64,000 nt of DNA, from assembly GCA_947441065.1 (NCBI GenBank), contig CANESI010000007.1:21040-85039 (forward strand), in the 5' to 3' direction. Origin of the DNA: Caulobacteraceae bacterium. Lineage in GTDB: Bacteria > Pseudomonadota > Alphaproteobacteria > Caulobacterales > Caulobacteraceae. Shown here piece by piece: positions 1 to 64,000 of this stretch (its first letter is position 1; every line of letters starts with the position of its first letter). The notes under the pieces were generated by a model. It saw nothing but the letters and a program-made list of their open reading frames with translations, did not search any database and had not been told where the DNA came from. Made by a program: the position numbers and the translations under genes.

Positions 1-997
1 CGCTCTTATTGCCCTTGCCATCGGCCGGTTTGGCCACCGCGCGGCGCTCTCCGGCCACGTGTCCTGCCTTCATGAACTTGACGAGAACCCGCTGGCCGAT
101 CAGCAGGGGAATGCCGTCAGCCGACACCACCGCCTCGACCACGCGCTCATCAGTCCGTTCAGATGGGTCGTCCGACTGCAGCCTGCGCGCACCAAAGACG
201 GCCGCTCGGCGAAGGACCTTGCCGACATAGATCTTGGTGTCGTCGGCTTCGGGCGAGATTTCCACCGCTTGACCGATGGCCACGGCGGGCAGGGCGCTTT
301 CGGCGATCTCAGCGCGCACGATGCGGGCATTGTTAGGCTCAAGGTCAAACAGGTTCGAGACGTTCAAGGTCGATGCGCCTGAGCCTGGATTGGCATAGCG
401 CCGAACGATCCGGCCATCGGCAGGGGCCCTGATGATGGTCATTTCGAGATTATAGTCAGCCTCGTTCTTGCGCGCCATCACGGTCCCGACCATCGCCTTT
501 TGCGCGCCCAGATTGGCCTCCGCTATGCGTACGGCGTCCCGAGCCTGATCGATTTTTTGCGCGGCGACAAAGTTAGACCCGGCCAGCGCGGAAAGGCGGT
601 CCAGCTCACGACGGGCTGCGGACAGTTGCACCTCCATGGCGTTGATCTGGGCGCGGGCTTGAGCGACTTCAGCGCGGGCACGGTCAGCGGCCAGACGCGC
701 CTCATCATTTTCCTGACGGGCGAGGACCTGATCCTTGACGACATTATCGCCCTCTTGGACGAGAACCTCGCGGATGATGCCGCCTCGGCGGGCTGCAACC
801 GCAATGATGCCACCCTCGACGTCGGCCTTGCCATTGGCGATGGCCGCAAAGGGGCTTTCAGGCGCCTTGGCGGCGGCAGCGACGGCGGCGGCCTTCTTGG
901 TCTTGGCCTGATTACTCACGAACAGGCCTGTGGAGCCTAGGGCCACAACCCCCAGAACGATGAGCCAAAAGACAGGACGACGGACAAGACTCAGCAT
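1..997 (-). CDS. HlyD-family periplasmic adaptor subunit of ABC exporter (3' end beyond window)
   Basis: This gene is absent from the ORF track because it runs off the left edge; I translated it by hand. It starts at an ATG (997) 6 bases after the stop of the ATPase gene and stays open to base 1 (332 codons). The protein opens with a membrane anchor (VFWLIVLGVVALGSTGLFV), then a lipoyl-like half (IIREVLVQEGDNVVKDQVLA), an alpha-helical hairpin rich in Ala, Gln and Arg, and a second lipoyl half (IIRAPADGRIVRRYANPGS) leading into a beta-barrel. That is the architecture of membrane-fusion proteins linking an inner-membrane pump to an outer-membrane channel. Together with the two upstream genes it resembles DevB of DevBCA-type exporters. 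The substrate is unknown. Confidence 0.88.
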   Translation of the reverse strand, partial: MLSLVRRPVFWLIVLGVVALGSTGLFVSNQAKTKKAAAVAAAAKAPESPFAAIANGKADVEGGIIAVAARRGGIIREVLVQEGDNVVKDQVLARQENDEARLAADRARAEVAQARAQINAMEVQLSAARRELDRLSALAGSNFVAAQKIDQARDAVRIAEANLGAQKAMVGTVMARKNEADYNLEMTIIRAPADGRIVRRYANPGSGASTLNVSNLFDLEPNNARIVRAEIAESALPAVAIGQAVEISPEADDTKIYVGKVLRRAAVFGARRLQSDDPSERTDERVVEAVVSADGIPLLIGQRVLVKFMKAGHVAGERRAVAKPADGKGNKS

Positions 998-1003
998 CAG
1001 GAT

Positions 1004-1765
1004 CTAGGCTCCAGCAAAGGCGGTAGAGGCGTCGATAGGCGACGCCGGTGTGCGGCGGACATCATCAAGGATGCGGCCGTCTTCAATATGGATGACGCGG
1101 TCGGCATAGGCCTCAAGGCGCGGATCGTGGGTCACGCAGATGACCGCAGCTCCATGGACCTTGGCAGCCCTTTGCAGCAGGCGAATAACCACCTGACCGT
1201 TCTCGCCGTCGAGGGCCGAGGTCGGTTCGTCGGCGAACAGAAGTTGAGGCTGTTTGGCGAGCGCCCGGGCAATCGCCACGCGCTGCTTTTCCCCGCCCGA
1301 TAGCTCCGAGGGGTGTTGATTAAGGCGCTCGGCCAGACCCACTTCGGTCAGGGCTTGGGCCGCGATAGCCTGGGCCTCCGCAGGACTAAAGCCCTTATAT
1401 TTCAGAACGGTTGTGACCTGTTTAATGGCGGTCAGTGCCGCGAACAGGTTGAAGCCTTGGAAGATGAAGCCGCAATGATCAAGCCGGAACCGATCGATGC
1501 GGCTGTCGGTCTGTGACCAGAGATCTTGGCCCATAGCCATCACCTGCCCCTCATCGGGACGCAGAAGGCCGGACAGGGCCGCGATCAGGGTCGACTTGCC
1601 CGAACCGGATGGCCCCATGACCATGGTCAGGTCGCCGTGCAGGGCGTCAAAATCGACGGATTTGAGCACTTGGATATGGCTGCGACCGGTCTTGAAGCTC
1701 TTGCTTAAGCCCTTGGCCTCGATGGCCTTGGTGCCGACATGACTGTTGAGGGGGTTCGGGCTCAT
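1004..1765 (-). CDS. ABC transporter ATP-binding protein (MacB/LolD/DevA type)
   Basis: A 253-aa nucleotide-binding subunit that would power the adjacent FtsX-like permease on the cytoplasmic face of the inner membrane. Walker A (GPSGSGKST, about residues 52-60), the signature LSGGEKQR, Walker B (LLFADEPTSALD) and the switch histidine (VTHD) are all intact. The length and the LSGGEKQRVAIARAL signature are typical of the LolD/MacB/DevA group rather than of importer ATPases. Its start overlaps the permease stop by 4 bases (ATGA type), and the HlyD adaptor follows after 6 bases, so the three genes almost certainly form one transcript. The cargo (lipid, peptide or drug) cannot be read from the sequence. 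Confidence 0.92.
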   Translation of the reverse strand: MSPNPLNSHVGTKAIEAKGLSKSFKTGRSHIQVLKSVDFDALHGDLTMVMGPSGSGKSTLIAALSGLLRPDEGQVMAMGQDLWSQTDSRIDRFRLDHCGFIFQGFNLFAALTAIKQVTTVLKYKGFSPAEAQAIAAQALTEVGLAERLNQHPSELSGGEKQRVAIARALAKQPQLLFADEPTSALDGENGQVVIRLLQRAAKVHGAAVICVTHDPRLEAYADRVIHIEDGRILDDVRRTPASPIDASTAFAGA

Positions 1766-2913
1766 CGCAGTAGGTCCGCAGGTTGGCTCTTTTTAAGGAT
1801 GCCGAGGGCCATCAGGCCAGACAGCATGGCGATCAGCAGCAGGAACACGGCCGTCATACCCACCAGTCCGGGGGTGAAGGCCATGGGCACGCCGCCGGCA
1901 CCGGCCAACAGGGCCATTAATGTGACCAGCACGGCTGTGGCTCCAAGGCCCGCCACTCCGACCCAAAAGCTCAATTCAAGGACAATCCAGCGCAAGGACC
2001 CCATCGAGACGCCGAGCGCGCGCAAGGACGCAAATTCCTTGATATTGGCCAAGATCGCACCGCGCAGGGTCTGAGACGTGATCCCCACCCCGATCAGCAG
2101 GCCCAGAAATAGCGAGAAGCCCAGCATGATGCCGATAATGCTTTCCTTCATCATGGAGCCTTCATTGGCCTTGGCCAATTCGGCCCTCGTCCAAGCGCGA
2201 AACTGGCCGTTGGCGATGGCATTCATCTGATCGCGGACCTCTTCGGCCTTCTCAGGATTGGCGATCTTGACCATCAAAGGTCCAACACGACGCGAGCCAT
2301 TGGCCATACCGAGCAGGCGCAAGGTGTCGCGGGACATAACGACCTGCGGCTGCATCATGTTGGGATAGCCGGTCAAGATGGCCTTCAGCCTGACCGTCTT
2401 GCCATTGAGGGTTGCCTTGTCGCCCAGCTTAATCTTCAGGCGCTTGAGCGCGGACTGGTCCAGAGCGATGGCATAGGGTTCGGTCAGGGCGATCCGCGTC
2501 GCATCCGTATAGTCCGTCGGCAAGGTGACCGCACCGGGACGAGGATCAATGGACATGATCTGTACCCACTCGCGGGTGCGCTTATCGCCCTTTTTGGCGG
2601 TTCCGTCCTGATCGACATTGCCCCACATGGCACCGTCGCCATCAAGGTCTGCGACCTGAATGACTTCGGGGTTCATATACATGAGCGGCATGACCCGGCG
2701 GGGCAGACCGCCCGTATTCATGAGGCTTTCGGCCTTGCTCGGGAGGATCATGATTTCGGCGGGGGAGCGGTCAATGGTGGCCGTGAAGGCCTTGCCAATG
2801 CCCATGAACATGCCGACCTGGGCCAGCACCAGCAGGCCGGAAAAGGCCAGGGCGACGACAGCAGCCAGATATCTGCGCCATTCATAGATCAGCGTGGCGA
2901 GAGCCAGCGACAT
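1762..2913 (-). CDS. ABC transporter permease, FtsX/MacB (DevC) type
   Basis: A 383-aa inner-membrane permease. One membrane helix lies near the N-terminus (YLAAVVALAFSGLLVLAQVGMFM), followed by a large periplasmic domain (about residues 40-260) and three C-terminal helices (IGIMLGFSLFLGLLIGVGI, then around residues 305-335 and 345-370). This 1+3 layout with an extracytoplasmic domain is the type VII (mechanotransmission) ABC fold of MacB, LolC/E and DevC. It is first in the permease-ATPase-adaptor operon. The promoter should lie in the short region before the divergent nucleoside transporter. The final residues SQPADLLR are characteristic of this permease group. Confidence 0.9.
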   Translation of the reverse strand: MSLALATLIYEWRRYLAAVVALAFSGLLVLAQVGMFMGIGKAFTATIDRSPAEIMILPSKAESLMNTGGLPRRVMPLMYMNPEVIQVADLDGDGAMWGNVDQDGTAKKGDKRTREWVQIMSIDPRPGAVTLPTDYTDATRIALTEPYAIALDQSALKRLKIKLGDKATLNGKTVRLKAILTGYPNMMQPQVVMSRDTLRLLGMANGSRRVGPLMVKIANPEKAEEVRDQMNAIANGQFRAWTRAELAKANEGSMMKESIIGIMLGFSLFLGLLIGVGITSQTLRGAILANIKEFASLRALGVSMGSLRWIVLELSFWVGVAGLGATAVLVTLMALLAGAGGVPMAFTPGLVGMTAVFLLLIAMLSGLMALGILKKSQPADLLR

Positions 2914-3176
2914 GGATAGAGAACCCTTCAGGGGAATGTTGGTTACTTTAACGGGAGCAATTGGTAAAAACGCTCCTGAGTGTCCCTAGGATCGCTGCAT
3001 AGCGAGCCATATCCAAGTTAAATCGAGGTAACAAAGGGCTGTGGCGGCCTTGACCGGTGATGGCGTGATGGAAATGCAACGGCGAGGTCGACTTCGGCTT
3101 GCGCCAAGGGGCGGTGCAATGGTTGATAGGGCGTGGTCGGACCGGCGCAGGGGCGCTGCCGCGCCGGGGGAAATCG

Positions 3177-4454
3177 ATGTTTCGGTGGGAAAACGCTCAG
3201 AGCCTTGTGGGCCTCAGTCTGACGCTTGCGCTCTGCTGGGCCCTGTCTGAGGACCGAAAGCGCTTTCCTTGGCGTTTGGCGATTGGGGCTATCGGGGTTC
3301 AGATCGGTTTGGTGGCCCTGATGTTTGGCGTGCCGCAAGCGCGTGCCGTGGTCAGTGGGATCAACGAGGCCGTAGACGGTCTGGCATCGGCGACGGCGCA
3401 GGGCACGCAGTTCGTGTTCGGCTATCTGGGCGGCGGCGCACAGCCCTATTCGGTGGCCAATGAGTCATCCTTGTTTGTCTTTGCCTTTCAGGTCCTGCCG
3501 CTGATCCTCGTGATCTCGGCCCTGTCGGCCCTGCTCTGGCACTGGAAGATCCTGCGTTGGATCACTCGCGGCTTTGGCTTTCTGTTTCAAAAGACCATGG
3601 GGCTTGGCGGGGCGTCGGCCCTAGCCACCGCTGCCAACATCTTTTTGGGCATGGTCGAGACCCCGATCATCATCAAGGGCTATCTGGACAAGCTGTCGCG
3701 GTCGGAAATGTTCATGATGATGGTCGTGGGGCTGGCCACTGTCGCCGGATCGACCATGGTCGCCTATGCGATGATCTTGAAGGCCACCTTGCCCAATGCT
3801 GCGGCCCATGTGCTCGTCGCCTCAATCGTTTCTGCCCCCGCAGGCGTGTTGCTGGCGCGGATCATGATCCCGGAAAGGCCCGGCGAGGGCGGGGCCTATG
3901 CCGACTATTCATCGGACCTGCTCTATGACAGCTCCATCGATGCCATCAGCAAGGGCGTGGCAGATGGCTTGCAGGTGGTCTTGAACATCTCGGCGATCTT
4001 GATTGTCTTTGTGGCGCTGGTGGCCATTGCCAATAATGTGCTTAGCATCCTGCCCCTCTGGGACGGCCAGCCGGTGACGCTCGAGCGGATGCTAGGGGTG
4101 ATCTTTGCGCCCTTGGCCTGGGCCTTGGGCATTGAATGGGCCGATGCCTCTAAGGGCGGCTATCTGCTGGGCGTCAAGCTGATGCTGACCGAGTTCATCG
4201 CCTTCATCGATCTGGGCAAGATCCCCGTGGGTGAGATGAGCGAACGTAGCCGGATGATCATGACCTATGCCCTGTGCGGCTTTGCCAATATTGGCTCGGT
4301 TGGCATTACGGTTTCAGGCATGGGCGTCCTGATGCCTGAACGGCGCAATGAGATTATTGGACTGGTATGGAAGGCCCTCTTGGCCGGGTTCTTAGCCACC
4401 TGCATGACGGCTGCGATTGTCGGGCTTCTGCCCCGCGAACTTTTTGGCCTTTAA
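3177..4454 (+). CDS. Concentrative nucleoside transporter (NupC/CNT family)
   Basis: A 425-aa inner-membrane protein importing nucleosides by ion symport. The family core is clear: ESSLFVFAFQVLPLILVISALSALL, then GMVETPIIIKGYL (the nucleoside-contacting GxxExP region), TVAGSTMVAYAMIL, LKLMLTEFIAFIDL-like text and TYALCGFANIGSVGI. These correspond to the CNT hairpin and broken-helix segments. The ORF track starts at 3099, but I chose the ATG at 3177 because GGGGGAAA precedes it and the CNT-like first helix begins just after it, whereas the upstream 26 residues are Arg/Gly-rich and unlike the family. The gene is divergent from the ABC operon and followed 21 bases later by a GST gene. Confidence 0.9.
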   Translation: MFRWENAQSLVGLSLTLALCWALSEDRKRFPWRLAIGAIGVQIGLVALMFGVPQARAVVSGINEAVDGLASATAQGTQFVFGYLGGGAQPYSVANESSLFVFAFQVLPLILVISALSALLWHWKILRWITRGFGFLFQKTMGLGGASALATAANIFLGMVETPIIIKGYLDKLSRSEMFMMMVVGLATVAGSTMVAYAMILKATLPNAAAHVLVASIVSAPAGVLLARIMIPERPGEGGAYADYSSDLLYDSSIDAISKGVADGLQVVLNISAILIVFVALVAIANNVLSILPLWDGQPVTLERMLGVIFAPLAWALGIEWADASKGGYLLGVKLMLTEFIAFIDLGKIPVGEMSERSRMIMTYALCGFANIGSVGITVSGMGVLMPERRNEIIGLVWKALLAGFLATCMTAAIVGLLPRELFGL

Positions 4455-4475
4455 CGAGAAGAACGAGGATATCCC

Positions 4476-5093
4476 ATGAAGCTCTATGACAGTTTCCGTG
4501 CCCCCAACCCGCGCCGCGTGCGCTGGCTCATGGCCGAGAAGAACATCACCGACATTGAGGTGGTGATGGTTGATGTGTTCAAGGGTGAGCACAAGACGCC
4601 GGAATATCTGGCCAAGTGCGGCCTGCCCAATGTTCCGGCGCTCGAGTTCGACGATGGCACCGCCATCACCGAGTCTGTTGCCATCGCGCGCTATCTTGAG
4701 ACGGTCTATCCAGAGCCTAACATGCTGGGGAAGGATGCTCGGGAGGTGGCCGTCATCGAGATGTGGACCCGCCGCGTCGAGAACCTGTTGGGTACGCCCC
4801 TGATGCTGTCTGTGCGCCACACCCATCCCGCGCTGGCCGCCCTCGACACCCAGATTCCGGCCATTGCTGAGACCAATATGGCCGCAGCGGGCCGTGCCAT
4901 GAAGGTCTTTGACCGCCAACTGGCCAAGACCGAGTTCCTCGCCGGTGATCGCGTGACCATGGCCGACGTGGTCGCCGCGACCTCCATCGATTTTGCACGG
5001 ATGATCAAGTTCACCATTCCCTCCGAACTGACCCATCTGAACCGCTGGTACGACGCCATGATGGCCCGTCCTGCGGCTAAGGCTGGGGTGTAG
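4476..5093 (+). CDS. Glutathione S-transferase family protein
   Basis: A 205-aa cytosolic GST. It has a thioredoxin-like N-terminal domain (MKLYDSFRAPNPRRVRWLMAEK, residues 1-80) with the cis-Pro segment (LPNVPALEFDDG) and the glutathione-binding TESVAIARYLE motif, then an all-helical C-terminal domain ending in LNRWYDAMMARPA. The ASP-like start SFRAPNPRRVR has a serine where many GSTs place the catalytic residue. The substrate cannot be predicted. It lies 21 bases after the nucleoside transporter on the same strand and may be co-transcribed with it. A block of intergenic palindromes follows its stop. Confidence 0.88.
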   Translation: MKLYDSFRAPNPRRVRWLMAEKNITDIEVVMVDVFKGEHKTPEYLAKCGLPNVPALEFDDGTAITESVAIARYLETVYPEPNMLGKDAREVAVIEMWTRRVENLLGTPLMLSVRHTHPALAALDTQIPAIAETNMAAAGRAMKVFDRQLAKTEFLAGDRVTMADVVAATSIDFARMIKFTIPSELTHLNRWYDAMMARPAAKAGV

Positions 5094-5116
5094 CAATCAG
5101 GGCCACACTCTCTAAG

Positions 5117-5420
5117 CCGTGTTCCCCGCGAAGGCGGGGAGGGCGGTGAGGAACAACAAGTAAGGCCCTCACCCAACCCTCTCCCACAGGGAGAGGGCTA
5201 GAACGAGCGGAAAAGCCCTCGCCCCCTTCAGGGGGAGAGGGTTGGGTGAGGGGGTCATCCACTGCCCCCACCGCTGCATTTCCCACAAAAGCGTGGGCCG
5301 GTGGGTCGATTACCGCTGGCGTGAAAGGGTCTGGGTCCCCGCCTTTGCGGGGAACACGGGTTTATGGGCTTAGATCTTCCCCCTCTGGGGGAAGTACCGG
5401 CGAAGCCGGGGTAGGGGGTT
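5117..5420. repeat. Composite block of intergenic palindromic repeats
   Basis: The 338-base gap between the GST gene and the luciferase-like gene holds no ORF of note but several palindromes. CCGTGTTCCCCGCGAAGGCG lies at 5117. A perfect 20-bp inverted repeat has CCCTCACCCAACCCTCTCCC at 5166-5185 and its complement at 5233-5252. A GGGTCTGGGTCCCCGCC unit lies at 5327-5360. An ATCTTCCCCCTCTGGGGGAA unit lies at 5374-5419. The last two recur in inverted orientation near 58.3-58.5 kb. These are short REP-like intergenic elements, not a CRISPR array. Some may act as bidirectional transcription ends between the two convergent genes. Confidence 0.8.
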
Positions 5421-5431
5421 GATCCACTCCC

Positions 5432-6424
5432 TCAGCCCTTAATCAACGCCAACGACCGGGCGCGGTCGTCGCGGGTGGGGCCGTAGCTGATGATGAACAG
5501 TTCGTCCGCGCCGGTGTGGGCGGCCTTGGCGGCGAGGGCGGTGCGGACTTGAGCACCGTCACCGACGATTGAGCGGCGCGACACCTCGGCCAGCCTAGGA
5601 TCGGGGCCAAGGGCGGCCAGCTTGGCATGGGCCGCTTCGAGGCTGGGGAAGCTGGTTTGGCGGCCCTCTAAAAAGGCCAAGGCCCAGACCTGACGAGGTG
5701 CATCGAGCCTCTGGGCCTCTTCAGGCGTATCGGCGGCAAAGGCAGAGGTGCCCACACCGGCCCAAGGCTTGTCTCGGAACGGCGAGGGGGTGAAGGCGGC
5801 GCGGTAGGCGGCGATGGCGGGGGCCGCATCTGTCTGGGCGATGAACTCGGCAAAGACCATGCCGACCCCGGCCTTTCCGGCGAAGGTCGCGCTGTCTACC
5901 GACGTGCAGAGGATGAACAGATCCGGATGAGACGGCCCGCGCGGCTGAGCAATGATACCGCTGGCCGGATGGCGCTCTGGGAAGGGCTCCTTGCCCGATG
6001 AGTCCAGCAGCCAAGCATTGAGCAGCGCGAAATATTGCGGGAAGGCCTCAGATCCGGCAGACCGCAGGGCCGAACCCGTGCGCATGTCCGCCCCCAAGGC
6101 CCGCCCGACACCCAGATCAATCCGCCCCGGGGCCAGACCCTCCAGCACCATGAACTGTTCGGCGATCTTAAGCGGGGAGTGGTTAGGCAACATGACGCCG
6201 CCAGAGCCCAATCGAATGCGGCTGGTGACCTGGGTCATGGCGGCGATCAAGATTTCGGGGGCAGAGCCACCAAAGGCGGGGATCGAGTGATGTTCCGCCA
6301 CCCAAAACCGGTTGAAGCCGAGCTTTTCGGCGATCTGGACCATGGCGATGGTTTCACGCACCGCTTCGGCGCCGGTCATGGCACCGAGCAAGGGCGACAG
6401 GTCGAGAACGGACAGTTCGGTCAT
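5432..6424 (-). CDS. LLM-class (luciferase-like) flavin-dependent oxidoreductase, MsnO8 type
   Basis: A 330-aa bacterial-luciferase-like protein expected to use reduced FMN (or F420 in some relatives) for a monooxygenase or dehydrogenase reaction. The N-terminus LSVLDLSPLLGAMTGAEAVRE, followed by GFNRFWVAEHHSIP, IRLGSGGVMLPNHSPLKIAEQF and GRIDLGVGRALG, is the standard TIM-barrel signature series of the MsnO8 subgroup. Its ATG overlaps the stop of the methyltransferase gene (ATGA), so the two are translationally coupled. The substrate is unknown, as for most members of the family. Confidence 0.85.
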   Translation of the reverse strand: MTELSVLDLSPLLGAMTGAEAVRETIAMVQIAEKLGFNRFWVAEHHSIPAFGGSAPEILIAAMTQVTSRIRLGSGGVMLPNHSPLKIAEQFMVLEGLAPGRIDLGVGRALGADMRTGSALRSAGSEAFPQYFALLNAWLLDSSGKEPFPERHPASGIIAQPRGPSHPDLFILCTSVDSATFAGKAGVGMVFAEFIAQTDAAPAIAAYRAAFTPSPFRDKPWAGVGTSAFAADTPEEAQRLDAPRQVWALAFLEGRQTSFPSLEAAHAKLAALGPDPRLAEVSRRSIVGDGAQVRTALAAKAAHTGADELFIISYGPTRDDRARSLALIKG

Positions 6425-7344
6425 GATGGTTCCTCACCAGGCTTTTCGCCCGCAGACTGTTCTATCGCTCCCAAGGCGTCGGCAAGCCGCATCTTGGCCG
6501 ATCCGGGCTTGAGGGGCTGTTGTTGATCGGGATGAGGTGCCCAGCCGGTCATGGTCAAGATGTCAAAAGTCGCGCGCACCTTGCCATCGGGATCGCTAAA
6601 CCGGTCCTGATAGAGGCCCATGGCTCTGGCCAGCACCGCACGGGTCAAGGGTTTGCCCTGCCGGTCCGCCAAGGCATTGGTCTCGCCCATGCGCCGCAGA
6701 TCTTGGATCAGCTTTAAGGGATGATCATAGCGCACCGTGACCCGATCAACATCGGCCACGGGCAGGGCAAACCCGGCGCGTTGTAAAAGGCCCGCCACAT
6801 CATAGGCGTCGGCAAAGGGGGCAATGCGAAGGCCCGCGCCGCCGCTCAGTTCCGACTCTGCCTCGATCAGACATTGGCGAAGCTCTGTCAGGGTCTGGCC
6901 CCCGAAGATCGCAGCCATAAAGAGGCCATCGGGCCTCAACGCGCGGCGGATTTGAATGAGCGTTCCGGGCAGGTCATTGACCCAGTGCAAGGCGAGGCTC
7001 GAGACCACCAGATCCAAAGAGGCAACGCCGAAGGGCAGGGCCTCCTCATCGACCTGAAGGCGTAGGCTGTCGCGGCCTGCCAGCATGGTCCCCGATAGAT
7101 CAGTCTCGATGACGGTGCCGACGCGAGGACGGGCATCGCTGGCTGACAATATTTGCGAGAATATCCCACTTCGCGACCCCAGATCGACACAGACCGGAAA
7201 ATCACGCAGGATGATCTCGATCCGCTCGACCATATCGCCAGCCGCGCGGGCCTTGAGGAAATCGGCAGCGGCGAAATCCAAGGCGGCGCGGTCCAGTCGG
7301 GCGCGGTGCAAGGAACGGTCGAACAGGCGAGGAGGGGCGCTCAT
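6421..7344 (-). CDS. SAM-dependent methyltransferase-fold protein, BioC/NDUFAF5-like
   Basis: A 307-aa Rossmann-fold protein. The start LFDRSLHRARLDRAA and the core VCVDLGSRSGIFSQIL, DLVVSSLALHWVNDLPGTLIQIRRAL and PDGLFMAAIFGGQTLTELRQ match the alphaproteobacterial group related to mitochondrial NDUFAF5 and to BioC. NDUFAF5 is known to hydroxylate an arginine of a complex I subunit; whether the bacterial members do so is not established. The glycine-rich SAM motif is present in a modified form (DLGSRSG). It is divergent from comF (36 bases between start codons), an arrangement I recall as common in alphaproteobacteria. Confidence 0.8.
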   Translation of the reverse strand: MSAPPRLFDRSLHRARLDRAALDFAAADFLKARAAGDMVERIEIILRDFPVCVDLGSRSGIFSQILSASDARPRVGTVIETDLSGTMLAGRDSLRLQVDEEALPFGVASLDLVVSSLALHWVNDLPGTLIQIRRALRPDGLFMAAIFGGQTLTELRQCLIEAESELSGGAGLRIAPFADAYDVAGLLQRAGFALPVADVDRVTVRYDHPLKLIQDLRRMGETNALADRQGKPLTRAVLARAMGLYQDRFSDPDGKVRATFDILTMTGWAPHPDQQQPLKPGSAKMRLADALGAIEQSAGEKPGEEPS

Positions 7345-7380
7345 GGTGCAAGGCCTATATCATCAAAGCGGTGTTCGGAA

Positions 7381-8112
7381 ATGAGACATAGGCTTCACGC
7401 CCTACTCGATTTGCTATTTCCCCCGCGAGATTTCGCCGAAAGGCCGTCGCAGGGGCCGGGATTAGCGGCGGACGCCTTTTTGAAGGTGAGTTTCCTCGAT
7501 GATCCGGTCTGTGATGGCTGTGGTATTCCGTTCGAGTTCAATCAGGGCATTGGGGCCCTTTGCCCGGCCTGTATGGCAAGGCCACGCGCCTTTGCCCGGG
7601 CGCGGGCGGCCTGTCTCTATGACGAAGGCTCGCGCGATCTGATCTTACGGTTCAAACATGCCGACCGGCCCGATCTGGCCAAGCTGTTTCAGCAATGGAT
7701 TAGCCGCGCGGCGCGGGACCTGATTGCTGATGCCGATGCGGTGGTGCCCGTTCCGCTCCATCCCTTGCGGCTCCTGTCGCGGCGCTACAATCAGGCCGCC
7801 GAGATCGCTCGGCCTCTCGCGCGGCAAGCGGGCCTTGTCTATCTGCCTGACAGTCTCAGGCGCCACCGTGCCACGGCAAGCCAAGGGGGACGGTCTGGCT
7901 CTGGACGACGGCGCAATGTCGCGGGTGCCTTTGTCGTACCGCCCGGTCACCAGCGCCAGATCAAGGGGCGGCGGATCTTGCTGATTGATGATGTTTTGAC
8001 CACCGGTGCCACGGCGGAGGCCTGCGCGAAGGCCCTATTGCGAGCCGGGGCCCGCGCGGTCGATGTTGCTGTGGTCGCAAGGGTGCGCACGGTGGAAAAT
8101 CACCCTATATAG
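7381..8112 (+). CDS. ComF family protein (phosphoribosyltransferase-like)
   Basis: A 243-aa ComF/GntX-type protein. It has an N-terminal zinc-ribbon-like segment with paired cysteines (PVCDGCGIPF and LCPACMARPR), followed by a type I phosphoribosyltransferase fold with the PRPP-loop signature GRRILLIDDVLTTGATAEAC near the C-terminus. The motif RRYNQAAEIARPLA is typical of the family. ComF homologues act in DNA uptake in naturally competent bacteria, but many carriers are not known to be competent. The track ORF begins at 7153 inside the divergent methyltransferase; the ATG at 7381 is the sensible start. It heads a run with grxC, a nitrilase-type gene and DUF1178. Confidence 0.88.
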   Translation: MRHRLHALLDLLFPPRDFAERPSQGPGLAADAFLKVSFLDDPVCDGCGIPFEFNQGIGALCPACMARPRAFARARAACLYDEGSRDLILRFKHADRPDLAKLFQQWISRAARDLIADADAVVPVPLHPLRLLSRRYNQAAEIARPLARQAGLVYLPDSLRRHRATASQGGRSGSGRRRNVAGAFVVPPGHQRQIKGRRILLIDDVLTTGATAEACAKALLRAGARAVDVAVVARVRTVENHPI

Positions 8113-8139
8113 GAAGCATCAGACCTCGAAAGGCCCGTC

Positions 8140-8394
8140 ATGACCGCCGTGACCATCTATACCAAGCCCTTCTGCCCCTATTGCACCCGCGCGATCGGGC
8201 TTCTGCGTCAAAAGGGCGTCAGCTATCAGGAAGTCGAAGCGGGTATGGACCCGGCCCTTCGCCAAGAGATGATGCAGCGTTCGGGTCGCTCGACCTTTCC
8301 GCAGATCTTCATTGGCGACAAGCATGTCGGCGGCTGTGATGACATCATGGCCCTAGAGCGAGACGGCAAGCTGGATGCGATGCTCGCCGCATGA
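8140..8394 (+). CDS. grxC: Glutaredoxin 3
   Basis: An 84-aa monomeric dithiol glutaredoxin that reduces disulfides and mixed glutathione disulfides in the cytosol. The redox motif CPYC is at residues 12-15, with the cis-Pro region STFPQIFIGDKHVGGCDD that binds glutathione. The length is that of classic GrxC. It overlaps the next gene by 4 bases (ATGA) and follows comF by 27 bases, so it sits in a comF-grxC-nitrilase-DUF1178 operon. Confidence 0.95.
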   Translation: MTAVTIYTKPFCPYCTRAIGLLRQKGVSYQEVEAGMDPALRQEMMQRSGRSTFPQIFIGDKHVGGCDDIMALERDGKLDAMLAA

Positions 8395-9221
8395 GCAGGC
8401 TGGCCGTCGCCCTGATCCAGATGCGCACGCCCGCGACCCAGGCCGCGGCCTTGGCTCAGGCTGCGCCCTTGATCCGGCAAGCGGCCGCCGACGGCGCGCA
8501 GCTGGTCCTGACGCCAGAGGGTACCAACCTCTTGCAACGCAATCGCGACGCCATGTTCGCGGCCCTGCGTCCGGCGCAGGAGGATGTCTGTGTTCAAGGT
8601 CTGGTGGCCTTGGCGGCAGAACTGAAGATTTGGCTCTTGATCGGATCGGCCTTGGTTCTGCGCCCCGATGGCTTGGCCGCGAACCGTAGCCTGATGATCT
8701 CGCCCGAGGGAAAGATTGTCGCTTCCTATGACAAGATCCACATGTTCGATGTTGATCTGCCCACGGGCGAGCGCCATCGGGAATCTTCGGCCTATACCCC
8801 CGGAGAGGCTGCGACGGTGGTGGCACTGCCCGATGTGAAGATGGGTCTAACCATCTGTTACGACATGCGGTTTTCTTATCTCTACCGCGCCTTGGCCAAG
8901 GCCGGTGCAGGCCTGATCAGCGTGCCTGCGGCCTTTACCCGGCCGACCGGTGCGGCCCATTGGGAGATCTTGCTGCGCGCCAGAGCCATTGAGACGGGCA
9001 GCTTTCTCCTAGCTCCGGCCCAGGGCGGCACCCACGAAGATGGCCGTGCCACCTGGGGGCACTCGATTATCATCGCGCCTTGGGGCGAGGTCGTTGCCAG
9101 CGTCGATCATGATGAGCCCTGCGTGGTCAGCGCCGTGCTGGATCTGACCGAGATCGCCAAGGCCCGCTCGGCCATTCCCGCCTTGATCCATGACCGCGCC
9201 TTTAGCGGGCCTGATCTATGA
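8391..9221 (+). CDS. Carbon-nitrogen hydrolase (Nit1/Nit2-like amidase)
   Basis: A 276-aa member of the nitrilase superfamily. The catalytic Glu-Lys-Cys triad is visible: E43 in LTPEGTN, K115 in SYDKIHMFDVDL and C156 in GLTICYDMRF. IHMFDVDLP together with the C-terminal WGHSIIIAPWGEVVA places it in the Nit1/Nit2 branch, whose characterised members hydrolyse deaminated glutathione or omega-amidate side products. Association with a glutaredoxin gene, overlapped by 4 bases, fits a metabolite-repair role in thiol metabolism, but that link is inference. Its own stop overlaps the start of the DUF1178 gene. Confidence 0.9.
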   Translation: MSRLAVALIQMRTPATQAAALAQAAPLIRQAAADGAQLVLTPEGTNLLQRNRDAMFAALRPAQEDVCVQGLVALAAELKIWLLIGSALVLRPDGLAANRSLMISPEGKIVASYDKIHMFDVDLPTGERHRESSAYTPGEAATVVALPDVKMGLTICYDMRFSYLYRALAKAGAGLISVPAAFTRPTGAAHWEILLRARAIETGSFLLAPAQGGTHEDGRATWGHSIIIAPWGEVVASVDHDEPCVVSAVLDLTEIAKARSAIPALIHDRAFSGPDL

Positions 9222-9646
9222 TCCGCTATAGTCTCGCCTGCGCCTTGGATCATGAGTTTGAAGGCTGGTTCGGTGCCTCGGCTGATTTTGACGACCAATC
9301 GGAGCGGGGCCTGATCGGCTGTCCGGTCTGCGGCTCAACCGATGTGCGCAAGGCGATTATGGCGCCTGCGGTGGTCGGGGCCAAGAAGAGTGATCTGAGT
9401 TCGACCGCTGAGCATCACGCCATGGTCACACAGGCGATGGAAGCGGTTCGCGACCATGTCGAGACCCACTTTGACGATGTGGGTGACACCTTCGCCTCCG
9501 AGGCGCGCGCGATCCACGAGGGCCGGTCTGAACAGAGGGGCATCTATGGGCAGGCCTCGCCCAAACAGGTCAAGGACTTGGTAGAGGATGGCGTACCGGT
9601 TTTGCCCATGCCTCCAAAGCCCGTTGAAAAACAGAAGCTCAACTAA
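9218..9646 (+). CDS. DUF1178 family protein
   Basis: A 142-aa protein of the conserved alphaproteobacterial DUF1178 family. It starts MIRYSLACALDHEFEGWF and carries a CPVCGSTDVRKAIMAP segment, a two-cysteine knuckle that may bind metal, then a charged helical tail. The function is unknown. It is the last gene of the comF-grxC-nitrilase run, overlapping the amidase stop by 4 bases. The tail VPVLPMPPKPVEKQKLN is proline-rich and probably unstructured. Confidence 0.88.
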   Translation: MIRYSLACALDHEFEGWFGASADFDDQSERGLIGCPVCGSTDVRKAIMAPAVVGAKKSDLSSTAEHHAMVTQAMEAVRDHVETHFDDVGDTFASEARAIHEGRSEQRGIYGQASPKQVKDLVEDGVPVLPMPPKPVEKQKLN

Positions 9647-9786
9647 CGGCAAAACCAAGCGAATGGGTCTTTATTAGCTATTCAGACAGGGTGATCTACT
9701 CTGTTTTAGGCCCCGTCATTAACGCTTTGTCTTCTAATATTTTGATATAGAGTTGCTTCAGGTTCCTTTTCTCAAAGGACAGGGTC

Positions 9787-10341
9787 ATGTCGATCAATGC
9801 AGTGGGGACGGCGGGTCCCGCCTATATGCCGGTGGTGGCACCGCTGCCGGTGCGCCCAGCCCTGTCGATTGACGCCAACAACAGCCAGCGCCAGCCGCCG
9901 CTATCGCGCACTGAGAACCTAGCCCGCATGGAGTCGATGCTGGCCAATCAGATTCAGGCCGGAAGCTTAAATCAGAAACAGGCCAACGCCCTATCGACCT
10001 TCTTTGCCAGCCTCGCCACCCAGACCCAGATGGGCGGCGGCCCGAAAGAACTGTCCAGCGCTGAAATGATCCGTAAGGGTCTCGAGGCGGAGGAAGAGGG
10101 TGGCGAGGAAGAGGGCGCTGTCACCGGCACCGGCACCGAAACGGGGACGGTCCGGCGCAAGAAAACCAGAGCCTCACGCTCTCGCGCGGCCCTCAAGCCT
10201 GACCCGGTATTGAACGAGGCCTTGGCCCTTTTTGTTAAGAACCTGAAGGAGGCGCAGGAAAAGACCGCGATCTATGGGGCGTCGGCCCTGTCACGGTCGA
10301 TCGCGTCTAATGAGCCTATGGTTCTGGACGAAAACGCCTAA
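9787..10341 (+). CDS. Hypothetical protein, tandem orphan paralogue 1
   Basis: A 184-aa protein that I do not recognise. It starts MSINAVGTAGPAYMPVV after an AAGGACAGG ribosome-binding site. It has a helical block (ENLARMESMLANQIQAGSLN, about residues 45-80), an acidic and Gly/Thr-rich linker ending in a basic patch (RRKKTRASRSRAALK, about 130-145), and a C-terminal helix with FVKNLKEAQEKTAIYGA. There is no signal peptide and no membrane helix. The next gene has the same layout, start and C-terminal motif, so the two are a tandem duplication. The helical block superficially recalls EF-hand-like helix pairs, but I see no calcium loop. Confidence 0.75.
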   Translation: MSINAVGTAGPAYMPVVAPLPVRPALSIDANNSQRQPPLSRTENLARMESMLANQIQAGSLNQKQANALSTFFASLATQTQMGGGPKELSSAEMIRKGLEAEEEGGEEEGAVTGTGTETGTVRRKKTRASRSRAALKPDPVLNEALALFVKNLKEAQEKTAIYGASALSRSIASNEPMVLDENA

Positions 10342-10352
10342 TCCAACGCCTT

Positions 10353-10383
10353 AACTTGAAGCCAAGTTGATAATAAATATCAA
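10353..10383. other. Two overlapping inverted repeats between the orphan paralogues
   Basis: AACTTG-AAGC-CAAGTT (10353-10368) overlaps TTGATA-ATAAA-TATCAA (10367-10383). Both are perfect. The stems are AT-rich and no T-run follows, so they look less like a terminator than like an operator pair or two alternative hairpins. They lie just upstream of the perfect CtrA-type box of the second paralogue. Confidence 0.5.
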
Positions 10384-10389
10384 GTATCA

Positions 10390-10404
10390 TTAACCTTTTA
10401 TTAA
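10390..10404 (+). promoter_or_regulatory. Perfect CtrA-box match (TTAA-N7-TTAA)
   Basis: TTAACCTTTTATTAA matches the Caulobacter CtrA consensus TTAA-N7-TTAA at all eight positions and continues into CCAT, giving an embedded TTAACCAT. It lies 88 bases before the start of the second orphan paralogue, a distance suitable for a box overlapping the -35 region of a promoter with a short leader. Binding is inferred from the motif only. Confidence 0.65.
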
Positions 10405-10492
10405 CCATAAAATTTAGGAACCCATTCAAGCCTCACTGTTAAGCTCTGGCTAAAGTAAGAGCCGGGGGGCGCTTGCCACCGAGGAGATGGTG

Positions 10493-11065
10493 ATGTCGAT
10501 CGCCGCGACCAGTTCGACCATGATGCAATATCTACCGGTCGTGCCGACCCTGCAGACCGCGCAGGTCGCTCGGCAAACGACGCCCGGGCTGTCGGTAGAC
10601 GGTGTCGCCCCACCGCCGCCGCCCAGAGGCGCGGATAATCGCCAAAAGGTGCAAGATCTTCTGTCCCAGCAGGTCGATGCGGGAACCATTAGCCAAGATC
10701 AGGCCACGCTCCTTTCGGACTTCTTTACCAAGGTTGCGGCCAAGGGCGGGCCCAATGGTGGCGGGCCCAATGGTGGCGGAATGGGCGCTGACGAAGGTCG
10801 CGATAGTGACAAGGGCCCCAAGGCTGACCGCGCGGGCGGAACAGAAGGGCCGGGGGCAGCCGGTCGGCGTCCTCCTCCGCCTCCACCACCGGCTGCTGCA
10901 GATGAGACGACCGCGTCCGACACCAGCGCAAGCTCTCCTTTGAAGGATGCGCTCGACGCCTTCTTGAAGGCCTTGAAAGACAATCAGACCAAGGCCACGG
11001 CCTATGGGGCTGCGGTTGCGGCACCGCCCAACAGCACCGCCCTGTTTGTCGACAAGCTGGTCTAG
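10493..11065 (+). CDS. Hypothetical protein, tandem orphan paralogue 2
   Basis: A 190-aa protein of unknown function, paralogous to the gene before it. The track starts at 10487, but the ribosome-binding site GAGGAG ends at 10486, which leaves no spacer there and a 6-base spacer for the ATG at 10493. That start also gives MSI, matching MSIN of paralogue 1. Shared parts are [20 protein letters not shown] against QIQAGSLNQKQANALSTFF, and a C-terminal [16 protein letters not shown] against VKNLKEAQEKTAIYGA. The linker is Gly/Pro/Asn-rich with a GGPNGG repeat and a polyproline run. The stop overlaps the convergent ubiG by 4 bases. A CtrA box lies upstream. Confidence 0.75.
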
Positions 11066-11832
11066 ACGAGGGCCGGTTTCAGGACCGTCATCATATAGTT
11101 CACATCGCTATCACCAGAGCGCACCCACTTGCCGGTGAGGGGATTAAAGCTGACCCCGAACGGACCTTCGATCTGAACCGGTTCGCTGGACAAAAAGGCC
11201 TGAAGCTCTTCGGGCTTGAGGAACTTGTTCCAGTCATGGGTTCCAGCAGGCAGCCAGCGCAGAATATACTCCGCGCCGATCTTGGCCAGAGCCAGAGCCT
11301 TGAGCGTCCGGTTCATGGTCGCCACGATCATAAGGCCGCCGGGAGCGAGCAGCTGGGAACAGGCGCGCAGATAGGCACCCGGATCGGCCACATGCTCGAT
11401 GACCTCCATATTCAAGATCAGGTCAAAGGGACCAGCGCCCTCTTCGAGCAAGGTTTCGGCAGTCGAGCAGCGAAACTGGATATCGAGGCCCTGTTCAGAG
11501 GCATGGGCAGAGGCGGTCTTGATATTGCGCTCTGACGCGTCAACGGCGGTGACGTCGAAACCCAGACGGCTCATCGGTTCAGACAGCAGTCCCCCGCCGC
11601 AGCCAATATCCAGCAGCTTAAGGCCGGTGAAGGGCTGGCGCGCCGAACTGTCCCGCCCAAACCGCTGCAGAGCCTGATCGCGGATGAAGGACAGACGTAC
11701 CGGATTGAAGCGGTGCAAAGGGGCGAATTTACCCTTTGGGTCCCACCATTCGGCCGCAATTCGTGAAAAACGTTCGACCTCTTGCGGATCGACGCTCCAT
11801 CCTTGCGCCTGGTCAGTGCTTGGGGTTTGCAT
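11062..11832 (-). CDS. ubiG: Ubiquinone biosynthesis O-methyltransferase UbiG
   Basis: A 256-aa SAM-dependent enzyme performing both O-methylations of ubiquinone synthesis. Motif [21 protein letters not shown] is intact, preceded by the UbiG hallmark [19 protein letters not shown] with [10 protein letters not shown] and followed by [16 protein letters not shown]. The track ORF extends to 11934, but the ATG at 11832 ([12 protein letters not shown]) gives the usual length of about 250 aa. It is divergent from lysC, a neighbourhood conserved in Caulobacterales as far as I know. Confidence 0.93.
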
Positions 11833-11954
11833 CAAAAACACCGTCCTGCATTGCCGTGAGGCCATTGCGCCGCTAGAACGCGACGCCTCTTGTTGGAAAT
11901 GGAGGGCTTGGGCCCATCTGGCAAGTGTAACCACGAAGGAAAGGCGAGCCGAAC

Positions 11955-13202
11955 GTGTCGCGTCTGGTGATGAAATTTGGTGGGACCTCTGTCGCTGATC
12001 TGGAACGGATCGCGCGGGTGGGCCGACTTGTGGCGGCGGAAGTGGCGGCGGGCCATCAGGTTGCGGTGGTGGTGTCGGCTATGGCCGGTCAAACCAACCA
12101 GCTTGTCGCCTGGACCGATGGTGCCGGCACAGCGGCTGAAGGGCTGGCCCCTTCGGATGATGATTATGATGTGGTTGTGGCCTCGGGCGAACAGGTGACG
12201 GCGGGTCTGCTATCCATGACCCTTCGCCATATGGGCCTCAAGGCGCGCTCGTGGATGGGCTGGCAAGTGCCACTCCTGACCGATGACGCCCATGGCCGCG
12301 CGCGGATCGATGAGATTCCTCCGGCCAATCTCGAAGCGGCCTTTGCCGCCGGTGAAGTGGCCGTCATTGCCGGTTTCCAAGGCGTGACCCGTGATGGCCG
12401 TATCGCCACGCTCGGGCGCGGCGGCTCGGACACGAGCGCCGTGGCCATCGCCGCCGCCATTGGCGGGGCCTGCGATATCTATACCGACGTCGACGGCGTC
12501 TATACGACCGACCCGCGCATCGAGAAGAAGGCGCGGCGTCTGGCTAAGATCAGCTATGAAGAGATGCTGGAAATGGCCTCGCTGGGCGCCAAGGTCCTGC
12601 AGACCCGCTCGGTTGAACTGGCCATGGCCAAAAAAGTGCCCTTGCGGGTTTTGTCTAGCTTTGTTGAGCCTGGGGAAGCCCCCGGCCAAGGCACCATTGT
12701 TTGTGACGAGGAGGAGATCGTGGAAAAGCGTATCGTCAGCGGGGTCGCCTATAGCCGCGACGAAGCCAAGATCACCCTGTTTGGTCTGCCCGACCATCCG
12801 GGCGTGTCGTCGAAGATCTTTTCACGTCTGGCCGATGCCAACGTCAATGTCGACATGATCGTCCAGTCGCGGGCACGTACGACCGATGCCGCCAATATGG
12901 AATTTACCGTCGGCAAACGCGATGCGGGCCGCACGATCGAGATCATGCGCGCGGCTCAGGCCGATATTGGCTTTGAAGATGTGGCGCTGAACGAAGATGT
13001 GGCCAAGGTGTCCGTGATCGGCGTCGGCATGCGTAGCCATGCGGGCGTGGCCAAGACCATGTTCGGGGCACTGGCCGAAAAGGGCGTCAATATCCAGGTC
13101 ATCTCGACCTCGGAGATCAAGATCAGCGTTCTGATCGATGCGGCCTATACCGAACTTGCCGTACGCGCGCTCCATGCCGCCTACGGACTGGACCAACTTT
13201 AG
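11955..13202 (+). CDS. lysC: Aspartate kinase
   Basis: A 415-aa aspartokinase that phosphorylates aspartate as the first step to lysine, threonine, methionine and diaminopimelate. The start is a GTG (11955), giving [15 protein letters not shown], the nucleotide-binding motif. The catalytic domain includes [17 protein letters not shown] and [11 protein letters not shown]. The C-terminal third holds two ACT domains ([17 protein letters not shown] and [19 protein letters not shown]), the usual site of feedback inhibition by lysine or threonine. The length is typical. ptsP follows after a 209-base gap. Confidence 0.95.
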
Positions 13203-13288
13203 GGCCCTTCGCCCATCACAGTCTCGTGCTTAGGAGCCAGCGTTCGGCATCGCCGCGTTGTCTTTTTGTGCATGAGCCTGCTTTATTC

Positions 13289-13365
13289 TAGACAATGCTT
13301 ACAGAAGGTCGGCCCAATTGGCCGATCCGCTTGCTTGGTCATCAAGCCTTCGTCCAAATTGTCTA
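13289..13365 (+). other. Nested inverted repeats upstream of ptsP (possible structured leader)
   Basis: The outer arms TAGACAAT (13289-13296) and ATTGTCTA (13358-13365) are exact complements. Between them lie two hairpins, TCGGCC-CAATT-GGCCGA (13309-13325) and GCTTG-GTCAT-CAAGC (13333-13347). Read as RNA this would form a three-way junction ending 46 bases before the ptsP start. No known riboswitch class is recognised, and no transcription start is known. Confidence 0.4.
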
Positions 13366-13411
13366 AAAGGCACCGTCGCTAAAGGTACAAGTCAGGGAAC
13401 CATCGATCAGC

Positions 13412-15673
13412 ATGCCCACGCCGGGTCTAGCCATACGGGGTCCGCGCAGTCTTCTGCGCCAGATTCGCGAAGCGATGGCCAGTGGCGGTCCTGCGCAGGC
13501 ACGCCTGAATATGGTCGTGCGGATCATTGCTCAGTCGATGGTGGCCGAGGTCTGCTCGATCTATCTGCGGCGTTCGACCAATGATCTGGAGCTGTTCGCC
13601 ACCGAGGGCCTGAACCCTTCCGCCGTGCACAATACCACCCTAAAGCCGGGTGAAGGTCTGGTCGGTGAGATCATGCGTCTTGGCCGTCCGCTGAACCTGT
13701 CGGACGCGCCGAACAATCCGAACTTCTCCTACCGCCCAGAGACGGGCGAAGATCCGTTCCACGCCTTTTTGGGTGTGCCGCTGCTGCGCGGTGGTCGCAC
13801 CATCGGCGTTCTGGTCGTCCAGAACCGGACCGAACGGACCTATGCCGAGGAGGAGGTCGAGGACCTTCAGATCATCGCCATGGTGCTGGCCGAGATGGTC
13901 GCGGGCGGCGAACTGTTCAATGAGGCCGAACTGAAGAATGTCGAACTGGCCCCCCACAAGCCCGAACGGCTGAAGGGCGCGAAGTTTGCCGATGGTCTGG
14001 CCTATGGGCGCGCGGTCCTGCATGAGGCGGCGGTGATGACTTCGGACCTGCTTTCCGAGGACACACCAGCAGAAACGCTTCGCCTGCAAACGGCCATCGA
14101 GGCCCTGCAGCTTCAATTGGATGGCATGCTCGACGGCCATGGTCTGGTCGGCGCCTCCTATGACGTGCTCGAAACCTACCGCATGTTTGCCCACGACCGG
14201 GGCTGGAACCGGTCTCTCGAAGAGGCGGTCCGGTCTGGTTTGACGGCAGAAGCAGCTGTGGAGCGGGTGCGGTCTGAGCACCGAGCTCGTCTAGGCCAAG
14301 CGCGTGATCCTTATCTGCGCGAACGGTTGCATGATCTTGAAGATCTCAATGACCGCCTGCTGCGTCACCTGTCAGGCGACGGGGCGGCTGTTCGGATCCT
14401 GCCTGAAAACGCCATCTTGATTGCGCGTAACCTCGGTCCCGCCGATCTGCTCGAATATGACCGCACCAAGCTCAAGGGTCTGTTGCTGGAGGAGGGCTCA
14501 TCGGCCAGCCACGCGGCCATCGTCGCACGGGCCTTGGATATACCCTGCGTTGGTCGTCTATCGGGCCTGCGAGATCGGGTGTCCGAAGGCGATCCGGTCA
14601 TTGTTGATGGCGAGTCCGGCGAGGCCTATCTGCGTCCCCGCGCTGATGTCATTGAGGCTGTGGGCGCGCGGATGGAGGTTCGGGCGCAGAGACGGGCCGA
14701 GTTTGCGCGTCTGCGTGACACGCCGGCCATCACCCGCGACGGGGCTAAGATCACCCTCTTGATGAATGCCGGTCTGGCCGTTGATCTGGATATTTTGAAC
14801 GATACGGGCGCGGAGGGTATCGGCCTGTTCCGCACGGAATTTCAGTTCATGGTCGCCGAAGAGCTGCCGCGTCTTGATGCCCAGACCGTGCTCTATGATC
14901 GGGTTTTGGATGCGGCCGAAGGGCGACCCGTGACCTTCCGGACCCTCGATCTGGGCGGTGATAAGGTGCTGCCCTATCTGGAGGCAGAGCGCGAAGACAA
15001 TCCAGCCCTCGGTTGGCGCGCCATCCGCATGGGTCTGGACCGCCCCGCCTTGCTGCGTCTTCAACTGCGGGCCTTGATTGCCGCCTCGCGAGGCCGCGAA
15101 CTGCGGATCATGTTCCCGCTGGTCGCCAGCGTTGAGGAATTCCGTGCTGCCCGCGCTCTGGTCGATCACGAGATCGCGTGGGCTGAGCGGCGAGGGCGCA
15201 CAGCCCCCGGCCTCTTGCGTGTCGGGGCCATGATCGAGGCTCCAGCCCTAATCTGGCATCTGGATGCGCTGCTGCCTCTGACCGATTTTGTCTCGGTCGG
15301 CACCAACGATCTGATGCAATATCTGTTCGCCGCCGACCGGGGCAATCCTCGGGTGGCCGACCGTTATGATCCCCTGTCGCCGCCCGCCCTTCGGGTGATG
15401 AAGGCGATCTATGATGCGTGCCATGAGAGCGGAACGCCCGTCTCAGTCTGCGGCGAGATGGCGGGGCGGCCCCTAGAGGCCTTTGCCTTGCTGGCCTTGG
15501 GTTATGATCGCCTGTCCATGCCGCCATCGGGCATTGGTCCGGTCAAGCGGATGGTGCTGTCCTGCGACCGTGAGGCGGCGCGCCGGGGGGTACTCAACCT
15601 TTTAAAGGGGGCCGCCGGGTCGGTTCGAAACGAAATAGAGACCCTAGCTCGGAAGCTATCAGTATCTATTTAA
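13412..15673 (+). CDS. ptsP: Phosphoenolpyruvate-protein phosphotransferase, nitrogen PTS enzyme I (EI-Ntr)
   Basis: A 753-aa enzyme that autophosphorylates from PEP and passes phosphate to NPr in the regulatory nitrogen PTS. An N-terminal GAF domain (about residues 20-165), which senses glutamine in characterised homologues, precedes the EI core. The phosphorylated histidine is H367 in EEGSSASHAAIVARALDIP. The PEP-binding TIM barrel shows EGIGLFRTEFQFM, FRTLDLGGDKVLPYL, SVGTNDLMQYLFAADRGNP and the active-site cysteine region SVCGEMAG. The length matches EI-Ntr. In Caulobacter this system has been linked to nitrogen status and (p)ppGpp control; here that is by analogy. Confidence 0.94.
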   Translation: MPTPGLAIRGPRSLLRQIREAMASGGPAQARLNMVVRIIAQSMVAEVCSIYLRRSTNDLELFATEGLNPSAVHNTTLKPGEGLVGEIMRLGRPLNLSDAPNNPNFSYRPETGEDPFHAFLGVPLLRGGRTIGVLVVQNRTERTYAEEEVEDLQIIAMVLAEMVAGGELFNEAELKNVELAPHKPERLKGAKFADGLAYGRAVLHEAAVMTSDLLSEDTPAETLRLQTAIEALQLQLDGMLDGHGLVGASYDVLETYRMFAHDRGWNRSLEEAVRSGLTAEAAVERVRSEHRARLGQARDPYLRERLHDLEDLNDRLLRHLSGDGAAVRILPENAILIARNLGPADLLEYDRTKLKGLLLEEGSSASHAAIVARALDIPCVGRLSGLRDRVSEGDPVIVDGESGEAYLRPRADVIEAVGARMEVRAQRRAEFARLRDTPAITRDGAKITLLMNAGLAVDLDILNDTGAEGIGLFRTEFQFMVAEELPRLDAQTVLYDRVLDAAEGRPVTFRTLDLGGDKVLPYLEAEREDNPALGWRAIRMGLDRPALLRLQLRALIAASRGRELRIMFPLVASVEEFRAARALVDHEIAWAERRGRTAPGLLRVGAMIEAPALIWHLDALLPLTDFVSVGTNDLMQYLFAADRGNPRVADRYDPLSPPALRVMKAIYDACHESGTPVSVCGEMAGRPLEAFALLALGYDRLSMPPSGIGPVKRMVLSCDREAARRGVLNLLKGAAGSVRNEIETLARKLSVSI

Positions 15674-15712
15674 GTCATTGATTTGTAATATTTAGCATGA
15701 TAATACCGTCAC

Positions 15713-15733
15713 AGATTTGATCTAATCAAATCT
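15713..15733. promoter_or_regulatory. Perfect 21-base palindrome (operator-like)
   Basis: AGATTTGAT-CTA-ATCAAATCT forms perfect 9-base arms around a 3-base centre, in the 122-base gap between ptsP and the RodZ-like gene. The AT-rich arms and the lack of a T-run argue against a rho-independent terminator. Spacing and symmetry fit a dimeric regulator site, 63 bases before the next start. The regulator is unknown. Confidence 0.5.
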
Positions 15734-15795
15734 TGATGAGGGTGAGGGTGCTTTAGGCGCGATCTTGCCCCATCAATTCGGGGCATTGGCGGATA

Positions 15796-16896
15796 ATGGC
15801 ATTGGATAGTGGCCCGTCTTCATCGCGGTTCGGTAGCCTGACGGGTGGTGAGCCCGCTTCGGTGCCTAGCGATGATGCTTCCCTTGATCCCGCCGCTTCG
15901 CCCCTCCGCACCAGTTTCACAATGGCTGACTTTGATCTTGCCCCCACCCTCGGTGATGGCCTGCGCGCGGCGCGTGAATTTCAAGGTCTGACAGCGGTTC
16001 AGGTCGCAGAGATGACGCGGGTGCGCCGGGTCTATCTGGTATCGATTGAAGGCATGCGGTTTGACGAACTCCCGTCCCGTCCCTTCGCCATGGGCTATGT
16101 GCGCGCCTATGCGCAGGCCTTGGGTTTGGATGAGACGCACGTGATTGAGCGGTTCCGCCGCGAAGTTCCAGACGAGACCGGCCCCCTTCGTGCGCCATCA
16201 GGTCTGCAGCCTCAGTCGGATCCTCGCGCTCGGTTGATCGCCAGTGTCGCCCTTGTGGTGTTCAGCGCTGTCTTGATTTGGAATGTTACCCAGCGCGCGC
16301 TGAAGGAACCCTCCGTGCCTGCGCCGACCGTGCCCGATCTGGCCATGGCGGCTTCGGGTCTGCCGGTCAGTGATCAACATCTTCTGGGGCAACCGGTTGT
16401 CAGCCTTGGCGAGCCCCTTCCGGCTCCTGCCGAATCCACCCTTCCAACGGCCTATGTTACCCCAGGTCTGGCGGAGGCTACGGCAGCGGGTGGGTCGGTG
16501 GATATTGCCCAAGCCAATGCCAAGGCTTTAGCTGCCGCACAAAAGGCTGGGGGCGTTACAACGTTGGCACCCGCGGCCACGGTTCCGGTCCGTGCGGCCT
16601 TTAACCCGCACGGCACAGTCTATGGCGCGGCACCTCAGCAGTCGGTGGTGACGATCCAAGCGCGCAAAAGCTCGTCGATCATTATCAAGGGCGCTGACGG
16701 CTCGGTCTATTTCGCGCGCCAACTGGCCGCTGGCGAAGCCTATCGGGCCCCGATGGTTGCGGGTCTGACCTTGGATGTGTCTGATCCCGTCGCCTTTGAT
16801 GTCTATGTGAACGGCGAGTTCACGGGCAAACTCCCGGCTGCCGTGACGCCTCTGTCTCGGCTGGGCAATGTGGCGGCGGCCTCTTTGGGCAATTAA
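15796..16896 (+). CDS. RodZ-like helix-turn-helix transmembrane protein (HTH_25 + DUF4115)
   Basis: A 366-aa protein with the RodZ domain order. A cytoplasmic HTH (LGDGLRAAREFQGLTAVQVA to SRPFAMGYVRAYAQALGLDE, about residues 52-115) is followed by a single membrane helix (ARLIASVALVVFSAVLIW, about 145-162), an Ala/Pro-rich periplasmic linker, and a C-terminal DUF4115 beta domain (VVTIQARKSSSIIIKGADG). RodZ ties MreB to the cell-wall elongation machinery. The N-terminal 45 residues are Ser/Pro-rich and probably disordered. A start at MADFDLAPTLGDGL (residue 43) is possible. Confidence 0.85.
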   Translation: MALDSGPSSSRFGSLTGGEPASVPSDDASLDPAASPLRTSFTMADFDLAPTLGDGLRAAREFQGLTAVQVAEMTRVRRVYLVSIEGMRFDELPSRPFAMGYVRAYAQALGLDETHVIERFRREVPDETGPLRAPSGLQPQSDPRARLIASVALVVFSAVLIWNVTQRALKEPSVPAPTVPDLAMAASGLPVSDQHLLGQPVVSLGEPLPAPAESTLPTAYVTPGLAEATAAGGSVDIAQANAKALAAAQKAGGVTTLAPAATVPVRAAFNPHGTVYGAAPQQSVVTIQARKSSSIIIKGADGSVYFARQLAAGEAYRAPMVAGLTLDVSDPVAFDVYVNGEFTGKLPAAVTPLSRLGNVAAASLGN

Positions 16897-16956
16897 GGCC
16901 CGGACGCTGAGGATAGGCTTGGGTTTTGCCATCAGACGGCTTAGTTATAGCCCATC

Positions 16957-18105
16957 ATGAGCGCACACGATCACAGCGATAAGGGCCCGGATGCTGCTGG
17001 GCTGGCCCATGTCCGCCCTTGGCGGATGATTCAACGACGCCCCTCGCGCAAGATACGCGTTGGCTCGGTCGAGGTCGGGGGCGATGCGCCCATCAGCGTT
17101 CAATCCATGACCAACACCCTGACCTCTGACGCGGGCGCGACCATTGATCAGATCCGTCAGTTGGAAGAGGCCGGGGCCGACATTGTCCGGGTCTCCTGTC
17201 CCGATGTGGAATCGACAGCGGCCTTCAAGACCATCGCCAAGGCGGCCAAGGTGCCCTTGGTGGCTGATATCCACTTCCACTATAAGCGCGGCATTGAGGC
17301 GGCAAAGGCAGGGGCTGCGTGCCTTAGGATCAATCCGGGCAATATCGGCTCGGCGGACCGGGTGCGTGATGTCGTCCAAGCGGCCAAGGACCATGGCTGC
17401 TCGATCCGCATTGGCGTCAATGCCGGGTCGCTGGAGCGCGAGCTTCTGGAACGCTATGGCGAGCCCTGCCCCGAGGCGATGGTCGAAAGCGCGCTGAACC
17501 ATGCGCGCATCCTTCAGGACCATGATTTCCACGAGTTCAAGATCAGCGTCAAAGCCTCCGACGCCTTCTTGACCGTCGCGGCCTATCAGATGTTGTCCGA
17601 GGCTATCGACTGCCCCCTCCATCTGGGCGTGACCGAGGCCGGGGCCCTGCGTACAGGCACGGTCAAGTCTTCCATCGGGCTGGGCTCGCTGCTCTGGGCT
17701 GGGATTGGCGATACGATCCGCGTGTCCTTGGCCGCTGATCCGGTCGAGGAGGTCAAGGTCGGCTTTGATATTCTCAAGTCGCTGGGCCTGCGCCATCGCG
17801 GCGTCAATATCATTGCCTGCCCCTCCTGCGCGCGGCAGGGGTTCAATGTCATCAAGACGGTTGAGGCCCTTGAAGAGCGTCTCGCCCATATTGCCACCCC
17901 CATGAGCCTGTCGATCATTGGCTGTGTTGTTAACGGCCCCGGCGAGGCCCTCTATACCGACATCGGCTTTACCGGCGGCGGCAAGGGGGCGGGCATGGTC
18001 TATACGGCTGGAAAGCCAGACCACAAGATGGACAATGACCATATGATCGACCACATCGTCGAACTGGTCGAGGCCCGCGCGGCGGTCTTGAAGGCGCAAG
18101 TCTAG
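16957..18105 (+). CDS. ispG: 4-hydroxy-3-methylbut-2-en-1-yl diphosphate synthase (flavodoxin/ferredoxin)
   Basis: A 382-aa [4Fe-4S] enzyme of the MEP isoprenoid pathway that converts methylerythritol cyclodiphosphate to HMBPP. The TIM-barrel half starts at [20 protein letters not shown] with MTNTLTSDA. The cluster ligands are in [16 protein letters not shown] (two Cys) and [12 protein letters not shown] (one Cys), with the glutamate of the fourth-ligand region just after. The domain order is the two-domain bacterial form without the plant insert. The 395-aa ORF on the opposite strand is a shadow of this gene. Confidence 0.95.
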
Positions 18106-18193
18106 CCTCACCCTAGCCCCACCCTTGGCCAAATCGCGCCGATTAGGCTAAAGCAATCCCCCCGCCGTCTGGCGGTGCAGTTGGAGAGAGTGC

Positions 18194-19270
18194 GTGCATC
18201 TTCCTCAGGCCAAGCTAGAGGCTGTTCTGGACCGCTATCGTGAGATCGAAGCCCGGATGGGTGCGGCCTCCGATGGGGCCGAGATCGTGCGCCTGTCCAA
18301 GGAGCATGCCGAACTGCGTCCGGTGGCGGAGGCGGTAGAAACGCTCGCCCGCGCCCGCGCCGAAGCGCCGGATCTGGAAGAGATGATCGGCAGTGGCGAT
18401 CCCGACATGGCCAGCATGGCTCGGGAAGAGCTTCAGGTGCTCAGTGAACGCCTGCCGGTCCTAGAGCGCGAAGTGGCCCTACTGCTGGCCCCCAAGGACA
18501 AGGACGAGAACGCCTCGGCCATTCTCGAAGTGCGGGCCGGAACCGGCGGCGATGAGGCGGCCCTGTTCGCCGGTGACCTTTTCCGCATGTATCAACGCTA
18601 TGCCCAGCTTCAGGGCTGGCGGGTTGAGGTGGAGTCGATCTCCGAAGGCGATGCGGGCGGCTTTAAGGAAATCATCGCCTCGATCAATGGCGACGGCGTG
18701 TTCGGGCGCATGAAATTTGAGAGCGGCGTGCACCGGGTTCAGCGGGTGCCAGAAACCGAGGCGGGCGGGCGTATCCACACCTCTGCGGCAACGGTCGCGG
18801 TCCTGCCTGAGGTCGAGGATGTCGAGATCGAGATCAACGAGTCCGATATTCGCATCGACACCTATCGCTCCAGCGGCGCAGGCGGTCAGCATGTCAACAA
18901 GACCGACTCGGCGGTGCGCATCACCCACCTGCCCACGGGTGTCGTGGTGACCAGCTCTGAAAAATCACAGCACCAGAACCGCGCGCGGGCCATGAAGGTC
19001 TTGCAGGCGCGGCTCTATGATATGCAGCGCTCAGCCCTCGACAATGCGCGCGCCGATAGCCGTAAGAGCCAGGTCGGCAGCGGTGACCGGTCTGAGCGCA
19101 TCCGGACCTATAATTTCCCGCAAGGCCGGGTGACCGATCACCGGATCAACCTGACCCTCTATAGCCTGCCCAAGCTGCTGGAGGGCGATGGACTGGATGA
19201 GATGATCAAGGCCCTGATCGCCGAAGATCAGGCCGAGCGCCTTGCCTCGCTCGAAGATGAGTACGGCTGA
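18194..19270 (+). CDS. prfA: Peptide chain release factor 1
   Basis: A 358-aa class I release factor that reads UAA and UAG. The catalytic GGQ is at residues 230-232 in [16 protein letters not shown], with the family sequence [20 protein letters not shown] and [10 protein letters not shown]. The start is a GTG at 18194 ([15 protein letters not shown]) preceded by GGAGAG. The downstream gene starts inside its last codons, and prmC, which methylates this GGQ glutamine, is one gene further, a functional pairing found in many bacteria. Confidence 0.95.
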
Positions 19271-20048
19271 ACCGATGGCCGGGATCGTCACGGGCCTCTA
19301 TCGCCACCCGATCAAGGGCTTTACGCCAGAGCGTCTGGACCAGGTGAACCTGACGGCCGGGGCCTATTTTCCTTGTGACCGGTTGTTTGCCATTGAGGAT
19401 GGTCCCAGCGGCTTTGATCCAACAGCCCCGGCCTACATCTCCAAGACCCGGTTCACGGTGCTGGCCAAGATCGCCGAGGTCGCGCGTGCCCGCACTTCCT
19501 ATGATGAGGCCAGCGGTCATGTGACCGTTGAAGCCGATGGCATGGAGCCCTTGTTGGCCGATCTGGCCACGGATGCAGGGTCTAGCGTCCTGTGCGACTG
19601 GCTGACCCGGCTTCTCGGTGATCAGGCTTCTGGGCCTTTACGGTTGCTGAAGGGACCTCAGAGCCACCGGTTCATGGATGATCCGACGGGCTATGTCTCG
19701 GTGATCAATCTGGCCAGTGTACGAGACCTTGAGGCGCGGATGGGCGTGCCGATAGATCCCTTGCGCTTTCGGGCCAATCTCTATGTCGAGGGCTGGCCCG
19801 CCTGGGCTGAAATGGATCAGGTCGGCCAGACTGTGACCATGGGTGAGGCTGAGGCCAAGATCACCAAGCCGATTGTCCGTTGCGCGGCGACCCATGTTGA
19901 TCCTGTGACCGGCGAACGGGACCTTGATCTGGTCTCGGCCCTGTTCGAGGCCTATGGCCATCGCTTTTGCGGCGTCTATCTATCTGTTACCCTAGGTGGA
20001 ATGATCCGGCTGGGAGATGATGTCCTATTGGATAGGTCTCGTCTTTGA
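19257..20048 (+). CDS. MOSC domain-containing protein
   Basis: A 263-aa protein with an N-terminal MOSC beta-barrel ([20 protein letters not shown]) and a MOSC core ([18 protein letters not shown], then [21 protein letters not shown]). The conserved cysteine in RCAATHVDP is where relatives bind the molybdenum cofactor or a sulfur carrier. Members include MOCO sulfurases and mARC-type reductases; this short form lacks the aminotransferase domain and its substrate is unknown. The ATG at 19257 overlaps prfA by 14 bases; the ATG at 19275 is an alternative start. The gene sits between prfA and prmC. Confidence 0.82.
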
Positions 20049-20075
20049 ACGCCTAAGAGTGAGTGCCCATTGCCT

Positions 20076-20975
20076 ATGACTGGTTTTGATATTTCGGAAG
20101 GTTTGACCTTGGTTCAAGCTTGGACGGCCGCACGCCATCGGCTTGCCGCCGCCTCGATTGAAAGCCCGGTCATCGATGCGCGTCTGCTGCTCGAGGTCGC
20201 CGCCAGTGCCACCCGGACCGACATTGTCACCGATCCCTACCGGCCTCTCACCCCAGAGCAGATCAGGACCTATGATGGTTATCTAGCGCGCCGCGAAGCG
20301 CGGGAACCGGTCAGTCACATCATCGGCCGCAAGGGCTTTTGGACCCTCGAGCTGAAGGTCACGCCGGACGTTCTGACCCCGCGTCCCGACACGGAGGTCA
20401 TTGTTGATCTGGTGGTCAAGACCTCACCCATGGATAAGAAGGTTCGTATCCTTGATCTGGGCGTGGGTTCGGGGGCCATTATCCTCGCCATCCTCAACGA
20501 GCTGCCCTTGGCAGAGGGTATCGGCATCGATATTTCGCTTCCGGCCCTTGAGGTGGCGCGCGAGAATGCGGCGCGGGTCCTGCTGGAACATCGGGTGACC
20601 TTTGCCCATGCCAACTGGACCGAGGGCCAACAGGACGAGGCCTACGACATTGTGGTGTCGAACCCGCCCTATATCGCTACCGATGTCATAGCGACCTTGG
20701 AACCAGAGGTGCGTGACCACGAGCCGATGCTGGCCCTAGACGGCGGCGCAGACGGGCTCAATGTCTACCGATTGCTGGCCGGTGAGATCATGCGGGTCTT
20801 GAAGCCCGACGGCTGGTTCGCCATCGAAATTGGCTATGATCAGTCCAAATCGGTGGAGGCCTTGATGCGCGAGGCTGGGGCGCAGCGGGTCCGTACCGTC
20901 CGTGACCTCTCCAATCGCGACCGTGTTGTTACGGGCGTAAAAAATATCCTTGGAAAAGCTGTCACTATTGGCTAG
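20076..20975 (+). CDS. prmC: Release factor glutamine methyltransferase
   Basis: A 299-aa enzyme (also called HemK) that N5-methylates the GGQ glutamine of RF1 and RF2. It has an N-terminal helical recognition domain and a Rossmann methyltransferase with RILDLGVGSGAIILAIL and the catalytic NPPY at about residues 196-199 (VVSNPPYIATDVIATLE). PVSHIIGRKGFWTLELKVTP and TPRPDTEVIVD are family motifs. A TTG at 20070 sits closer to the AGAGTGAG Shine-Dalgarno-like sequence than the ATG at 20076, so the real start may be either. It is downstream of prfA with the MOSC gene between. Confidence 0.92.
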   Translation: MTGFDISEGLTLVQAWTAARHRLAAASIESPVIDARLLLEVAASATRTDIVTDPYRPLTPEQIRTYDGYLARREAREPVSHIIGRKGFWTLELKVTPDVLTPRPDTEVIVDLVVKTSPMDKKVRILDLGVGSGAIILAILNELPLAEGIGIDISLPALEVARENAARVLLEHRVTFAHANWTEGQQDEAYDIVVSNPPYIATDVIATLEPEVRDHEPMLALDGGADGLNVYRLLAGEIMRVLKPDGWFAIEIGYDQSKSVEALMREAGAQRVRTVRDLSNRDRVVTGVKNILGKAVTIG

Positions 20976-21251
20976 AGCATTAGTGTCTCCACCCAATAAG
21001 TCGGCGTTTAGGAGAAAGCGGTTGTTCAAACCCAATCGCCTCTGACCTCCGACAGACTCGGTCATCGCCAATGTCACCCTCGCTCATCGCGAAGGCCGTT
21101 GTCGACGGATAGGGGACAAGGAACCACCCACGTTTTCAAACAGGACATTCGGGGTTAGCCCCAGTCCCGACAGAGGCTTCAGCCCAAGGTCCCCTTATAA
21201 CGTCCCTCTTGGCCGTTCAGGCGTCCCGGCGAACCAGGTCACCGACAAGAT
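20976..21251. other. Intergenic gap before DUF4167 gene; no gene seen
   Basis: This 276-base stretch between prmC and the DUF4167 gene contains no convincing ORF, tRNA or strong terminator. The small minus-strand ORFs in the track are not supported by any family resemblance or ribosome-binding site. It presumably carries the promoter of the following gene. Confidence 0.4.
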
Positions 21252-22334
21252 ATGAGAGATTTCAAAGGAATGAAGCGGCAGCGTGGCCGCGGTCGGCCCG
21301 GCGGTGGCAATACTGGCGGCGGTGGCAAGCCGCAGCAGAACGCCAACCGAGCCTTCGAATCCAATGGCCCTGATGGGGTCAAGATTCGCGGCCATGCCCA
21401 GCACGTCTTCGAAAAGTACCAGCAACTGGCCCGTGACGCGTCGTCAGCGGGTGACCGGGTTCTGGCCGAAAACTACCTGCAACATGCCGAGCACTATTTC
21501 CGGCTCCTGAGGGCGGTTCAGCCTCACCGCACGGCGGCTGAAATTCTCGGACGTGATTCGATTGCGTCGGGCTTCGACATCGATTTCGAAGATGAGAACG
21601 GCGACTATCCGGCAGAGACGCAGGAGGCTGAGGTCAGCGACGAGCAACCTCGCCCAGACCAGCGTCAAGACCAGCGTCAAGACCAGCGCCCCGATCAGCG
21701 ACCAGAGCCGCGTCAAGAGCAACCGCGTCAAGATATGCGTCAGGACCAACGCGGAGAGGGTCGCCAAGACCAGCCTCGCCGGGATCGTGACCGCAACTTT
21801 GGCCGCGACCGCGAACGCGAACCGCGCCAGCAGGGCGAACGTTTCCAACAGGGCGACCGTCCTCAAGGCGATCGGCCTCAAGGGGACCGCCCTCAGGGGG
21901 ACCGTCAGGACCGCCCAGAGCGTCAGGACCGGCCTGAGCGGCAAGATCGTCCGCAGGGCGAACGGTTCCAAGGGGACCGTGTCCAAGGGGATCGTCCAGA
22001 ACGTCCCTATCGTGATGATCGCCGTGAGCGCTATGAAAACCGCGAACGCTATAGCGAGCGGCCTTCCGATCCCTTGGCGGTCGTTGAGCCAGAGGCGACC
22101 CCTCTGACCCAACCGGCACCGATGCAAGAGGCATCGCCCGTCTTGCGCTCGCAGGACGGATCCACCAGCCATGCCCCTGCGTTCCTGCAGGCGCGTCCTG
22201 AGCCCTTAGCGGCCCCTACAGCCCCTGAGCCTGCGGGCCAAGGGCTGGAAGAGGTTAAGCCCAAGCCTCGGCGTGGTCGGCCACCGCGTAACCCTGAAGC
22301 AGCGAAACCATCGGGTTCGACGGACGAGGGCTAG
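21252..22334 (+). CDS. DUF4167 domain protein with long disordered Arg/Gln/Asp repeat region
   Basis: A 360-aa protein. The N-terminal DUF4167 domain (about residues 1-90) begins with an RGG-like tract (RQRGRGRPGGGNTGGGGKPQ) and continues NRAFESNGPDGVKIRGHAQH with YFRLLRAVQP. Residues about 125-280 are low-complexity tandem repeats built on DQRQ, PQGD and RPERQD. The C-terminus is Pro/Ala-rich and ends with an AT-hook-like PRRGRPPRNP. The composition suggests nucleic-acid binding and possible phase behaviour, but no function is established. It ends in a strong terminator hairpin. In alphaproteobacteria the domain is commonly encoded next to prmC. Confidence 0.85.
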   Translation: MRDFKGMKRQRGRGRPGGGNTGGGGKPQQNANRAFESNGPDGVKIRGHAQHVFEKYQQLARDASSAGDRVLAENYLQHAEHYFRLLRAVQPHRTAAEILGRDSIASGFDIDFEDENGDYPAETQEAEVSDEQPRPDQRQDQRQDQRPDQRPEPRQEQPRQDMRQDQRGEGRQDQPRRDRDRNFGRDREREPRQQGERFQQGDRPQGDRPQGDRPQGDRQDRPERQDRPERQDRPQGERFQGDRVQGDRPERPYRDDRRERYENRERYSERPSDPLAVVEPEATPLTQPAPMQEASPVLRSQDGSTSHAPAFLQARPEPLAAPTAPEPAGQGLEEVKPKPRRGRPPRNPEAAKPSGSTDEG

Positions 22335-22370
22335 ACCCTAGCCGATGACCTGAAGATGATCTTTGAAGCC

Positions 22371-22405
22371 AAGACCGGTCATCGTCCCTGACCGGTCTTT
22401 TCTTT
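22371..22405 (+). terminator. Rho-independent terminator after DUF4167 gene
   Basis: A perfect 11-base stem AAGACCGGTCA / TGACCGGTCTT with a 7-base loop is followed by TTCTTT. It lies 37 bases after the DUF4167 stop. Its left arm and loop overlap the end of the convergent M23 peptidase gene, whose stop codon falls in the stem, so it may terminate both transcripts. Confidence 0.8.
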
Positions 22406-23749
22406 GTCAGGTTGGGATGGGTTCACCGAGGCAATGCGCGCGCCATTGCCCGACAGCATCTGGTCGATCCGATGTTTTTCGGCGCGGAAGGCGGCGAGGT
22501 TGCGACCAGAGAGGGCCGAGCCTTGCGGGATCTTCGCGCCCTTGGGGTTCAGCTTGGCCCCGTTGCGCATCACTTCGTAGTGCAGGTGCGGGCCAGTGGA
22601 TGCGCCGGTCGATCCGACATAGGCAATGACTTGGCCCTGACGCACGCGTGAGCCCGGGCGCAGTTTGGGCGACCAGCGGGACAGGTGGGCATAGGCGGTG
22701 GCCCAGCCGCCCGAATGCTGGATCTTGACCCAACGACCATAGCCGCCGTTCCAACGCACCTCTTTGACCACGCCGTCGCCGGCGGCGATCACGGGGGTGC
22801 CCGTACCGGCGCCGAAGTCTATGCCTTGGTGCATCCGGTTATAGCCCAGGATCGGATGGCGACGGACGCCAAAGCCCGAGGTCATGCGGGCCCCATCGAC
22901 GGGCGTGCGCAGCAGGAATCCTCTGATATTTTTGCCATTCTCATCGAAATATTGGGTCGGTGACTTGGCGTTTTCTTTGAAGCGATAGAAGCGGTTGGTG
23001 CCGCCATTGGCCTCGATCTCAGCATAGAGCAATTCGCCCGTCTCGACGGTACGGCCCGCTTCGGTCAGGGTGCGGTCAAAGACCATGCGGAAATTGTCAC
23101 CCGGTTGGATGTCGCGACTGAAATCCAGCTTGTGGCCGAACAGCTTGACGACCTGAGCGGTGAGGGCAGGGGTGGCCCCAGCCTGGGTGGCGCTTTCATA
23201 GAGCGAGCCCTGCATCTGGCCCTGAGCGACGGTGGTTTCAGACCGCAGTTTCTCTTCCAGTTCGCGCAGCTTGAGCGCGCCATCGAAGGTCCGCGAGAGG
23301 GTCAAGGCTGAGGCGGGGCCAGTGCGCATGGAGAGGCCGACCAGCCGCACGGGGCCGCGTTGGTCGCGCGGGCGAGCAATGGCGGCGTCAAAGGCAAGGC
23401 CTGCCTTGATATTGACCGTGTCGAAGGTTGAGCCAATGGCCTTGACCACTTCGCGCGCTTCGCTGTCGCTGACGCCTGCGCGGCGAACGGCGGCTTCGAA
23501 GGTCTCGCCCCGGCGAACCTCAACCGGGATATTTTCGGGGCGGCTATAGCCGGGTTGGGCTTCGGCCTGGGTGAAGGCCTCGTGCTGCAGTTCGCTCAGT
23601 TGCGCGGTTGCCTGTTGAACGGCCGCAGCGTTGCGGGTTTCAAAGGCGCTGAGCTGCCAAGCCAAGGCGAGGGCCGCCAAGCCAGCCACACCGACCACGA
23701 GCCGAGGGGCTAGCCGCACCGGGGTCCGTCTTGGATCGAATTCTATCAT
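22379..23749 (-). CDS. M23 family metallopeptidase (LytM domain), membrane-anchored
   Basis: A 456-aa envelope protein. It has one N-terminal membrane helix (LVVGVAGLAALALAWQLSAF), a middle region with an OapA/LysM-like segment (VEVRRGETFEAAVRRAGVSD), and a C-terminal LytM/M23 domain (about residues 300-410) with zinc-site motifs HQGIDFG and GPHLHYEV. With both motifs intact it is probably an active peptidoglycan DD-endopeptidase. The start at 23749 (MIEFDPRRTP) has a GGAGGGACG ribosome-binding site; the track start at 23842 reads through the promoter region. A perfect CtrA-box match lies 85 bases upstream, suggesting cell-cycle-timed expression. Confidence 0.87.
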   Translation of the reverse strand: MIEFDPRRTPVRLAPRLVVGVAGLAALALAWQLSAFETRNAAAVQQATAQLSELQHEAFTQAEAQPGYSRPENIPVEVRRGETFEAAVRRAGVSDSEAREVVKAIGSTFDTVNIKAGLAFDAAIARPRDQRGPVRLVGLSMRTGPASALTLSRTFDGALKLRELEEKLRSETTVAQGQMQGSLYESATQAGATPALTAQVVKLFGHKLDFSRDIQPGDNFRMVFDRTLTEAGRTVETGELLYAEIEANGGTNRFYRFKENAKSPTQYFDENGKNIRGFLLRTPVDGARMTSGFGVRRHPILGYNRMHQGIDFGAGTGTPVIAAGDGVVKEVRWNGGYGRWVKIQHSGGWATAYAHLSRWSPKLRPGSRVRQGQVIAYVGSTGASTGPHLHYEVMRNGAKLNPKGAKIPQGSALSGRNLAAFRAEKHRIDQMLSGNGARIASVNPSQPDKEKTGQGR

Positions 23750-23834
23750 CGTCCCTCCTTGCGCGGGTGCGCGGTGCTTGGATCGGTGACCGAACTGAAC
23801 TCCCCTAGGGCCGCTCTGCCGCTCTCCGCAGGCC

Positions 23835-23849
23835 TTAACCAAAGATTAA
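23835..23849. promoter_or_regulatory. Perfect CtrA-box match (TTAA-N7-TTAA) upstream of M23 peptidase
   Basis: TTAACCAAAGATTAA fits the CtrA consensus at all eight fixed positions. It is 85 bases upstream of the peptidase start codon, nearly the same distance as the box ahead of orphan paralogue 2. The consensus is palindromic in its fixed bases, so strand cannot be assigned from the box, but the only nearby start is that of the peptidase. Confidence 0.65.
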
Positions 23850-23984
23850 AACCGGGTGGCCGGATATTTGGCGACTCTGGCCGTCTTGTCACGGACAAAA
23901 TTGATTTTGGTCAAAGTGAGAGGACCAGCGATGGCGCCGCCTAACCGGAAGGACAAGCCGTCAGGGCCCTGCCCTCAAGACAGC

Positions 23985-24016
23985 CATAAAAAACCCGCCT
24001 TGGGGAAGGCGGGTTC
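23985..24016 (-). terminator. Rho-independent terminator of ctrA
   Basis: Read on the minus strand, AACCCGCCTT-CCCC-AAGGCGGGTT is followed by TTTTAT, a 10-base stem with a 4-base loop and a T-tract. It lies about 32 bases after the ctrA stop and marks the end of a monocistronic ctrA transcript. Confidence 0.85.
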
Positions 24017-24047
24017 TTCTGGAGGTCCGTAATGCTGGGGTCTGGCC

Positions 24048-24749
24048 TTAGGCGGCGGAGACTTCGAGCATCTCGTTGGGATCGCGCAGGACATAGCCCC
24101 GGCCCCAGACCGTTTCGATATGGTGTTGGCCATTGGCTGCCGAGGCCAGCTTCTTGCGCAGCTTACAGATGAAGACATCGATGATCTTCAGTTCTGGCTC
24201 GTCCATGCCGCCATAGAGGTGGTTTAGGAACATTTCCTTGGTCAGGGTCGTGCCCTTGCGCAGGGAAAGCAGTTCCAGCATCTGATATTCTTTGCCGGTC
24301 AGGTGAACGCGCTGAGAGAAGACCTCGACGGTCTTGGCGTCCAGATTGACCGTAATTTCGCCGGTACGGATGACCGATTGGGCGTGGCCCTTGGAGCGAC
24401 GGACCACCGCATGGATGCGGGCGACCAGTTCATCCTTGTGGAAGGGCTTGGTCATATAGTCGTCGGCACCGCTGCCGAAGGTCTTGACCTTAGTATCGAT
24501 CTCCGAGGTGCCCGACAGGATCATGATCGGCGTGTTGATCTTCGCGACCCGAAGGGTGCGCAGAACGTCCATGCCGGACATATCGGGAAGGTTCAGATCG
24601 AGCAGGATCAGGTCGTAATCATAAATCTTGCCCAGATCGACGCCTTCTTCACCCAAATCGGTGGTGTAGACGTTGAAGCCCTCGGACTTGAGCATCAATT
24701 CGATGCTCTGCGCTGTCGCGCTGTCGTCCTCAATCAACAGTACGCGCAT
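24048..24749 (-). CDS. ctrA: Cell-cycle response regulator CtrA
   Basis: A 233-aa OmpR-type response regulator, master regulator of the alphaproteobacterial cell cycle. The receiver starts [18 protein letters not shown], with the phospho-acceptor D51 in [14 protein letters not shown] and the switch lysine in [10 protein letters not shown]. The winged-helix domain shows [19 protein letters not shown] and [11 protein letters not shown]. It ends in Ala-Ala, the ClpXP degradation signal known from Caulobacter CtrA. The start at 24749 is preceded by GGGGAGGGG; the longer track ORF adds promoter sequence. The gene is divergent from fliI, as in Caulobacter. Confidence 0.96.
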
Positions 24750-24814
24750 CGACCCCTCCCCGCCCAAAGGCGGCTTCGCTTCGCGGAATGATAAAATCCG
24801 CCCCCAGTAAACTC

Positions 24815-24980
24815 TTAACCATATTTGCCTGCCATTCACTTACACTTGGTTAACTTTGATTGACCGACCATTTGGTTCTAGGGTGATTTGCAAAGCCCGC
24901 GCAAGGGCTGCGTTAACCATTTTATTTATTGGAATCACAGACTTTTAATATCTGATGGGCTGGTGTTCACTCCCCTTTAA
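24815..24980. promoter_or_regulatory. ctrA-fliI regulatory region: GANTC site, TTAACCAT motifs, near-CtrA box
   Basis: The 297-base gap between ctrA and fliI has three kinds of site. A CcrM methylation site GAATC lies at 24932-24936, about 185 bases upstream of ctrA, like the methylation-sensitive P1 promoter of Caulobacter ctrA. Exact TTAACCAT octamers lie at 24815-24822 and 24913-24920, both on the plus strand. TTCA-N7-TTAA at 24966-24980 matches 7 of 8 positions of the CtrA box, 67 bases before fliI. A minus-strand TTAACC half-site lies near 24851. Together these suggest ctrA autoregulation and CtrA control of fliI. Confidence 0.6.
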
Positions 24981-25046
24981 GGTCAAGGGTAGAAAATCGA
25001 ACCGACGAAAAAATTTTTTTGTCGTTAAATTTTAGAGGACCATAAA

Positions 25047-26384
25047 GTGCGCAACCTTGTGGCAGCTGTCGAGCGCATAGACCCGCTGGTGGTCTTTGGG
25101 CGCGTGGCGGCGGTCAATGGTTTGCTGATTGAGGCCAAGGGCGGGCTCACCCGTCTGGCCGTTGGCGCACGGGTTGAGATTACCCGCCTTCGCGATGTTC
25201 CTTTAGCCGCTGAAGTGGTCGGCTTTCGTGAGGCGAGGGCGCTGTTGATGCCCTTTGGTCCGGTCGAGGGCGTCGCGCCGGGGGCTGAGATTCGCATCCT
25301 CTCCGAGGGAGCCAATATTCGCCCGACCTTGGCCTGGCGCGGGCGGATCATTGATGCTTTTGGCGAGCCGATTGATGGCAAGGGTCCCTTGCCTCAAGGC
25401 CAGGTGCCCTATCCCTTGCGTGCGGCACCGCCGCCAGCCCATGCGCGTGGCCGGGTAGGAGAGCGGCTCGACCTGGGCGTTCGGTCCATGAACGTCTTTA
25501 CCACCTGCTGCCGGGGCCAGAGGCTTGGCGTCTTTGCCGGTTCGGGCGTCGGCAAGTCCGTGCTCCTGTCGATGCTGGCCAGAGAAGCAACCTGCGATGT
25601 GGTCGTGGTCGGCCTGATCGGCGAACGGGGCCGCGAGGTGCGGGAATTTATCGAAGAGACTCTCGGGGAAGCCGGTCTCGCGCGCGCTGTGGTGGTGGTT
25701 GCGACGTCGGATGAGCCCGCTCTAAAGCGTCGCCAAGCGGCCTATATGACCATGGCCGTGGCAGAGTTCTTCCGCGATCAGGATCAAGAGGTCCTGTGCC
25801 TGATGGATTCCGTCACCCGCTTTGCCATGGCCCAGCGCGAGATCGGACTGGCGGCAGGCGAGCCACCGACGACCAAGGGCTATACCCCGACCGTCTTTAC
25901 CGAATTGCCCAAGCTCCTTGAGCGGGCGGGACCGGGTCCCGTGCGGCCGGATGGGTCCGAAGGCGGTCCGATCACGGGCCTCTTTACGGTGCTGGTCGAT
26001 GGCGATGATCACAATGAGCCCATCGCTGATGCGGTGCGCGGTATTTTGGACGGTCACATCGTTATGGAGCGGGCCATTGCCGAGCGCGGCCGCTTCCCTG
26101 CCATCAATGTCTTGAAGTCGATCTCGCGGACCATGCCCGGCTGTCAGCGGCCCTATGAGCGCGAAATTGTCTCCAATGCCCGCCAAACCCTGTCGGCCTA
26201 TTCCAATATGGAAGAGTTGATCCGTATCGGGGCCTATCGCATGGGCACCGATCCTCAGATCGACCGCGCCATCCGCCTGAATCCCGCGCTTGAACAGTTT
26301 TTGGGACAGGATAAGGACGAGGCGACTTCGCTGGATGAGTGCTTCTCCTCGCTCGCCGACATCCTCAATCAGGATAGCGCATGA
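25047..26384 (+). CDS. fliI: Flagellar protein export ATPase FliI
   Basis: A 445-aa hexameric ATPase of the flagellar type III export apparatus, related to F1-beta. It starts with GTG (25047) after AGAGGA. The Walker A is [16 protein letters not shown], followed by [19 protein letters not shown] and the Walker [41 protein letters not shown] and the C-terminal helical domain are complete. It shares an ATGA overlap with fliJ and is divergent from ctrA across a region carrying CtrA-like sites. Confidence 0.95.
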
Positions 26385-26800
26385 GCCGCTGGGTCCAGTC
26401 CTTGATCCGCATCTCGGACTATGAGGTGCAGACCCTACAAAAGCGGCTGGCTGAGATTGTCGGGCGCCGGGTCGATGCTGAAATGCGCATCGTCATGTTG
26501 GAAGCGGAATCTGAAGCCGAAGCCCGTCACGCTGAGGCCGATGTCGAGGCAGGCTTTATGCAGCTTGGCTTCGCCCATGCGGTGCGGATGCGCAAGGCTG
26601 AGATCCAAATCACCATCGATGCCCTGCTGGTCGAAGAGACGGGCGCTCGCGATGCGCTGAGTGTCGCCTTTGAAGATCTCAAACGCTATGAGCACGTGGC
26701 CGAAGCGCAAAAGGTCAAGGCGGCCAAGCTGGAACAGCAGCGTGAGACGGCGGCGCTCGATGAGTTGGGGCTACGGCGCCCCCGTCAAGGACCGGGTTAA
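26381..26800 (+). CDS. fliJ: Flagellar export protein FliJ
   Basis: A 139-aa coiled-coil protein, nearly all heptad-rich helix ([20 protein letters not shown] to [20 protein letters not shown]), with the size and position of FliJ. In the export apparatus FliJ sits like a stalk in the FliI ring and contacts FlhA. Sequence conservation in this family is weak, so the call rests on length, coiled-coil content and translational coupling to fliI by a 4-base overlap. Confidence 0.85.
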
Positions 26801-26804
26801 GAGA

Positions 26805-27158
26805 TTAGTCCTGATCGGCGGGGGTGCTGGCTTGGCGCATGGCGTGAAGATCGTCGCTGATCCGGAAAACGGCCAAATAGAATTCGCAAGCGGCGCGCCA
26901 GAGCAGGATCAGGGCACCGACCACCAAAAATCCACCGACCAGCACCGGCAAGGCAATCAGCAGTCCAGCGATTGTGCCATCGCGCAAGGCAAGACCGACT
27001 GCGCCGCCGACAATGGCGAAGGCCATCAGAGCGAGCAATCCAAGACCGGCCCAATAGATCAGATGCACAACCTCACGGGTCAGCAGCTTCTCGAAGGTCA
27101 GCATATTCCAAATCAGCGATTTCAGACTGGTCGACTTGGTTGTGATCGGCGCGCGCAT
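26805..27158 (-). CDS. DUF4282 family membrane protein
   Basis: A 117-aa protein with two membrane helices (VVHLIYWAGLGLLALMAFAI and IAGLLIALPVLVGGFLVVGALILLW). It opens its domain with LTFEKLLTREVVHLIYW and ends LWRAACEFYLAVFRISDDLHA, the pattern of DUF4282. The function is unknown. It is convergent with fliJ, 4 bases apart, and downstream of flhA on the same strand, though flhA's stop is 82 bases away. A shorter start at MLTFEKLL (residue 19) is possible. Confidence 0.8.
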   Translation of the reverse strand: MRAPITTKSTSLKSLIWNMLTFEKLLTREVVHLIYWAGLGLLALMAFAIVGGAVGLALRDGTIAGLLIALPVLVGGFLVVGALILLWRAACEFYLAVFRISDDLHAMRQASTPADQD

Positions 27159-27240
27159 GGTCAGTCCAGGATCTGGCGGTCATTTTCCGCCGGTTCTTCG
27201 CTATCAGGCACAGAGGCCGTCCGCAACGTTAAGGATGGCG

Positions 27241-29337
27241 CTAGATCTGGCCAACAGACTTCAACCTAGCGCGGTGATGGACTTCATTTTGTGACAGGAC
27301 CACGGTCTGGCCCCGGAACCGCTCAATAATGGAGCGAACATAGGGCCGGATGGTGGGGCCAGTGAGCAGGACGGCTGCGTCACCATTGATCGCTGCCCGT
27401 TCAAAATTCTCCCGAACTAGGCGGATGAAATCTTGTAGCTTCGACGGGGCCAAGGCCAGTTGCTTGTCATCGGCCGGACCAACCAGAGCGTCGGCGAAGG
27501 CATGTTCCCACTCTGGCGACAGGGTAATGATCGGCAGGGCCCCATCATCGCCCTTGTGCTGCCAGCAAAGCTGCTTGGCCAGACGCGCCCGGACCTGTTC
27601 GACCAGCAGAACGACCGAGCTATTGTGCGGTGCGGCTTCACCAATGCCTTCAAGGATGGTCGGCAGATCGCGGATCGACACCCGCTCCTTGAGCAGAGCC
27701 TGAAGAACGCGCTGAACAGTGGTTGCGCTAACCACGCTCGGGATCAGGTCGTCGACGAGCTTCTTTTGCTCGCCCGGCAGGTCCTTCAACAGCTTCTGGA
27801 CTTCGGAATAGGACAGAAGGTCCGTCATATTGTCCTTGAGGATCTCGGTCAGGTGCGTGGTCAAGACGGTGGCCGGATCAACGATGGTGTAGCCGCGGAA
27901 GGTGGCCTCTTCGCGCAGGCTCTCATCTACCCAGGTTGCGGGCAGGCCGAAGGCGGGTTCGAGCACATGTTCACCGGGCAGATCGACCTGACCGCCGCGA
28001 GGGTCCATGACCATCAAGAAGCCAATCCGAACCTCGCCGCCGCCCGCTTCCATCTCCTTGATACGGATCGAATAGCCCTGATTGGGCAGGCGCATATTGT
28101 CGAGAATACGCACCGACGGCATGACGAAGCCAAATTCGGAGGCTAGCGTCCGGCGCAGGGCGCGGATCTGGTCGGTGAGGCGGCGCCCTTCGAGGTCATT
28201 GATCAGATTCAGCAGGCCATAGCCCAGCTCAATCTTAACGTCGTCAATGGCCAAGGACCGGGCGATCGGTTCTTCCTCGTCCTCAATCGGACCGGCCGCA
28301 GTCCCTTCCTCACGTTCAGGCGCCATCGAGTCCTGCGAGCGACGCCACGACAAAATGCCCGCACCGATAGAGATCGCCGCAAAGGGCAGGATCGGCATAC
28401 CAGGGACCAGAGCAATGATGCCTGATGCTGCCGACACCATGCCAAGGCTGACCGGGTTCATGCTCAGCTGAGTAACCAGCGCAATGTCCGCTGCCCCTTC
28501 AACGCCCGCTTTGGACACGAGGAAACCGGCGGCCAGCGAGATGATCAGGGCAGGGATCTGGCTGACCAGACCATCACCGATGGTCATGATGGTGTAGGTT
28601 GAGGCCGCTTCACCGGCAGGTAGGCCGTGCTGGAAAACCCCAATCAATATGCCGCCAATAACATTGATGAAGGTAATGACCAGACCGGCGATAGCATCGC
28701 CGCGTACAAACTTCGACGCACCGTCCATGGCGCCGAAGAATGTGGATTCTTGCTCTAGCTCTTTGCGGCGCTTCTTGGCGACATTCTCATCAATCAAGCC
28801 CGACGACAGATCGGCATCGATGGCCATCTGTTTGCCGGGCATGGCGTCGAGGGTGAAGCGGGCCGCGACCTCGGCGATCCGGCCAGAACCCTTGGTAATG
28901 ACGATGAAATTGACCAAAACCAAGATGGCAAAGACGATCACGCCGATGATGAAGTTGCCTTGCATCATCAAGGCCCCGAAGGCGGCGATCACCTGACCTG
29001 CACCATGCACACCCTCATGCCCGTGGGCGAGGATCAGGCGGGTCGAGGCGACATTGAGCGCCAAACGATAGAGCGTCGCGACCAATAGAACCGTTGGAAA
29101 GGACGTGAAATCCAATGGCCGCTTGAGCAGGATGGCGGTCATAAGGATCAGGACCGAACTGCTGATCGAAATGGCGAGAAGCAAATCAAGCAGGACCGGC
29201 GGGACGGGGATGATCAGCAGGACGATGATCCCGACAACCCCCACGGCCATGATCACATCGCCACGGCTCAGCCAGCCCCAGACCTCTTTGGCCGTGGGGG
29301 CCGTTCCTGCGCGGGTATTGAGATCCAGTTGGGCCAT
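27241..29337 (-). CDS. flhA: Flagellar biosynthesis protein FlhA
   Basis: A 698-aa export-gate protein of the flagellar type III secretion system. The N-terminal half carries about eight membrane helices, beginning VIMAVGVVGIIVLLIIPVPP with the family motif LDLLLAISISSSVLILMTAI and SFPTVLLVATLYRLALNVASTR. A cytoplasmic FHIPEP loop follows (ARFTLDAMPGKQMAIDADLSSG). The C-terminal cytoplasmic domain (about residues 350-698) forms the docking ring. The length is usual. It lies 47 bases after the flbD stop and is probably part of, or just behind, the fliF operon. Confidence 0.95.
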   Translation of the reverse strand: MAQLDLNTRAGTAPTAKEVWGWLSRGDVIMAVGVVGIIVLLIIPVPPVLLDLLLAISISSSVLILMTAILLKRPLDFTSFPTVLLVATLYRLALNVASTRLILAHGHEGVHGAGQVIAAFGALMMQGNFIIGVIVFAILVLVNFIVITKGSGRIAEVAARFTLDAMPGKQMAIDADLSSGLIDENVAKKRRKELEQESTFFGAMDGASKFVRGDAIAGLVITFINVIGGILIGVFQHGLPAGEAASTYTIMTIGDGLVSQIPALIISLAAGFLVSKAGVEGAADIALVTQLSMNPVSLGMVSAASGIIALVPGMPILPFAAISIGAGILSWRRSQDSMAPEREEGTAAGPIEDEEEPIARSLAIDDVKIELGYGLLNLINDLEGRRLTDQIRALRRTLASEFGFVMPSVRILDNMRLPNQGYSIRIKEMEAGGGEVRIGFLMVMDPRGGQVDLPGEHVLEPAFGLPATWVDESLREEATFRGYTIVDPATVLTTHLTEILKDNMTDLLSYSEVQKLLKDLPGEQKKLVDDLIPSVVSATTVQRVLQALLKERVSIRDLPTILEGIGEAAPHNSSVVLLVEQVRARLAKQLCWQHKGDDGALPIITLSPEWEHAFADALVGPADDKQLALAPSKLQDFIRLVRENFERAAINGDAAVLLTGPTIRPYVRSIIERFRGQTVVLSQNEVHHRARLKSVGQI

Positions 29338-29384
29338 TCTGTCCTAAATCGTTCTAAGTCGCATATCGGGGGCGCTGTCGGCTC

Positions 29385-30788
29385 TTAAGCCGCTGAGGTT
29401 CCCGTCCCTTGGTGTGCTGGCACCGCAACACCGGCTTCGGAATATTCCTTCAGCTTGTTGCGAAGGGTCCGGATCGAGATGCCCAAGATGGTGGCAGCAT
29501 GGGTCCGGTTTCCGAAACAGTGGTTCAAGGTGTCGATGATCAGGTGCTGCTCGACCTCGGCGACAGTCAGGCCGACAAAGCCGCGTGAGGCGTCCGCATT
29601 TACAGCCGACATGGCCGCCGATGCGGCTTGAGCCGCGCGGCTGGCGGTCTGGGCCACAGGATCGGTGCTGGCCCGGGCGGCCATGGGCTGGCCATCGGGC
29701 AGGCGGATCGCCGGTTCGGCAATCTCGCTACCGGTCGAGAGCAGCACCGCGCGGTGCATGGCATTTTCCAGCTCACGCACATTGCCCGGCCAACGGTGGG
29801 ACAGGAGCCGTTTGCGAGCCTCGTCCGAAAGGGGGCGTTCGGCTATGGCGTTGGAAGCGGAGTATTTTTTGATGAAATGGTCTGCCAGCGCCAAGATGTC
29901 GGCGGGCCGCTCGCGCAGGGCCGGGAGGCGCAGATTGACCACGTTCAGGCGATAGAGCAGGTCTTCGCGGAAGGTGCCAGCCTTGACGGCCTCTGCCAGA
30001 TCCCGGTTCGAGGTGGCGAGAATGCGGATATTGACCTTTACGGGGCGCGTACCGCCGACCCGGTCAATTTCGCGCTCCTGAAGGGCCCGCAGCAGTTTGG
30101 CCTGCAGGCGCGTATCCATCTCGGAAATTTCATCGAGCAGCAGGGTGCCGCCGTCTGCCTCTTCGAACTTGCCGATCCGGCGGGCAATGGCCCCCGTAAA
30201 GGCTCCCTTTTCGTGGCCAAAGAGCTCAGATTCCAGTAGATTTTCCGGAATGGCCGCGCAGTTGACGGAGATATAGGGGCGCGCAGCACGCTTTGACTTT
30301 TGGTGCAGATATTTGGCCATGACCTCCTTACCAACACCACTTTCGCCGGTAATCAGGATCGAGGCGTCGGACGCAGCCACCTGATCGGCCAAGGCGATAA
30401 CGGCGGTCATGGAGGGATCACGTGCGACGAGGGCGCTATCTTCGGCCACCACGGCGGCCAGAACCGCTGCGATCAACTCGGCATCTGGCGGCAGGGGAAT
30501 AAACTCTTTCGCGCCAGCACGGATGGCGTCACCCGCACGGCGGGGATCAGCAGCAATCCCGCAGGCCACCACCGGCACGTGAATGCGCTCGGCCTCGTTG
30601 GCGGCGATAAGCGCGGCAATGTCGAGGTCGTAATCCACCATCAACAGGTCAGCGCCCTGTCCTGCGCGCAGGGCATGGGTGGCCTTGGCGCAGGTGTCGA
30701 CATGGGCGACCTTCGCGCCCGTGGCCATGGCCATTTGCACCGCTGCGGAAAGCTGTCCGCTCAATCGTCCGACGACTAGAAGCCGCAT
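29385..30788 (-). CDS. flbD: Sigma-54-dependent flagellar transcriptional regulator FlbD
   Basis: A 467-aa bacterial enhancer-binding protein. The AAA+ domain has Walker [10 protein letters not shown], the sigma-54-contacting GAFTGA and [10 protein letters not shown]. The Fis-type HTH is at the C-terminus ([20 protein letters not shown]). The N-terminal receiver-like domain keeps an Asp at position 52 (LLMVDYDLD) but lacks the acidic pocket after beta-1 ([11 protein letters not shown]), as is known for Caulobacter FlbD, which is activated through FliX rather than by ordinary phosphorelay. In Caulobacter FlbD activates late flagellar genes and represses fliF. It is the fifth gene of the fliF-fliG-fliH-fliN-flbD order. 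Confidence 0.93.
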
Positions 30789-30816
30789 AATCTTCTCCTC
30801 AATGACGCGCAGCCGA

Positions 30817-31158
30817 TCAGGACTGCGAGTCACCGTCCTTAATGATTTCCGTCATGGTCACGCCCAGTCGCTCGTCGACGATGACGATCTCTCCGCGGGC
30901 CACGAGCCGGTTATTGACGTAGATATCGATGGCTTCCCCGACCTTGCGGTCCAGTTCCAGAATGCTGCCCGCGCCAAGCTTTAAGAGCTGTGCGACTGAC
31001 AGTTGGGCGCGGCCGATGACGGCGGAAATGCTGACGGGAACGTCAAAGACCGTCGAGAGGTCGCTGGCGGATTTGCTCTCCCCGTCCATGGGCATATCCG
31101 ATGCCAAGGGATCGGATGGATCGAATTCGTCGAGGGTCAGGGGCGTGTCGCTGGCCAT
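30817..31158 (-). CDS. fliN: Flagellar motor switch protein FliN
   Basis: A 113-aa C-ring subunit. After an acidic, disordered N-terminus of about 35 residues comes the SpoA domain: DVPVSISAVIGRAQLSVAQL, LKLGAGSILELDRKVGEAID and VNNRLVARGEIVIVDERLGV. The typical FliN ending MTEII is present. The gene lies 15 bases behind fliH and 28 before flbD, in an unbroken series on the minus strand. Confidence 0.93.
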   Translation of the reverse strand: MASDTPLTLDEFDPSDPLASDMPMDGESKSASDLSTVFDVPVSISAVIGRAQLSVAQLLKLGAGSILELDRKVGEAIDIYVNNRLVARGEIVIVDERLGVTMTEIIKDGDSQS

Positions 31159-31173
31159 GGGCAGACCTCTCTC

Positions 31174-31839
31174 TTAGGGGTTGATGGTGGAAGGAAGGGC
31201 GTGGGGTTCAACCGCTTCGGCATGCAGGCCCTCGGCGATCAAGGCATTGTGTAGGGCTTGAGCGACCCGCTCAGCCGTGACCTTGGGGTCATAGCTGGCG
31301 CGCCCATCGCCCCAATCAAAGTGGAAGGCGGCGAGCGGCATCATGGGGTCGGCCTTGACGATAATCTGTCCGGGCATGCCCAAGGCTTGGGCCTGGTCAT
31401 CGAGCGTTCGTTGAAACCGCTCGACCAGATCGGCGGAGGTCCGAACGGTCAGGCGCGGTCCGGTCGTGATCTCCGCGGCAAGCGCATCCAACGCCGCAAG
31501 GGCAGGGGCGTCTGGAAACTGCTCTAGGGCCGCATCGGCAATTTGCCGCGCGCAGGCGAGAGACAGTTGCGCCGACTCCACCCGATGGTCATGGGCGATC
31601 TGAACCAGGGTTGAAAGGGCCGCATGGGTGGCTTGGGCAATAGTCTGCAGCGCGGCGGCGGCGGCTTGCTCGGTCACAACAAGGGCTGAACGCTGTCCGT
31701 CTTCGAAAGATTCCGCCCGGATCTGCGTCACCTCTTCGAGGGTAAAGATGCGCTTCTGCTTCGGGGGGGCATAGGCAATGCCGCCCTCGTCGTCGAAGAC
31801 TGTTTCAAAGCTGAATTTGCGGGGCACGGCGTCGGTCAT
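31174..31839 (-). CDS. fliH: Flagellar assembly protein FliH (FlbE)
   Basis: A 221-aa protein in the place of Caulobacter flbE, the FliH homologue that regulates the FliI ATPase. The N-terminal part is charged (FTLEEVTQIRAESFEDGQRS) and begins a long Ala/Gln-rich helix, as in the E/V-ATPase stator family. The C-terminus carries FHFDWGDGRASYDPKVTAERV, with the Trp-Gly pattern typical of FliH C-terminal domains. Sequence similarity in this family is low, so position between fliG and fliN is an important part of the evidence. Confidence 0.85.
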   Translation of the reverse strand: MTDAVPRKFSFETVFDDEGGIAYAPPKQKRIFTLEEVTQIRAESFEDGQRSALVVTEQAAAAALQTIAQATHAALSTLVQIAHDHRVESAQLSLACARQIADAALEQFPDAPALAALDALAAEITTGPRLTVRTSADLVERFQRTLDDQAQALGMPGQIIVKADPMMPLAAFHFDWGDGRASYDPKVTAERVAQALHNALIAEGLHAEAVEPHALPSTINP

Positions 31840-31840
31840 C

Positions 31841-32872
31841 TTAATAGACCAACTCGTCGTCGCCGCCCTGGCCGGCCATCATGATTTCACCGCGAGCGGC
31901 AAGATCCTTGGCGACCTGAACCATGGCCATCTGGGCCGCATCGACGTCTTTCAGGCGTACAGGGCCCATGGACTCCATATCGTCGCGCATGATCTTCGAG
32001 GCGCGCTCGCTCATATTGGAGAAGAACAGTTCGCGCAGGGCATCGGACGAGCCCTTGAGGGCCAGACCCAACTGATCCTTCTCCACAGCGCGAAGCAGGG
32101 TTTGGACACCGCCGGGGTCGAGCTTGGCAAGGTCTTCGAACACGAACATCAGGGCGCGGATACGCTCGGCGCTTTCGCGCGTGCGCTCTTCCAAGGCGCT
32201 GAGGAAGCGCGACTCGGTCTGGCGGTCGAAATTGTTGAAGATGTCGGCCATCATTTCGTGGCTGTCGCGCTTGGCAGTTCGGGCTAGGTTGGACATGAAT
32301 TCATTGCGCAGGGTCAGTTCAATCTTATCCAAGATCTCGCGCTGAACCGGCTCCATGCGCAGCATGCGCGTGACACATTCCAGGGCAAAATCCTCAGGCA
32401 GCGAGGCCAGAACGCGCGCGGCGTGATCGCCTTTGATCTTGGACAACACAACGGCAACGGTCTGCGGATATTCATTCTTCAGATAGTTGGCGAGCACGGC
32501 CTCATTCACATTGGCCAGCTTGTCCCACATGGTCCGACCCGCAGGACCACGGATCTCCTCCATCAAGGAGTCGACCTTTTCCGCCGGCAGGAAAGCGTTC
32601 AAGAGGCGTTGGGTCTGCTCATAGGAGCCCATGATGGCCCCGGTCGTCGAAAGACCCGACACAAACTCCATCAATAGGTCTTCAACCACCGATGATGGCA
32701 CAGCGCCCAAGCTGGCCATCGCGGACGAGATGTCCTTGACCTCTTCGTCGTCCAGACCTTCCCAGATGGCCTGGGCATCCTCACCCAGCGACAGCAGAAT
32801 GACCGCAGCCTTCTCCGCGCCGCTTAAGCCGCTAGAGTTCGTAATCCCTTTTCTTCCGGCGCGAGGGCTCAT
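31841..32872 (-). CDS. fliG: Flagellar motor switch protein FliG
   Basis: A 343-aa rotor protein converting stator torque to rotation. The N-terminal domain ([20 protein letters not shown]) binds FliF; the middle domain contains [20 protein letters not shown] (the EHPQ-like motif, here EYPQ); the C-terminal torque helix has the charged series [20 protein letters not shown] and [15 protein letters not shown]. The length is typical. Its start overlaps the fliF stop by 4 bases. Confidence 0.95.
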
Positions 32873-34488
32873 GTGGCCTCATGCAGCCAGCCCCGGATGA
32901 TCGAGATCGATTCTTCCGGGTTATTGTTGACGAATTCAGAGACGCTTCTTACCGAAGAGGACTTCACCTGTCCTTCAATCCGCGCAATGTCGATGCGCGC
33001 GTCGATGCCACCATCCGATAGGGCGGGAAGCGAACCGTCTGGATTGGCCAAGGCCAACTGTCCTGCTCCACCCTGCCCGACCAGAGCCGTCCGTGTGCTG
33101 CCCTCGCCGCGTGCCGTGGCCAAGAGGGGCCGGACAACGAAGAAGATGACCAGCAGGGCAACAAGGGTCAGGATACCCAGCTCGGCGGCCCGCATGATGT
33201 CGTTCTTATCAAATCCGGCCAAGGGCGAACCGGCTACCACACCGCCGACCAGACCGTCATCGCGGGCAAACTGAACATTGGTTACAGTGACCGTGTCGCC
33301 TCGGGCCTCATCAAAACCAACGGCAGAGCGAACCAGATCTTCAATCCGCTTCATTTCCTCGGCTGTGCGCGGCTTGTAGGGGGTCGGTTTACCGTCCTTA
33401 TCGACCGAGGTTAGGCCATCGACCGCCACGGCAACCGATAGTTTCTTAACCTGACCCGGCTCGGTGATGGTGGTGGTGTTGGTGCTCGAAATTTCAAAAT
33501 TGGTGGTCTCTTCGACCCGGCCACTGGCGTTCAAGGTCGGGTCTGCGGGCGCGCCTGCGTCTGCGCCGCCTGGGATATTGTTGGCTACAGTGGCCTGACC
33601 GGTATTGTCGGGTTTGTTTTCGCGGGCATTTTCATCGACGGTCTGGGTCGAGCGGACGACCTGACCATCGGGATCATATTTGCTCTCTTGGACCGTCACG
33701 CGGGCGAGGTCCAGAACGGCGGTGACGTTCACGCGGACCTTGCCGGGACCAACCACGCCCTCGACCAGATCGCGGACCTTGCGGCGAATGGCCTCTTCGG
33801 CTTCGCTACGGCGTTCTTCGCCCGCTGCGCCGAGGCTATCGCTCTGTCCGCCGCCCAGAAGTTTACCCTTCTGATCGACGATGGTGACCTTTTCAGGCAT
33901 CAGGCCCGGAACGGAACTGGCCACCAGATTTTGCAGCGACCGAACCTGTTCAGCGGTGGGCGCGCGACCATTGACACCGATGGTCACGGCCGCTGTCGGC
34001 GGCTGGGGCGCATCTTCGAACAGCTCACGCTTGGGCATGGAGAGCTGAACGCGCGAGAAATTGACCCATTCCTGAGAACGGATGGTCCGCGCCAATTCAC
34101 CCTCTAGGGCCCGTTGGCGGTTCAGGTTCTGAACGAAATCGGTTTGGCCAAGGGCGTTGGTCTCATCGAAAATTTCGTAGCCAACAGAGCCCGTGCTCGG
34201 CAATCCCTTACCGGCAAGCAGCATCCGGGTCGATCCGACCTTGTCGCGCGCAACAAAGATGGTCGAACCGTCGCCCTTAGCATCATATTTGATCCCGGCC
34301 TGATCGAGGGCGGCGGTGATCGTGGAGGCTTCTTTCAGATCGAGGTTGGAATAGAGCAGGGATTGGGGGGCCGAACCAAAGTTCAAAATCAACGCAAATA
34401 GCGCAGCCGCCACACCGGCGGAAACGCCGATAATGGCAGCGAGGCGGCCGATCCCGAACCGCTGTAGCGCACTGATGAACTGTTCCAC
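32869..34488 (-). CDS. fliF: Flagellar MS-ring protein FliF
   Basis: A 539-aa protein forming the MS ring in the inner membrane. It has a first membrane helix ([20 protein letters not shown]), periplasmic ring-building motifs ([20 protein letters not shown] and [20 protein letters not shown]), a second helix near residue 440 ([20 protein letters not shown]), and a cytoplasmic tail that binds FliG ([16 protein letters not shown]). It starts with GTG at 34488. It is first in fliF-fliG-fliH-fliN-flbD. A 17-base palindrome lies about 70-85 bases upstream. Confidence 0.94.
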
Positions 34489-34556
34489 GCCTTAAGCCCT
34501 TCTTAGGCGACGCAGGTTGGCACCCTTGTCGCTAGGCAGTAATTTCCCAGTACAAG

Positions 34557-34573
34557 GTAAACGAGACGTTTAC
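34557..34573. promoter_or_regulatory. Perfect 17-base palindrome upstream of fliF
   Basis: GTAAACG-AGA-CGTTTAC has exact 7-base arms. It lies 69-85 bases upstream of the fliF start and 16 bases past the end of the DUF4169 gene. No T-run follows, so an operator is likelier than a terminator. I cannot match it to a known FlbD or CtrA consensus. Confidence 0.5.
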
Positions 34574-34588
34574 ACATCGCCTAAAGTG

Positions 34589-34765
34589 CTAAATTTCTTG
34601 TTTAGCGCCGTCAAGCCTGCGGGCGGCCCGGGCCTGCTCCAGACGCAGATTCTCCTTCTGCGCCTTGGTTTGGCCAAAGCGCAGGCGGTTCTGAACGGCC
34701 TCGGCAGAATTTTCCGCCTTGGCCTTCGTTTTTCGCGCTCTGTTCAGATTGATCAGCTCGGCCAT
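34589..34765 (-). CDS. DUF4169 family small protein
   Basis: A 58-aa gene not listed in the ORF track. Translation on the minus strand from the ATG at 34765 gives MAELINLNRARKTKAKAENS, then RLRFGQTKAQKENLRLEQAR and a C-terminus ending LDGAKQEI. The start (E-LINLNRARK), the RFGxTKAQ motif and the ARRLDG tail are the pattern of DUF4169, a small basic helical family of alphaproteobacteria with no known function. It begins 4 bases after the fumC stop, so it is almost certainly co-transcribed with fumC, where family members often sit. Confidence 0.85.
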   Translation of the reverse strand: MAELINLNRARKTKAKAENSAEAVQNRLRFGQTKAQKENLRLEQARAARRLDGAKQEI

Positions 34766-34769
34766 GGGG

Positions 34770-36161
34770 TCAGCCCGGTGCGATCATGGTCTCTGGGCGC
34801 ACGATGGCGTCAAACTCCTCATCGGTGACATAGCCGCCGCCGACGGCCTCTTCGCGCAGGGTGGTGCCGTTCTTGTGCGCCGTCTTGGCGATCTTGGCGG
34901 CATTGTCATAGCCGATCTTGGGGGCCAATGCGGTGACCAGCATCAAGGACCGGTCCAGCGCCGCCTTGATATTGTCGCGGCGGGCCTCAATGCCGACGAC
35001 GCAATTGTCGGCAAAGGAGATCGAGGCGTCGGCCAGCAGGCGAACCGACTGGAGGAAATTATAGGCCATGACCGGGTTGAAGACGTTCAGTTCGAAGTGA
35101 CCTTGGCTGCCTGCCACGGTCATGGTCGTCTGATTGCCGAACACCTGAGCACAGACCATGGTCATGGCCTCGCACTGGGTGGGATTGACCTTACCGGGCA
35201 TGATTGAGGAGCCAGGTTCGTTCTCGGGCAAGGACAGCTCGCCCAGACCCGAACGCGGGCCAGACCCCAAGAAGCGGATGTCATTGGCGATCTTGAACAG
35301 GGCCGCCGCCGCCGAATTGATCGCGCCATGACCAAAGACCAGCGCATCATGCGCGGCAAGGGCCTCGAACTTGTTTGGTGCCGTCGTGAAGGGCAGGCCG
35401 GTCAGGGCGGCGATCCGCTCTGCAACCTTTTCGGCAAATCCGACTGGGGCATTGAGACCGGTGCCGACGGCGGTTCCACCTTGGGCCAGTTCCAAAATGC
35501 CGGGCAGGGTCATTTCGATACGGCTGATGGCGTTGGCCACCTGCTGCGCATAGCCGGAAAATTCTTGGCCCAGCGTCAGGGGGGTCGCGTCCTGCGTGTG
35601 GGTGCGGCCAATCTTGATAATGTCCTTAAACTCTTCCTGCTTGGCCAGCAGCGAGGCGTGCAGGTGCTTTAGTGCGGGCAGAAGGTCATTGACCACCTGT
35701 TCAGCGGCGGCAATGTGCATGGCCGTGGGATAGGTGTCGTTCGAGGACTGGCTCATATTGACATGGTCATTGGGATGGACCGGCTTTTTCGAGCCCATCT
35801 CACCGCCGAGCATCTCAATAGCGCGGTTCGAGATCACTTCGTTGGCGTTCATGTTGGACTGGGTGCCAGACCCGGTCTGCCAGACCACCAAAGGGAAGTG
35901 GTCGTTCAGCTTGCCGTCAATGACCTCTTGCGCCGCTTCGGCGATGGTTTGGGCCAGCTTGGGGTCGAGACGGCCAAGGGCAGTATTGGCCTCAGCCGCG
36001 GCCCGCTTGACGATGCCTAGCGCACGAACCACCGGCAGGGGCTGCTTTTCCCAGCCAATCTTGAAGTTCCCGATCGAGCGCTGGGACTGAGCGCCCCAAT
36101 AGCGTGAGGACTCGACCTCGATGGGTCCAAAAGTATCGGTCTCTGTGCGGGTGGCGGTCAT
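34770..36161 (-). CDS. fumC: Class II fumarate hydratase
   Basis: A 463-aa oxygen-stable fumarase of the TCA cycle, interconverting fumarate and malate as a homotetramer. The superfamily signature [20 protein letters not shown] is intact, with [19 protein letters not shown] and [20 protein letters not shown] forming the other active-site regions. The length is that of FumC. It is followed by the small DUF4169 gene 4 bases later. Confidence 0.96.
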
Positions 36162-36278
36162 GGCAACGGTCCTTGGGCGGGTGTCACATTAAAGGGTCTG
36201 GCGTGGGGTTTAACCTCCCAGAGCGCGGCTGCAAAGGGTGATGGGCAGATCGAGCGCATGAGGTTATGACTTTCTCCC

Positions 36279-36662
36279 ATGAGCGATGAATGGACAGGCA
36301 AGGGCAAGGTGCGCGCGCGCGAGGTCGGCGGCGGTCTTGAGATCACCGTCGAGGGCCTAACCACCCAAGCCAAATATTATAAGCCGCTGGTCCACGAGTT
36401 CTTCCGCAAGGAATGGCGCGGTGCCAGACCCGCTTGGGGCGAATATGCCGTCGAGATCATGATGGACTATGTCGGCGATCCGCCGTGGATGGACCTGGAC
36501 AATCTGGCCAAGGCCCTGCTCGACGCCATCAAGGGCTATGCCTTTCACGACGATGCTCAGGTCGCGCGGCTGTTGGTTGAGCGAAGGGCAGGCGCGCGCG
36601 AGCGGATCACCATCCGGGTTGACCGGCGCGGCGACCTGCCGGTGCCGCCGGGCCTGCGCTAG
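36279..36662 (+). CDS. RusA-like endonuclease-fold protein
   Basis: A 127-aa protein resembling RusA Holliday-junction resolvases. The segment PPWMDLDNLAKALLDAIKGY with FHDDAQVARLLVERR carries acidic residues D72, D74 and D91/D92, which match the spacing of the essential D70, D72 and D91 of E. coli RusA. The basic N-terminal half (KYYKPLVHEFFRKEWRGARP) could contact DNA. RusA genes are usually prophage-borne; here no phage genes surround it, and it sits between fumC (divergent) and a serine hydrolase (convergent, 4 bases away). It may be a domesticated copy. Confidence 0.75.
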   Translation: MSDEWTGKGKVRAREVGGGLEITVEGLTTQAKYYKPLVHEFFRKEWRGARPAWGEYAVEIMMDYVGDPPWMDLDNLAKALLDAIKGYAFHDDAQVARLLVERRAGARERITIRVDRRGDLPVPPGLR

Positions 36663-36666
36663 GGCC

Positions 36667-38916
36667 TTAGCTGTTCCAAGGCTCCAGACCGCCTCGCAAC
36701 GCAACCAATATCGAGAAGATCGTGAAGATCAGGGTCGACAGGCTGAACCTCAGCTTGCGCCAGCTCGTCCAACTGTCCACACGCCGTCCACCGCGCCAGA
36801 TATTGGTCATCATCAGCAAGATGATGCCGGTCAACAGGCTGGCCACTAGCGCGCAGGACGCTGCAAGGGTCACGAGGTTGCCAGGCCAACTATAGAAAAC
36901 TTGGCTAACATCTTCCGCTGCAGTGGCCCAAAGGCCGAACATGGCCATGGCCGCGAGCCAAAGCCCCGCAATCGAGGTCTGCATCAAGCCCGCGCGGCCC
37001 TGGGTCGGGGTTTGGCGAAATTCGCGCCGGTCGCGGGTGAACAGTCCAACAATGGCCGCGACCGAACAGAGCGCAGTCAGGGCGGCAAAGAGGGTCAGGA
37101 TGGATCCCGATGTTAGCGGGTTCTCGCGTTCAAAGACCTGGATTCCCATCGGATCATAGAAACGAACGGCCTTGCCATCTTCAATGTCGAACTTGATCTC
37201 TTCGACACCATTAACGCTGACCAGCCAGCCGGGCCGGGTGCTGAGCACATAGGCCTTGATGGTGCCGCCGCGATTGAGCAACAAGGTCCCGTCGTCGGTC
37301 ACATCGACCGAGGCTTCGCCGATGATTGAACCGACGAACCGCTCCAAACCGCTATAGGCGCGGCGTGTGGACAGGTAGGACCCCTCATAGATATTCGCCT
37401 GCGATGCCAATTGAGGCGTGCCAGCAAAGGGCTTTAAGGTCGGCGTTGCGTAATATTGCTCAACGATCCGTGCCGGAAGGCTGGCCGCAATGGCGTCTCC
37501 GGTGGAGGTATTGGTCGCGATGAAGATGCCGAGGTTCAGGTCTGGAATAGTCACCATGTTGGAATGGAACAGAAGGGTGTCACCACTATGGCCTTGGCCC
37601 TTGAACCCGCCGGGTAGCGGATATTCAACAAAGCCATGGGCCCAACCGTTCTGGCTGTTCGAAGGATTGCGCAGCGGCGTGCGGAAGGCCTTGGCGGTGG
37701 TTGGGCTATAGATCACTTGGCCATCAATCGTGCCGCCATTGAGGATGAGCTGCATATAGCGGGCCATGTCGGCCGCGGTGGAACTTGCCGAACCGGCAGG
37801 TGCGATCTGACTGACATGCTCGAAGGTCTTGGGAACGAAGGACGCTCCGTTCCAATAGAACCCGTCCGAAACCTGAGCCGCTAGGGCCGTGGACATGGGG
37901 GCGGGCAGATCCGCGCGGGCCGGATAGGGCTCGCGGAAGGTGGTGTGGTTCAGGCCGAGCGGACGGGTAATCCCGACCTCGATCAGGCTTTCGAACGGCT
38001 TACCCGACACATAGGACGAGATTTCGCCGCCAAGGGCTGCGCCATAGTTGGAATAGGTCGACACTAGGCTGGGTTCTCGCACCCGATCCGGGCGTTCTTG
38101 GCGCAGATAGGTGGCAATCGGGCGAATGCGGTCGGCGTCGCGCTCAAACAACTGGCCCATCGCCTTGTCTTCAAAGCCGGGGGTGTGGGCCAAGAGGTCG
38201 CGCACGAGAATGGGCTGCTTGAACCCCTGATCCTTAATCTGCAGCTTTTCGGGCAGATAGAGGTTAACCGGCGCGTCAAGGCGAAGGTGCCCCGCCTCAA
38301 CCTCCTTCATCAAGGCGATCCAGGTGAAGGTCTTGGAAATGGAGGCTAGCCGAAACAGGGTCTGGTCTGGATTAACGGCCTTGGCCGGAGAAAGCTGGGC
38401 CAGGCCATAGCCCTTCTTCAGGACGATCTGGCCGTTCTGGACGATGGACACCGTGACACCGGCAATATGGTCCTTCTCCATGCTGCGCCGAACCAATCCG
38501 TCAACGAAGGCTTCGAGCTCAGCCGGTGCGATCGCCGTTCCGGGGGCGAGGCGCGCGCCGGGACGGGCCGGTTGGGTTGGGATCACAGGCGCGATCAGGG
38601 CTGGGGTCGCTTTCGCAGGCATGGCAACGGCTGCGGCGGTCAGAGCTGCAGCGGCGGGCACTGCGGCCCGGCGCGCCCGGCTATAGGACCGATAGGGTCT
38701 TTTGGAATACTGACGCGCCTGAGCCACCGGCCTTTTCACTGAGGGCGAGGTCACGGGTACCGTACTGATCGCGGGGGCGATGGCTGGGGCTGGGGCTGCG
38801 GCTACAGCTGGCGGTGCGCCCGTGGCCTTGGTCTCTTGGCTCCAACCGACCGACGTGGTCAGCGAAAGGGCGGCTGCGAGCAGGCCCGTCCAGATCGTCT
38901 TTGGTGACAGTTGCAT
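36667..38916 (-). CDS. Exported serine hydrolase, beta-lactamase/penicillin-binding type, with C-terminal membrane helices
   Basis: A 749-aa protein with a signal peptide (TIWTGLLAAALSLTTSVGWS), an Ala/Pro-rich spacer with a basic patch (YSKRPYRSYSRARRA) to about residue 125, and a class C beta-lactamase-like domain. The SxxK motif is SISK in RLASISKTFTWIALM, YxN is in VSTYSNYGAALGG, and the third motif is GHSGDT. The last 150 residues hold three or four membrane helices (ILTLFAALTALCSVAAIVGL and LVTLAASCALVASLLTGIIL). This architecture is seen in esterases and peptidases acting on envelope substrates, not classic antibiotic resistance enzymes. The substrate is unknown. Confidence 0.85.
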   Translation of the reverse strand: MQLSPKTIWTGLLAAALSLTTSVGWSQETKATGAPPAVAAAPAPAIAPAISTVPVTSPSVKRPVAQARQYSKRPYRSYSRARRAAVPAAAALTAAAVAMPAKATPALIAPVIPTQPARPGARLAPGTAIAPAELEAFVDGLVRRSMEKDHIAGVTVSIVQNGQIVLKKGYGLAQLSPAKAVNPDQTLFRLASISKTFTWIALMKEVEAGHLRLDAPVNLYLPEKLQIKDQGFKQPILVRDLLAHTPGFEDKAMGQLFERDADRIRPIATYLRQERPDRVREPSLVSTYSNYGAALGGEISSYVSGKPFESLIEVGITRPLGLNHTTFREPYPARADLPAPMSTALAAQVSDGFYWNGASFVPKTFEHVSQIAPAGSASSTAADMARYMQLILNGGTIDGQVIYSPTTAKAFRTPLRNPSNSQNGWAHGFVEYPLPGGFKGQGHSGDTLLFHSNMVTIPDLNLGIFIATNTSTGDAIAASLPARIVEQYYATPTLKPFAGTPQLASQANIYEGSYLSTRRAYSGLERFVGSIIGEASVDVTDDGTLLLNRGGTIKAYVLSTRPGWLVSVNGVEEIKFDIEDGKAVRFYDPMGIQVFERENPLTSGSILTLFAALTALCSVAAIVGLFTRDRREFRQTPTQGRAGLMQTSIAGLWLAAMAMFGLWATAAEDVSQVFYSWPGNLVTLAASCALVASLLTGIILLMMTNIWRGGRRVDSWTSWRKLRFSLSTLIFTIFSILVALRGGLEPWNS

Positions 38917-39031
38917 CCGCTTACCTCGACCCTAGCGATTTCAGATGCCGCGTTCGGCAAGCCTACCCCTTGGTAAAGGGCTTTTAGGCCACCCAACGAC
39001 CGCAATAAAGGCTTGTCTTGCCCAATTTGTA

Positions 39032-39823
39032 TTATCGCGAAGGTTGGGCCGTGCTCGGTTTGGCGAAAGGATAGAGCCCAAGGACCGGCCGCAGATGGGG
39101 TCCAATGAACAGTTGCGGTTCAGAGGCGGGCGACACGCCCTCTCGGCTTTCACGATCTCTGACGCAGGCCCGCACCCCATTGGCGAGGGCTGGAAAGCCT
39201 TGGGCTTTGGGCATTTCCTGCAGAAAACAGTTGTCAAAGAAGGTGTAAACATCGGCCTCGCCGCAGCCAAAGGAGGTGCGATCAGGCCTTGCGGCCGTCA
39301 AGATCATGCGATCCGACCCGGCGAGTGGCGGCACAAAGACGCCGGAATAGCAGGCGCTGATAACCGCGACGGTCGGCCGGTCCGCGCACGTCCGATTGAT
39401 GATCTCAGCCAAAATACCGGGGGCGAGAAGTTGTTCTCCAAAGACAATGCCTTCGGGGACACCGTGGGAGGTGATGTAGACGAGGCAACCGCCGGTCACC
39501 TTGGTGGTCAGTTGGCCGAGGGTCTCATAGAGCTGGCGCGGTTTGGTCGGCAGGGCCCCGGACTTGGCGTATCGCTCTGGACGGACCGAGAGCTGGCGAA
39601 CATTGTCTGCTGAAAAGCCGATCTGGACCAGCGACTTGGCGATATCACGCCTCGCATTATCAAAGACTTCGGATGGGGCGCCACTTTGGGCGTGCCAGTC
39701 TCCGGCGACGACGACCGCCGCCCAATCGGAAAAGGGGCCAGCCTCGTCTGCCATGGCCGGGGCAGGCCGAAGGATCAGCAGGGTGCTAAGAACAAGCCAA
39801 ACCAAACCCCGCCAAAGCCCCAT
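39032..39823 (-). CDS. Exported C13 (legumain-like) cysteine peptidase
   Basis: A 263-aa caspase-fold protein with a signal peptide (GLVWLVLSTLLILRPAPAMA). The catalytic dyad is visible as H120 in LVYITSHGVPEGIVFG and C158 in VAVISACYSGVFVPPLAG, followed by the C13 motif MILTAARPDRTSFGCG. Eukaryotic relatives are legumain and the GPI transamidase subunit Gpi8; bacterial members are scattered and mostly uncharacterised. The start at 39823 (MGLWRGLVW) gives the signal peptide; the longer track ORF does not. It is 115 bases upstream of the exported serine hydrolase on the same strand. Confidence 0.85.
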   Translation of the reverse strand: MGLWRGLVWLVLSTLLILRPAPAMADEAGPFSDWAAVVVAGDWHAQSGAPSEVFDNARRDIAKSLVQIGFSADNVRQLSVRPERYAKSGALPTKPRQLYETLGQLTTKVTGGCLVYITSHGVPEGIVFGEQLLAPGILAEIINRTCADRPTVAVISACYSGVFVPPLAGSDRMILTAARPDRTSFGCGEADVYTFFDNCFLQEMPKAQGFPALANGVRACVRDRESREGVSPASEPQLFIGPHLRPVLGLYPFAKPSTAQPSR

Positions 39824-39833
39824 GGTCTGGTTC

Positions 39834-40301
39834 CTATTTTTTGAACTTGGTGAAGGGGGTGGGGATGGCCGTTGCCGTGGCCTTAGCCAACAATCGGCCT
39901 TCGGCGTCATAGAGCTCGCCCTCGGTAAAGGCGATGGTGCGGCCATATTTGATCACCCGCCCAATGCCGCGGATCGGACCGGGCAGGCCCGGACGCAGGA
40001 AGCTGGTCTTCATCTCGAGGGTCGGCAGAACGCAGGTCATGTCAGACGCCACCATCCCGGCCACAGACATGCATTCATCCAGCATGGCGCAAAGATAGCC
40101 GCCTTGGATCTGTCTCATCGGGTTGCAAAAATCGGTCTTGGCGTCGAAGGCGATCTCGACGGTCATGGCTTCGCGGTTCACCGCCACCATCCGAAAGCCC
40201 AGCAGGGCCGAACCCGGCGGCGGGTTCTTGCTGGCTTGGAAGCGCGCAAGAAGCTGTTCGTCCGTTAGGACCACTTTCTCAGGGGCAAAAGCGTCGCTCA
40301 T
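39834..40301 (-). CDS. PaaI-family hotdog thioesterase
   Basis: A 155-aa single-domain hotdog protein. FCNPMRQIQGGYLCAMLDEC is the N-G-G/D helix-and-loop signature of PaaI-type acyl-CoA thioesterases, followed by TLEMKTSFLRPGLPGPIRGI and GRTIAFTEGELYDAEGRLLA. The track ORF extends into sspB; the ATG at 40301 (MSDAFAPEKVVLT) is 4 bases from the sspB stop, so the two genes are probably coupled. The substrate acyl group cannot be told. Confidence 0.85.
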   Translation of the reverse strand: MSDAFAPEKVVLTDEQLLARFQASKNPPPGSALLGFRMVAVNREAMTVEIAFDAKTDFCNPMRQIQGGYLCAMLDECMSVAGMVASDMTCVLPTLEMKTSFLRPGLPGPIRGIGRVIKYGRTIAFTEGELYDAEGRLLAKATATAIPTPFTKFKK

Positions 40302-40305
40302 AGGC

Positions 40306-40779
40306 CTATTTCTTCCGGAATTGGTCGAGGGAAACGATCTTGGGCCCTTCGGACACAGGCTCGGCCTTGGTGTCCGGCTCAGGCGGGGTCGGCTCGACCT
40401 CAGGCACCTCGACGTCGAACTGCAGCATGAACTGCACGCTGGGGTCAAAGAAGCGCGACACGGCCACATAGGGCACCGTCATACGCTTGGGCTGGCCGCC
40501 AAAGCTCAGGGTGATCGAAAACAGGGTTTCAGCCACCACCAGATCCCAGAACTGGTGCTGCAAGACGATGGTCATCTCTTCGGGGAACTTGGCCAGCAGA
40601 TCAGCGGGAATCGAAACACCCGCCGCTATGGTCTTGAAGGAGACATAGAAATGGTGCGCGCCGGGGATGCCGGCTGGCGAGGCTGCGCGCTGCAGAGCGG
40701 CCTTTACGACCCCGCGCAGAGCCTCCTGGGCCATCTGTTCGTAATGCATCTCGTCTGGGGTGATCTTATCTCTAGACAT
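40306..40779 (-). CDS. sspB: ClpXP adaptor protein SspB (alphaproteobacterial type)
   Basis: A 157-aa adaptor that delivers ssrA-tagged and other substrates to ClpXP. The N-terminal substrate-binding domain shows HFYVSFKTIAAGVSIPADLL and MTIVLQHQFWDLVVAETLFS, with SITLSFGGQPKRMTVPYVAV. A Pro/Glu-rich linker of about 30 residues leads to the C-terminal ClpX-binding peptide PKIVSLDQFRKK. That layout matches SspB-alpha of Caulobacter. It lies upstream of a thioesterase gene on the same strand. Confidence 0.93.
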   Translation of the reverse strand: MSRDKITPDEMHYEQMAQEALRGVVKAALQRAASPAGIPGAHHFYVSFKTIAAGVSIPADLLAKFPEEMTIVLQHQFWDLVVAETLFSITLSFGGQPKRMTVPYVAVSRFFDPSVQFMLQFDVEVPEVEPTPPEPDTKAEPVSEGPKIVSLDQFRKK

Positions 40780-41052
40780 TTGGGGTCGTCACTTTCCAGA
40801 TCCGGGTCGCAAATTGAGTGGGTAGAATAGAGGATTAAAACCCTACCCTCTGTGTGACAAACCGCAAAGCGGCGATGGCTTCAAGTGCCCTCCGACATGT
40901 TGCGTGCGGTTTTTGCTGGCGCGAGTCTTTCTAGCGGTCCAAAAGCCTTGTCAGAGCCAGTGCGGGTTTGCGCCGGTCGTTGCGTCGTGTAGAAGTCGAG
41001 TTGCGTTCTTCCAGAACGTGGCGGGGGCGTCTTTTTCTAAGGGTGAAGGTTC
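40780..41052. other. Intergenic region between sspB and bamD; no gene seen
   Basis: This 273-base divergent gap should hold promoters for sspB and bamD. I see one loose inverted repeat (AAACCGCA at 40859 and TGCGGTTT at 40905) with 38 bases between the arms and a short T-run after it. No ORF, tRNA or known RNA family is recognisable. lpxC, which I would expect upstream of bamD in some relatives, is absent here. Confidence 0.4.
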
Positions 41053-42033
41053 GTGCTTCATAAAGCCTGGGGCCGTTGGCCTGTTGTCCTCGTTGCCCTC
41101 TGTGCCGCCTTGAGCGTTACAGCCTGCGCGGGAAAGCAAAAAAAGCCATCGATGGCCTATGAAGAGCGTCCGGTGGAACTGCTCTATGCCGTCGGCTCAG
41201 AACGTCTCGATTCGAAGATGTGGAACGAAGCGATCAACCTGTTTCGAGAGGTCGAGCGTCAGCATCCCTATTCGGAATGGTCGCGTCGCTCGATCCTGAT
41301 GACCGCCTATGCGCACTATCAAGGCAACCAATATGAGGAAGCCATTGGCGACGCAGACCGGTTCGTCTCGCTCTATCCTGGCAATCCCTCGGCGGCCTAT
41401 GCCTACTATCTGAAGGCCGTTTGCTATTTCGAACAGATCGTTGATGTGGGCCGTGACCAGGCCTCGACCGAGCAGGCCTTGGCGGCCTTGCGCGAGGTGG
41501 TTCAGCGTTATCCCCGTTCCGAATATGCCGCTGACGCCCGTTTGAAGATCGACATGGTCAATGACCAGTTGGCTGGCAAGGAAATGTCAGTTGGCCGCTG
41601 GTATCTTCGCAATGGCGAGACCTTGGCCTCTATCGGTCGGTTCCGGATGGTCATTGATCGCTATCAGACCACGTCCCACACGCCAGAAGCGCTCTACCGC
41701 TTGGTGGAGGCCTATCTGACCGTCGGCTTGATCGATGAGGCCAAGCGTAATGCCGCTGTTCTCGGTCACAATTTCCCGGGCGATGTCTGGTATTCCGATG
41801 CTTACAAGCTGATGGAAGGCAAGGGCGTGCGCCCCGCCCTGACCCCAGAAGCCCGCAGCAAGGGCCTTGGCGGTATCTTCTTTAACCGCAAGCAGCAACT
41901 GACGGCAGCTGCGACCGAAAAGGGTCCGCCACCGCCGGAATCGGGTTCGCCCGACAAAGAGATTACCCCTGCAGGCCCCGTGCCCCAGACCAAGAAGAAA
42001 AGGCGCTGGTTCGGACTGTTCGGTAAGGATTGA
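41053..42033 (+). CDS. bamD: Outer membrane assembly lipoprotein BamD
   Basis: A 326-aa lipoprotein of the BAM complex that inserts beta-barrel proteins in the outer membrane. It starts with GTG (41053) and has a lipoprotein signal ending in the lipobox LSVTAC. Five TPR-like repeats follow (WNEAINLFREVERQHPYSEW, YEEAIGDADRFVSLYPGNPS, ALAALREVVQRYPRSEYAAD). The C-terminal 55 residues are a Lys/Pro-rich extension beyond the usual length of about 245 aa, as in some alphaproteobacteria. recN follows closely. Confidence 0.93.
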   Translation: MLHKAWGRWPVVLVALCAALSVTACAGKQKKPSMAYEERPVELLYAVGSERLDSKMWNEAINLFREVERQHPYSEWSRRSILMTAYAHYQGNQYEEAIGDADRFVSLYPGNPSAAYAYYLKAVCYFEQIVDVGRDQASTEQALAALREVVQRYPRSEYAADARLKIDMVNDQLAGKEMSVGRWYLRNGETLASIGRFRMVIDRYQTTSHTPEALYRLVEAYLTVGLIDEAKRNAAVLGHNFPGDVWYSDAYKLMEGKGVRPALTPEARSKGLGGIFFNRKQQLTAAATEKGPPPPESGSPDKEITPAGPVPQTKKKRRWFGLFGKD

Positions 42034-42091
42034 GCCGAACCGCCATGATCTTGATCGCCGCCGATTGGCAGAATCAGCCCAGAGTGGCGGA

Positions 42092-43792
42092 ATGCTGACG
42101 GCGCTGATCATAAGAGACGTGGTCCTCATCGAAAGTCTGGACCTGACGGTGGGCCCAGGCTTGACCGCGCTTACCGGTGAGACCGGGGCGGGCAAATCGA
42201 TCATTCTCGATGCCTTGGGCTTGGCCACGGGGGCCAGAGCCGACGCAGGCCTTGTGCGTCGCGGCGCGGCCCAAGCGGTGGTCACCGCCATTTTCGATCT
42301 GCCCTCAGCCCATGCGGTTTGGCCGGTCCTTGAGGAGAAGGGCCTGACCTCTTCACCCGGGGAGGAGTTGATCCTTCGCCGTGTCCTCAGTGCCGACGGT
42401 CGCTCCCGCGCCTTTATCAATGATCAGGCCGCCAGTGTCGGGGTGCTGAAAGAGTTGGGCAATCTCCTGCTTGAGGTTCACGGCCAGCACGAGACTGTTG
42501 GCCTGCTCGATCCGCGCAATCATCGGCCCCTTCTCGACCATTTTGGGGGGTGTCGTCCGCTGGTGCTGGCCTGTTCGCAAGCCTGGGAGGGGTGGCGTCA
42601 AGCGCGTCAAGCGCTCGAACAGCTGCGCGAGACCACGCAAAAGGCAGCCGCCGATATTGAAGAGATTAGCCTTCGTTTGGCCGAGCTCGATCTTCTTGCC
42701 CCTATGCGGGGCGAAGAAACCGAACTGGCAGGGCAGCGGGCCTTGTTGGGATCGGCCGAAAAGGCCCTTACCGATATCGCCGCCGCGCGAGAGGGTCTGG
42801 CCGCAGACGCCTTGGCCAATCGCCTCGCCCAAGCCTTTCGGGCGCTGGAGCGGGCGCGCGAGCGGGCGCTGCAGTCCGGGGCGGCCAACGACAGTCTTGC
42901 CGTTCTGCGCCTGACCGACGCGGCCAACGCCGTTGATCGGGCCTTGGTCGAGACCCAAGAGGCGGCTTCGGCCATTGATGCCGCCGCCAATGAATTTGAT
43001 TTTGAGCCTGACCAGCTGGAAAAGGCCGAAGAGCGCCTCTTTGCCCTGCGCGCCATGGCCCGCAAGCTGAACCTGACGGTCGAGGATCTTCCCGGGGCTC
43101 GGCTGTCGATGGCGCAGACCTTGCGCAATATTGAATCTGCCGATGAGGCCCTGCGCTTGGCCGATGCCAAGGCGGCTGCGGCTCGTAGTGCCTATCTCGC
43201 TGCAGCCTCTGACCTGACCGCCGCGCGGATCAAGGCCGGGCAGGCCTTGGCCCTCGCCGTTGAGGCTGAACTTGCGCCCCTGAAGCTGGACAAGGCGCGG
43301 TTTCGGGTCGCGGTTGAGCCTCTGGCCGAGGATCGCTGTGGTCCGGCCGGGGCCGACCGGATCGAATTTGAAGTCATGACCAATCCGGGCGCGCCCTTTG
43401 GCGGCTTGGGCGTCATTGCCTCTGGCGGCGAGTTGGCGCGCTTTGCCTTGGCGCTCAAGGCGGCGCTGGCCGGTCGGATGGATCAGGACCAGCCGCTGAT
43501 GATCTTTGACGAGGTCGATCAGGGCGTCGGCGGGGCCGTCGCCGATGCGGTGGGCCTGCGCCTTCGCCGGTTGGCCAGCAGCGCTCAGGTTCTGGTCGTC
43601 ACCCACAGCCCCCAGGTCGCCGCCCGCGCCAATGCCCACTGGCGCGTTGCAAAATCTGGCGATGGGGCAGCCGTCGCGACCAGCCTCGACATTCTAAACC
43701 CCACCGACCGCGAAGAAGAGCTGGCCCGCATGCTGTCCGGCGCCGCCGTCACCGAAGCCGCCCGTGCTGCTGCGCGGGCCCTGATGGGCTAA
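42092..43792 (+). CDS. recN: DNA repair protein RecN
   Basis: A 566-aa SMC-like ATPase acting early in double-strand-break repair. The N-terminal half has Walker A in LTALTGETGAGKSIILDALG and the Q-loop region LLEVHGQHETVGLLDPRNHR. A coiled-coil middle follows, and the C-terminal half has ASGGELARFALALKAAL (signature), LMIFDEVDQGVGGAVADAVG (Walker B) and VLVVTHSPQVAA. The ATG at 42092 (MLTALIIRDVVLIESLDL) is preferred to the track's TTG at 42065. It sits between bamD and, beyond a small islet, ligA. Confidence 0.94.
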   Translation: MLTALIIRDVVLIESLDLTVGPGLTALTGETGAGKSIILDALGLATGARADAGLVRRGAAQAVVTAIFDLPSAHAVWPVLEEKGLTSSPGEELILRRVLSADGRSRAFINDQAASVGVLKELGNLLLEVHGQHETVGLLDPRNHRPLLDHFGGCRPLVLACSQAWEGWRQARQALEQLRETTQKAAADIEEISLRLAELDLLAPMRGEETELAGQRALLGSAEKALTDIAAAREGLAADALANRLAQAFRALERARERALQSGAANDSLAVLRLTDAANAVDRALVETQEAASAIDAAANEFDFEPDQLEKAEERLFALRAMARKLNLTVEDLPGARLSMAQTLRNIESADEALRLADAKAAAARSAYLAAASDLTAARIKAGQALALAVEAELAPLKLDKARFRVAVEPLAEDRCGPAGADRIEFEVMTNPGAPFGGLGVIASGGELARFALALKAALAGRMDQDQPLMIFDEVDQGVGGAVADAVGLRLRRLASSAQVLVVTHSPQVAARANAHWRVAKSGDGAAVATSLDILNPTDREEELARMLSGAAVTEAARAAARALMG

Positions 43793-43800
43793 CCCCACCT

Positions 43801-43932
43801 GCGTCATTGCGAGCATAGCGAAGCAACCTAGGGGACTGGGCTGGATCGTTGGGTGTTGTGGTGATGGGTTACGCGTTCGATGGCACCCCGTCCCCTGGGT
43901 TGCTTCGGTGCTTTGCACCTCGCAATGACGCG
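43801..43932. repeat. Palindromic element copy A (132 bp, long terminal inverted repeats)
   Basis: The element starts GCGTCATTGCGAGCATAGCG and ends CACCTCGCAATGACGCG. The two arms of about 42-49 bases are imperfect inverted repeats, around a loop GGATCGTTGGGTGTTGTGGTGA shared exactly with copy B. It begins 9 bases after the recN stop. Copy A shows more mismatches between its arms than copy B (for example CCCCGTCCCCTGGG against CCTAGGGGACTGGG), so it may be the older copy. It has no coding capacity. Confidence 0.85.
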
Positions 43933-44045
43933 GTGGAGGGGGCGGTATTTTGCGGGGTAGATTAAGAAGCTTCGTTAAAAGTCGAGTTGGGACAAAACAT
44001 CATTTCTTCTATCCTGTCTCTGTGCAACGGGCAGCGAGTATCAAG

Positions 44046-44468
44046 ATGACTTGGGCAAAAGATCGGTTGGATGCGCTTAAGGCCGGAGCTGCTCTGCCTC
44101 CCGTCGTACAGACCCTTGGCTTGGGAAGTCTAGAAGACTGGGGAGATGGCTGGGTGAAGAAACGATGGGAGCCCAAGCCAGAGTTGCTTAACAGCGACGG
44201 CTCTATGTTTGGGGGATATATCGCCGCCCTCGCCGATCAAGCGATAGCCTTCGCCGCGATGACAGTCGTTCCTGCAGATCGGATTTTTCGAACGGTGAAC
44301 CTGCAGATACAGTTTCTGCGGCTAGGGCGGGCTCACGACCTGCTGATAGAGGCACGTATCATTGCTCAAACACGCCAATTGATCAGCTGCCGAGCAGAGT
44401 TTCGACGAGAGGATGGCGAACTGATCGCTGAAGCCACAGGGCAGCAGTTGGTCGCCCCTCCGCAGTGA
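44046..44468 (+). CDS. PaaI-family hotdog thioesterase, second unrelated copy
   Basis: A 140-aa hotdog-fold protein. LNSDGSMFGGYIAALADQAI carries the signature Asn and Gly residues of the PaaI superfamily, then TVNLQIQFLRLGRAHDLLIE. It differs clearly from the thioesterase at 39.8 kb. The track ORF begins at 43950; the ATG at 44046 (MTWAKDRLDALKAG) gives a normal domain length. Codon use looks less GC-biased than that of recN, and the gene lies between two copies of a palindromic element, so transfer or element-linked insertion is possible. Confidence 0.8.
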   Translation: MTWAKDRLDALKAGAALPPVVQTLGLGSLEDWGDGWVKKRWEPKPELLNSDGSMFGGYIAALADQAIAFAAMTVVPADRIFRTVNLQIQFLRLGRAHDLLIEARIIAQTRQLISCRAEFRREDGELIAEATGQQLVAPPQ

Positions 44469-44533
44469 CGCTGGGGTGGGGCTGTGGTTGAACTATTTAC
44501 AGCAGTGTTTTGAGGGCACGCTCCCCCCCATCC

Positions 44534-44669
44534 GCGTCATTGCGAGCGCAGCGAAGCAACCTAGGGGACTGGGCTGGATCGTTGGGTGTTGTGGTGATGG
44601 ATGGTTTTCGCGTTCGACGGAGCCCAGTCCCCTAGGTTGCTTCGGTGCTCTGCACCTCGCAATGACGCG
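44534..44669. repeat. Palindromic element copy B (136 bp, long terminal inverted repeats)
   Basis: The left arm GCGTCATTGCGAGCGCAGCG to CTAGGGGACTGGGCT (44534-44575) and the right arm AGCCCAGTCCCCTAGGTTGC to CGCAATGACGC (44621-44669) pair almost perfectly, apart from a bulge (GTGCTCTGCACC). The loop is shared with copy A plus an extra ATGG. As single-stranded DNA or RNA it would fold to a long hairpin. It ends 69 bases before a small GIY-YIG nuclease gene. It lacks a transposase gene, so it is MITE- or REP-like. Confidence 0.88.
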
Positions 44670-44737
44670 GTGGAGGGGTGGTGTTTAAATCTATTTAAGA
44701 TGGTATTTTGGGGCTCCAATCGAAACGGAGCGCTGCC

Positions 44738-45025
44738 ATGTCCATACCCACGGTCTACATCATGGCCAGTCGCCGCAATGGTACCCTCTATACTGGCGTG
44801 ACATCAGATCTGGCGCGGCGGGCTTATGAGCATCGTGAGGGATTGATTTCGGGATTTACCAAGCAGCATCGATGCCGATTGCTCGTTTGGTATGAGGGTC
44901 ACGAAACCATGCCCCATGCGATAGCCCGAGAGAAACAGATCAAGGGCGGATCGCGGCAGGCGAAAATAGGCCTGATTGAAACGATCAATCCTCAATGGCA
45001 TGACCTCTATCAGACCCTCGCCTGA
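44738..45025 (+). CDS. GIY-YIG nuclease family protein
   Basis: A 95-aa single-domain protein of the small YhbQ-like GIY-YIG group. The motif is present as TVYIMASRRNGTLYTGVTSD (VYI...YTG), the catalytic arginine lies in LARRAYEHREG, and the conserved glutamate is in AIAREKQIKGG. FTKQHRCRLLVWYEGHE is family-typical. The ATG at 44738 after CGGAG is preferred to the track start at 44708. Such stand-alone domains are widespread and their targets are mostly unknown. Its position next to a palindromic element is discussed in the findings. Confidence 0.87.
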   Translation: MSIPTVYIMASRRNGTLYTGVTSDLARRAYEHREGLISGFTKQHRCRLLVWYEGHETMPHAIAREKQIKGGSRQAKIGLIETINPQWHDLYQTLA

Positions 45026-45068
45026 TCCCCCCGTAACAAAGCTTTCGAATCCCCGTCAGGGTCGGTAA

Positions 45069-47657
<2,589 letters not shown>

Positions 47658-47732
47658 GCCGAGGCGGTCAAACCACCTGATTGGTTGACGCCGCACCACG
47701 GAGCCTGTCCAATCTGGCAAAATAGGTCAGGG

Positions 47733-49487
47733 ATGGATATGAAGCTCCAAGGTTCAGTTTTCGGCAGCGCGTTGGTCGCTTTGATGATGGTGGGCGTGGG
47801 CACGGCCCAGGCCAAGCCTTCGGGTCCTTCCGACATTATCTATTCGGGCGGCGACATCATCACCGTCGATCCGGCCAATCCCTCGCCCCAAGCTGTCGCG
47901 GTCAAGGACGGGCGGATCGTCGCCGTGGGCCGTCGCAAGGCGGTTGAGAAGGCTTGGCGCGGGCCTAAGACCCAGATGACCGATCTGGCGGGCAAGACCC
48001 TGATGCCCGGCTTTATCGATCCCCATTCTCACTTGGCTCAGCAGGTCCCGCGCTGGGGCGTGCCGACGCTCAGTCCGCCGCCGGTCGGAGATGTGACCTC
48101 GATCGCGGACATTGTGGTCAAACTTAAGGCCTATATTGCCGACAACAAGATCCCAGCGGGAACGCCGATCTTGGCCATGGGCTATGACGACTCCCTGCTC
48201 AAGGAGGGGCACCACCCGACCGCCGCTGAGCTAGACCCCATCTCCAGCGAGCACCCTATCGCCTTGCTGCACCAGTCCGGTCACCTCGGCGCGGTCAATA
48301 CGGCCATGCTGGCCCTGATGGGCTATACCAAAGCCACGCCCAACCCACCGGGCGGCGTCATTCGCCGCACCGCGCAGGGCGACCCCGATGGGGTGCTGGA
48401 AGAGTTGGCCCTCATGCCCCTTCTGCGTCTGACGCCGCCCAAGCCGTTGGATGAGCAGATCAAGACCTTGGGTCAGGTTCAGGCCTTCTATGCCAGCCTC
48501 GGTATCACGACCGCTCAAGAGGGGATCGCCAGCACGGGTGATACGGCCCTGTTGCAGGCTGCGGCCAGTCGCAAGGCCCTGATCCTCGATCTTGTCTCCT
48601 ATGCCCGTTGGGATGGTCTGAAGGACCTGACCTGCGAGGGTGGCAAGCCGATGATCGTCCCGAATCAGGGGGAGCCCTTGGCTATAGGGGCCTATCAAAA
48701 CCGCTTGCGCATCGGCGGGGTTAAGTTGACCGGGGATGGCTCACCGCAGGGTAAGACCGCCTATCTGACAGCCCCCTATGTCCATCCGCCGCACGGCTTG
48801 CCGGACGACTATCGCGGCTATCCTGTTGCGACGACGGCCGCTGCGGATCAATGGTTTGCCGCTGGCGCACGATGCAAGGTTCAGATCCTGTTCCATGCCA
48901 ATGGTGATGCCGCTGCCGATTCTATGCTGGCCTCTGTGGCCAAGGCTGAGGCGCAATATGGCAAGAGTGACGTTCATCCCGTCATGATCCACGCCCAGAT
49001 GATCCGCCATGATCAGGTGGACAGGATGGCCGCCCTTGGGATCATTCCCAGCTTCTTTACTGAGCACACCTTCTTTTGGGGGGACTGGCATATTAACGAG
49101 ACCGTCGGCCAAAAGCGGGCCTTCGGTATGAGCCCGACCGGCTATGCCCTGTCCAAAGGGATGAAGTTCACCATCCATACGGATGCACCGGTTCTGCCAC
49201 CCAATCACCTGACGGCCATCTGGACCGCTGTGAACCGGGTCAGCCGTTCTGGCGTCGTGGTTGGACCCAATGAGCGGATTTCGGTGATGGAGGCGATCAA
49301 GGCTGTCACCATCAATGCGGCTTACCAATATGGCGAGCAGGCCCAGAAAGGGTCGATCACGCCGGGCAAGCTGGCCGATCTGATCATCCTCGATCAGGAC
49401 CCGCTCAAGGTCGCGCCCATGGCCATCAAGGACATCAAGGTCATTGAAACGATCAAAGAGGGCCAAACGATCTTCAAGAGACCCTAG
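47733..49487 (+). CDS. Exported amidohydrolase, YtcJ-like
   Basis: A 584-aa metal-dependent hydrolase with a cleavable signal peptide (VFGSALVALMMVGVGTAQAK). The amidohydrolase pattern is DIIYSGGDIITVDPANPSPQ, then GKTLMPGFIDPHSHL with the HxH metal ligands, further His in MIHAQMIRHDQ, and the closing IHTDAPVLPPNHL with ITPGKLADLIILDQDPL. The family hydrolyses C-N bonds in diverse compounds; this branch is poorly characterised. The start could be the ATG at 47733 or 47739. It is 75 bases after the ligA stop and on the same strand. Confidence 0.87.
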   Translation: MDMKLQGSVFGSALVALMMVGVGTAQAKPSGPSDIIYSGGDIITVDPANPSPQAVAVKDGRIVAVGRRKAVEKAWRGPKTQMTDLAGKTLMPGFIDPHSHLAQQVPRWGVPTLSPPPVGDVTSIADIVVKLKAYIADNKIPAGTPILAMGYDDSLLKEGHHPTAAELDPISSEHPIALLHQSGHLGAVNTAMLALMGYTKATPNPPGGVIRRTAQGDPDGVLEELALMPLLRLTPPKPLDEQIKTLGQVQAFYASLGITTAQEGIASTGDTALLQAAASRKALILDLVSYARWDGLKDLTCEGGKPMIVPNQGEPLAIGAYQNRLRIGGVKLTGDGSPQGKTAYLTAPYVHPPHGLPDDYRGYPVATTAAADQWFAAGARCKVQILFHANGDAAADSMLASVAKAEAQYGKSDVHPVMIHAQMIRHDQVDRMAALGIIPSFFTEHTFFWGDWHINETVGQKRAFGMSPTGYALSKGMKFTIHTDAPVLPPNHLTAIWTAVNRVSRSGVVVGPNERISVMEAIKAVTINAAYQYGEQAQKGSITPGKLADLIILDQDPLKVAPMAIKDIKVIETIKEGQTIFKRP

Positions 49488-49611
49488 CAAAGGCCGCATG
49501 CCGCAGGGACAGGCTTTACCGCGCCTCATGTCGGGGGCACGATAGAGTCTGAACCAACCGCAATGAGGCCGAGTATCAACAATCGGTCACCGGTTCGTCG
49601 GGAGATGAAAC

Positions 49612-50847
49612 ATGTCGATTGATTTCGAAATTCCAGAAGATGCCAAGGCCGTTCGTGAGCGGGTCCGTCAGTGGGTCCATGATGAGTGTATTCCAGCCGA
49701 AGAACGCCTCGCAGCGGGTGCCGACTACAAGTCCCTGTTGAAGGAACTGCGGGCCAAGGCGCGCGCGCAGGGTCTGTGGCTTCCCTTCATTCCGCTCGCC
49801 GATGGCGGCATGGGCCTAGGCCCTCTGGCCAATGCCCTGGTGCAGATGGAACTGGGCGAGAGCCATCTCGGTGCCCTGTCCATGAACAGCCAAGGTCCAG
49901 ATGATGCGACCATGCTGACCCTTCTGGCCCACGGCACGCCCTTTCAGAAGGAAAAGTACCTCAAGCCCCTGTTCAATGGCGACAAGCGGGTCTGCTATTC
50001 GATGACCGAAAAGGCTGCCGGTGCCGATGCGACCGGTATGCAGACCACGGCGGTCAAGGACGGCAAGGGCAACTACGTCCTCAATGGCGAAAAGTGGTTT
50101 TCGTCAGCGGCGACGGCGGCAGATATCGCCGTAGTCATGGCCCTGACCAATCCAGAAGCGCCGCGCCATCAGCGCTATTCGACCTTCATTGTTGAGCTGC
50201 CCAATCCCGGCTATCGCATCATTCGCGATATTCCGACCATGGCTGCGCACGGCCCCCTGACCTCGATCATGGGCGGCGGTCACTCCGAGATCGAGATTAA
50301 GGATCTGGTCGTCCCGGCTGAAAACCTGCTCGGCGGCGAGGGTAATGGCTTCAATATGGGTCAGCATCGTCTGGCCTATGGGCGTCTGCGTCACGGCATG
50401 CACAATGTCGCCATGGCGCAGCGGGCTCTGGACCTTGCCACGGCCCATGTTACCCAGCGCTCGACCTTCGGCAGTCTCCTGTCGGACCGTCAGGGCGTTC
50501 AGTGGATGCTGGCTGACTGCGCCAGCGAGCTCTATATGGCGCGCCTGATGCTGCTCCACATCGCCTACAAGGCTGAAAAGGGCATGGACCTGCGGCAGGA
50601 AAACTCCATCGCTAAGGTGTTCCTCGCCCATATGGTGCACAAGGTGGTTGATACGGCCATCCAGCTTCACGGCGCGCTGGGCTATAGCCACGATACGCCG
50701 CTGGCCCGCTGGTATACCCACATCCGCTCACAGCGCTTGGTCGATGGACCCGACGAGGTCCACCGCTGGACCGTGGGCCGCAACGTTATCCGCGCCTACC
50801 AGAAGTTCGGCACCACGGCCTCTGCCGCTGGCGGTGACCTGATCTAA
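49612..50847 (+). CDS. Acyl-CoA dehydrogenase family protein (ACAD10/11-like)
   Basis: A 411-aa FAD enzyme introducing a 2,3-double bond into acyl-CoA. It has an N-terminal helical domain, a middle beta domain with VCYSMTEKAAGADATGMQTT and NGEKWFSSAATAADIAVVMA, and a C-terminal helical domain with IQLHGALGYSHDTPLARWYT and VDGPDEVHRWTVGRNVIRAY. The D-EVHR ending is typical of the ACAD10/11 branch, which acts on 4-hydroxy or branched acyl-CoAs in mammals. The substrate here is unknown. A short palindromic repeat lies between it and the convergent MFS gene. Confidence 0.9.
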   Translation: MSIDFEIPEDAKAVRERVRQWVHDECIPAEERLAAGADYKSLLKELRAKARAQGLWLPFIPLADGGMGLGPLANALVQMELGESHLGALSMNSQGPDDATMLTLLAHGTPFQKEKYLKPLFNGDKRVCYSMTEKAAGADATGMQTTAVKDGKGNYVLNGEKWFSSAATAADIAVVMALTNPEAPRHQRYSTFIVELPNPGYRIIRDIPTMAAHGPLTSIMGGGHSEIEIKDLVVPAENLLGGEGNGFNMGQHRLAYGRLRHGMHNVAMAQRALDLATAHVTQRSTFGSLLSDRQGVQWMLADCASELYMARLMLLHIAYKAEKGMDLRQENSIAKVFLAHMVHKVVDTAIQLHGALGYSHDTPLARWYTHIRSQRLVDGPDEVHRWTVGRNVIRAYQKFGTTASAAGGDLI

Positions 50848-50854
50848 ACCGAAG

Positions 50855-50900
50855 CCCCCCATCCCTAACCCTTCCCCCTCAGAGGGGGGAAGGGAACTGG
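50855..50900. repeat. Intergenic palindrome between convergent genes
   Basis: CCTTCCCCC-TCAGA-GGGGGGAAGG, preceded by CCCATCCCTAACC, is related to the TTCCCCCTCTGGGGGAA units at 5.4 and 58.4 kb. It sits in the 55-base gap between the convergent acyl-CoA dehydrogenase and MFS genes and could serve as a bidirectional terminator-like hairpin, though no T-run is present. Confidence 0.7.
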
Positions 50901-50902
50901 GG

Positions 50903-52216
50903 CTAGGCCTTGGCAGCCAGTTGGGCGGCGAGGTTGCTATCTTTGGTGATCAGGCGAGCTGACATCATGTGCGCAAAGACGGTGATGATATAGAACGGCA
51001 CCAGCGCCATCAGGCCATATTGCAGGGCTTGGACCCCATGCTCAGGCTTGAAGTGATCGGCCACCAGACCGACATAGAGCGGACCGCCACCCAGACCGAT
51101 CAGGTTTAGCAAGAATAGCAAGATCGCCCCGGAGGTCCCGCGCTGGGCAGGCTGAACAGCGTTCTGCACAACCGTAATGGCGGGGGCCAGATAGACCGTG
51201 CCCATGATGACCGGGATGATAAGGAAGATCATGCCAAGCTGCCAAGTCGGGGCCATCAGGAACCCAATATAGAAGGGAAGACTGACCACGAAGGCCGCTG
51301 CGGGCACCAAGGCATAGGCCGCCCGGTTTAACTTGGCCAACCGATCGACAATCCAGCCGCTGGCAAAGGTCCCGATCCCGCCGCCGAGGGCGTTGAGCGC
51401 GCTCCACCAGATGGCAATTTCCGACAGGGTCATGTTCCGATTGCTGATCAGATAGGCGGGCACAGTGTTCAAGATGGCATAGCCCACAAAGGCCGTCAGA
51501 CCGGCAGCGACGGCGGTCATCACCAGGGTTGGGTTTTGAAAGAAGGAGGCAATGGCGGTGGTGAGCGGCACGCTGGCTTCATGCTCGGTCTTGCCTTCAG
51601 CCATGACGTCCATACGCCCCCGCTTGGGCTCGCGCACGATCAGCACGAGGGCAATGGCCAGCAAAACGCCTGGAATACCCACGGCCAAGAAAGCCGCGCG
51701 CCAGCCATAGAGGGCGGCAATCTGGGCGCCCGCTGCTGAACCAAGGGCGGTGCCGAATGGAACGCCCAAGGCATAGATGGCCAAGGCTCCGCCGCGCTTG
51801 TCCGGCGGGAAATAGTCGGAGATCAGCGAGTAGGAGGGCGGCGAACCCCCCGCTTCCCCAATGCCAACGCCAATCCGCGCGAGGGCCAGAGTGACGAAGT
51901 TGGTGGCCATGCCACAGGCCATCGAGAAAAGGCTCCATGTGGTCAGGGCCACCGCAATCAACCGAACCCGATGGGTCCGGTCTGCCAGCCAGGCCAGAGG
52001 GATGCCGAATGTGGTGTAGAAGAGGGCGAAGGATAGGCCGGTCAGCATGCCCATCTGGGTATAGCTGAGGTTCAGTTCCTCACGGATCGGCTCTGACAGG
52101 ATCGACAGGAGCTGTCGGTCGAGGAAATTGAAGGTGTAGACCACCATCAACAGGATCACGACACCGTAGCTATAGGCACCGACGCGCGGCGTCGTGCCGG
52201 TCTCTTGGTTACTCAT
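50903..52216 (-). CDS. MFS transporter, spinster-like
   Basis: A 437-aa major facilitator with twelve predicted helices. The start YSYGVVILLMVVYTFNFLDR with QLLSILSEPIREELNLSYTQ, the GIPLAWLADRTHRVRLIAVA loop (MFS motif A form D-R-T-x-R) and ARIGVGIGEAGGSPPSYSLI are characteristic of the spinster subgroup, whose eukaryotic members export sphingolipids. Bacterial members are common in Caulobacterales and sphingomonads next to catabolic genes; substrates are unproven. It follows the Coq4-like gene on the same strand after 111 bases. Confidence 0.88.
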   Translation of the reverse strand: MSNQETGTTPRVGAYSYGVVILLMVVYTFNFLDRQLLSILSEPIREELNLSYTQMGMLTGLSFALFYTTFGIPLAWLADRTHRVRLIAVALTTWSLFSMACGMATNFVTLALARIGVGIGEAGGSPPSYSLISDYFPPDKRGGALAIYALGVPFGTALGSAAGAQIAALYGWRAAFLAVGIPGVLLAIALVLIVREPKRGRMDVMAEGKTEHEASVPLTTAIASFFQNPTLVMTAVAAGLTAFVGYAILNTVPAYLISNRNMTLSEIAIWWSALNALGGGIGTFASGWIVDRLAKLNRAAYALVPAAAFVVSLPFYIGFLMAPTWQLGMIFLIIPVIMGTVYLAPAITVVQNAVQPAQRGTSGAILLFLLNLIGLGGGPLYVGLVADHFKPEHGVQALQYGLMALVPFYIITVFAHMMSARLITKDSNLAAQLAAKA

Positions 52217-52327
52217 CTTCCCCCCATATGGCCTAAATCAGGCCGACCTCTGTTTGTCGAGGTTGCGGCAGGAGACTGGCACCAAATTGCCCAGCCCGCC
52301 AGTGGTCTAAGGCGGTCTTGTCGACGA

Positions 52328-53299
52328 TTAGGCCGCGGCGCGGAGCTGTTCGATAATGTCGGCAGGATAGGGGCTGTCGAACGCCTTAAGGCCGATAGAC
52401 TGGCGAATATCGTCCATAGACAGGTGCCAGACCTCTTCCCACGGCAGGGAGACCAAGGATGGCGCGCGGCGACCATGGGTCCAACCGGCCAAGATAATAT
52501 CCATCAGAAACGAGAAGGCCCCGGGATTGGGGGCGAGCGAGGTATTGATCGACACGACCGCGAGGAACACGGCCGAATAGCCATGGCCGCACTGGGCGAG
52601 CTGAAAGCCAGAAATCCCGACCTCGTGCAGGCTCGTCACCTCATAGCCGGCGAGCAGGTGGATCAGGTCGTGGGACTGTAGCATTCGCGTATTGATGAAG
52701 TCATGCGGCGCGGGCAGGTTGGCTAAGCCTAGGACATCACGGTCCAGCACCTCCAGATCGAAACTGTTGTCGATGATCTGATCATAGAAGGCGCGGCCAA
52801 GCGAGTTTGCGGGGCAGGCCTTGAGGGTCTCTAGGTCAAAGCGCGGCGGCAGGCCCTTGGCGGCGCTTTCGCGCACCATCGGATAGGTCAAATAGGATTG
52901 GCCAAGGCGCGGGCCATGCTCGGGCGGCAGCAGGGCCGAAAGGCCCGCCGTGCGGGTCGTGACCTCTAGGGCGCCGCTCATGGCGCCCGCCGCGCTGTCA
53001 TCGGCAAAGGACCAGAGGGCGGTCCAAAGGTCTGCGAGCTTGGCCGGATCGGCGGCATCTAGCTCGGGAATGGCGATAGCGGGGCCATTGACCGCCTCGC
53101 CAAACCAGCCTTCAGCGGCAGCGTCATAGGTGCGGGCCAAGGTCTCTGGCGTCAGGAAGGCCGCCCGCGCAAAGGCCGCCGCAAGGTCGCGGGGTTCACC
53201 GGTTCCAGCCTTGATTGATTGAGCCAAGGCCCGCACCTCATCAAAGCCCAGATCAAGGGTCACCGCCTGCTCAAAAGCCGTCGTGATCACTGCGTCCAT
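52328..53299 (-). CDS. Coq4-family protein
   Basis: A 323-aa protein carrying the Coq4 metal motif HDxxH-x11-E exactly: H210, D211, H214 and E226 in LQSHDLIHLLAGYEVTSLHEVG. Downstream text (FQLAQCGHGYSAVFLAVVSI) and the late WEEVWHLSMDDIRQSIGL also fit. Eukaryotic COQ4 is needed for ubiquinone synthesis and has been reported to act in oxidative decarboxylation at C1. The N-terminal 120 residues are longer than in typical Coq4 and unassigned. Whether this copy works in ubiquinone synthesis or another pathway is open. Confidence 0.8.
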   Translation of the reverse strand: MDAVITTAFEQAVTLDLGFDEVRALAQSIKAGTGEPRDLAAAFARAAFLTPETLARTYDAAAEGWFGEAVNGPAIAIPELDAADPAKLADLWTALWSFADDSAAGAMSGALEVTTRTAGLSALLPPEHGPRLGQSYLTYPMVRESAAKGLPPRFDLETLKACPANSLGRAFYDQIIDNSFDLEVLDRDVLGLANLPAPHDFINTRMLQSHDLIHLLAGYEVTSLHEVGISGFQLAQCGHGYSAVFLAVVSINTSLAPNPGAFSFLMDIILAGWTHGRRAPSLVSLPWEEVWHLSMDDIRQSIGLKAFDSPYPADIIEQLRAAA

Positions 53300-53377
53300 A
53301 ACCGGTTCCCTTTTGCGTGCCGCGTTGAACGCGGTCTCGTCTCGTACCCTAAGCGATCTTATCGGCTCTCGCCAAGC

Positions 53378-53626
53378 TCATGCTTCGTCAAAGGGCGGGG
53401 GTAATTGACCGGATTTGAACAGGATGGTGGGGTTTTCGTCATAGTCCCCCATCTCTGTGTCCGCAGACACAGAATAGGCCACGACGCCGAGGCGAAGGGT
53501 CGAGAGCCGTTCAGCCTTGCGCCGCGCCTCTTCGGCATCCTTGCAGCCGACAGCCGGTTCGGCCTTCAGGCCCTTGCCGCGTCCGGCCACATAGGCTTGG
53601 ACGATGTGAACCGTTTCGACCGCCAT
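53378..53626 (-). CDS. Small conserved hypothetical protein
   Basis: An 82-aa protein starting MAVETVHIVQAYVAGRGKGL, with CKDAEEARRKAERLSTLRLG and a VVAYSVSADTEMGDYDENPT segment. There is no signal peptide or membrane helix. It looks like a small alpha/beta protein of a family conserved in alphaproteobacteria, but I cannot name a function. Its start is 4 bases from the stop of a 37-aa Lys-rich gene, forming a two-gene unit. Confidence 0.7.
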   Translation of the reverse strand: MAVETVHIVQAYVAGRGKGLKAEPAVGCKDAEEARRKAERLSTLRLGVVAYSVSADTEMGDYDENPTILFKSGQLPPPFDEA

Positions 53627-53629
53627 GGA

Positions 53630-53743
53630 CTATTTCTTCTTAGAGGGCGGGGTCAGGAAAGAGGGTTGAGCGGCCAGTTCCTTTGGCTTTTCGGTCTTGG
53701 GCTTGCGCACCTCTTTGTTGCTCTTCTTTTGGCCCTTAGCCAT
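53630..53743 (-). CDS. 37-aa Lys-rich small protein
   Basis: This gene is below the length cut-off of the ORF track. Minus-strand translation from the ATG at 53743 gives MAKGQKKSNKEVRKPKTEKP and ends LTPPSKKK. Very similar short Lys-rich proteins starting MAKGQ.RSNKE.KKPK are annotated as hypothetical in many proteobacteria, so it is likely real. It is strongly basic, without a hydrophobic segment, and could bind nucleic acid, though nothing shows that. It is 4 bases upstream of the 82-aa gene. Confidence 0.7.
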   Translation of the reverse strand: MAKGQKKSNKEVRKPKTEKPKELAAQPSFLTPPSKKK

Positions 53744-53950
53744 GGCACAGTCCCTTCCAAGGTTTGATGAGCGCGCGCGGCCCATGCGCCAGTCTGACTG
53801 GCGGCGAGGAAGTCTTTGGGGTCAGACGCATCCTCTTGGATGCGTATGGCAGCCCCGCGCAATGGGTGGGCCAAGCCGATCAGGGCGTGTCGATGACGCG
53901 CTGAGGGAAGGCTAACACAGCCGAGGGCATCGCCCCTTGAAAAACGACAA

Positions 53951-54307
53951 TCAGTCGAACTTTCGCGCCAAACCCTGCAGGCGGGGGCGGACCTTCAAGA
54001 ACAGGCGATAGAGCCGCTCGAGCAGCCAAAGGATTGGCGGAGCCTTGGCCAGCCAGCCCAGCCAGGCCAAGAGGGGCAGGGCGCGCCACATGGCCGCAAA
54101 GGCGGCCGCCCCGGAGACGATGGCCTTGCCCGCCTCTTGCGCGTGGAAACGAGCCATCAGATCTTGCGGATCAATCGGGCAACTGGCCTCAGCGACACTG
54201 ACAAAATCGATGGCGCCGCGATGGTCGAGCCGGCGCATTAGAGCGATTTCCCGCCGACAGAGGGGGCAGGTGTCGTCGAACCAGACAGTGACGCGCGGTG
54301 TGGTCAT
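53951..54307 (-). CDS. DCC-family thiol-disulfide oxidoreductase-like protein (DUF393)
   Basis: A 118-aa protein with the DCC hallmark VWFDDTCPLCRREIALMRRL near the N-terminus (DxxCPLC), followed by IDFVSVAEASCPIDPQDLMA and a helical end with LPLLAWLGWLAKAPPILWLL. The name comes from the Asp-Cys-Cys motif; members resemble thioredoxins but their reaction is unestablished. It is divergent from the TetR gene, with 55 bases between the starts. Confidence 0.85.
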   Translation of the reverse strand: MTTPRVTVWFDDTCPLCRREIALMRRLDHRGAIDFVSVAEASCPIDPQDLMARFHAQEAGKAIVSGAAAFAAMWRALPLLAWLGWLAKAPPILWLLERLYRLFLKVRPRLQGLARKFD

Positions 54308-54362
54308 GCTATGGCATATAGTCTGTAACGAGGATTGGGCGAGCTGAGGGGAGACATTGCCA

Positions 54363-55010
54363 ATGACAGACGCGATCTCTCTTTCAAAACCAGCCGGGCG
54401 CGCCGCCTTGACCCGTCAGGCCCTGCTGGATGCAGGCCGCAAGCTCTTTTCCGAGCGTGCCGTCGATGCCGTGACCATTGATGAGATTGTTCTGGCGGCT
54501 AAGGTCGCCAAGGGCAGTTTCTATAACCACTTTGCTGACCGCGCAGCCTTGGTTCGGGCGGTGACGGCTGAGATTCGTTCGGGTCTTGAGCGGGCTGTGG
54601 CCACGGCCAATGAAGGCATAACCGATCCAGCCCATCGCACAGTGCGCGGCTTTTGCGTCTATCTGGCCTTCGCCGCCCAGCAGCCCGAACGGGCCGGAGC
54701 CTTGATGCGGATTCAAGGCGGGCACACAGCGATGGATGCTCCGCTCAATCAAGGGCTGGTCAAGGACATTGCGGCCGGACAGGCGAGCGGCCGGTTCGTC
54801 CTGCCTTCGCTCGAGGCCGGTGTGCTGCTGGTCATGGGGTCTGGCCAGATCGCGCTGGCGCGGCTGCAAGAATCGCCTCCAGGCACGGATGTGGCCCTGC
54901 TGGCCGAGCAGCTCTGTACCCTGCTGCTGCGCAGCTTTGGGCTCGATCAGACCGACGCTCAAGCCATCGCGGCTCAGGCGGCGACGGACCTCATCCGCAC
55001 CGCATCTTGA
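54363..55010 (+). CDS. TetR-family transcriptional regulator
   Basis: A 215-aa regulator. The N-terminal HTH is clear: RQALLDAGRKLFSERAVDAV, then TIDEIVLAAKVAKGSFYNHF and ADRAALVRAV. The C-terminal ligand-binding domain is variable. The start is the ATG at 54363 after GAGGGGAGA; the track's TTG at 54357 is less likely. It is convergent with the aromatic hydroxylase gene and overlaps its end by 37 bases. A 14-base palindrome in front of that operon's first gene is a candidate operator. Confidence 0.88.
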   Translation: MTDAISLSKPAGRAALTRQALLDAGRKLFSERAVDAVTIDEIVLAAKVAKGSFYNHFADRAALVRAVTAEIRSGLERAVATANEGITDPAHRTVRGFCVYLAFAAQQPERAGALMRIQGGHTAMDAPLNQGLVKDIAAGQASGRFVLPSLEAGVLLVMGSGQIALARLQESPPGTDVALLAEQLCTLLLRSFGLDQTDAQAIAAQAATDLIRTAS

Positions 55011-56446
55011 TAGGCTCTTTCAAGGGTTTCTGGATCGCCAGAGCCAAAGACATACCGATCCGGGCGCACCAAGACGGCCTCAACCTTTCGCGCCTCTAAC
55101 CAGGCACCCAAGGCCTTGGCAAAGGGTGCCAGCGGGCCTTCGCTCAATCGATCTTTACGGATCAGCCACGGGCCCGGGCCCATCTGATCGTCTAGCCGCA
55201 CCGTCGCACCGTCCACCTGCGCCCAAGGCTGGGGGAACAGTTCCCCAGCGGCGGGTGTGCCCTTGAGGATGCAGCCCTCTGGAAAGGCGGGGATGGGCGG
55301 CGGTGGCAGGGGCGATGTTCCCGCGGCCCTCTGGGCCAGCATCCCGGCATCGCGTATAGCGGCGGCGGCGGGATCGAGGGTGCAGACCACCTTACCCATG
55401 CCAATGGCCAGCCCGATATAGGTGCGCACATGAGGGTCGCGTTCGGGCTGATAGCTGTCTAGCAGCGCTCCATCGGCCCCGTCCTTGATCACGGCCTTCA
55501 GTTTCCAAGACAGGTTGGCCGCATCGCGCAGGCCCGAACAGAGCCCTTGGCCTGCAAAGGGCGGCATCTGGTGGGCGCTGTCTCCGGCCAGCAGCACGCG
55601 GTCCTTGCGCCAGCGATCTGCGACCAGTCCGTGGAAGCGATAGACGGCCTTGCGGTCAATCTCGACGCCCTTGGCACAGTCCCAACCGCTGAGAAGATTG
55701 CGGATAAATCCGTCGTCCAGCGCCTGTTCGGCAGTCTCACCGGGCAGCAGCATAAACTCCCATCGATGGCGACCCGGTCCCATCAGAACGCAGGTGGTGG
55801 GCCGCGCCGGATCGCAGATCTGGAGGTTGACCGTGGGCATCAGGCCCGGCTGCGTGACCTTGGCGTCGATCACCAGCCACGGCTCGTCAAATTCCAGATC
55901 GAGCAGGGACAGGCCAGCGGCCTCGCGCACCGGACTTCTGGCCCCGTCGCAGCCGATCAGATATTGCGCCCGCACGGAGGTCAGGCCCTGAGGGGTGTCA
56001 ATCAGGGCGACAACCCCATCGCCATCCTCTTCAAGATCCTTGAACTGCCAATCTAGGTGCGTCTGGACCAGCGGGCTTTGTGCCAGCTTGGCGCGAACGG
56101 CCCGCTCAATGTCCGGCTGATTGAACATATAGCCGGTGGCCCATCCCGAGGGACTGCCGCCCGGATTGGATGGAAATTTCAGCAGCAGCTGACCATCGGC
56201 CGATTTGAATTCATAGTCTGGGGCAGGGCGCGTGTGGGGCAGGACTGCGTCAGCCAATCCAAGCTGCTGGAACAGGCGCATGATCTCATGATCGAAATGG
56301 GCCGCGCGGGGTAGGGGATAGACTTCGGCCTCCTTGTCAAAGGCGATGGAGGTCACGCCTTCTTGAGCCAGCAGAGCGGCGAGCACCGCCCCGACCGGGC
56401 CGAGGCCAACGATCAAGACGTCGCAATCAAAGACCTCGGCGCTCAT
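54974..56446 (-). CDS. FAD-dependent aromatic hydroxylase, MhpA-like
   Basis: A 490-aa class A flavoprotein monooxygenase resembling 3-(3-hydroxyphenyl)propionate hydroxylase. FAD sites are DCDVLIVGLGPVGAVLAALL, the GCDGARSPVRE (DG) motif, and LLAGDSAHQMPPFAGQGLCS with GLRDAANLSWKLKAV. The C-terminal domain is thioredoxin-like, as in MhpA. The ATG at 56446 overlaps the FAH gene stop (ATGA), so the order dioxygenase-FAH-hydroxylase is one operon. It probably hydroxylates a phenolic acid to give the catechol that the dioxygenase opens. The actual substrate is not known. Confidence 0.88.
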   Translation of the reverse strand: MSAEVFDCDVLIVGLGPVGAVLAALLAQEGVTSIAFDKEAEVYPLPRAAHFDHEIMRLFQQLGLADAVLPHTRPAPDYEFKSADGQLLLKFPSNPGGSPSGWATGYMFNQPDIERAVRAKLAQSPLVQTHLDWQFKDLEEDGDGVVALIDTPQGLTSVRAQYLIGCDGARSPVREAAGLSLLDLEFDEPWLVIDAKVTQPGLMPTVNLQICDPARPTTCVLMGPGRHRWEFMLLPGETAEQALDDGFIRNLLSGWDCAKGVEIDRKAVYRFHGLVADRWRKDRVLLAGDSAHQMPPFAGQGLCSGLRDAANLSWKLKAVIKDGADGALLDSYQPERDPHVRTYIGLAIGMGKVVCTLDPAAAAIRDAGMLAQRAAGTSPLPPPPIPAFPEGCILKGTPAAGELFPQPWAQVDGATVRLDDQMGPGPWLIRKDRLSEGPLAPFAKALGAWLEARKVEAVLVRPDRYVFGSGDPETLERAYQDAVRMRSVAA

Positions 56447-57303
56447 GATTCGGGCTCGCAAACGCCCTCTATGGCCCCCAGCCCGTCAATCTCGATGCGC
56501 GAACGGTCACCAGGTTGCAGGAACTTCATCGGCTTGAACCCTGCGCCAACGCCTCCCGGTGTGCCGGTAAAGATCAGGTCTCCGGCCTCCAGGGTCATGG
56601 CCTTGGACAGGTGCTCGATCTGGTCCCAGATATTGAACACCAGATTGCTTGTGTTGGAGTTCTGACGCAGCTCACCATTGACCAGACCCCGGATGCCGAG
56701 ATTGTGCGGATCAGCCACCTCGTCAGCGGTGGTGATCCAAGGGCCGATGGGGGCGTGGGTGTCGAAGCTCTTGCCCAGAGCCCACTGCGGCGTGCGGTGC
56801 TGCCAAGCCCGCTCGGTCACATCATTGCCGACGCAATAGCCGAACACGGCGCTGGCGGCCCTGTCCTTGGTAATGTGCCGTCCGCCGGAACCGATGACGG
56901 CGACCAGTTCGGCCTCATAGTCAACGGCTTGCGAGACCTTGGGGATCTGGATCGGATCGAAGGGGCCGTTGATCGAGGTCACCGCCTTGGTGAACCAGAG
57001 CTGATGTTCGGGCGTGCCCAGATTGCTCTCGGCAATATGGTCGGCATAGTTCAGGCCTATCGCCATGATCTTGCCCGGACGGCGCACGGGGGCGTGAAGG
57101 CGAACATCGGCCAGTGCCAGACTATCCTTGGCCTCAGCGGCAATGCGGCGGACCTCGCCCTCGACCTGCGACCAGCGTGCGATTAGGTCGATCATGTTGC
57201 GCGCGAGGCTGGGGGCTGCGCGGCTCAAGGACACGATGCGCTCGCCGTCTAGAACCACGCCCAGTTCGGAGGCGCTGCCTTGGCTAAAGGTGGCTAGTTT
57301 CAT
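56443..57303 (-). CDS. Fumarylacetoacetate hydrolase family protein
   Basis: A 286-aa FAH-fold hydrolase. Metal-site residues are in PIQIPKVSQAVDYEAELVAV (the E-x-E motif) with DRAASAVFGYCVGNDVTERA and GKSFDTHAPIGPWITT, and LIFTGTPGGVGAGFKPMKFL closes the active site. Such proteins act as hydrolases or decarboxylases of ring-fission products such as 2-oxo-hepta-3-ene-dioates. It lies between the extradiol dioxygenase gene (28 bases upstream) and the hydroxylase (overlapping), which fits cleavage of a meta-cleavage product. Confidence 0.9.
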   Translation of the reverse strand: MKLATFSQGSASELGVVLDGERIVSLSRAAPSLARNMIDLIARWSQVEGEVRRIAAEAKDSLALADVRLHAPVRRPGKIMAIGLNYADHIAESNLGTPEHQLWFTKAVTSINGPFDPIQIPKVSQAVDYEAELVAVIGSGGRHITKDRAASAVFGYCVGNDVTERAWQHRTPQWALGKSFDTHAPIGPWITTADEVADPHNLGIRGLVNGELRQNSNTSNLVFNIWDQIEHLSKAMTLEAGDLIFTGTPGGVGAGFKPMKFLQPGDRSRIEIDGLGAIEGVCEPES

Positions 57304-57331
57304 GAAAATCTCTCCGTAAAATTGCGGTGGG

Positions 57332-58258
57332 CTAGCCCATGGTCGCGGGCGGGGTCGGGCCCCACTGAACGCCTAAAAGCTCTTGGATTGTAGCCCTATT
57401 GGAGCCATCGGCAGCGGTAAAGAGGTCGCCGTCGGTCCAGTGCTCCAGCGTGTGACCCCAGGGATCGCGCCAATAGTCAAAGACCTGACTGCCAAGATAG
57501 TGTCGGCCAATGCCCCATTCGGGGGTGCGGCCCGCTGCCTTGAGGCGCTCATGCCCGGCCATCAGATCATCCAGATCGGCAACCTCAAAGGCGGCATGGT
57601 TAAAGCCCGGACCATTGGGGCTCTGGATCAGAAACAGGGTGTGGTGGTCGGTCGGGGTCTCGCCGCGATCACAGCGCAAGAAGGCTCCGATGGAGAACTC
57701 TGGTGCCAAGGCGATCTCATCGGAGGTGATGAAGCCGAAGCGGTCCTTGTACCAAGCTTCCGAGGTGCGAAAGTCAGACACATTGAGCACGCAGTGGCCA
57801 AGGCGCACCACGTGGGCCGGTCCTTGGCCCGTGCGCTTGGTCTGGCGGGTGCGAGGGCGGGCCTTGGCACTGTTCCACTGGACAGGGACGGGCAGGGCGA
57901 TGGGCTCGGCCAAGCTCTGGCCCGCGACCACCTCGACCTGGTGGCTATCTGGATCGTGCAGGGTCAGGACGAAACCGCCTCCCGGTCCGTCTAGCGGCGT
58001 GATCGCTCCCCCTTCGGACTGGGCGAGGCTTTCCAGATCTGCAAGGCTTTCGGCCCGCAAGCCCAGAGCCGCAAAGCCGGGCTCGCCCTGTTCGGTCATA
58101 TGGACAAAGGGCGCGGTTCCGGTGCCTCTGGCAAATAGGCGCTGGTCATCTTCTTGCGCAAGGCTGAGACCGAAATCGGCCAGATAGGCCTTCATCTCGT
58201 TCAGGTCCGGTGCCCGAAACCGAACATAGGCGACGTCTTCAATCTTGATCCCAGCCAT
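57332..58258 (-). CDS. Type I extradiol ring-cleavage dioxygenase (VOC superfamily)
   Basis: A 308-aa two-domain vicinal-oxygen-chelate protein, the size of catechol 2,3-dioxygenases and 2,3-dihydroxybiphenyl dioxygenases. Both repeats start alike (VAYVRFRAPDLNEM and LGHCVLNVSDFRTSEAWYKD). The Fe(II) ligands are expected in GHCVLNVSD (His), GFNHAAFEVADLDD (His) and HTLEHWTDGD (Glu). Catalytic His and Tyr neighbours are in GIGRHYLGSQVFDYWRDPWG. It is first in the operon with the FAH hydrolase and hydroxylase. An operator-like palindrome lies 15 bases before its start codon. Confidence 0.88.
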   Translation of the reverse strand: MAGIKIEDVAYVRFRAPDLNEMKAYLADFGLSLAQEDDQRLFARGTGTAPFVHMTEQGEPGFAALGLRAESLADLESLAQSEGGAITPLDGPGGGFVLTLHDPDSHQVEVVAGQSLAEPIALPVPVQWNSAKARPRTRQTKRTGQGPAHVVRLGHCVLNVSDFRTSEAWYKDRFGFITSDEIALAPEFSIGAFLRCDRGETPTDHHTLFLIQSPNGPGFNHAAFEVADLDDLMAGHERLKAAGRTPEWGIGRHYLGSQVFDYWRDPWGHTLEHWTDGDLFTAADGSNRATIQELLGVQWGPTPPATMG

Positions 58259-58272
58259 GAAATCCCCCGAAG

Positions 58273-58286
58273 TGACTATTTAGTCA
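58273..58286. promoter_or_regulatory. TGACTA-TT-TAGTCA palindrome, candidate TetR operator
   Basis: The 14 bases have perfect 6-base arms and lie 15-28 bases upstream of the dioxygenase start codon, where a repressor would block transcription of the catabolic operon. TGACTA..TAGTCA resembles operators of several TetR and GntR family repressors. The TetR gene at 54.4 kb is the nearest regulator; the link is inference. Confidence 0.55.
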
Positions 58287-58335
58287 GATTGGACCTTGGG
58301 GGCGAAAAGGCAAGATGTTTTTAGGGTGTTTAGCA

Positions 58336-58610
58336 AAGACCCCCTACCCCCGCTTCGCGGGTACTTCCCCCAGAGGGGGAAGATTTGCCGTCCGTGATCT
58401 TCTCCCTCTGGGGGAAGTGGCCCGAAGGGCCGAAGGGGGCCTTGTTTTCTGTCTTCCGTGTTCCCCGCGCAGGCGGGGACCCAGACCCGTGCACTCAGAC
58501 GGGAAGGGACCCTCAGGAATTCTGTTCTGCGGGATGTGGCGGAGAGGATCGTGGATGAACACCCCCCACTCCCAACCCTCTCCCCCTCAAGGGGGGAAAG
58601 GGCTTTGTTG
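58336..58610. repeat. Second composite block of intergenic palindromic repeats
   Basis: The 411-base gap between the dioxygenase gene and a small membrane-protein gene is filled largely by repeats. The unit at 58339-58384 is the near-exact reverse complement of 5374-5419. TTCTCCCTCTGGGGGAA at about 58400 is a related unit. The unit at 58456-58488 (CCGTGTTCCCCGCGCAGGCG) is the reverse complement of 5327-5360. CCCAACCCTCTCCCCCTC near 58570 matches half of the 20-bp inverted repeat at 5.2 kb. The short ORFs crossing it are repeat-derived and not supported. Confidence 0.8.
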
Positions 58611-58669
58611 TCTTCCCCCCTGAAAGCGGCATACTCAGCGCCATAATCTATTTTACGGGAGGATTCTTT

Positions 58670-59041
58670 ATGGGGCGGACAGTTTTGAGAGGCTTGGTTG
58701 GCCTGCTCGGTGTTTTGGGTCTGTTGATTACGTTGCAGCTTTGGCTCAATCCGGCGGGTCCGGCGGCTAAGTTGGGTGTTCAGGCCATGGGTCCGTTGGG
58801 TTTGGCGACGATCCGCGCCGATATGGGCGGCTTCTTTGGTGCGGTCGGTATATTGGCCGTCTGGGCAGCCTTTAAGGGGCAGGGCAAGGTCTTGACGGCA
58901 CCTCTGTTGCTTGTTGCCTTGGCTTTGACAGGACGGGTTATCGCTGTGGCCATGGACGGACTGACCCCCGATATGGTCCAGCCCATGGTGACCGAAGCGG
59001 TGCTGATCGTCGCCTTCGCGGCTGGCCGACGCTTCATCTAA
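58670..59041 (+). CDS. Small four-helix membrane protein (DUF4345-like)
   Basis: A 123-aa inner-membrane protein with four hydrophobic segments (GLVGLLGVLGLLITLQLWLN, FGAVGILAVWAAFKG-like text, LTAPLLLVALALTGRVIAVA and VTEAVLIVAFAAGRRFI). A conserved-looking RADMGGFFGA sits before helix 2, as in DUF4345 proteins. It starts after GGGAGGA. The function is unknown. It is the only gene between the repeat block and the sulfatase gene. Confidence 0.72.
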   Translation: MGRTVLRGLVGLLGVLGLLITLQLWLNPAGPAAKLGVQAMGPLGLATIRADMGGFFGAVGILAVWAAFKGQGKVLTAPLLLVALALTGRVIAVAMDGLTPDMVQPMVTEAVLIVAFAAGRRFI

Positions 59042-59171
59042 TTTCGGGCGATGAGAAAAGATCAATGGGCGCTGCCAGAGATGGTGGTGCCCATTGTCTA
59101 TTGGCACTCATGGTGCAATATAAATCACACATCAAGCAGCCGCACTGAGAGGGCTGCAGCGGAGGTAAGCC

Positions 59172-61571
59172 ATGGCCGATCAAGATAAACCCAAATCCGA
59201 CCGTCCAAAGATTGACCGTCGTTCGCTGCTCCTCGGGGCTGGCGCGGGTGTCGGCGGTGCCGTGGCGCTTGCGGCGGGTGGGGCAGCCATCAAGTCGGCG
59301 ACCTCCTCGCTCATCGCCCCCTCGGCCCTGCCGCCCGGCCAAGCGGCCAAGATTGGCAAGACCTTTAAGGATTCTCGCCCCGCCGCCTCCGATGAGGTCA
59401 TGGCCCCCAAGGGTGCGCCCAATGTTGTGGTGATCATTCTCGACGATCTCGGATTTGCCGATCTGGGTTGCTATGGCGGTGAGGTCTCAACCCCCCATAT
59501 CGATGCTTTGGCCAATGGCGGTCTGCGCTATGTCAATTTCAGGACCACGGCCATGTGCTCCTGCACCCGCGCGGCTCTGCTAACCGGTCTGAACCACCAC
59601 TCTGCAGGCATGGGCTGGCTGGCCGATGTCGATTCTGGCTATCCGGGCTATCGCGGCGACCTGACGCGGCAAGCCATGACCCTGCCTGAGGTCCTGCGCG
59701 ATTCAGGCTGGTCGACTTTCCTGACCGGCAAGTGGCATGTGAACAATTCTGAGAGCAACGGCCCCAACGGCCCCTATCACAACTGGCCGACCCAACGGGG
59801 CTTTGACCGGGCCTATTGGTATCAGGGCCATTCCAGCGACCATTTCCGTCCCGGAGCCCTTTTTGACGGCACGGCCCATGTTGAGGCGGGCGGTGAGGGC
59901 TATTATCTCAGCGACGATCTGGCCGAGCGGGCGACGGGCTATATCCGCACGCAAAAGCTGCTGGCCCCTGGAAAACCGTTCTATCTGCAAGTGGCCTTTG
60001 GCGGACCCCATTCTCCCCTCCAGTCAAAGCCCGAAGACCGCGACCTGCACAAGGGCCGGTTTGATGCCGGATGGGATGTGATCCGCAAGCAGCGTCTGGA
60101 GCGGCAAAAGGCGCTGGGCATTGCGCAAGAGACGGTGGAACTGCCGCCCCTGTCCTTTGGCGCAGAGCCTTGGGATAGCCTCAGTGCGCTGCAAAAGAAG
60201 GTCTATGCCCGTTATATGGAGGTCTATGCCGGGATGATCACTGGCGTGGACCGCGCTGTCGGCAAGATCGTGGCCGAGCTTGAGGCTCTGGGTGTTCGTG
60301 ACGATACGATGATCATGCTCTTTTCCGACAATGGCGCCTCGGCTGAAGGCACCACGACTGGCTCGCCCAACATCTTCGCCCCTGCCTTTGGCCGTGAAGT
60401 GCCGATCGAAAAGGCCGCTGAGATGCTGGACCATATGGGCGAGGATGGCTCCTTCCCGCACTATCCCATCGGTTGGACCAATGCGTCGGGCACACCTTAC
60501 CGGCTCTATAAGCAATATGCCGCTCTCGGCGGGGTTGCTGATCCCTTGATCGTGTCTTGGCCCAAGAGGGTGGACGAGAAGGGGGCCGTGCGCCGCCAAT
60601 TTGTCCACGTGGTTGATCTCTTCCCAACGGTGCTCGAGGCCTGCGGCGTCAAGCGGCCCGAACTCTATCTCGGCGAACCGCAAAAGCCCGTCGAGGGGGC
60701 CAGTGTTCTTGGCACCCTCACCTCGAAAGAGGCCAAGACCCGCACCGAGCAATATTACGAACTGGGCGGCTTTCGGGCCTATGAGGACGGCGATTGGCGG
60801 CTGGTCTCGGTCCACACGCGCGGCAAACCCTATGAGGAAGACACCTGGGGCCTGTACGACCTGTCCAAGGATCCGAACGAAATGCAGGACCTGTCGGCTC
60901 AGCATCCAGACGTGGTCAAGAGCCTGATCGCCAAGTGGGAAGCGGCGGCGGTGGCGCACAATGTTCTACCTCTGGATGACCGGCCCTTGCTGATGAAGCT
61001 GTCGCAAACCCGCATGAAGAAGATGCGCAAGGTCTGGGATATTCGCCCGCCCATCGACATGATCCCGTCAGACATCTCGCCCATCGTCTGCGGCATGAGC
61101 CATTCGTTCGAGGTGACCTTGAACCGTCCCAAGGGCGACGAGGACGGCGTTCTGGTCGCCCATGGCTCCAGCCCCGCAGGCTATGTGCTCTATGTCGACA
61201 AGGGCTATCTGGTCTATGAAAGCAGCCTCTTGCCGTGGGTCGATAAGATCACCTCGTCGGTCAAGCTGCCCAAGGGCACCTGTAAGGTCAAATATGTTCA
61301 GAAGATGAAGTCACGGCCCTTCGACGGCAGCGGCGCGCTCTATATCAATGGGGCCAAGGTCGGCGAACATGTTTTCGGCCGGGTCCTGTTCTCGCCCGGC
61401 TATGACGGGTTCTGTGTTGGCTCGGACCTCGGCAATCGGGTGTCCAAGGCCTATGAGGGCCCCAACCCCTTTAAGGGCAAGATTGAGCGGGTCTTGATCA
61501 ATGTCGATACAGCGCCGCTCAATCCCTTGGAGATCATGCGCTTCATGAATGAGATGAAGATCAGGGTATGA
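59172..61571 (+). CDS. Tat-exported sulfatase with unusual C-S-C-T-R active-site motif
   Basis: A 799-aa arylsulfatase-family enzyme. A twin-arginine signal ([20 protein letters not shown]) directs the folded protein to the periplasm. The alkaline-phosphatase fold begins [20 protein letters not shown] (metal Asp pair). The active-site region is [20 protein letters not shown], where residues 129-133 are C-S-C-T-R; the classic motif is C-x-P/A-x-R, so the third position is Cys. [40 protein letters not shown] and the C-terminal beta region complete the large AtsA-like type. It shares a 4-base overlap with the maturation enzyme gene. Confidence 0.9.
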
Positions 61572-62401
61572 GCCTAGGGGCTTTGAGCGCGACGACCCGC
61601 CGGGTTCATATCCCGGCGGGGACCTATCGGTTGGGCTCAGACGCCCACTATGCCGAGGAACGGCCCGTCCGTTCGGTGGCGCTAGAGGCGTTCGAGATCG
61701 ATATCCATCCAGTGACCAACGCCGCCTTCTCAGCTTTTGTGCAGGCGAGCGGCTGGGTGACTTTGGCCGAGCGGTCTGACCCCTCAGGTTCCGGGGTCTT
61801 TACGCCCAGCAAAGGCCCTATTGCGCTCGATGATCCTCGTCGGTGGTGGCGTCATGAGGCGCAGGCCTGTTGGAAGCGCCCTCGAGGTGAGGGCTCTGAC
61901 CTGACCGGTCTGGACGATCATCCGGTGGTCCATATCAGTCTAGACGATGCCAAGGCCTATGCCGACTGGCACGGCCTATCCCTGCCGAGCGAGGCCCAGT
62001 GGGAGGCGGCGGCGCGGGGCGGACTGATCGACGCGCAATATGCCTGGGGTGAGACCTTCAAGCCAGACGGGCGGCTGATGGCCAATGTCTGGACCGGGGC
62101 CTTTCCGTGGTTCCATTCGCGCGATGAGGGGGCCGGGACCAGCCCCGTTGGCCAGTTCGGCGCCAATGGCTTTGGCCTGTTCGACATGATCGGCAATGTC
62201 TGGGAGTGGACGCTCAGCCCGTTTGATCAGGCCTCTGGCTGCTGCACGCCCGCTCAGGAGGGCAAGCTGATGGCCTTGAAGGGTGGGTCCTTTCTCTGCG
62301 CCGCTGAATATTGCGAACGCTATAGGCCCGCCGCCCGCATCGGGGTCACTGCCGACACCACCATGGCCCATATCGGCTTTCGTTGTATCAAGAGCCTATA
62401 G
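61568..62401 (+). CDS. Formylglycine-generating enzyme family protein
   Basis: A 277-aa FGE/SUMF1-type protein. FGE oxidises the sulfatase cysteine to formylglycine. Motifs are [20 protein letters not shown] with [35 protein letters not shown]-like text, [14 protein letters not shown] and [12 protein letters not shown]. The two copper-binding active-site cysteines are present as C244 and C249 in [20 protein letters not shown], the same 5-residue spacing as human C336/C341. There is no signal peptide, so it would act in the cytosol before Tat export of the sulfatase. The ATGA overlap with the sulfatase supports a dedicated pair. Confidence 0.9.
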
Positions 62402-62402
62402 G

Positions 62403-63554
62403 CTAGCGCGCAGCTCCATCATGAACCGAGCGGCGCATGGCCTTGGGCGCAGCGCCCTTGGCCCAAGCGGTTTCAGCGGTTAAAAATGGCAAGCGCCCCT
62501 CTGGATCAAAGCCCATATCGGGTGCGGTCTCGCCCCAGAGCGGCTGCCACGCCCCCTCCTGTTCGAGCCGGGCGCTCACGGTTTCGGCAGCGTCAGGCTC
62601 TAGGGCCTGATAGGTGGCTTGCAGGCTCTTCAGGCAATGGACGCGGTTGAGATTGACGGGCAGGCGATAGGCCGCGCCTTCGAGGCTCAGCTCAAAATGG
62701 CTCAGGCCCGCCCGCGCGGCTACCGCATTGGCGGCAAGGCTGGGCAGGTAGCTAGCGCCCACATCACGCAGGATCGGGGACCAGTCCTGCGGCACCCCTT
62801 CGAGCAAGGGTTGGTCTGCCAAGCGGCTGGCCTTGGCATTCCAGACCCTTGCCACCCATTCGAACACAGCCGGGGCTTGCTCGCGCATGATCCGGGCCGG
62901 AGTGGGATCGAGGCTGAAATGGCGAAACATCGGCCCCATAAAGCCAAAATCAGCCAAGGTTGGGAGCTCGCCTAGCAGGAAGGGGCGGTCCTTGAGGATC
63001 GCTTCGAGCCAGACCAGATTGCGCAGATAGATGCTCTCGACATGGGCGCGATTGGCCGGGGTGATCCCATCGCCGCGCACATATTTGTCCTGCTGGCGCT
63101 TGGTAATGAAGGCGGTGCGCAGGCCAAGGGGCAGGGGCAAATCGCGCATCATTTCGGCGGCGATGCGACGGCCCATCAGGCGGCTATCGGTCTCATAGCT
63201 CCAACGATAGTGCAGGGCAGGGCGCCAGAGCCACTCGTCGGCATAGTCCTCGACCAACAGGCTAAAGAACCGCTGAACCGGATCGTGGGGGATGACCTCG
63301 GCACCAGAGCGCTGGGTCTCCATCCAGCCGATGGTGGCGGTGGTGTCGGTCAGCCAGCGACCATCGGCCAACTGAACAGCGGGCATCTGGGCCATGCCGG
63401 TGGCCTTGGCGACCTTGCGCATGGTGCCAATATCCAGATCGACATAGTCGAACGGGATCTCGCAATAGCGCAGATAGGCCTGCAGCTTGCCGGTGAAGTA
63501 GGACAGGTCGAGGCCATAGACGCTCATGCCGCTGAGAAGAGGGTTCTGGGTCAT
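62403..63554 (-). CDS. Glutathione S-transferase family protein (long form)
   Basis: A 383-aa protein with an N-terminal GST thioredoxin domain (SVYGLDLSYFTGKLQAYLRY, MPAVQLADGRWLTDTTATIG) and a GST C-terminal helical domain (LKDRPFLLGELPTLADFGFM). An additional C-terminal region of about 130 residues is unassigned. WLWRPALHYRW is shared with the divergent neighbour (LLRPAMHYRW). The track ORF extends to 63989 across that gene; the ATG at 63554 (MTQNPLLSGM) is the likely start, with 63566 possible. It is convergent with the FGE gene, 1 base apart. Confidence 0.82.
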   Translation of the reverse strand: MTQNPLLSGMSVYGLDLSYFTGKLQAYLRYCEIPFDYVDLDIGTMRKVAKATGMAQMPAVQLADGRWLTDTTATIGWMETQRSGAEVIPHDPVQRFFSLLVEDYADEWLWRPALHYRWSYETDSRLMGRRIAAEMMRDLPLPLGLRTAFITKRQQDKYVRGDGITPANRAHVESIYLRNLVWLEAILKDRPFLLGELPTLADFGFMGPMFRHFSLDPTPARIMREQAPAVFEWVARVWNAKASRLADQPLLEGVPQDWSPILRDVGASYLPSLAANAVAARAGLSHFELSLEGAAYRLPVNLNRVHCLKSLQATYQALEPDAAETVSARLEQEGAWQPLWGETAPDMGFDPEGRLPFLTAETAWAKGAAPKAMRRSVHDGAAR

Positions 63555-63656
63555 GGGTCGATCCATCTGTGCAAACCAAGCTTTCGCAGACTCGACTATT
63601 GGCGCTGTGGACGCCATTATCAAGTCAATCAAACAGCGGGAAGCCTGCGAGGAACC

Positions 63657-64000
63657 ATGACCAACTTCAAACTCTACGGCACGCCCGGTTCGCTCTATAC
63701 CAGCAAGGCCCGGTCCTATCTGATCAAGCAAGGCATCGCCTTCACCAACCACGCCGTCGGCGAGCCGCGTTTTCGCGCCGAGATCGTCCCTGCCGTCAAT
63801 CGCTGGATCATGCCGGTGATGGAGACCCCGCAAGGCGAGTTTGTGCAGGATGGCTCGGACATCATTGCCTGGTTCGAGGCCAAGGGTCAGACGCGCTTTC
63901 CCGCCTATCCCCAGACCCCGCGCCACAGGGTCATCAGCCAGATTTTCGAGCTGTTTGGTGGCGAGGGCCTGTTGCGTCCGGCCATGCACTATCGCTGGAA
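63657..64000 (+). CDS. Glutathione S-transferase family protein (5' part only)
   Basis: This gene runs off the right edge and is absent from the track; I translated it by hand. The ATG at 63657 follows GCGAGGAACC and gives MTNFKLYGTPGSLYTSKARS, then IAFTNHAVGEPRFRAEIVPA, PVMETPQGEFVQDGSDIIAW and LLRPAMHYRW. That is a GST N-terminal domain leading to the same HYRW segment as the divergent GST, from which its start is 102 bases away. The two appear to be diverged paralogues. The C-terminal domain is outside the window. Confidence 0.85.
   Translation, partial: MTNFKLYGTPGSLYTSKARSYLIKQGIAFTNHAVGEPRFRAEIVPAVNRWIMPVMETPQGEFVQDGSDIIAWFEAKGQTRFPAYPQTPRHRVISQIFELFGGEGLLRPAMHYRW

Follow-up and report, generated by a model that had tools for sequence, protein, structure and literature searches.

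The site at 10390-10404 of the window, the whole 64-kb stretch of DNA analyzed here, is well supported as a CtrA box by the spacing-specific enrichment of its motif, its intergenic setting, the occurrence of similar boxes next to classical targets of CtrA, the ctrA, chpT and sciP genes found in the genome, and its conservation in four genomes. The most probable consequence, which we put at about 75% from the sequence evidence, is that CtrA activates paralogue 2, the downstream gene of a duplicated pair, through a genuine box in its promoter. When activation is taken together with repression or mixed control, binding of CtrA at 10390-10404 appears highly probable. In the proposed mechanism, a CtrA~P dimer would bind the direct repeat TTAACC-N5-TTAACC over the -35 region and recruit RNA polymerase to the paralogue-2 promoter. 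Paralogue 2 would be transcribed at high CtrA~P (i.e., in predivisional cells, by analogy with the full boxes of C. crescentus), and paralogue 1 would be served by another promoter lacking a full box. Occupancy, activation rather than repression, the transcription start and the cell-cycle timing are what we infer. Paralogue 2 is predicted to be a new target of CtrA that is specific to this lineage; the regulon itself is well known, and this is no new kind of system.

The box and the promoter of paralogue 2

The features of the paralogue region are as follows.
9719-9723, + strand: TTAAC half-site before paralogue 1
9787-10341, + strand: paralogue 1, 184 aa, no known domain
10389-10421, + strand: promoter core, conserved between the box and GGAwC, whose end may contain the -10 (four-genome alignment)
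10390-10404, + strand: putative full CtrA box TTAA-N7-TTAA (sequence match, enrichment, conservation)
10439-10453, + strand: possible weaker second CtrA site, TTAAGCTCTGGCTAA, with one mismatch
10493-11065, + strand: paralogue 2, ~190 aa, no known domain

The two paralogues are co-directional, and the 151-base gap between them holds TTAACCTTTTATTAA on the + strand at 10390-10404, where all eight fixed consensus bases are matched. The box is directly followed by CC, which yields a perfect direct repeat TTAACC-N5-TTAACC (10390-10406), and TTAACCTTTTATTAAC (10390-10405) agrees with the extended consensus TTAA-N7-TTAAC. The initial annotation had described a perfect CtrA box 88 bases before paralogue 2, and this was borne out, with 88 bases between the intergenic box and the start codon ATG at 10493. 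An alternative in-frame ATG is possible at 10487, but the ATG at 10493 is favored because it is preceded by GAGGAG and because of the paralogue alignment. If the end of the conserved core corresponds to the -10 region, transcription would start near 10428 and the box would begin near -39. In C. crescentus, a full-box 5' end near -35/-39 accompanies activation (PMC4287350).

Both paralogues are present in three sister genomes, and the box lies at -103 from the ATG in all four genomes, including that of the window. The eight fixed bases are unchanged in all of them, and both variable columns fall within the spacer, whereas only 22 of the 47 columns upstream of the box show no variation. The conservation of the box corresponds to P = 0.002 by the upstream rate and P = 0.03 by the whole-region rate, which is moderate evidence because the four genomes are close. 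No full box precedes the homologue in two single-copy relatives within the genus, so CtrA control would not be old.

Other modes of control were considered for this promoter and rejected. Control by GANTC methylation was discarded because the paralogue-2 promoter is without GANTC, and control by SciP because the single GCGNC-type match, at 10468, lies downstream of the box and outside the usual -60 to -90 range. A sigma-54 promoter in the GC-rich leader GGGGCGCTTGCC misfits the -24/-12 pattern when judged by eye, and a simple consensus scan returned no ordinary sigma-70 promoter, a result that also weighs against the activation model.

The site shares its motif, spacing, intergenic place and probable -35 position with the full-motif TTAA-N7-TTAA promoters of C. 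crescentus (PMC4287350), and the genes for the regulator and the phosphorelay are present here as well. Unlike at those promoters, the target gene in the window is confined to a genus and the CtrA site is a predicted one. The CtrA consensus of Hyphomonas neptunium, TTAA-N7-TTAAC, was obtained by ChIP-seq from 222 sites, of which 211 were intergenic (PMC7200025). The sequence of the window site fits this extended consensus at every position.

Presumed CtrA circuit and boxes elsewhere in the genome

The window also contains the presumed regulator gene and one more box.
24048-24749, - strand: ctrA, presumed regulator gene, product 91% identical to CtrA of C. crescentus
23835-23849, - strand: the only other full TTAA-N7-TTAA box in the window, preceding an M23 peptidase gene

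The ctrA gene is located 14 kb from the box upstream of paralogue 2, and genes for ChpT and for a SciP-type DUF1153 protein are also found in the genome. Directly downstream of ctrA lies the M23 peptidase gene (22379-23752, minus strand), and divergently upstream of ctrA lie two genes that we take, by sequence recognition, to be fliI and fliJ. Of note, the intergenic region between ctrA and fliI (24750-25046) has six TTAA half-sites plus a single GANTC but no perfect full box, a layout that resembles a self-regulated ctrA promoter.

The two TTAA-N7-TTAA matches in the 64-kb window compare with 0.05 expected from dinucleotide shuffles. A scan for chance frequency, as proposed with the initial annotation, was run, and it returned a spacing-specific excess of N7 in the contigs sampled. 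The intergenic statistics cover 1.03 Mb (eight large contigs, C1-C8) of the 2.92 Mb draft genome (G000), in which the window covers positions 21040-85039 of C7, with genes called by a simple hexamer-based caller and with 18 other spacings (2-6 and 8-20) as controls for N7. This sample holds eight N7 boxes, all of them intergenic, compared to a mean of 3.2 for the control spacings, of which 2.2 are intergenic (P ~0.002 for intergenic boxes). For TTAAC-N6-TTAAC, the form of the window site, six boxes were counted in the same 1.03 Mb, again all intergenic, compared to an average of 0.33 at other spacings (P ~1e-6). Across 60 genomes of the family, this form occurs 286 times versus 42 for the N8 control. 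The initial annotation would have been refuted by boxes occurring within genes as often as in intergenic DNA. This did not apply: all 12 TTAA-N7-TTAA boxes of the whole genome lie between genes or over a gene end and none lies inside a gene.

Two of the boxes are located between hemE and a Kinase-PPPase gene; in C. crescentus, the hemE and Kinase-PPPase genes flank the replication origin. Further boxes occupy the ftsA-ftsZ gap and the flgB-fliO gap, where ftsA and flgB are presumed identities by sequence recognition, and one lies upstream of a gene for a TPR/glycosyltransferase-41 protein. The hemE gene is a reported direct CtrA target (PMC11264516). A box of the TTAAC-N6-TTAAC form lies at L074:2081-2095 (G000 contig C40) between lepA and eipA (DUF1134), and in Brucella CtrA is reported to target eipA directly (PMC10787603). 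Together with the one ahead of the M23 peptidase gene, these boxes provide the strongest indication that CtrA probably reads the motif in this organism.

The boxes at gshB-comM, next to a TPR gene (C33), close to tRNA genes (C8) and at a tandem triplet (C52) lack an obvious CtrA-type neighbor. The triplet consists of three tandem paralogues with proteins starting MDAISSVS (L075:319-2959, G000 contig C52), one of which was compared with Pfam and NCBIfam and gave no match. One copy of this triplet has a perfect N7 box upstream, and a one-mismatch version is similarly placed before the next copy.

In an uncultured Caulobacteraceae lineage, the DNA sequence is enough to recognize part of the CtrA regulon (~eight sites of high confidence genome-wide), and this regulon appears to comprise lineage-specific, uncharacterized genes alongside the textbook ones.

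Activation versus its alternatives and a possible regulatory split

Two alternatives bear on the box itself. It could have arisen by chance in AT-rich intergenic DNA on which CtrA does not act at all. The control spacings imply that ~2.2 of the eight intergenic N7 boxes in the sample are expected by chance, so that about a quarter of plain intergenic N7 boxes may be accidental, and the site was picked after scanning 64 kb. However, it has the TTAAC-N6-TTAAC form, for which the counts of 6 versus 0.33 leave an expected chance share of only ~5%, and its fixed bases do not vary among the four genomes; a chance match is very improbable. Alternatively, CtrA could bind but repress, or activate and repress at different times, in concert with the weaker downstream TTAA-N7-CTAA site. 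The TTAA of this second site, TTAAGCTCTGGCTAA, at -54 is kept in 4/4 genomes and the one-mismatch box in 2/4, and comparable arrangements are known from C. crescentus, where a consensus box together with a TTAA-N7-CTAA site leads to repression of hemE, and from pilA, where extra sites lower and delay expression (PMC11264516). Repression or mixed control nevertheless seems unlikely, as the main box lies where an activating site would be expected with respect to the likely -10 and the second site is degraded in the other two genomes.

It had also been proposed that no comparable box precedes paralogue 1 and that the duplicates may have split their regulation. The first point held, since all four genomes lack a box with at most one mismatch ahead of paralogue 1. 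The second was upheld in part: the full box before paralogue 2 and its absence before paralogue 1 apply to all four genomes, but a half-site before paralogue 1 and possible read-through blur the distinction. From the sequences, we consider the chances of a clean regulatory split to be evenly balanced. CtrA could act without any real split if paralogue 1 were also controlled, through its half-site, or if both genes shared one transcript to which the box adds a second promoter. Such an arrangement is compatible with activation of paralogue 2 through the box, and its likelihood is not to be added to those of the other alternatives; we regard it as a tentative possibility. The TTAAC half-site of paralogue 1 lies at -68 in three of the four genomes, and half-sites are functional in C. 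crescentus (PMC4287350). In addition, no terminator-like site was found on the + strand between the genes, so that read-through from paralogue 1 into paralogue 2 is possible. On the other hand, the half-site is lost in the fourth genome (L007), isolated TTAA sequences are frequent by chance in gaps of such length (the ~118 kb of intergenic DNA contains 379), and 151 bases separate the two genes.

Precedents exist for both arrangements. In Brevundimonas subvibrioides, pilA is duplicated and a CtrA site is located before only one copy (PMC11264516); the two cases are alike in being duplicates with one full box, whereas the products are pilins there and uncharacterized proteins here. In C. crescentus, a CtrA-type promoter lies inside the operon CCNA_00875-00877 (PMC4287350). 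A literature search on CtrA plus duplicates found nothing. Activation of paralogue 2 through its own box would make the pair a clean and testable example of one duplicate having gained or retained control by CtrA.

Two further observations concern the region upstream of paralogue 1. The sequence CCTTTTCTCAAAGG at 9765-9778 could form a small hairpin (CCTTT/AAAGG) overlapping the ribosome-binding region, and it is kept in the sister genomes except for one loop base in L005. The single hit in a search for RNA elements, a group II intron match at 9723-9779 on the minus strand (RF02001, E 0.011), was below threshold and was rejected as probably due to chance.

Paralogue proteins and a distant family

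The two paralogous proteins are 27-30% identical to each other. Among the four genomes, identity is 89-96% for paralogue 1 and 79-82% for paralogue 2, and the closest named relatives of paralogue 2 come from Caulobacteraceae MAGs. The pair is flanked by DUF1178 and ubiG genes. Two further species of the genus carry a single homologue in the same DUF1178-ubiG slot, and in several other genera DUF1178 and ubiG are adjacent with nothing in between. The tree has weak support and long branches and does not fix the date of the duplication.

Searches of Pfam, NCBIfam and PHROGs gave no convincing known domain for the paralogues, and the best hit in a PDB profile search had only E = 0.03. Structure prediction for paralogue 2 yielded a helical hairpin and one further helix, with low confidence elsewhere; the Pro/Gly-rich stretches that join the hairpin and the helix are probably disordered. 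An envelope or surface role around division would fit the regulon.

The genes had been described as orphans. This is correct insofar as the pair is restricted to one genus, yet an alphaproteobacterial family of small proteins (L112-L118) is distantly homologous over the hairpin and the C-terminal part (hhalign, 99.3% probability). The family was first detected at E 4.9e-6, is carried by a minority of the genomes in another alphaproteobacterial order, and has no convincing Pfam or NCBIfam model. Most of its loci (at least L112, L113, L114 and L118) adjoin the gene of an OmpR-type response regulator, often together with a histidine kinase gene. In contrast, the window copies, located between DUF1178 and ubiG, have no adjacent regulator. 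CtrA itself is of OmpR type. It is conceivable, although rather unlikely, that the family, presumably under a dedicated OmpR-type pair elsewhere, lost this partner in the genus and was duplicated, and that one copy was captured by CtrA via a newly formed full box. If so, the family would constitute a new cell-cycle-timed envelope or surface component. The L112-L118 and window proteins have in common an MTSISS-like start, the AGTLT-DQA hairpin, a Pro/Gly-rich middle (GPPP-rich in L112-L118) and a Y...LFVD-like tail, and only the L112-L118 copies carry an extra N-terminal stretch that resembles the hairpin.
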